A stretch of DNA of 22,477 bases. Source: a virus. The stretch spans positions 1 through 22,477 of the IMG/VR virus record IMGVR_UViG_3300036945_000772; one strand, 5' to 3'. The notes beneath the pieces were generated by a model, which did not search any database, had not been told where the DNA came from, and was given only the letters and a program-made list of their open reading frames with translations. This document shows, one piece after another, positions 1 through 22,477 of this stretch (its first letter is position 1; each line of letters starts with the position of its first letter). The translations under genes were made by a program, and so were the position numbers.

Positions 1-79
1 GGCTTAAACGAAAATAGCGGCTGTAACCCGCATGGATACTAGGGTCCGGTTTTTCGACTATTGTAAAATAAACTGCGAG

Positions 80-95
80 TAATCCCGTGGGATTA
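80..95. repeat. 16-bp palindrome, copy 1 (centre GT)
   Basis: TAATCCCGTGGGATTA has perfect 7-bp arms around a 2-bp centre. It lies in the non-coding region, about 440 bp before the first gene. Confidence 0.85.
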
Positions 96-104
96 AAAAC
101 CCAA

Positions 105-122
105 TGAAATCAACGACTTACG
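105..122 (+). repeat. 18-bp direct repeat, copy A
   Basis: TGAAATCAACGACTTACG is repeated exactly at 309-326, a period of 204 bp. The flanks differ, so this is not simply a longer duplication. It could be a protein-binding site or an iteron pair; its function is unknown. Confidence 0.75.
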
Positions 123-157
123 GCACCCGGAACCGGCAAAAGTACCCTGTTAGTTAG

Positions 158-292
158 TTTAGTAGATTAGTTGATAAATATAAGACAGGAAGGTTGAGAA
201 GAAGAGCCCGTTTGAGAATGACAGGCCCGGCACCACCCTCCCTACCCCCAAGACTTCTCTCTCATGCCAAAATTACCAACTAATCTGCTAAA
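158..292. repeat. Long-spaced inverted repeat
   Basis: TTTAGTAGATTAGTTG (158-173) matches the reverse complement of 277-292 at 15 of 16 positions. A second, imperfect purine/pyrimidine pairing lies inside it (TGAGAAGAAG near 195-204 against CTTCTCTCTCA near 254-264). The whole could fold as a stem around a C/G-rich loop, as single-stranded DNA or RNA. It could be an origin structure or an untranslated RNA; no gene is present. Confidence 0.55.
226..249 (-). other. G-quadruplex motif (minus strand)
   Basis: Four C-runs on the + strand (226-228, 236-238, 240-242, 245-249) are separated by 7, 1 and 2 bases. The minus strand therefore satisfies the usual G3+N1-7 rule. The motif sits in the loop of the inverted repeat 158-292. 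Confidence 0.5.
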
Positions 293-308
293 GTCCGAGA
301 ATCTCCTT

Positions 309-326
309 TGAAATCAACGACTTACG
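309..326 (+). repeat. 18-bp direct repeat, copy B
   Basis: This is the exact second copy of the sequence at 105-122, in the same orientation. The two copies bracket the inverted repeat at 158-292. Confidence 0.75.
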
Positions 327-385
327 TGTAGAGTCCCACTATTTTACTCAGGTATATTTTGCCCCGATTCTTTAGATTTCAGCGC

Positions 386-401
386 TAATCCCATGGGATT
401 T
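386..401. repeat. 16-bp palindrome, copy 2 (centre AT)
   Basis: TAATCCCATGGGATTT has a self-complementary centre and one mismatch at the outermost base of the right arm. It lies about 47 bp upstream of the promoter-like element for the gene at 538. Confidence 0.8.
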
Positions 402-447
402 GCAGGTTTAGCAGCAAAAAAGAGCGAAAAAACGTATGGCAGATGTA

Positions 448-475
448 TTGCTCTCTGTTAGTTTTAGGATATACT
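448..475 (+). promoter_or_regulatory. Putative promoter with flanking direct repeats
   Basis: TTGCTC (448-453) and TATACT (470-475) are separated by 16 bp and lie upstream of the regulator gene at 538. The near-identical 12-mers GTTAGTTTTAGG (457-468) and GTTAGCTTTAGG (479-490) flank the -10 box with a 22-bp period, two helical turns. That is the arrangement expected for an operator bound on one face of the DNA. A second tandem repeat, ATACACT, occurs at 504-510 and 515-521 with an 11-bp period. Confidence 0.45.
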
Positions 476-537
476 GGAGTTAGCTTTAGGCAATACCTGA
501 GCTATACACTGTTCATACACTTTTTGGAGCTATTTCA

Positions 538-1062
538 ATGAAAACCATCGCAATCCGTGTTTCTGACGAAGAACACAAACTATTCACCGATCTTGCCGAG
601 CGCGAGTTCATGCCGTTGTCGGTGCTCGTTCGCCGCACTTTGCGTGCTGAGACTGTGCGTGTTGGGTTGACGCTCGACCCTGCCGAAGAAGCTCGTCGTG
701 TGCTGGAGGCACAAGCAAAGGCTGCACTGGCACCACAAAAACCGGTGATCGAGCGCAGGCCGATACCGAGCACAGGATGGCGCGAAGAGATCGTAAGCCG
801 TGCAGACAAAGGCGAGAAGCTCGCAGACATTGCAGAGTCCTATGGCCAAAGCGTTGACCTCATAAAGCAGCAATACAAATCTGGCAAAGAGCAGCAAGAG
901 GCTGCGCGTGACTTCGGTGAGATGCGGAAATATGCTGAGGCATCACCGGTGCAGGAGCTGGTGTACAACCCTGTCGACCCGGACAACCCCACGGAAGAAG
1001 AGCAGGCAACCAATGCAGAAATCGCACGGCGAAAGATAGTCGACATGGGGCTTAAGCTGTGA
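538..1062 (+). CDS. Ribbon-helix-helix-type transcriptional regulator (putative)
   Basis: The 174-residue product begins with a short basic beta-strand-like segment and two predicted helices (residues about 1-37). This layout is typical of the ribbon-helix-helix/CopG DNA-binding fold. A second segment (about 82-112), containing LADIAESYGQS, has a helix-turn-helix-like pattern. The middle (about 46-75) is Ala/Arg/Glu-rich and probably a linker, and the C-terminal 40 residues are acidic. TTGGAG lies 8 nt before the ATG. It is the first gene after the control region, and paired 12-bp repeats flank the likely promoter, which suggests autoregulation. It is the best local candidate to bind the dispersed TAATCCC-NN-GGGATTA sites, but that link is inferred. 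The stop codon lies 1 bp before the -35 box of the next promoter. Confidence 0.65.
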   Translation: MKTIAIRVSDEEHKLFTDLAEREFMPLSVLVRRTLRAETVRVGLTLDPAEEARRVLEAQAKAALAPQKPVIERRPIPSTGWREEIVSRADKGEKLADIAESYGQSVDLIKQQYKSGKEQQEAARDFGEMRKYAEASPVQELVYNPVDPDNPTEEEQATNAEIARRKIVDMGLKL

Positions 1063-1063
1063 C

Positions 1064-1092
1064 TTGACAAACTACGGGTATTCTGGTACAAT
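1064..1092 (+). promoter_or_regulatory. Sigma70 promoter P1 with extended -10
   Basis: A perfect -35 TTGACA (1064-1069), a 17-bp spacer, and -10 TACAAT (1087-1092) preceded by TGG give an extended -10. The start of transcription is expected near 1099. The spacer half CGGGTATTCTGG is shared exactly with the promoter at 3621. It drives the operon that starts at 1229. Confidence 0.85.
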
Positions 1093-1144
1093 ATAGACTG
1101 TTGAGTGGGAGAGCGTCCACAGCGCCGACCCATTCAGCAAACCC

Positions 1145-1160
1145 TAATCCCACGGGATTA
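1145..1160. repeat. 16-bp palindrome, copy 3 (centre AC)
   Basis: TAATCCCACGGGATTA lies in the 5' leader of the operon, about 46 nt after the expected start of transcription. It is immediately followed by an expanded, hairpin-forming relative at 1161-1189. Confidence 0.88.
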
Positions 1161-1189
1161 AATCCCGGGCACCGTCAGGTGCTGGGATT
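1161..1189 (+). promoter_or_regulatory. Leader hairpin built on palindrome half-sites
   Basis: AATCCC (1161-1166) pairs with GGGATT (1184-1189). Inside it GCACC (1169-1173) pairs with GGTGC (1178-1182) around a GTCA loop. No T-tract follows, so it is not an ordinary intrinsic terminator. The preceding palindrome offers GGGATT at 1154-1159, which could pair with 1161-1166 instead, so the leader can form mutually exclusive hairpins. Confidence 0.6.
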
Positions 1190-1228
1190 AACTCTCCTCA
1201 CTCATTCACTTACTTCTTGGAGTTCACC

Positions 1229-1864
1229 ATGTCATATTCCCATGCAGATATTGGCCACGCATTTGCCAGTGCAAAAAATAAAGCCACCGACCGTATGAGC
1301 ACATACAGGCCACTCAACCCGATGGTGCTGACAAATACGCAGTTCGAGTTGTTGGCCTACGGCATCAGCTACCGCACCACTGTGTGCAAGCATGTGCTCA
1401 ACCGCTCCACCAATACTCATGAGTTGTGGGTATCTCCACAATACTTCAGCCAATCCACCAATCGCCACATCAGCCACTTTCGCGCAGGGTTCATGAAAGC
1501 CCATGGCACTGACAACATATTCACCACACCAGCAGGGGGCAACTCAGGCGTGGCTTCGTACATCACCCGCGACGACAAGTTGTTTGCACAGAATTCCATC
1601 GAGGTTGCCGCTGCCATGCTCTCGGATGTTGACTTGCCACGGGTACGTGAAGCCACACGCCGGGGGCACATTGCCCGTGCCTTGAACCGCATTGACTTAG
1701 GTATTCGCAACATGAGCAAAGGCATTGCCCTTGACCGGGTGGATGCTGACACGCTGTACGACCTGCAGGGCACCATGCACTTCCTTGAGATGCTCCAAGC
1801 CACTGACGACATCGACGAGGTGCGTGCTGCTGTGCGTGCACACATCGCCCTCAACAAGTTTTAA
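1229..1864 (+). CDS. Hypothetical protein, first gene of the P1 operon
   Basis: The product is a soluble 211-residue protein of no family I recognise. The ATG at 1229 is chosen over an in-frame TTG at 1217 because TTGGAG lies 6 nt upstream and the TTG is part of that Shine-Dalgarno sequence. The N-terminal half is rich in aromatic and His residues (WVSPQYFSQS near 67-76), followed by a Gly/Ala patch (TPAGGNSGVAS). The C-terminal half is helical and charged, ending in an Ala/Arg-rich helix. No signal peptide, membrane segment or catalytic motif is visible. Its TAA stop (1862-1864) is the first three bases of a copy of the 16-bp palindrome. Its place directly after the structured leader suggests an early-expressed accessory role. 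Confidence 0.8.
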   Translation: MSYSHADIGHAFASAKNKATDRMSTYRPLNPMVLTNTQFELLAYGISYRTTVCKHVLNRSTNTHELWVSPQYFSQSTNRHISHFRAGFMKAHGTDNIFTTPAGGNSGVASYITRDDKLFAQNSIEVAAAMLSDVDLPRVREATRRGHIARALNRIDLGIRNMSKGIALDRVDADTLYDLQGTMHFLEMLQATDDIDEVRAAVRAHIALNKF

Positions 1865-1877
1865 TCCCGTGGGATTA
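1862..1877. repeat. 16-bp palindrome, copy 4 (centre GT)
   Basis: TAATCCCGTGGGATTA has its first three bases as the stop codon of the upstream gene. The AAGGA of the next gene's ribosome binding site directly abuts its right end. Confidence 0.88.
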
Positions 1878-1887
1878 AGGAAAAAAC

Positions 1888-2064
1888 ATGAACGACGACG
1901 CGAAAGCCACTGCCCTGCGGATGCTCAGCATGTATGGGCACAGCAAGTACACACCCGAGCAGCGAGCGACAGACCATGCGTTTACATATGACAGCCACGA
2001 GGCTGGGCGCAAGTTCTGGATCGAGGTGCTCAACCACATGAACGAACGCAAGGAGACAGCATGA
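1888..2064 (+). CDS. Small hypothetical protein (58 aa)
   Basis: The ATG at 1888 follows AAGGA at a normal distance, and the frame runs 58 codons to a TGA that overlaps the next start as ATGA. The product is soluble and His-rich, beginning MNDDAKATALRMLSMYGHSK and ending NHMNERKETA. No motif is recognised. Good initiation signals on both sides and tight coupling argue that it is a real gene. Confidence 0.65.
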   Translation: MNDDAKATALRMLSMYGHSKYTPEQRATDHAFTYDSHEAGRKFWIEVLNHMNERKETA

Positions 2065-2324
2065 CCACCACAACCACCATTCCGCAGTACGAGTCGGTGC
2101 GCGATGCGTACGACGCCGAGTTCGGCCATCTTGAGCACGCTGACAACTTCCGGGTTGCGCAGATTGGCGATACCGAAGCCATGCACGACTACCTCAAGGC
2201 CATGCGCCGAGGGTGCTGTGGTTCCAAGGACATCGTTGTGTCCATCGCCATCACGTACAACACGGGGGCTGACCCACAGAAGTTTTACTGGGAGCACCTG
2301 CTTGGGTGCAACTACGGGCATTGA
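2061..2324 (+). CDS. Hypothetical protein (87 aa)
   Basis: It starts in an ATGA overlap with the 58-residue gene and has AAGGAG 5 nt upstream. The 87-residue product opens with a Thr-rich stretch and contains GCCGS (about 51-55) and LLGCNYGH at the end, so it has three Cys, but no complete metal-binding motif. No membrane segment is seen. Its leader, AAGGAGACAGCATGA, is repeated before the next gene at 2335, which suggests local duplication of a small expression unit. Confidence 0.7.
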   Translation: MTTTTTIPQYESVRDAYDAEFGHLEHADNFRVAQIGDTEAMHDYLKAMRRGCCGSKDIVVSIAITYNTGADPQKFYWEHLLGCNYGH

Positions 2325-2334
2325 AGGAGACAGC

Positions 2335-2457
2335 ATGAAATACCAAGGCCCAGCCAAGCCAACACCCACCCACGTGGAGATCGTCAGCGACAAAGCAGAG
2401 CGCGTGATCTTCCTGCTGCTTGCCATATTCATGGCTGTGTACCTGTGGTTGGAGTAA
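2335..2457 (+). CDS. Small single-span membrane protein (40 aa)
   Basis: The ATG at 2335 follows AAGGAG at 5 nt. The frame runs 40 codons to TAA. Residues 1-23 are polar and Pro/Lys-rich; residues about 24-39 (VIFLLLAIFMAVYLWL) form one hydrophobic span that reaches almost to the C-terminus. This is the layout of a tail-anchored, N-in inner-membrane peptide. The role is unknown. It lacks the usual context of a holin, since no endolysin is nearby. Confidence 0.6.
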   Translation: MKYQGPAKPTPTHVEIVSDKAERVIFLLLAIFMAVYLWLE

Positions 2458-2460
2458 GGC

Positions 2461-2706
2461 ATGAACGTGAAACACCACAAACCCGGAGACACAATCGTAC
2501 TGCACAGTGGCCCTCACGTGGTTGCTGTGCATGACAAGCACGGACGGTGCGGTGACTGCATCGGCACCATGGATTACAACGGCGTAAAGCTGTGCGACGA
2601 GCTGCCCCTGCACTGCAACAAAGACGACATCGTGTGGGAGCCGTACACCCTCGACAGCCCCGTGGCTGTTCTGTGGGCTGCACACAAAGCACTGAACAGA
2701 GACTAA
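2461..2706 (+). CDS. Hypothetical protein with Cys/His pairs (81 aa)
   Basis: The ATG at 2461 has GGAG 6 nt upstream, overlapping the previous stop region. The product is 81 residues, His-rich at the N-terminus, with CGDC (30-33) and single Cys at about 45 and 52. It could bind zinc through two split Cys pairs, but no named zinc-finger family is evident. It is beta-rich in appearance with no membrane segment. Confidence 0.7.
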   Translation: MNVKHHKPGDTIVLHSGPHVVAVHDKHGRCGDCIGTMDYNGVKLCDELPLHCNKDDIVWEPYTLDSPVAVLWAAHKALNRD

Positions 2707-2716
2707 GGAGAACACA

Positions 2717-3322
2717 ATGACCGACTACATCTACCACGAAGAGACCTACGAGCACAAGTGCGGCAAGACGTACAACGTGCGCTGGTACCAAGACCATGAC
2801 TTCGGCTCACCGCTGGAGAACGGCGATGGGTACGGCGTCACTGAGCGCCTCGACTGGAACCCCACCAACGAGGAACAGCTGGAGCAACACCTGTGCGACT
2901 ACGAGCCCGAGCTCGAAGAGGAAACCCGCCTGCGCCTGATGCGTAAACTAGATTCAGCTGCAAGCCGCTACGACAAGGGTCTGTACTACGACGTACTATC
3001 ATCCCTGCACATGGCGCGGACTGAGTGGGGCATCACTGACCCCGTGAAAGCCATGGAAACCGTGGAGAAGGACTACGCCTATCTCAAGGGCTGGTACGAC
3101 GACGACTGGCACTGGCTCACTTGCTCCGTGGCACCGATCGACGAGGATGGCGAGATCATCGAGTTCGACCGCGAGTATTGTGGCGGGTACGAGAGCACGC
3201 TGGTGCACAACCAAGACGAGCGTGCATACGTGGTGTCGGCCATCGAGGACTTGATCTGGCAAATCGACCGTGTGCAGAAGAGCCGACTGCACAAGAATCA
3301 ACTGGAGCTGTCCTTCGCATGA
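2717..3322 (+). CDS. Acidic hypothetical protein (201 aa)
   Basis: AAGGAG sits 6 nt before the ATG. The 201-residue product is strongly acidic and rich in Trp and Tyr (for example KGWYDDDWHWL near 124-134). It starts with a beta-like segment carrying His and Cys (YEHKCGKTYNVRWY), followed by an acidic helical stretch (about 52-75) and a C-terminal helix with basic residues. A highly acidic, aromatic phage protein could mimic DNA or bind a basic host protein. That is only a suggestion from composition. The stop overlaps the next start (ATGA). Confidence 0.75.
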   Translation: MTDYIYHEETYEHKCGKTYNVRWYQDHDFGSPLENGDGYGVTERLDWNPTNEEQLEQHLCDYEPELEEETRLRLMRKLDSAASRYDKGLYYDVLSSLHMARTEWGITDPVKAMETVEKDYAYLKGWYDDDWHWLTCSVAPIDEDGEIIEFDREYCGGYESTLVHNQDERAYVVSAIEDLIWQIDRVQKSRLHKNQLELSFA

Positions 3323-3624
3323 GCAAGAAAAGCAGAAACAACGCCGAAAGGCGCAACAGGCTGGCCGCACTCCGTGCCGAGGTCACGCTCACGCTGGAGG
3401 ACAAGGCCAAGCCCCACCACATGACGTACAACGCACGCAAGACCAAGCAGCTCATCAGTGAGTTCAACCGCACGGGACTTGTGCCGAACTGGGCAGGCGG
3501 TGAGATGCCATACGGCGGTGACTTCGCCCAAAACGGATGGAAGTACGACGACGCTGCGGACGCCATGAGATACGCCATGGTGCACGGTCAGAGCATCACC
3601 AAGATGGTGGTGCCTTCGACTTGA
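3319..3624 (+). CDS. Basic hypothetical protein (101 aa)
   Basis: The ATG at 3319 overlaps the stop of the previous gene (ATGA), so translational coupling is likely; GGAG lies 12 nt upstream. Residues 1-20 are very basic (KKSRNNAERRNR), followed by a helix and a Gly-rich middle (WAGGEMPYGGDF near 59-70). A short conserved-looking helix, YDDAADAMRYAM, follows. A basic tail of this kind fits nucleic-acid or ribosome contact, but no domain is recognised. The TGA stop lies within the -35 box of the next promoter. Confidence 0.7.
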   Translation: MSKKSRNNAERRNRLAALRAEVTLTLEDKAKPHHMTYNARKTKQLISEFNRTGLVPNWAGGEMPYGGDFAQNGWKYDDAADAMRYAMVHGQSITKMVVPST

Positions 3625-3649
3625 CAAGTACCGGGTATTCTGGTACAAT
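3621..3649 (+). promoter_or_regulatory. Sigma70 promoter P2 with extended -10
   Basis: TTGACA (3621-3626), a 17-bp spacer and TACAAT (3644-3649) preceded by TGG. It is a near-duplicate of the promoter at 1064. The spacer and -10 contain an inverted repeat, GTACC (3628-3632) with GGTAC (3642-3646), that could be an operator. The -35 box overlaps the stop codon of the preceding gene. Transcription should start near 3656. Confidence 0.85.
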
Positions 3650-3655
3650 AATGAC

Positions 3656-3683
3656 TATGGACTGAGGGAACGCCTCGGCCATA
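3656..3683 (+). promoter_or_regulatory. 5'-terminal leader hairpin
   Basis: TATGG (3656-3660), a bulged A, then CTGAGG pairs with CCTCGG followed by CCATA (3679-3683) around a GAACG loop: 11 pairs with one G-T pair. It begins at the predicted first transcribed base, so the mRNA would start with a stem, which often protects against 5' RNA decay. No T-tract follows. Confidence 0.6.
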
Positions 3684-3685
3684 CA

Positions 3686-3739
3686 CCTAATCCCACGGGA
3701 TTAACTTGTTCACTTCACCACTTGTTTATTTACTGGAGA
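3686..3739 (+). repeat. Operon leader module (intact copy)
   Basis: The first 30 bases (3686-3715) are identical to 6129-6158, and 3720-3739 matches 6700-6719 at 18 of 20 positions. Here the two halves are 4 bp apart and end in the ribosome binding site CTGGAGA. In the other locus they are separated by an HNH gene cassette. Confidence 0.8.
3688..3703. repeat. 16-bp palindrome, copy 5 (centre AC)
   Basis: TAATCCCACGGGATTA lies in the leader of the second operon, about 32 nt after the expected start of transcription and 42 bp before the start codon. Confidence 0.88.
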
Positions 3740-3744
3740 TCATC

Positions 3745-4104
3745 ATGGATACCAATGCCATCATCAACGCTGCCATGCAGCAACTCGTTGACACTGTCGC
3801 AGACGAGGTCATTCGCAGACTGAAAGCAGAGGGTTCTGCGCAGTTCACACTGGAGTCAGAGCTGCTCAACGCAGCCATCGTGCACGCGTTGGAGTACGAC
3901 GCCACTGTCCGGGAGAGCATCCGCGACATGGTAACTGACACCATCGACAACACCAACCTCAGCGACAACAGCGAGTTTCAAGACCTGCAGCGTGAGGTCG
4001 AGAGCTTGCAAGAGAAAGTCGAGGAGCTTGACCCCGCAGTCATTGACGCTGACGACTCAGACTTCCAAGACGCTGTGCGCAGCGTTATTCGTAACAACAT
4101 CTAA
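3745..4104 (+). CDS. Acidic coiled-coil hypothetical protein (119 aa)
   Basis: The ATG at 3745 is preferred over an upstream in-frame TTG because CTGGAG sits 6 nt before it. The product is 119 residues, acidic and largely helical. A heptad-like stretch at about 78-96 (LQREVESLQEKVEELD) predicts a short coiled coil, so it probably oligomerises. No catalytic or DNA-binding motif is visible. It is the first gene after promoter P2 and its hairpin/palindrome leader, so it should be strongly expressed early. Confidence 0.75.
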   Translation: MDTNAIINAAMQQLVDTVADEVIRRLKAEGSAQFTLESELLNAAIVHALEYDATVRESIRDMVTDTIDNTNLSDNSEFQDLQREVESLQEKVEELDPAVIDADDSDFQDAVRSVIRNNI

Positions 4105-4114
4105 GGAGATCATC

Positions 4115-4603
4115 ATGAAAATCGACAAATACGTCCGCCAGTCCATCGTCCGCGCCATCATGGCCGATGTGCCCAAGCCCGACAAAGCCAAGCGCCGCCT
4201 TGAGCTGCAGGAAGCCATCGTCAAGGCCATGAGCCCTGCCGTGCGCAAGGTGTTCAGAGAGTGCCCCGGTGCGCTCAAGACGCACTACTTCGGTGACTTG
4301 ATATATAACAGCCTCAACTGGGCATCTCGTGAGCTGGTGGTTGGTGATGTGACTGAGGAAAAGCTAGACGAGCTTGCCAAGCCTTACAAAGATGAGGACG
4401 AGGCCATCAGCGCGGCGCACTGCAAACTGCAGGGTGCCATCGAGGGGTGCACCACACGCAAAGCGCTCATGACTCGCTTGCCCGAGTTCGAGAAGTATTA
4501 CCCAGCAGAGGAAGCGCCCATGTCCAAGTCATTGCCTGCACTGGCCAACGTCATGTCTGATCTGTCCAAGCTCGGCTGGCCCAAGAAACCCGGAACCATC
4601 TAA
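4115..4603 (+). CDS. Conserved phage-type protein, possibly Nmad5-like (162 aa)
   Basis: AAGGAG precedes the ATG at 4115 by 6 nt. The 162-residue product starts with a basic helix (MKIDKYVRQSIVRAIMADVP), continues with a long charged helical part and ends in a compact segment (SLPALANVMSDLSKLGWP). This arrangement reminds me of the phage Nmad5 family (putative nucleotide-modification-associated domain 5), but the resemblance is from memory and weak. No catalytic residues can be assigned. Its TAA stop (4601-4603) is formed by a copy of the 16-bp palindrome. Confidence 0.7.
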   Translation: MKIDKYVRQSIVRAIMADVPKPDKAKRRLELQEAIVKAMSPAVRKVFRECPGALKTHYFGDLIYNSLNWASRELVVGDVTEEKLDELAKPYKDEDEAISAAHCKLQGAIEGCTTRKALMTRLPEFEKYYPAEEAPMSKSLPALANVMSDLSKLGWPKKPGTI

Positions 4604-4616
4604 TCCCACGGGATTA
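4601..4616. repeat. 16-bp palindrome, copy 6 (centre AC)
   Basis: TAATCCCACGGGATTA has its first three bases as the stop codon of the upstream gene. The next ribosome binding site (AAGGA) follows within 6 bp. Confidence 0.88.
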
Positions 4617-4632
4617 ACTACAAGGAAACATT

Positions 4633-5514
4633 ATGTCCATCAAAGATCATGCACTCATCGTGTCACTCAGTGTGTCCAAGCCACAGATGACCAAGAAAGA
4701 CGACAAGGCCACACGTGATGCCGAGTCGGCCAACAACGCACACGGCGCGGGTCAGTTCCGCAAAGACCTGTACCCCAAGTCACTGGTGCAGCCCATCATG
4801 CAGGTCGAGTCAGCAGCCCGTGCCTACATCGACAGCACCACATACCCATGGACACGTGGCGAGAACCTGCTGCCCACTGCCAAGTTCATGGACTTCACCG
4901 CACGCATCGGCAAGTTCGAGCTGGAGTTCGAGCAGTGCGTCACTGCGTTCCTCAACAACTGGAGCAACGTGATGCTGCAGGCCCAGCAGAGCCAAGGTGA
5001 GCTGTTCGACCCATCGGCTTACCCAGACCTGACTGACCTCAAGCACGACTTCCGCTTCCGTGTGGCGTACCGCCCTGTGACTGACTCGCACGACTTCCGC
5101 GTCAAGATGCAAGAGGACGAGCTCGATGCGCTGCGCTCTCAGGTCGAGGCTGCCACCAAGGAGTCGATGAACAACATGCTGCGTGCTCCACTGGAGCGTC
5201 TCAAAGATGTCGTGCAAAGACTGCACGATGTGACTGGCAAGACCGAGCGTGCGACGATCAACAAGCGCACCGGTGAGACTGAGGTCAAGCCGCCCATCTT
5301 CCGCGACTCTGTGTGCGAGAACATCATGGAGGAGATCGAGCTGCTGCGTGCGTTCGCAGACATCTTGCCCGACGACATCAACACCTTGGCACGCACGGTC
5401 GTCGACACCACGCCACATCCACAACAACTGCGCGACAACCCCGACAAGCGCAAGGAAGTCAACGTGCAGACCGCTGCGCTGCTGGCATCCATCGACTCAA
5501 TGCTCAACGACTGA
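4633..5514 (+). CDS. DUF3150-like hypothetical protein (293 aa)
   Basis: AAGGA lies 6 nt before the ATG. The 293-residue product is soluble and mostly helical. Its N-terminus (IVSLSVSKPQMTKKDDKATR) and two long charged helical segments (about 80-125 and 160-205) resemble what I recall of DUF3150 proteins. Those are often found next to MoxR-type ATPases and VWA proteins in phages and integrative elements. The MoxR/VWA pair starts about 1.2 kb downstream, which supports this. No active site is known for the family. It probably acts as a partner or substrate of the ATPase/VWA machinery; that is inference. Confidence 0.7.
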   Translation: MSIKDHALIVSLSVSKPQMTKKDDKATRDAESANNAHGAGQFRKDLYPKSLVQPIMQVESAARAYIDSTTYPWTRGENLLPTAKFMDFTARIGKFELEFEQCVTAFLNNWSNVMLQAQQSQGELFDPSAYPDLTDLKHDFRFRVAYRPVTDSHDFRVKMQEDELDALRSQVEAATKESMNNMLRAPLERLKDVVQRLHDVTGKTERATINKRTGETEVKPPIFRDSVCENIMEEIELLRAFADILPDDINTLARTVVDTTPHPQQLRDNPDKRKEVNVQTAALLASIDSMLND

Positions 5515-5539
5515 TCAACTTACTTAACCGGAGAATCAC

Positions 5540-5890
5540 ATGATCGACATCAAAAAAGAAACCATCGCCAAACACATCCGCATCCTTGCCAACCTCGGTT
5601 GCAAGTTCAAAGTCATCGAGGCCGATGGCACCGAGCACGGCGAGCTCGTCGTAGCGGCAGACAAGCCGCACACCCCTCGCATCGAGGTGCTCAAGCACAT
5701 TGACTACAAGACGCCACTGATGGCTATGAAACCCGGCGACGTCATCAGCATCAAGGGTATGCCCGGTATGCCGCTGGAATCCCTGCGCTCTAGCATAGCT
5801 GGCTATGCGACGCATGAGTTCGGTGCTGGTGCGGTGACAACGACGCTCGACCGACCCATCAATGCAGTGATCGTGCTGCGTGTGGAGTAA
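5540..5890 (+). CDS. Hypothetical protein (116 aa)
   Basis: CCGGAG lies 6 nt before the ATG. The product has an N-terminal amphipathic helix (MIDIKKETIAKHIRILANLG) and a short beta segment around residues 20-37. A Gly/Met/Pro turn-rich region follows (SIKGMPGMPLES near 71-82), and it ends in a hydrophobic beta strand (NAVIVLRVE). No family is recognised. It lies between the DUF3150-like gene and a 75-residue gene in the same operon, with only 3 bp before the latter. Confidence 0.72.
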   Translation: MIDIKKETIAKHIRILANLGCKFKVIEADGTEHGELVVAADKPHTPRIEVLKHIDYKTPLMAMKPGDVISIKGMPGMPLESLRSSIAGYATHEFGAGAVTTTLDRPINAVIVLRVE

Positions 5891-5893
5891 GCC

Positions 5894-6121
5894 ATGGCCA
5901 AGCAACAAACATACTGCATCATAGAGACCCCGCACGCCATGGTTCTGCCCTCTGACATAGCGATGGAGCTGTTCCCTCTGCTGTGTCACGGCGAGGCAGT
6001 GCAGTACGACTGGCAGAACAAAACGTACAAGCGTGTCACGTCAGATCGCGATACTTGCACCGTCAAACAGTTCACCATAGCTCAGTACGCTGAGCTTGCA
6101 CTCAACTCAGACACCAAGTAA
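5894..6121 (+). CDS. Hypothetical protein (75 aa)
   Basis: The start follows the previous stop by 3 bp, with GGAG 7 nt upstream inside the previous gene. The 75-residue product has three Cys (8, 31, 55) but no paired metal-binding motif. It is an all-soluble alpha/beta pattern, and the segment QYDWQNKTYKRVT looks like a beta hairpin. It is the last gene before the HNH cassette; its TAA lies 9 bp before a copy of the 16-bp palindrome. Confidence 0.68.
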   Translation: MAKQQTYCIIETPHAMVLPSDIAMELFPLLCHGEAVQYDWQNKTYKRVTSDRDTCTVKQFTIAQYAELALNSDTK

Positions 6122-6130
6122 AATCACCCC

Positions 6131-6146
6131 TAATCCCACGGGATTA
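6131..6146. repeat. 16-bp palindrome, copy 7 (centre AC)
   Basis: TAATCCCACGGGATTA lies 10 bp upstream of the -35 box of the HNH gene. It is the left part of the interrupted leader module (6129-6158). Confidence 0.88.
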
Positions 6147-6156
6147 ACTTGTTCAC

Positions 6157-6185
6157 TTGACTGTATACGCATATGCGTGTATAAT
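6157..6185 (+). promoter_or_regulatory. Promoter of the HNH gene with dyad in the spacer
   Basis: TTGACT (6157-6162), a 17-bp spacer and a perfect TATAAT (6180-6185). The spacer carries the perfect 12-bp palindrome ACGCATATGCGT (6167-6178), a likely repressor site. The expected start of transcription (about 6192) coincides with the ATG at 6193. The -35 box begins exactly at the end of the duplicated leader sequence. Confidence 0.8.
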
Positions 6186-6192
6186 AGATACC

Positions 6193-6672
6193 ATGAACTC
6201 AGAACTTACCCAAGACGAGCTGCGTCGCATACTGCATTACAGCAAACGGACTGGCGCGTTCACGTGGTTAGTGGACAGCGGTGCGAGGAAGTGCGCTGGC
6301 TTAGAAGCTGGCACGCTCAGCACTATGAACAGGGTATACATCAGCATCAAGCGGAAGAAGTACCTTGCACATCGCCTTGCTTGGTTATACGTCTACGGCG
6401 TGTGGCCGAGTTCTCAGATAGACCATAAAGATGGAGACCCAACCAACAACAGGATGAGTAATCTACGCGAAGCAACGCCTTCGCAAAACCGACAGAACCT
6501 ACGTAATCCCACGGGATTAAACCCATATGTCGGCGTCCACCACATTTCTCGCGGAAATAAGTGGGCTGCACGAATAAACGGCAAACACCTTGGGTACGCT
6601 AAGACGGCAGAGCTTGCCAGAGAGATGTACCTTAGTGCAAAAGCAAAGTTGCACACGCACTTACCAGAATAA
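6193..6672 (+). CDS. HNH homing endonuclease with AP2-like domain
   Basis: The 159-residue product carries an HNH_3-type nuclease core: AHRLAW with His60, then IDHKDGDPTNNRMSNLR (76-92) with Asp77, His78 and Asn86. A C-terminal AP2-like DNA-binding segment follows (about 112-148: VGVHHISRGNKWAARI and a terminal helix). This is the standard build of free-standing phage homing endonucleases, which cut genomes lacking the gene. No Shine-Dalgarno precedes the ATG at 6193, and the promoter places the 5' mRNA end at or next to it, so translation is probably leaderless. An in-frame TTG at 6157 is less likely because it lies in the -35 box. A copy of the 16-bp palindrome is embedded at residues 104-109 in the linker between domains. 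The gene is richer in A/T than its neighbours. Confidence 0.88.
   Translation: MNSELTQDELRRILHYSKRTGAFTWLVDSGARKCAGLEAGTLSTMNRVYISIKRKKYLAHRLAWLYVYGVWPSSQIDHKDGDPTNNRMSNLREATPSQNRQNLRNPTGLNPYVGVHHISRGNKWAARINGKHLGYAKTAELAREMYLSAKAKLHTHLPE
6504..6519. repeat. 16-bp palindrome, copy 8, inside the HNH gene (centre AC)
   Basis: TAATCCCACGGGATTA is read in frame as Asn-Pro-Thr-Gly-Leu (residues 105-109), between the HNH core and the AP2-like domain. It is a full-strength copy with no mismatches. Confidence 0.88.
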
Positions 6673-6678
6673 CCGGCT

Positions 6679-6695
6679 CCGCAGCGGCCCTGCGG
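6679..6695 (+). other. Hairpin after the HNH gene
   Basis: CCGCAG (6679-6684) pairs perfectly with CTGCGG (6690-6695) around CGGCC. No T-tract follows, so it is a weak terminator at best. It may mark the 3' edge of the HNH cassette or protect an mRNA end. Confidence 0.5.
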
Positions 6696-6699
6696 TAAA

Positions 6700-6719
6700 A
6701 CTTGTTTACGTACTGGAGA
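6700..6719 (+). repeat. Operon leader module, right half displaced by the HNH cassette
   Basis: It matches 3720-3739 at 18 of 20 positions and ends in the ribosome binding site for the GTG at 6725. The left half of the module is at 6129-6158. Confidence 0.75.
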
Positions 6720-6724
6720 AAATT

Positions 6725-7732
6725 GTGAGAATTAATCATGTTACGCCCATTCTCGTCAAGCGTTACCTCAACGAGAACACACGCAAGCGCACCACATTCC
6801 TGCGCGGCCCATCGGGCATCGGCAAGTCCGAGGTCGTGTTCCAAACATCCCAGCTGCTCGCTGAGCACGTGCCCAACTGGCGCGGTGTCGTTGACCTGCG
6901 CTTGGCACAGATGGACCCCACTGACCTGCGCGGCATCCCGCACGTCAAGGAAGGCCGCACATACTGGGCACGCCCTGACTTTCTCCCTGCTGACGGCGCT
7001 GGCATCCTGTTCCTCGACGAGATCACATCGGCACCACCTGCTGTGCAGGCTGCTGCGTACCAGCTGACGCTCACACCCGAGGACTTCGGTATCCCTGCCG
7101 AGTGGATGGTCATCGCTGCTGGCAACCGCAAGACAGATCGCGGTGTCACGTTCAACCTCGCAGCTCCACTGCAGAACCGCATGTGCGACATCGACGTGTC
7201 CACCACCATCGACGACTTCGTCAGCCACGCCATCACACGCGGCATCCGCCCTGAGATTCTGTCGCTGTTGCAAGACCGCCCTGACTTGCTGCACAAGTTC
7301 GAGCCCACAGGTGACATCAAGCCCTTCCCATCACCACGCTCGTGGTTCGCTGTGTCGCACACACTGGAGCTTGACCTGCCTGTGCAAGACCGTGTCGAGC
7401 TCATCAAGGGTGACGTTGGCGAGGAAGCTGCCATGATTCTTGAGACACACCTGCGTGTGTGGGAGACCATGCCACGCATCGAGGACATCTTGCAGGGCAA
7501 GGACGTGCCGATCCCCAAGGAGCTCAACGTGCGCTACTGCGTTGCGATGGGCTTGGCCACACGCCTTGACGCTGACAACTTCGACAAGGCTTGGAAGTTC
7601 TTGGAGAAGATGCCCGGTGACGTGCAGACTCTGACCATCAAGCTGGCACACAAGCGCGACAAGACCATCACCAAGTCACCTGCCTTCAGCAAGTGGGCCA
7701 TCGCGAATCAGCAAGCATTCTCTATGAAGTGA
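6725..7732 (+). CDS. MoxR/CobS-like AAA+ ATPase
   Basis: The GTG at 6725 is chosen because GGAG lies 6 nt upstream. The frame is open further 5' but that part overlaps the HNH gene. The product is 335 residues. Walker A is GPSGIGKS (28-35). The MoxR hallmark MDPTDLRGIP follows at 63-72, then Walker B ILFLDE (94-99), sensor 1 AAGN (131-134) and a likely arginine finger in PLQNRM (Arg152). MoxR-family ATPases work as hexameric rings, usually with a VWA-domain partner, to remodel or activate a target such as a chelatase or enzyme complex. Here the VWA partner is two genes downstream. The target is unknown. The stop overlaps the next ATG. Confidence 0.9.
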   Translation: MRINHVTPILVKRYLNENTRKRTTFLRGPSGIGKSEVVFQTSQLLAEHVPNWRGVVDLRLAQMDPTDLRGIPHVKEGRTYWARPDFLPADGAGILFLDEITSAPPAVQAAAYQLTLTPEDFGIPAEWMVIAAGNRKTDRGVTFNLAAPLQNRMCDIDVSTTIDDFVSHAITRGIRPEILSLLQDRPDLLHKFEPTGDIKPFPSPRSWFAVSHTLELDLPVQDRVELIKGDVGEEAAMILETHLRVWETMPRIEDILQGKDVPIPKELNVRYCVAMGLATRLDADNFDKAWKFLEKMPGDVQTLTIKLAHKRDKTITKSPAFSKWAIANQQAFSMK

Positions 7733-8034
7733 TGCTGACAGTGAAGCACCCCTACACAAACGACAAGCCTGTGCTTGTCGAGGATTACAACCACGGTGGC
7801 ATCTGGACGTTCAGCGTAGAGCGCACTGCCAAGTATCGCCGTGGTGGTGCGTACAACGTGCGGGAGTTCTTTGCGACAGTGCGCCCTGCATACAACGCAG
7901 CGGGGTTCTTCGGACACTGCTCTGGAGTTGTTGTCTTGCGCAATGACTTCAACGAGATCAGAGAGTTCCCGGATTACTTCGCAGCCAAGAACTACGTCGA
8001 AGCGCTTTTTGCGCTAGAATTCGCAGCTGGCTAA
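7732..8034 (+). CDS. Hypothetical protein between ATPase and VWA genes (100 aa)
   Basis: The ATG at 7732 shares a base with the stop of the ATPase gene (TGATG), so translation is coupled. The 100-residue product is rich in aromatic residues and alternating beta-like segments (GGIWTFSVERTAKYRRGG, GHCSGVVVLR), ending in a helix. No family is recognised. Its position between the two partners suggests that it belongs to the same complex or regulates it. Its TAA stop lies within a copy of the 16-bp palindrome. Confidence 0.72.
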   Translation: MLTVKHPYTNDKPVLVEDYNHGGIWTFSVERTAKYRRGGAYNVREFFATVRPAYNAAGFFGHCSGVVVLRNDFNEIREFPDYFAAKNYVEALFALEFAAG

Positions 8035-8047
8035 TCCCACGGGATTA
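8032..8047. repeat. 16-bp palindrome, copy 9 (centre AC)
   Basis: TAATCCCACGGGATTA supplies the stop codon of the upstream gene and lies 28 bp before the ATG of the VWA gene. Confidence 0.88.
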
Positions 8048-8075
8048 ACAACACACTTATTCACTGGAGAAAATC

Positions 8076-9224
8076 ATGGCACTTATGGATCGTATTGACC
8101 TTGCATACAGCAAGCTCGGACTGCGTGAGGCGTTCATCGCTGCAGTCATGACCCGCGTCAAGCGCGAGGTCTCAGACAAGGTTCCCACTGCTGGCACCAA
8201 CGGCAACTGGGTACGCTTCAACCCAACGTGGTGCGAGAAGCTGACAGACGAAGAGCTGTTCGGTCTCGTGCTGCATGAGTCCTGCCATGTGGTGCTGATG
8301 CACATGTGGCGTCGCGAGGGCCGTGACCCCAAGATATGGAACGTGGCCAACGATGCGCTCATCAACGCCTACATCAAGTCACGTGGCTGGCAGCTGCCCA
8401 AGGGCGGTGTGCACATCGGCTGGGTCAAGGAAGAGCACAGCTCCGAGTACGTGTACAACAAGCTCAAGGAGCAGCAGCAAGAGCAACAGTCCGGTGGCGG
8501 TGGCTCCGGTGACGGCGAGGGTGACGAGGACGACAACACCAACGGCGGTGGCTTCGACGGCACTGGCGACCTGCACGATGCACAGGATGACGCGACCCGT
8601 GTGGACATGGAGGCGACCATCGTCGCTGCTGCCAAGATGGCCAAGGACTGCGGCCAAGGCTCCAGCCTGATCGACCGTGTGCTGGAGAAAGTCGGCGAGC
8701 CCATGGTTCGTTGGCAAGACGTGTGCCGCTCCATGATGACCGAGAGCTGCGCTGCTGACTACACATACATGCGCCCATCGCGCCGGTTCATCGGCTCGGG
8801 TCTGTACCTGCCATCGCTGCGCTCTGACGCACTGGGTGGCTTGGCCATCGGCTTCGACACATCGGGCTCCATGGGCCCCAAGGAATGCAACCAGATTGCT
8901 GCTGAGATTCAGGCGATCGTCGACGACTTGCAGCCCGAGTTCGTTGAGGTGGCGTACTGCGACTACGCAGTGACTCGCGTCGAGCGCTTCGAGCGTGATG
9001 AGCTGCTACAGCTGCGCCCATCGGGCGGTGGTGGCACACGGTTCCAGCCTGTGTTCGAGCACTTTGACAAGACAGGCGAGCGCTATTGCGGCATGATCTT
9101 CTTCACGGACATGGAGGGTAACTTGCAAGAATGCGAGGAGCCACCGTTCCCAACCATCTGGGCCGACATCGGCTACAGCCACCCACCCGAGCCCTTTGGC
9201 ACACGTGTCAAGGTGGCGCTATGA
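8076..9224 (+). CDS. CobT-like protein: metallopeptidase-like plus VWA domain
   Basis: GGAG lies 6 nt before the ATG. The 382-residue product has the two-part build of DUF2201 proteins. The N-terminal part (about 1-115) has HESCH (67-71, an HExxH zinc motif) and WNVANDALIN (88-97), where Asp93 may be a further ligand. A Gln/Gly/Asp-rich low-complexity linker follows (about 131-170). The C-terminal VWA-like domain carries a MIDAS motif, DTSGS (261-265). Such proteins pair with MoxR/CobS-type ATPases, and that gene is just upstream. Whether the HExxH is an active peptidase is not known. The likely role is in an ATP-driven remodelling or chelatase-like complex. Confidence 0.88.
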   Translation: MALMDRIDLAYSKLGLREAFIAAVMTRVKREVSDKVPTAGTNGNWVRFNPTWCEKLTDEELFGLVLHESCHVVLMHMWRREGRDPKIWNVANDALINAYIKSRGWQLPKGGVHIGWVKEEHSSEYVYNKLKEQQQEQQSGGGGSGDGEGDEDDNTNGGGFDGTGDLHDAQDDATRVDMEATIVAAAKMAKDCGQGSSLIDRVLEKVGEPMVRWQDVCRSMMTESCAADYTYMRPSRRFIGSGLYLPSLRSDALGGLAIGFDTSGSMGPKECNQIAAEIQAIVDDLQPEFVEVAYCDYAVTRVERFERDELLQLRPSGGGGTRFQPVFEHFDKTGERYCGMIFFTDMEGNLQECEEPPFPTIWADIGYSHPPEPFGTRVKVAL

Positions 9225-9240
9225 ATTACCAAGGACCGTC

Positions 9241-9522
9241 ATGAGCAACTACATCGAAAAAGAACTGATTAACCGACTGACCCGCATCGAGACCAAGCTC
9301 GTGCGGGGCTTCGAGGAACTGGGCGTGAACATCGACAAGGACACAGAGTGGCTGTCTGTGGATGAGCAGAACCTCGTCGTGTACATCTCCACACTGGGCC
9401 GATCCATGACGGTGATGCTCAGTGACATGGCGCGTGCTGGCGCAACACAGGTTGGTCGCATCTATGACATCGTCCACCGTGGCGATGTTGTGGGCACCAT
9501 CACGTTTCGACAAATAACATGA
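9241..9522 (+). CDS. Hypothetical protein (93 aa)
   Basis: The ATG at 9241 is preferred because AAGGA lies 5 nt upstream; the frame extends 5' into the VWA gene without a better signal. The 93-residue product begins with a charged helix (NYIEKELINRLTRIETKLVRGFEELG) and ends in beta-like segments (VVGTITFRQIT). No motif is identified. It overlaps the next start through ATGA. Confidence 0.7.
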   Translation: MSNYIEKELINRLTRIETKLVRGFEELGVNIDKDTEWLSVDEQNLVVYISTLGRSMTVMLSDMARAGATQVGRIYDIVHRGDVVGTITFRQIT

Positions 9523-9533
9523 GGCAAACTATC

Positions 9534-9740
9534 ATGAACAACGAGTTCAAAGGCTTGAAATTTAGCAGCATGGCTTTGCCGTGGGTTCCTGTTGGGCACC
9601 CGCGATACAAGTGGTACGGCAGTGCAGATGTAGACGTTACCCGCACATGGCGTGCATACGGATGGAAACCACTAGATGAACAACGAGCAGACACATACAC
9701 AAAAGAACGCACACCCTTTAAAGTTTTGCGACAGCTGTAA
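9534..9740 (+). CDS. Hypothetical protein (68 aa)
   Basis: The ATG at 9534 has GAGG 9 nt upstream; an earlier ATG at 9519, in an ATGA overlap with the previous stop, would add five residues. The product is small, basic and rich in Trp, Tyr and Pro (WVPVGHPRYKWYG, DVTRTWRAYGWKPL). No family is recognised. Its last 65 bases overlap the zinc-ribbon gene at 9676 in another frame. Confidence 0.6.
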   Translation: MNNEFKGLKFSSMALPWVPVGHPRYKWYGSADVDVTRTWRAYGWKPLDEQRADTYTKERTPFKVLRQL

Positions 9741-9828
9741 GTTGTCGACTGAGTCTATGGGTGGCGTAGGCATCCGCGAGAAGTGGTACTGCTCTAAATG
9801 CTGGATAAAGTTCTTGAACAGGAAGTGA
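9676..9828 (+). CDS. Tiny zinc-ribbon protein (50 aa)
   Basis: This 50-codon frame contains two paired cysteines, CDSC and CSKC, about 20 residues apart, followed by a basic end (WIKFLNRK). That is the spacing of a zinc ribbon. The start overlaps the preceding gene by 65 bp and lacks a strong Shine-Dalgarno, so the start is the least certain part. The next ATG is 1 bp after its stop, with AGGAAG inside this gene as its ribosome binding site. Confidence 0.55.
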   Translation: MNNEQTHTQKNAHPLKFCDSCKLSTESMGGVGIREKWYCSKCWIKFLNRK

Positions 9829-9829
9829 C

Positions 9830-10300
9830 ATGCGCAAACGTAGCAAGTACAGACCCAAGCACGTGCTGCTTAATCCCATGGGATTTGTGATGGAGAACCT
9901 GTCACCAGTGCGCTCACACACAGCGTTCATGCTGGACTTGAAGATCAAGAACCACGCTGCGCTGGAGGCGCTGACCAAGGGCAAAGCAACACGAGCTGAC
10001 ATCGACACACTGATTGCCATGGGCAACGTCACAGAGGCCTTTGCTCGCATGGGCTTTGGCCAAGACTACAGCGACGTGGTCAAGGCTGGGCTGCAGTCTC
10101 TGCGCTCTGTCGGTGCTCGTGGGGTTGAGTCGGGTCGGTTCATTCTGAAGGCTGCTGAGATGTCTGCACTTAACGAGTTCATGGAGCTGCACGATGCACA
10201 GATGGAGGTGGTGACTCTGAAGGACATGGACGCTGCCATTGCGTTGGTCAAAGAAGAACACCGCCTGAAGAAGATGACACCAATACTGGAGAAAGTATGA
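9830..10300 (+). CDS. Hypothetical helical protein carrying the palindrome (156 aa)
   Basis: AGGAAG sits 5 nt before the ATG. The 156-residue product has a basic N-terminus (MRKRSKYRPKH) and is otherwise helical and charged, with helices at about 40-60, 70-95 and 105-150. No family is recognised. A copy of the 16-bp palindrome at 9871-9886 is read as Asn-Pro-Met-Gly-Phe at residues 15-19, just after the basic tail, so the repeat lies in a probably unstructured N-terminal extension. The stop overlaps the next start (ATGA). Confidence 0.75.
   Translation: MRKRSKYRPKHVLLNPMGFVMENLSPVRSHTAFMLDLKIKNHAALEALTKGKATRADIDTLIAMGNVTEAFARMGFGQDYSDVVKAGLQSLRSVGARGVESGRFILKAAEMSALNEFMELHDAQMEVVTLKDMDAAIALVKEEHRLKKMTPILEKV
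9871..9886. repeat. 16-bp palindrome, copy 10, inside a gene (centre AT)
   Basis: TAATCCCATGGGATTT has one mismatch at the outermost right base, the same variant as the copy at 386-401. It is read as Asn-Pro-Met-Gly-Phe. Confidence 0.82.
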
Positions 10301-10452
10301 GAACCCACATCTACACCTATCTTGCCATCGGCATCTGGGCTGTGGCTGTTGTGCTGGTGCTGCTGTACGCACCAAGGACGAACAACCCAACGAACTGCCA
10401 AGAGTTGGCACAGCCCGATCAAGACAAATGCAAAGCAAGGAGAAGGTTATGA
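10297..10452 (+). CDS. Small membrane protein (51 aa)
   Basis: It starts in an ATGA overlap and ends in another (TTATGA) with the next gene. The 51-residue product has a hydrophobic segment at about 7-24 (YLAIGIWAVAVVLVLLY), then a polar tail with two Cys (NCQELAQPDQDKCKARRRL). The layout suggests an N-terminal membrane anchor with a small domain closed by a disulfide or metal. There is no lipobox. The function is unknown. Confidence 0.6.
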   Translation: MRTHIYTYLAIGIWAVAVVLVLLYAPRTNNPTNCQELAQPDQDKCKARRRL

Positions 10453-11054
10453 CCAAAGACAAAGCACTCGACTTGGCGCTGGAGGCGTTGACGCCATTTA
10501 GCACTCCAAATTGGGCTGGGACTGGTGTTGATAAAGCCAATGAAGCCATCGCCGCCATCAAGCAAGCCCGTTCAGCACCTGTGCAGAAACGCCCACAGAA
10601 CTGCGGAACAGGCTATTGCAGTTGCATTGAGTGCGTGATGGAGCCAGCACCTGTGCAGGAGCCTGTGGCGAAAGACAACAGCAATTACAGACTTGACCCT
10701 CCTGTTGCGGAGCCTGACTTGATCGCCCGACTCAAGCACCCAGAGGATCACCACGAGTTCACCGACCCCAAGAAAGCCAATGCCGTGCTGATGAGTCTGT
10801 GCCAAGAGGCTGCTGATGCATTGGCAACACCTGTGCAGGAGCCTGTGGCGTTCTTTGACTGGTACGACAGCGCGCATTGGGGCAACGAAGATTTTAAAGA
10901 GGGTTGCCACAGATCGTGGAATGCCGCAATCAAATACACCACCCCACCCAACGTGGCTACGCCACTGGCAGCACAGCGGCAATGGGTTGAAGTTGAGCAA
11001 GTTAAATGGGATGGCGAAAAGTTTATTGCCAAACTCAAGGAGAAGAACACATGA
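10449..11054 (+). CDS. Hypothetical protein with PVQEPVA repeats (201 aa)
   Basis: The ATG at 10449 is chosen for its AGGAG (6 nt upstream) and its ATGA overlap with the previous stop. The product has 201 residues. A helical N-terminus (KALDLALEALTPF) is followed by a Cys cluster (CGTGYCSCIEC, about 52-62) and two exact APVQEPVA/TPVQEPVA linkers. Between and after these are segments with His/Trp (FDWYDSAHWGNEDFKEG). The linkers come from a 23-bp direct DNA repeat (10648-10670 and 10828-10850), with a shorter third copy at 10576-10586. The protein looks modular, with small domains joined by repeat-derived linkers. No function can be given. Confidence 0.72.
   Translation: MTKDKALDLALEALTPFSTPNWAGTGVDKANEAIAAIKQARSAPVQKRPQNCGTGYCSCIECVMEPAPVQEPVAKDNSNYRLDPPVAEPDLIARLKHPEDHHEFTDPKKANAVLMSLCQEAADALATPVQEPVAFFDWYDSAHWGNEDFKEGCHRSWNAAIKYTTPPNVATPLAAQRQWVEVEQVKWDGEKFIAKLKEKNT
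10648..10850 (+). repeat. Intragenic 23-bp direct repeat pair
   Basis: The copies at 10648-10670 and 10828-10850 are identical and encode PVQEPVA. An 11-bp partial copy lies at 10576-10586. All are in the same reading frame, 180 bp apart for the full copies, which suggests expansion by in-frame duplication. Confidence 0.75.
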
Positions 11055-11251
11055 AAGACTTTCACTTCAACACAGCAGATGCGCTGGAGAAGGCCAAGGC
11101 TGATCGTGACAAACCAGTCACACCAGTGGAGTACAAGCCTGCTATCAGTGACGTTGGCGCAGATTCCAACATGTTGTGGCCTGACACGATGTATGGACTT
11201 TTGCCAAAAGGCACGGGAAAGATTACGTTGCACGAGTCGAAGCCAAACTGA
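11051..11251 (+). CDS. Hypothetical protein (66 aa)
   Basis: The ATG at 11051 overlaps the previous stop (ATGA) and AAGGAG lies 8 nt upstream. The 66-residue product is soluble: a charged helix (TADALEKAKADRDK) followed by a Pro/Gly-rich, probably extended C-terminal half. No motif is recognised. Confidence 0.65.
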   Translation: MKDFHFNTADALEKAKADRDKPVTPVEYKPAISDVGADSNMLWPDTMYGLLPKGTGKITLHESKPN

Positions 11252-11261
11252 AAGAAAAAAA

Positions 11262-11369
11262 ATGGAATGTAAACACCGCTATGAGCCGACCAACTGCGGC
11301 ATCAAGTACCACTACCGATGCACTCGCTGTGGCAAAAACATCTGGGCGTCGCTGAAGGGAGACACGTGA
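11262..11369 (+). CDS. Tiny zinc-ribbon protein (35 aa)
   Basis: The frame of 35 codons begins ATG-GAA-TGT and encodes MECKHRYEP...CG...CTRCGK, with Cys at 3, 12, 20 and 23 plus His5. That is enough for one zinc site. The upstream sequence is A-rich with only a weak GAAAG, so translation may depend on coupling. Its stop overlaps the GTG start of the next gene (GTGA). It is the second tiny zinc-ribbon gene within 1.6 kb. Confidence 0.55.
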   Translation: MECKHRYEPTNCGIKYHYRCTRCGKNIWASLKGDT

Positions 11370-11575
11370 CTGACCACAAACTCACACACGACCGCTTTGC
11401 CGTGGTCGATGTCAACAACCACTGGCGCGATGCCAAAGAATATCCACCACCGCTTGGTGCAAAGATGCTGCTGATTGACAAACGCCTTGGCGTTGCTGTG
11501 CTCGGCAACTGGCGCGATGCAGACGGCTGGACTCACTGGGCACCACTACCTACGTTCGACAGGAGCAGAGAATGA
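11366..11575 (+). CDS. DUF551-like protein (69 aa)
   Basis: The GTG at 11366 is chosen because GGGAG lies 4 nt upstream and it overlaps the previous stop. The product has 69 residues. Its pattern (WRDAKEYPPPLGAKMLLID near 20-38, a short beta hairpin, WRDADGWTHWAPLP near 50-63) matches what I know of DUF551. That is a small phage/enterobacterial family with a Trp- and Pro-rich start and a THW-PLP end. The biochemical role of that family is unknown. Confidence 0.65.
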   Translation: MTDHKLTHDRFAVVDVNNHWRDAKEYPPPLGAKMLLIDKRLGVAVLGNWRDADGWTHWAPLPTFDRSRE

Positions 11576-11760
11576 AACGAGACATCAAAGCATGGGCCGT
11601 CAAGACAGGAGGTAGGAGCTTCATGCTAGACCCCGAGGGTATTCCGCAGTTGTGGAGAGTCAGGGCACCTGCATTTGAGGCGTCCACGACAGTCAAGCTC
11701 TTTCGCAACACCAAAGCTAAACCAATTCGCGTCAGAGTACGCATAGAGGAGATAGGATGA
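11572..11760 (+). CDS. Small basic hypothetical protein (62 aa)
   Basis: It starts in an ATGA overlap with AGGAG 6 nt upstream and ends in another ATGA overlap. The 62-residue product is basic (Lys/Arg about one fifth) and beta-like, ending KPIRVRVRIEEIG. The pattern is compatible with a small SH3- or OB-like nucleic-acid-binding fold, but there is no recognised motif. Confidence 0.65.
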   Translation: MKRDIKAWAVKTGGRSFMLDPEGIPQLWRVRAPAFEASTTVKLFRNTKAKPIRVRVRIEEIG

Positions 11761-12095
11761 ACTGGCTGAAGAAAAACATCATGGAGTGGGCGCTAAAGCA
11801 AACGAAGAACGAAGGCCGCAAAAACATCGGGCTTATAAGCAATGGAGCGCTATCGACTGGAAGAGATGAGGTAGTGCGCTCTGACCCACTGAGTAACTGT
11901 GAGCAGCTGCGGTTCACCATCATCAACGTGGACAACGGCACACTGGTGCGTATGGAGACATACCGCCCACAGGACGAGTACGCGCCGAGACCGGGCTCAC
12001 GCCAAGGGCCACCAATATTCATCGTCAAAGACGGCGAAGCCGTGCAAGACGTCGTCGTTCGCTTACTGGGCATTGCAGCATTGGAGAGATCATGA
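11757..12095 (+). CDS. Hypothetical protein (112 aa)
   Basis: The start and the stop both overlap neighbours through ATGA, and the ribosome binding site GGAG lies inside the previous gene. The 112-residue product has a basic amphipathic N-terminal helix (MNWLKKNIMEWALKQTKNEG) and a beta-rich core (FTIINVDNGTLVRMETYRP; PPIFIVKDGEAVQDVVVRLLG). The N-terminal helix could lie on a membrane. No family is identified. Confidence 0.7.
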   Translation: MNWLKKNIMEWALKQTKNEGRKNIGLISNGALSTGRDEVVRSDPLSNCEQLRFTIINVDNGTLVRMETYRPQDEYAPRPGSRQGPPIFIVKDGEAVQDVVVRLLGIAALERS

Positions 12096-12454
12096 AACAA
12101 CTCGAACTGTTCCCCGACCTGACAACTTGGACACCAGAGGAAGAAGAAGTTATGCAGCAGATGCTGGCAACTGAAGGACGTAAATATGACAAAGACAAAC
12201 CAGACTACACACTCCTTCCGTGGGATGCTGTCGAAGAAGTTGTCCGGGTGCTGGACTTCGGTGCGAAGAAGTACGCACGTGATAACTGGAAGCATGTCGA
12301 GGGTGGTGAGCAGCGTTATCTCGCGGCTGCCTTCAGACACCTTGCAGCGAGCGCACGCGGTGAGCAATGCGATCCAGAAACTTCCGTCTCCCACTTGGCG
12401 CACGCTGCGTGCTGCATTCTCTTCGCTCTTTCGTTGGAGAAAACCAATGTCTAA
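12092..12454 (+). CDS. dATP/dGTP pyrophosphohydrolase-like protein
   Basis: The 120-residue product matches the pattern of the phage dATP/dGTP diphosphohydrolase N-terminal family (DUF5664). It has KYDKDKPDYTLLPWDAVEEVVRVLDFGAKKY split over residues about 31-61, then NWKHVEGGEQRYLAAAFRHL and a C-terminal helix with LAHAACCILFAL. Family members are thought to hydrolyse deoxypurine triphosphates to monophosphates. The helical Glu/His/Asp positions (E48, E49, H83, H101, H104) are candidates for metal binding. It lies 330 bp upstream of the DNA polymerase gene. The role in shaping the dNTP pool is inferred. Confidence 0.75.
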   Translation: MKQLELFPDLTTWTPEEEEVMQQMLATEGRKYDKDKPDYTLLPWDAVEEVVRVLDFGAKKYARDNWKHVEGGEQRYLAAAFRHLAASARGEQCDPETSVSHLAHAACCILFALSLEKTNV

Positions 12455-12782
12455 CCACCCTCTACAGAACGCTGCACAAGGGGTGATTGGTGGCGCTATT
12501 GGCTCTGGACTGCTTGTGCAGGGTACGATTACCACTGGCGCGTCTGTTTCTACGCAGAAGCAGTCGTTTAACCAAGCTGTCATGGCTAATCGACGAGTTA
12601 GTACCACTAGCAAGCGCATGCACCTGCATGTCGACATCGAGCAGGCAGGCAACGGCTACATCGTTGGCTTCGCAGGAAGTTACGGCGAGATCATCGACAA
12701 GCAAGTGGCTGTGAACCTAGAACAGGTGCAGCAACTCATCACCTCAGAAATGGCGTCACGCATGTTGGAAGAGAGTAAGTAA
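12447..12782 (+). CDS. Hypothetical protein before DNA polymerase (111 aa)
   Basis: The ATG at 12447 has GGAG 7 nt upstream and overlaps the previous stop by 8 bp. The 111-residue product has a Gly-rich stretch (GVIGGAIGSGLLVQGTITTG, about 12-31) that could be a short membrane-inserting or flexible segment. A basic patch (NRRVSTTSKRM) and a beta-alpha C-terminal part follow. No family is recognised. Its TAA overlaps the polymerase ATG (TAATG). Confidence 0.68.
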   Translation: MSNHPLQNAAQGVIGGAIGSGLLVQGTITTGASVSTQKQSFNQAVMANRRVSTTSKRMHLHVDIEQAGNGYIVGFAGSYGEIIDKQVAVNLEQVQQLITSEMASRMLEESK

Positions 12783-14620
12783 TGGACATTCTTACAGTTG
12801 ACCTAGAGACCTATTACGACCAGCAGTTCAGTCTCAGCAAGATGCAGACTGATGCGTACATCAACGACGACCGCTTTGAAATCATCGGCGTGTCGGTCAT
12901 CAAGAACGACGAGCCTGCTGTGTGGTTCTCTGGCTCCGAGCTGGAGACCATTGGGTGGCTGCACGGTACGTTCGACTGGGCCAACAGCGCTGTGCGCTGC
13001 CACAACACCATGTTCGATGGGTTCATCCTGACGCAGCGCTGCGGCATCAAGCCTAAGCTGTGGATGGATACCCTCGGCCAAGGCCGCATGCTGCTGCCGT
13101 TCCTGACATCGCACTCGCTGGCCAATCTCGCCAAGCAATACAACCTGCCGGACAAAGGCACCGCTGTGACCAAGGCACTGGGCAAGCGCCGCGCCGACTT
13201 TAATCCCATGGAATTAGAGGAGTACGCTGAGTACTGCAAGCACGACACATGGCTGTGCAAAGAGCTGGGCAAGAAGTTCGACCCGTTCACACCGCCACTG
13301 GCTGCACGGCTGATCGACATGACTGTGCGGATGTTCACAGAGCCATTGCTGGTCGGCGACCAAGACAAGATGAAACAGCTTTACGACGACGAGGTGGTAC
13401 GCAAGGAACAGCTGCTGCAAACAGCCGAGACCAACCGCGAGACCATCATGTCGAACGACAAATTCGCTGCTCGCTTGCTGGAGCTGGGTGTGACCCCGCC
13501 GATGAAGACGAGCAAAGCCAACCCTGACAAAGAGACCTATGCCTTCGCCAAATCCGACAAAGCCTTCACCGACCTGCTGGAGTCCGACGATGCGGACGTA
13601 CAGGCGTTGGTTGCGGCTCGCCTTGGAGTCAAAACGACTATCGCTGAGACACGTGCGCTGAAGTTCTTGGAGACTGCCAAGCGCGGCCCACTGCCTGTGT
13701 ATCTCAACTTCTGGGGTGCCAAGACGACAGGACGCTACTCTGGCGGCAATAGCATCAACTGGCAGAACATCCCTGCGCGTGGCCCGTCTGCTGGCCTGCG
13801 TGATGCGTTGCTGGCTCCACCGGGGCATACAGTGCTGGTGGGTGACTCCTCCAACATCGAGCTGCGTACAGTGATGGCGCTGGCTGGGCAGGATGACGTG
13901 ACCGAGAAGCTGCGCAACGGCGTTGACCTGTACTGTGACTTCGCCAGCAAGTTGTTCGGCAGAGAGATCACGAAGAAGGACAAGGCTGAGCGCTTCCTCG
14001 GCAAGACTGCCATGCTGGGTCTGCAGTACGGTGCAGGGGCAGCGCGGTTCCAAGAGATGGTGCGGCTGGCCAAGCGCACTGACCCCGGCGTGGAGCTGAT
14101 CGACCTCGACCGAGCCTACAAGATCGTGGACCTGTACAGGTCTGTGCACTACAAGGTGGTCGAGCTGTGGAAGCGCTGCGACAAGGTCATCTTGCCCGAC
14201 ATCGCCAACGGGTGCACCATGGTCAACGTGGACGTAAACGGCTGGTTTGTGACACAGTGGGATGGCTTCGGTCGCCCCGGTGAGCCCGGTGTGATGTACA
14301 ACGAGCTGAGCCATGACGGCAAGGACTGGACGTACACCATGGGTCGCCAGCGTATTAATCTGCACGGCGCGAAAGTTGTAGAAAATTTATCGCAACATGC
14401 TGCAATGCAGATCGTTATGTGGCAAACTGCACGTATCAATCAGCGCTACCCGGTGAAGCTGTCCGTCCATGACGAGGCTGTCTGTGTGGTGAGGAATGAA
14501 GAACTTGATGAAGCCCGTGCGTACATGGAAGAGTGCCTGTCGTTAACACCCAAGTGGTGCCGTAGCATCCCCGTGTCGTGCGAAACTGGTATTGGACCTT
14601 CCTACGGGGACGCAAAGTAA
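12782..14620 (+). CDS. Family A (Pol I-type) DNA polymerase with 3'-5' exonuclease
   Basis: The 612-residue replicative polymerase has an N-terminal proofreading exonuclease: Exo I VDLETY (Asp7, Glu9), Exo II HNTMFD (Asp79) and Exo III YCKHD (Tyr151, Asp155). The polymerase palm/fingers follow. Motif A is VGDSSNIELR (Asp355, Glu360, Arg362), motif B RFLGKTAMLGLQYG (Arg404, Lys408, Tyr416) and motif C SVHDE (His563-Glu565). All catalytic residues are present. The position equal to E. coli Phe762 is Leu412, and motif A has Ser-Ser-Asn where DYSQIE is usual. There is no 5' nuclease domain, as in other phage family A enzymes. A degenerate copy of the 16-bp palindrome lies at codons 140-145. The start overlaps the previous stop, and the stop overlaps the next start. 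Confidence 0.95.
   Translation: MDILTVDLETYYDQQFSLSKMQTDAYINDDRFEIIGVSVIKNDEPAVWFSGSELETIGWLHGTFDWANSAVRCHNTMFDGFILTQRCGIKPKLWMDTLGQGRMLLPFLTSHSLANLAKQYNLPDKGTAVTKALGKRRADFNPMELEEYAEYCKHDTWLCKELGKKFDPFTPPLAARLIDMTVRMFTEPLLVGDQDKMKQLYDDEVVRKEQLLQTAETNRETIMSNDKFAARLLELGVTPPMKTSKANPDKETYAFAKSDKAFTDLLESDDADVQALVAARLGVKTTIAETRALKFLETAKRGPLPVYLNFWGAKTTGRYSGGNSINWQNIPARGPSAGLRDALLAPPGHTVLVGDSSNIELRTVMALAGQDDVTEKLRNGVDLYCDFASKLFGREITKKDKAERFLGKTAMLGLQYGAGAARFQEMVRLAKRTDPGVELIDLDRAYKIVDLYRSVHYKVVELWKRCDKVILPDIANGCTMVNVDVNGWFVTQWDGFGRPGEPGVMYNELSHDGKDWTYTMGRQRINLHGAKVVENLSQHAAMQIVMWQTARINQRYPVKLSVHDEAVCVVRNEELDEARAYMEECLSLTPKWCRSIPVSCETGIGPSYGDAK
13201..13216. repeat. Degenerate 16-bp palindrome, copy 11, inside the polymerase gene
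   Basis: TAATCCCATGGAATTA differs at one base from the perfect AT-centred palindrome. It is read as Asn-Pro-Met-Glu-Leu (141-145), just before Exo III. It could be a decayed insertion or a chance match; it is the weakest member and the last one in the window. Confidence 0.5.
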
Positions 14621-14868
14621 TGAGAGACCACATGCTGCCGCAGTGGTGTGTGGTAGAGGGATACCACGACTTCAACCACACTGACTGGCGGTTTCGCGTA
14701 GGCCTGCGGTGCCTTGATGCTGATGTTCTTGTGCTTGATATTCCTGCGTACACAGTCAGCGCAGCTGGTAGAAGTGATAGACTGCAACTCAAGAGGAGGC
14801 AACTTCTCGAACTACTGATTGAACAACTTACTGTACAACTTGCAACCGCAACTTTGGAAGAAACATGA
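14620..14868 (+). CDS. Hypothetical protein (82 aa)
   Basis: It starts in a TAATG overlap with the polymerase stop and ends in an ATGA overlap with the Cas4-like nuclease gene. The 82-residue product has a beta-rich first half (WCVVEGYHDFNHTDWRFRVGL, DADVLVLDIPAY). Its last 30 residues form a helix (LKRRQLLELLIEQLTVQLA). No family is recognised. Its position suggests a replication accessory role. Confidence 0.68.
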   Translation: MRDHMLPQWCVVEGYHDFNHTDWRFRVGLRCLDADVLVLDIPAYTVSAAGRSDRLQLKRRQLLELLIEQLTVQLATATLEET

Positions 14869-15557
14869 CCACACCCATGCCGCTGTCGTTCAGTCGACTG
14901 TCGACTTTTGAGCAATGCCCTGCGCAGTTCGACTACCTGTACGTGTCCAAGCGCGTGCAGAACTCCATGAACGAAGCGTCAGAGTACGGCGACAGGGTGC
15001 ATAAAACGCTGGAGGCTTATGGCAACGGTTCCCTCGACCAGAGCACACTGACGTTGGAAGGCCAGCAGACGCTTGACCGCTGGGGCCCACTGGTTGAGAA
15101 GATCACCTCACGCAATGGCGAGAAGCTGTTCGAGCATCAGATGTCGGTCAACCGCCAGCTGCAGCCTGTGGACTGGTTTGCCAAAGACGTGTGGATTCGC
15201 TCGATCGCCGACGTGCTGGTCGTTGACGGTGACACTGCGTACTGCCTCGACTACAAGACAGGCAAGGTCAAGGAGAACCCGACACAGCTGCAGCTGTTTG
15301 CGGCCATGGTGTTCTGGCACTACCCACAGGTGACGAAGGTAAAGACCTCGTTCATCTGGCTCAAGTTCGACGAGGTGACAAATGCCACGTATGAGCGCCG
15401 GTTCTTAGACTCGCTGTGGCGGGCACTGGAGCCTCGCTTTGACATGGTGCAGGAAGTGATCGACCTCGGCGTGTTCAAGACCAAGCCATCGGGCCTGTGC
15501 CCATGGTGCCCAGCGAAGGGGTTCTGCCCTGACGCACGACTGAAAGGTAAACGATGA
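14865..15557 (+). CDS. Cas4/RecB-like PD-(D/E)XK nuclease with Fe-S cysteines
   Basis: GGAAG lies 5 nt before the ATG. The 230-residue product starts SFSRLSTFEQCPAQF (8-22, Cys18), has GDRVH (42-46, His46), then IADVLVV (Asp116) and LDYKTGK (Asp129, Lys131). A Gln-rich helix, QLQLFAAMVFWHY (141-153), follows. The C-terminus holds Cys212, Cys215 and Cys221. With Cys18 these make the four-Cys 4Fe-4S site seen in Cas4 and AddB nucleases. Such enzymes act as single-strand exonucleases in recombination, repair and replication. It is in a cluster with a VRR-NUC protein and an SNF2 helicase, so DNA recombination or replication-fork processing is the likely job. Confidence 0.9.
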   Translation: MTTPMPLSFSRLSTFEQCPAQFDYLYVSKRVQNSMNEASEYGDRVHKTLEAYGNGSLDQSTLTLEGQQTLDRWGPLVEKITSRNGEKLFEHQMSVNRQLQPVDWFAKDVWIRSIADVLVVDGDTAYCLDYKTGKVKENPTQLQLFAAMVFWHYPQVTKVKTSFIWLKFDEVTNATYERRFLDSLWRALEPRFDMVQEVIDLGVFKTKPSGLCPWCPAKGFCPDARLKGKR

Positions 15558-15865
15558 AAAAGGAAGAAGATGTCAAGAAAGTGGTTAAGACTGTACTCAA
15601 GAGCACGCCGGATTGCTGGTGGTTTATGCCTCCTGCCAATGGCTTTGGCCGCGCTGGTATCCCTGACTTTGTGGGTATCGTCAATGGTCTCGGCTTTGCT
15701 GTGGAGACAAAGTTTGGCAAGGGCACTACTACAGCGAATCAAGAGCGTGAGATCGCAGCGGCAACGCAAGCAGGCGGAGAAGTCTGGATCGTGAGAGAAA
15801 CCAACGTGGACCAATGGGCGCTCACATTTAAAGCATGGGTGGCACTGAATGCTCGTAATACCTGA
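15554..15865 (+). CDS. VRR-NUC domain nuclease
   Basis: The ATG overlaps the previous stop. The 103-residue product is a stand-alone VRR-NUC domain, a branch of the PD-(D/E)XK nucleases. It has GIPDFVGI with Asp38, FAVETKFG with Glu51 and Lys53, and Gln63 in the following helix. Stand-alone phage VRR-NUC proteins cut DNA junctions or flaps. Its last 17 bases overlap the helicase gene, and the order VRR-NUC then SNF2 helicase is common in phages. The catalytic residues are intact. Confidence 0.9.
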   Translation: MKKEEDVKKVVKTVLKSTPDCWWFMPPANGFGRAGIPDFVGIVNGLGFAVETKFGKGTTTANQEREIAAATQAGGEVWIVRETNVDQWALTFKAWVALNARNT

Positions 15866-17399
15866 CAAGCGCAAGATCATCATCAACAGCAATGAGAATG
15901 CAGCTGTTGCGCGAGCCATCCCCCATGCCAAGCTGTTGCAGCACAACGGCGAAGACATGCTGGCTATGCCCTACGGTGTTGACGAGTCGATGGTCCTCAA
16001 GAACCTTGGCTTCAGTGTGCCTGCTCCGATATTGCAGTACTACAGCTGGCCCGGTCGCTTCGCAGCGATGGAACACCAGAAGGACACTGCAGCGTTCTTG
16101 ACCATGCACAAGCGTGCCCTGTGCCTGAACGCGCCGGGTACTGGTAAGTCCATCAGTTCGCTGTGGGCTGCCGACTTCTTGCTGGACGAAGGCATTGCAC
16201 GCAAGGTGCTCATCGTCGCTCCACTGTCGACGGTGAAAGTCGTATGGGGTCGTGAGCTCAAGCATCACCTGCCGCACCGCTCGTTTGTGGTGTGCACGGG
16301 GACAAAGCAAAAGCGCCTCGACCTGCTGGCTACACCCGGTGTGCAGTACGTCATCATCAACCATGACGGGTTCACCAACATGGCCGCAGAGCTCAAAGAC
16401 TTCGACGTGGTGATCTACGACGAGGCGACAGCGCTGAAGTCACCAAGCTCACAGCGGTACAAGATATTCGCCAAGTGGATGACCAAGAACCAGCCATGGC
16501 TGTGGATGCTGACGGGCACGCCCATCTCGCAGACACCTGCTGACGCATGGACACTGGCACGCCTTGTGGACTCGCCGAGCTGCCCCAAGAGCTTCACCAC
16601 GTTCAAAGACTTGGTGATGCAGAAGGTGACGACGTTCCGCTGGGTGCCGCGTGCTGACGCGCTGGAGACATGCCGCAAGGTGCTGCAGCCCTCGATCCGG
16701 TTCTCGCTGGACGAGTGCAAGGACTTGCCTGACACCAACTTTGTGGGCCGCAAGACCGAGCTGACCAAGCAGCAGGAGAAGGCGTTCAAGGAGATGAAGG
16801 ACAAGGCCGTGACGATCTTCGCTGGTGGCGAAGTGACTGCGCCCAACGCAGCCGTGGTGCTGGCCAAGCTGCTGCAAATCTGCTGCGGCTCGGTCATCAG
16901 CGAGACCGGTGTGATTGACATGGACGACTCAGAGAGGTACAATACACTCACTGAATTACTCACGGAGATCGGCGACAAAGCAATCATCTTCATGCCGTTC
17001 AAAGCGTCACAGCAACGCATGTTGAGCAGGCTCACCGCAGATGGTTTTGATGTTGCGATGGTCAACGGAGACACAAGCAAGAAGGATCGTGATCAGATAT
17101 TCAACGACTTTCAGCACACGGACAAGCCACAGATTTTGCTGGCCCATCCCAAGGTTGCTGCACACGGTTTGACACTGACACGTGCGAAGGACATCATTTG
17201 GTTTGCGCCTATTTATTCACTTGAGCAGTACGAGCAGGCCAATGCAAGGATTCGCCGGTTGACGACAACTGGCAAAACGACTGTGTGGCACATCTGGGCC
17301 ACCGGCTTTGAAGCAGAGTTATACCGCCGACTCCGCACAAAGAAAAACACACTGGCGGAGTTTTTGAATTTGGTGCAAGGCATCAACAGTGACGAGTAA
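15849..17399 (+). CDS. SNF2-family (superfamily 2) DNA helicase
   Basis: The start overlaps the end of the VRR-NUC gene by 17 bp. The product has 516 residues. Motif I APGTGKS is at 95-101, motif Ia IVAPLSTV at 122-129, motif II DEAT at 191-194 and motif III LTGTP at 221-225. In the second lobe, motif V lies around 432-445 (AHPKVAAHGLTLTRA) and motif VI is QANARIRR (463-470). SNF2 proteins translocate on double-stranded DNA. In phages they probably help displacement or fork remodelling alongside nucleases. There are no accessory domains. Confidence 0.92.
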   Translation: MLVIPDKRKIIINSNENAAVARAIPHAKLLQHNGEDMLAMPYGVDESMVLKNLGFSVPAPILQYYSWPGRFAAMEHQKDTAAFLTMHKRALCLNAPGTGKSISSLWAADFLLDEGIARKVLIVAPLSTVKVVWGRELKHHLPHRSFVVCTGTKQKRLDLLATPGVQYVIINHDGFTNMAAELKDFDVVIYDEATALKSPSSQRYKIFAKWMTKNQPWLWMLTGTPISQTPADAWTLARLVDSPSCPKSFTTFKDLVMQKVTTFRWVPRADALETCRKVLQPSIRFSLDECKDLPDTNFVGRKTELTKQQEKAFKEMKDKAVTIFAGGEVTAPNAAVVLAKLLQICCGSVISETGVIDMDDSERYNTLTELLTEIGDKAIIFMPFKASQQRMLSRLTADGFDVAMVNGDTSKKDRDQIFNDFQHTDKPQILLAHPKVAAHGLTLTRAKDIIWFAPIYSLEQYEQANARIRRLTTTGKTTVWHIWATGFEAELYRRLRTKKNTLAEFLNLVQGINSDE

Positions 17400-17415
17400 G
17401 AAACGAGGTAACTGA

Positions 17416-17808
17416 ATGAATTACGACATTGCCGCAGAGAAGTATCTGCAGGTTCGCAATGAGATTGACGCTCTCGAACGCGAGCACAAGACAGTCAAGG
17501 GCAAGCTCACAGAAAAGCTGGTAGCCCTTGAGAACTGGATGACAGCGAAAGCACAGGAAGACGGACTGGAGACAGTCAAGACTCCGCACGGTACGGCCTA
17601 CTGGTCTACCCACCACACCGCAACAGTTGGTTCTCGTGAAGAGTTCTTCAGCTTTTGCAAAGAGCACGATGCTTGGGACATGGTTGAGAGCCGAGCATCA
17701 AAGACGGGGGTCAAGAGTTACATCGAGGCCAACGGCGCACCTCCACCCGGGGTAAATTTCTCATCGACAAAAGTGTTCAACATGCGCAAAGCGCAATCCA
17801 AGGAGTAA
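17416..17808 (+). CDS. Hypothetical protein with N-terminal coiled coil (130 aa)
   Basis: GAGG lies 7 nt before the ATG. Residues about 5-45 form a heptad-rich helix (YLQVRNEIDALEREHKTVKG). The rest is a compact mixed segment with a conserved-looking TPHGTAYWSTHHTATVG (55-71) and a basic end (STKVFNMRKAQSKE). An N-terminal coiled coil next to recombination genes recalls Gam-like nuclease inhibitors, but I cannot confirm it. Its stop is 4 bp before the next gene, whose AAGGAG lies inside this one. Confidence 0.7.
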   Translation: MNYDIAAEKYLQVRNEIDALEREHKTVKGKLTEKLVALENWMTAKAQEDGLETVKTPHGTAYWSTHHTATVGSREEFFSFCKEHDAWDMVESRASKTGVKSYIEANGAPPPGVNFSSTKVFNMRKAQSKE

Positions 17809-17812
17809 CTAA

Positions 17813-18718
17813 ATGAGCAACATGATCGCAAACGTCCCAGCGCACATCGCAGCGCGTATCGCAGCCCGCCAACAAGCTGGCACCAAGTCTTCCGTGGCTT
17901 CTGCCATCGTCTCTGACGGCATCAGCATCCCGCGTATCAGCATCCGTGCTGGCCGCTATCGCCTGAACGAAGAAGGCGTCGAGACCACCGTGGGCGTGAC
18001 GCTGGACACCATCATCGTGGGTGCCAACCCCCGCGTCTCCAAAGTGTTCTACGGCAAAGCCTTCGACGCATCTGCTGAGAATGTCCGCCCTGACTGCTGG
18101 TCCAACGATGGCCTCAAGGCTGACGCAAGCATTGATGCTCCTGTGCACACAAGCTGCGCTGACTGCCCCAACAACGTGCTGGGCTCCAAGATTCTGCCAT
18201 CGGGTGCCAAGTCCAAGATGTGCGCTGACCAGCGTCACCTCGCCGTTGTGGCCGCTGCTGACCCCACCAAGGTCTACAGCCTGACTGTGCCTGTCAGCGG
18301 CATGAAAGCTCTGCGTGAGTATTTCAAGGAACTGGGCAACTACGGCATCGGACCTGAAGAAGTCGTGACCGAGCTGGGCTTCGACGACGCAGCCAGCTTC
18401 CCCAAGATCACCTTCAAGCAGAAGGGGTATGTGCCAGAGAAGGCCATTGCGCGTGTGGACAACCTGTTGACAAGTGACCCTGTCAAAGTGGCGACTCGTC
18501 AGATGGCTCCTACTGCTGCAGGCCCAGCGTTGGCTGCTCCCAAGACACAGACCGCAATCGCAGCACCAGCAGCACCTGCCGTAGATGACGCCTACGAAGA
18601 GGAAGCCCCAGCCCCAGCACCTGTGGTTGCTGCCGCCCCAAAGGCCAAACCTACGGTTGCCCCAGTAAAAGCCTCGGATGAATTGGCTGCTAAGCTCGAC
18701 AGCCTGTTTGACGAGTAA
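17813..18718 (+). CDS. Single-stranded DNA-binding protein-like, with Cys4 site
   Basis: AAGGAG precedes the ATG. The product has 301 residues. A beta-rich core (about 30-215) contains Cys95, Cys115, Cys118 and Cys137, enough for a structural zinc. A long Ala/Pro-rich flexible linker follows (about 228-285), and the acidic C-terminus is LAAKLDSLFDE. A core, a disordered linker and a short acidic tip is the plan of phage SSBs such as T7 gp2.5 and T4 gp32, whose tips recruit replication proteins. Its place between the recombination genes and primase-helicase supports this. Function is inferred from layout, not from a clear family match. It ends just before a strong terminator. Confidence 0.65.
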   Translation: MSNMIANVPAHIAARIAARQQAGTKSSVASAIVSDGISIPRISIRAGRYRLNEEGVETTVGVTLDTIIVGANPRVSKVFYGKAFDASAENVRPDCWSNDGLKADASIDAPVHTSCADCPNNVLGSKILPSGAKSKMCADQRHLAVVAAADPTKVYSLTVPVSGMKALREYFKELGNYGIGPEEVVTELGFDDAASFPKITFKQKGYVPEKAIARVDNLLTSDPVKVATRQMAPTAAGPALAAPKTQTAIAAPAAPAVDDAYEEEAPAPAPVVAAAPKAKPTVAPVKASDELAAKLDSLFDE

Positions 18719-18742
18719 TAGAATCACTGCTCGATAAGGGCT

Positions 18743-18765
18743 CCCCGGCTTAGGCCGGGGTTTTT
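18743..18765 (+). terminator. Rho-independent terminator
   Basis: CCCCGGC (18743-18749) pairs perfectly with GCCGGGG (18754-18760) around TTAG and is followed by TTTTT (18761-18765). It lies 25 bp after the SSB-like gene and 17 bp before the TTG of the primase gene, and it is the only textbook terminator in the window. Confidence 0.92.
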
Positions 18766-18781
18766 CATCTAGGGGCACATT

Positions 18782-21748
18782 TTGGACACCAAACACTTTC
18801 TTACTCGCGTTTTTGCCCAGCTCGACGAACTCGTCATATGCACGCACAAGCCTGATCCAACGGGCAAGAACCCACGCGGATTCTTCTGGAACAGAGGCTC
18901 GTTTGCAGACATAGACAGCGCCGTTGCAGCTATCAGTCAGTGGGACACAGAGCCCAACACCACGGTCTACTACACAGTCGGTGCATTTGCGGGACACGCA
19001 TACACAGACGATGGCAAGCAGAAGTGGTACCGCAAGCAAGAGCACGCCACATGGTTCAGGGCATTGGCCCTTGACCTCGACATCGGCCCTGACAAGCCAT
19101 ACCAAACACAGAAAGAGGGCTGGACCGCGATGGTCGCAGCACTCAGAACGATCGGCATGCCGAAGCCAATGGTCATCTCATCGGGCAACGGCATCCACTG
19201 CTACTGGCCACTTACCGCCAACGTAGGCAAAGACCACTGGGTCAAGGCATCCACTGCACTGCGCATCGCGCTTGAGGAGAACGGCGTTGAGATCGACACT
19301 TCAAAAATCCACGACCCATCTATGGTGCTCCGCCCCGTTGGCACGCACCACAAGAAGCAGCAGCCATGGAAGGATGTCCGGTGTGTTGCGGACTGCCCAG
19401 ACTACGATGCTGCTGCGCTCTTCACAACGCTCAAGCCTTGGTTCGGCAAAGCTGCCAAACTATCATCCAACGCACTCACGCCACGCGCAGGCAAGCCCAA
19501 GTCATCCATCCTCGCCGCAGTGCTCAACAGCAATGACGTCATCCTTGACGCAGTGGCCTCCAGATGTAATCAAGTCAGAGCGCTTGTTGAGTCTGGTGGA
19601 GTACTCGATGCTGCTGGTCGCGATGTTCCTGAGCCTTTGTGGCGTGCTTCTCTTGGTCTTGCCAAGCATTGCACCGATGTAACTGAAGCGGTCGTCAAGC
19701 TCGCTGGCAAGCACAAGGACTTCGATCTCAACAGCAGCCTCGACAAGATCAACGGCTGGAACGGTACAGGCCCAACAACCTGCGCCAAGTTCGAGCAACT
19801 GTGCGCCAAAGGCTGTGAGGGATGCCCGAGCCGTGGGAACATCACAAGCCCAGCGCAGCTGTCCGTGGCGACTGAGGTGACTGTGCAGGATGAAGAGAGC
19901 GGCGAAGAAGTCGTGTTCGTCATGCCCAAGGGCTACGTCGTGAAGAATGGCCAGATCGTGCTGGAAGTCAAAACCGAGGTCGAGACAACCGATGCCAACG
20001 GCAACACCGTGGCGCAAGAAGTCATTGAGTTCGACCACATCAGCCCATACGAGATGCACGTCACGGGTGTGTACAACGACGAAGAAAGCGGCAAGTCTGC
20101 GTTCAAGCTGATGGTCAAGTACCCCATGACAGGGTGGAAAGAAAAGCCGCACGAGATTACTGTGCTGGCATCGCTTGGCAAAGACTTCAGCTCCTTCTTG
20201 CTGAACCGCCAGATTTACGTGAAGAACATTGGGCAACAAGAAAAACTACGGGGATTTTTAATGGATTACTTAACGATGGTGCAGCAGCAGACACCAACTG
20301 GACAGGACTACGTGAGCTTCGGCTGGCAAGATGATGGCTCGTTCATGTGTGGCCCGACACTGCTTGGTGCAAAGCACGACAACATCGACACGCGCTTGCG
20401 TGGCCCAGCGAAGGCATTCGAGAATTTGATCGGCCCACACGGCTCTCGCGACGAGTGGATTCGCGGCATGGACATGCTCAACCGCCCGGGTTCAGAGACG
20501 ATACGCTCCGCTGTGCTGCTGGCACTGACTGGCGTCCTCGGGGATGTGGCTGGTAACGGCACTGTCGTGGTGTCCATCTACTCAACAGAGACGACCACTG
20601 GCAAGACTCTGTCGCTGATCGCTGCCAACAGCCTCATCGGTTCACCCAAGCAACTGTTCCTGAGCCAGAAGGACACGGCCAACGCCCTGTACAAGCAACG
20701 CGGTGTGCTCAACAGCTTGCCGTGCTGCATTGACGAGATGACTGCAGCTGACGACAAAGACATTGCTGACATGACGTATCAGCTGAGCATGGGCCGCGAG
20801 AAAGTAGCCATGACCAAGGACCGTGATTTGCGTGACCCTGCAACATGGGGTGGCCCAACGCTGATGACAACCAACATTTCGATCTGGCAGAAGTTCGAGG
20901 GTGCACAGGCTGGTAACGAGCCGCTCAAAGCTCGCTGCTTGGAGTTGCCCCAACATGACCGCACGTTCATCGAGACCCGTGAAGACGGCAAGAGCGATGG
21001 CTACGAGTTCTTCGACATCATGGCCAAGAACAACGGCTGGGCTTTCCCAGAGCTGGTGCAAGTGGTGATCGACAAGGGCGGTCCAGAGGCTGTGTGGAAG
21101 TGGGCCGAGGCATCGTTCATGAAGACGTTCAACTTTGTGTTCGAGCCGCAGGAGCGCTTCTATCGTACGGCCATCATTGCTGCATGGGGTATGGGACGTA
21201 TTGGCCAGACCATGGGCCTGTTCCCGTTCGATGTGAAGGGCACCATTGACCATCTGATCGCGCACATCAAGAAGACACGCCAGTTCACCATTGACCACAA
21301 GACCGATGTGTTCGATGTCGTGGGCCAATTCCTTGCCGAGCACAACGACCAGCTGGTTGAGTGCAAAGAGAAGTACGGCTCAGGCGTCGAGCAGGTCACA
21401 CTGCCAGCACCAGAACGCGCCGTGGCGCGGGTCAAGATCGTCTATGACGACAAGAACCCCATCATGCCGGGGAGCCAAGTTGCGATCAACGCCGAGAAGT
21501 TCCGCAGTTGGCTCAAGATCAAGCGTGATGGCTTGGACCGCATCGAGCGGGAACTGGAGAACGAGAACGCATTGCTGCGCCGCCGTGACCGCGTCACGAT
21601 GTTCAAGGGCTGCCCCAAGCACGCCCCGGGCCAGATGCAGTGCATGATCGTGAACCTGAACCACCCACGGTTCGTGGACAGCCTGACGGGCACAACAGCC
21701 CGCGCACAGAGTAAGATCGCCCTTGCAGTATTAGGAGCAGTTGCATGA
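18782..21748 (+). CDS. Primase-helicase: AEP-like primase fused to DUF927-type ATPase
   Basis: The TTG at 18782 is the likely start, with AGGGG 6 nt upstream and no in-frame ATG nearby. The product has 988 residues. The N-terminus has an archaeo-eukaryotic-primase-like pattern: LALDLDIG (Asp98, Asp100), SSGNGIHCYW (133-142) and LRPVGTHHK (183-191). A Cys cluster follows (334, 341, 345, 348; CxxxxxxCxxxCxxC), likely zinc. The C-terminal part (about 490-760) resembles DUF927 helicases. It has Walker A STETTTGKT (601-609), Walker B CCIDEM (648-653), sensor TTN (696-698) and Arg718 as a possible finger. It would prime and unwind DNA for the Pol I-type polymerase. The tight position after a strong terminator is odd. 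The stop overlaps the next ATG. Confidence 0.88.
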   Translation: MDTKHFLTRVFAQLDELVICTHKPDPTGKNPRGFFWNRGSFADIDSAVAAISQWDTEPNTTVYYTVGAFAGHAYTDDGKQKWYRKQEHATWFRALALDLDIGPDKPYQTQKEGWTAMVAALRTIGMPKPMVISSGNGIHCYWPLTANVGKDHWVKASTALRIALEENGVEIDTSKIHDPSMVLRPVGTHHKKQQPWKDVRCVADCPDYDAAALFTTLKPWFGKAAKLSSNALTPRAGKPKSSILAAVLNSNDVILDAVASRCNQVRALVESGGVLDAAGRDVPEPLWRASLGLAKHCTDVTEAVVKLAGKHKDFDLNSSLDKINGWNGTGPTTCAKFEQLCAKGCEGCPSRGNITSPAQLSVATEVTVQDEESGEEVVFVMPKGYVVKNGQIVLEVKTEVETTDANGNTVAQEVIEFDHISPYEMHVTGVYNDEESGKSAFKLMVKYPMTGWKEKPHEITVLASLGKDFSSFLLNRQIYVKNIGQQEKLRGFLMDYLTMVQQQTPTGQDYVSFGWQDDGSFMCGPTLLGAKHDNIDTRLRGPAKAFENLIGPHGSRDEWIRGMDMLNRPGSETIRSAVLLALTGVLGDVAGNGTVVVSIYSTETTTGKTLSLIAANSLIGSPKQLFLSQKDTANALYKQRGVLNSLPCCIDEMTAADDKDIADMTYQLSMGREKVAMTKDRDLRDPATWGGPTLMTTNISIWQKFEGAQAGNEPLKARCLELPQHDRTFIETREDGKSDGYEFFDIMAKNNGWAFPELVQVVIDKGGPEAVWKWAEASFMKTFNFVFEPQERFYRTAIIAAWGMGRIGQTMGLFPFDVKGTIDHLIAHIKKTRQFTIDHKTDVFDVVGQFLAEHNDQLVECKEKYGSGVEQVTLPAPERAVARVKIVYDDKNPIMPGSQVAINAEKFRSWLKIKRDGLDRIERELENENALLRRRDRVTMFKGCPKHAPGQMQCMIVNLNHPRFVDSLTGTTARAQSKIALAVLGAVA

Positions 21749-22170
21749 GTATTGATTCGATCGAGTTGTGGCACCGTAGGGGTCGTCCTGACCCCACCGC
21801 CCGGGAACTGGACATTCAGCTGGGATGCCACGTGGAAGAGTTCGTGGAGATGCTGGACTGTGTGCAGTTCAACGGCACATGGAATAACCTGCGCTACGAG
21901 CTCAAGCTGCTGGCTGACCGACTCAAGAGCGGGCAGGAGAACGTGGTCATCCACGACCGCAAAGAGATGCTGGACTCGCTGGCCGATCAGATCGTCACGT
22001 CTGTCGGTGTTGGCCACTGTGCTGGCATGAAGATGACCGATGCAGTCGATGCCGTGAATCGCAGCAACTGGTCAAAGTACAACGAGAACGGCGAGCCTGT
22101 GTTCAACGAACATGGGAAAATAGCGAAGGGGCCGAACTACCGCCCCCCAGTGCTGAACAACCTTTACTGA
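21745..22170 (+). CDS. MazG-like nucleotide pyrophosphohydrolase
   Basis: It starts in an ATGA overlap with the primase-helicase, with AGGAG 7 nt upstream. The product has 141 residues. The helical ExxE...ExxD metal site of the MazG/HisE superfamily is visible: EEFVE (Glu32, Glu35) and EMLDSLAD (Glu74, Asp77, with Asp81 following). A C-terminal signature follows, NRSNWSKY, then FNEHGKIAKGPNYRPP, which is shared by phage MazG-like proteins. These enzymes hydrolyse (d)NTPs or related nucleotides to monophosphates. Substrate cannot be read from sequence. Together with the gene at 12092 this phage has two nucleotide-pool enzymes. Confidence 0.85.
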   Translation: MSIDSIELWHRRGRPDPTARELDIQLGCHVEEFVEMLDCVQFNGTWNNLRYELKLLADRLKSGQENVVIHDRKEMLDSLADQIVTSVGVGHCAGMKMTDAVDAVNRSNWSKYNENGEPVFNEHGKIAKGPNYRPPVLNNLY

Positions 22171-22179
22171 GGAACAACC

Positions 22180-22431
22180 ATGCCACGCAACTACAAGCAG
22201 GAATACGCCAATTACCAAGGCAAGCCAGAGCAAATCGCCAACCGTGCGAAGCGCAACGCTGCCCGCTCTGAGATGGAGAAGAAGGGTGTGGTGTCCAAGG
22301 GTGACGGCAAAGACGTCGACCACAAGACGCCTATTGCCAAAGGCGGCGGCAACGGATCAGGCAACCTGCGTGCAGTGCCCAAGTCCGAAAACCGCTCCTT
22401 TGCCCGGACCAAGTCGGCCCGGATGAAGTGA
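22180..22431 (+). CDS. Small HNH endonuclease-like protein (83 aa)
   Basis: GAGGAA precedes the ATG. The 83-residue product has a basic N-terminal half (KPEQIANRAKRNAARSEMEKKG) and the minimal HNH core DVDHKTPIAKGGGNGSGNLR (46-65). The Asp-His pair is at 47-48, Asn62 is the central Asn, and SENRS follows. The CxxC zinc pairs found in many HNH proteins are missing. It may be a stand-alone phage HNH protein or a DNA-binding remnant. Its TGA is immediately followed by the stop codon of a convergent minus-strand frame. Confidence 0.75.
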   Translation: MPRNYKQEYANYQGKPEQIANRAKRNAARSEMEKKGVVSKGDGKDVDHKTPIAKGGGNGSGNLRAVPKSENRSFARTKSARMK

Positions 22432-22477
22432 TTACTTCTTGGCTTTGGCGGTCTTTGCGGACTGCACAAAGTCAGCT
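22432..22477 (-). CDS. 3' end of a convergent minus-strand gene (partial)
   Basis: Read on the minus strand, the last 46 bases end in TAA (22434-22432) after an open stretch encoding ADFVQSAKTAKAKK. Lys/Ala-rich C-termini are common in phage proteins. It begins where the + strand gene stops, which fits a convergent gene boundary. The evidence is short, so this is tentative. Confidence 0.4.
   Translation of the reverse strand, partial: ADFVQSAKTAKAKK

Follow-up and report, generated by a model that had tools for sequence, protein, structure and literature searches.

In a virus record of 22,477 bases (IMG/VR IMGVR_UViG_3300036945_000772), which was analysed over its whole length and is here called the window, a gene for an HNH endonuclease stands in the leader of a moxR-like ATPase gene. 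This raises the questions of how the gene came to lie there, and of which sequence such an enzyme would recognise. The features that bear on them are collected in Table 1.

Table 1. Features of the HNH-moxR locus and related repeats (window coordinates).
Feature	Position	Strand	Remarks
HNH-AP2 homing-endonuclease-type gene, 159 aa	6193..6672	+	Pfam HNH_3 4e-17; phrog_99 2e-52; fold
Palindrome copy inside HNH ORF	6504..6519	no strand	Codes low-confidence inter-domain linker (RNPTGLNP)
16-bp palindrome TAATCCCACGGGATTA, core of block 1 (6129-6158)	6131..6146	no strand	Genome-wide gene-boundary repeat
TAATCCCRYGGGATTA, exact copies	80, 1145, 1862, 3688, 4601, 6131, 6504, 8032		
TAATCCCRYGGGATTA, one-mismatch copies	386, 9871, 13201		
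Two-block leader of gene at 3745	3686..3739	+	Parallel leader, not the empty site itself
HNH promoter TTGACT-17-TATAAT	6157..6185	+	11/12 matches to consensus; same in L058 and L074
12-bp palindrome ACGCATATGCGT, candidate operator	6167..6178	no strand	Between -35 and -10; conserved in all three carriers
Hairpin CCGCAG-CGGCC-CTGCGG	6679..6695	+	Directly 3' of HNH stop
Distal moxR leader with ribosome binding site (block 2)	6700..6719	+	
moxR-like AAA ATPase gene, GTG start	6725..7732	+	AAA_5 3.6e-9; phrog_1297 ATPase 5e-72
Recoded first nine moxR codons	6725..6751	+	Putative homing site, changed/protected form

Empty and occupied leaders ahead of moxR

About 50 loci match the MoxR protein at 73-100% identity, and nearly all of them have one uninterrupted leader from the palindrome to moxR; the preliminary description of this DNA had proposed looking for related phages of this kind, and dozens are present. 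Besides the window, an HNH gene was found at the same place only in L058 and L074, where it encodes proteins 80% and 77% identical to that of the window. L058 and L057, which lacks the gene, form a near-perfect occupied and empty pair: the left flanks are 99.6% identical over the 524 nt that end at the stop codon of the gene before, the right flanks are 96.7% identical over 4287 nt, starting in the last part of the leader, and 49 bp of L057 are replaced by 557 bp in L058. The entry of the HNH gene into the moxR leader, as first proposed, is confirmed by this pair, but the event was not clean, and what is established is insertion with partial replacement of the leader. As the leaders vary, the original joint cannot be read exactly. 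True empty orthologues have the palindrome followed by about 28-67 nt of variable leader, and L092, the nearest HNH-less relative of the window (moxR DNA 97.5%), reads palindrome-CTTAACCACTTGTTTATTCATTCACTGGAGTTTCATC-ATG. An exact search of viral contigs for the joined 28-bp leader gave no match, and neither isolated phages nor genome contigs yielded a close relative. The HNH gene is free-standing, being intergenic and having empty and occupied alleles at one locus (L057 and L058), and no Rfam intron match was found within 3600-8200.

The two blocks that make up the leader of the gene at 3745 recur on either side of the cassette as originally described, block 1 identically (3686-3715 and 6129-6158, 30/30) and block 2 at 18 of 20 positions (3720-3739 and 6700-6719), with the HNH promoter, ORF and hairpin between them. 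The match is far above chance, yet it is less specific than had been assumed. Block 1 is mostly the 16-bp palindrome, which this phage group repeats at gene boundaries: there are 8 exact copies in the window, and 11 with up to three mismatches, against 0.04 expected, and relatives (about 58-61 kb each) have 6-10 copies apiece, mostly within one region. The palindrome often overlaps a stop codon, and three copies begin with the stop codon of the gene before them; its RY centre would fit a DNA site bound by a dimer. Several genes are preceded by a leader type whose ribosome-binding end is block 2, and a third, weaker copy (8051-8070, 75%) lies ahead of the gene at 8076. Leaders in this phage are usually made of these parts (palindrome, ACTTGTTYACTT and ribosome binding site), and the two blocks are not a one-off paralogous pair. 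The likeness of the 3745 and moxR leaders is thus real but general, since block 1 is built on the repeated palindrome and block 2 is a common leader type. The idea that the 3745 leader preserves the empty site is not supported, as the palindrome is repeated across the group and the true empty orthologues have a variable leader after it.

The copies of ACTTGTTYACTT that flank the cassette were not adopted as a target-site duplication, the left copy being missing in L058. A variant of the palindrome, TAATTCCCACGGGAATAA, occurs in L094-L096. Elsewhere in the window, two near-identical sigma-70-type promoters (TTGACA-17-TACAAT; 1064-1092 and 3621-3649) share the spacer core CGGGTATTCTGG and are possibly co-regulated. 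The gene at 4115-4603 matches Pfam Nmad5 (nucleotide modification associated domain, 1.8e-8), and that at 8076-9224 encodes a DUF2201 metallopeptidase/VWA-like protein paired with MoxR, for which the phrog_1314 label of HNH endonuclease looks like a mislabel.

The HNH protein, its promoter and the hairpin

The Pfam HNH_3 match of the protein is above cut-off (4.2e-17), and among 30 homologues residues D77, H78 and N90 of the HNH motif are invariant, and H60 and N86 nearly so. In the AlphaFold model (mean pLDDT 83) the top match of residues 5-107 is I-HmuI, the HNH homing endonuclease of phage SPO1 (PDB 1u3e; Foldseek E 2.8e-4; Z 8.1, rmsd 3.2, 94 residues), with the HNH motif residues aligned. 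The C-terminal domain differs from that of I-HmuI and is AP2-like, residues 110-157 matching plant AP2 domains (Z 6.0-6.5, rmsd 1.7-2.1); a Pfam sequence search of the protein gave no AP2 match, and the assignment comes from the fold. The protein is well supported as one of the free-standing homing-endonuclease type, with an I-HmuI-like nuclease fold joined to an AP2-like DNA-binding domain. The palindrome copy inside the ORF, which reads TAATCCCAAGGGATTA in L058 and L074, encodes a linker segment that is absent from the homologues compared. I-HmuI is intron-encoded, unlike the HNH gene here. The HNH-AP2 (IPA-HNH) enzymes of ICP1 and other phages (PMC10448857) share the N-terminal HNH and C-terminal AP2 domains and likewise adjoin core phage genes, but their target gene is another one, and the HNH domains of ICP1 do not match the canonical HNH_3 as the present one does.

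The HNH promoter was found only in the window and the two other known carriers. The HNH ATG is located 7 nt past the -10 box and lacks a Shine-Dalgarno sequence, which makes a leaderless mRNA probable. The palindrome within the promoter includes ATGCGT, the sequence found at the moxR start of HNH-less relatives, and its minus-strand form ATGCGTAT is present in both the window and L058. I-TevI represses itself through an operator that resembles its homing site (PMC2988022), and by analogy it is possible that the HNH gene is autorepressed via this palindrome, which carries the core of the moxR start, the operator/target match being only 6-8 nt long and spotted after the fact.

The hairpin is one of a class marked by a 7-bp stem and a conserved CGGYY loop, of which 17 cases lie before moxR and 1 elsewhere in 325 kb; it shows covariation, both sides having changed in 5/7 pairs. 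It precedes moxR with or without the HNH gene (the window, L048, L051, L053, L069, L074, L076, L087 and L097), in L074 there are two copies that flank the HNH gene on each side, and the hairpin is older than, or independent of, that gene. It is a possible regulatory RNA element, and a search for an Rfam match to the hairpin found none. It was rejected as an intrinsic terminator, as no T run follows the stem and the terminator-like sites do not include it.

Recoding of the moxR start

All three HNH carriers begin moxR with GTGAGAATT, whereas HNH-less relatives begin it with ATGCGTATY, except for L097 (GTGAGAATC) and L093 (ATGTTGATT). The carriers also have synonymous changes in codons 4-9. The window departs from L092 in 8 of the first 9 codons and in 17 of 259 afterwards (p = 1.5e-8), and each early change is synonymous or a swap of the start codon; for L058 and L057 the counts are 6/9 and, elsewhere, 14/326 (p = 1.6e-6). 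The third carrier pair, L074/L076, gave p = 0.05 and is too diverged for a local excess to show. None of 990 HNH-less pairs, a set that excludes L093 and L097, had an excess in the start-codon region at p < 0.05; the L089/L090 pair (0/9 vs 240/326) was an indel artefact and was dropped after codon alignment. The recoding is therefore localized, and it is tied to the HNH gene, being present in 3/3 carriers and in 1/48 non-carriers, namely L097 (p = 2e-4, uncorrected for kinship).

Residue 4 of MoxR (N, S or A) is that of the respective backbone, and each carrier has its own set of changes in codons 5-9, so that the first three codons look to have been inherited with the cassette and the following ones to have diverged within each lineage. 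The codon AGA is seldom used by the phage and makes up 1 of the 23 Arg codons in moxR. As HNH-less relatives with the hairpin before moxR keep ATGCGT, apart from L097, the hairpin does not explain the recoding. At synonymous sites the moxR start of HNH-less relatives is not unusually conserved (rank 53 of 318 windows), and a strongly constrained target is therefore not claimed. L097 (5780-6010) has the recoded start and the hairpin without the HNH gene; this locus may be a relic of a lost endonuclease, and a search of L097 for an HNH remnant found none.

The homing site and its alternatives

In intronless homing the neighbouring gene is the target and the donor is resistant as its own target differs (PMC12724721; PMC2988022), which makes the recoded stretch a natural candidate for the target. 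A separated target and resistant donor allele have a precedent (PMC12724721), and 17 silent changes near the target have served to keep gp210, a homing endonuclease from phage PhiPA3, from recognising it (PMC11620839). The alleles compared place the homing site most likely not in the leader but at the start of moxR, about 55 bp 3' of the HNH gene. We consider it fairly probable that the gene encodes a free-standing homing endonuclease, that its homing site is about ATGCGTATYNNNCAYGTCACC and that carriers are protected by recoding. The gene for the HNH nuclease and AP2 domain sits in the moxR leader with its own promoter and 3' hairpin, just upstream of the putative site, which non-carriers have in its intact form. 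In a co-infection the moxR start of the recipient would be cut or nicked by the enzyme, and repair on the donor template would bring in the HNH gene together with the new leader and the recoded start; carriers would escape self-cutting through their recoded first codons.

Several points weigh against a homing site at the moxR start: only three carriers are known, the pair L074/L076 shows no local excess, L097 is recoded without the HNH gene, the operator/target match is short and was spotted afterwards, and the known free-standing T4 enzymes cut hundreds or thousands of bp away. The recoded codons could also be a diverged co-conversion junction without a protective role; the backbone-specific residue 4 and the differing codon choices argue against one tract common to all carriers, yet they are compatible with an old linked segment that diverged along with the cassette. 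A more elaborate version, in which the start region of the downstream gene is the target, ATGCGTAT in the promoter is the autorepression operator, and the lineages separately rewrote nine codons including the start, giving self-immunity by repeated synonymous recoding, is possible but doubtful.

It is unlikely, in our judgement, that the target is the leader itself, as the preliminary description implied in proposing a test for cleavage of the joined sequence. The insertion would then split the site, and the changed moxR start would be flank co-converted from a diverged donor; the insertion is indeed located in the leader, ACTTGTTYACTT stands on both sides of the cassette in the window and L074, and co-conversion of flanks is usual in homing. 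However, the evidence points away from this, as HNH-less leaders vary greatly in sequence and length between relatives and would make a poor target, while changes in the first moxR codons are seen in all carriers and hardly anywhere else. Furthermore, residue 4 keeps its backbone identity amid codons changed differently in each carrier, unlike one shared donor tract.

Adaptation of moxR translation initiation to the new leader brought by the cassette, unrelated to cleavage, is a still weaker candidate that we regard as improbable. The leader and the region of the ribosome binding site did change with the insertion, and GTG is usually a weaker start than ATG, but ATGCGT is retained, except in L097, by relatives that have other inserts and hairpins in this leader, and folding of the leader and start showed no consistent difference between carriers and non-carriers. 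That the HNH protein is a domesticated, non-mobile phage nuclease and the cassette an ordinary difference in gene content is very improbable: HNH genes that neighbour other phage genes may become domesticated (PMC10448857), and mobility is here a prediction from sequence comparison, but the gene is patchy (3 of about 50 related loci) and at the same site in three different backbones, the HNH-AP2 architecture is known from homing endonucleases, and the recoding is tied to the HNH gene.

With a homing site at the moxR start, the locus resembles those of the T4-like free-standing SegF, SegG and MobE (PMC2988022, PMC12724721) in its place in an intergenic spacer beside the predicted target gene and in the orientation of its neighbours, and would share with them a donor allele that is changed at that target. 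It differs in that the predicted target lies about 55 bp from the gene and not hundreds or thousands, and is the start of a moxR-like ATPase gene, and in having its own sigma-70-type promoter and a palindrome in the spacer. Another moxR-like ATPase (NTPase) gene invaded by an HNH endonuclease is that of Klebsiella phage Pylas, where the endonuclease is located within the gene, in an annotated intron.

Intronless homing is an element kind that is already known; within the reach of our searches, the novelty lies in the specific target predicted here, in the recoding of the start codon and in the possible operator. Many free-standing phage endonucleases are without a known target, and here, by comparison of carriers with non-carriers, the likely target shrinks to about 27 bp, with a cut site, a resistant allele and an autoregulatory operator as predictions. 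Local synonymous recoding that is confined to carriers is a signature which could be searched for beside other orphan endonuclease genes.
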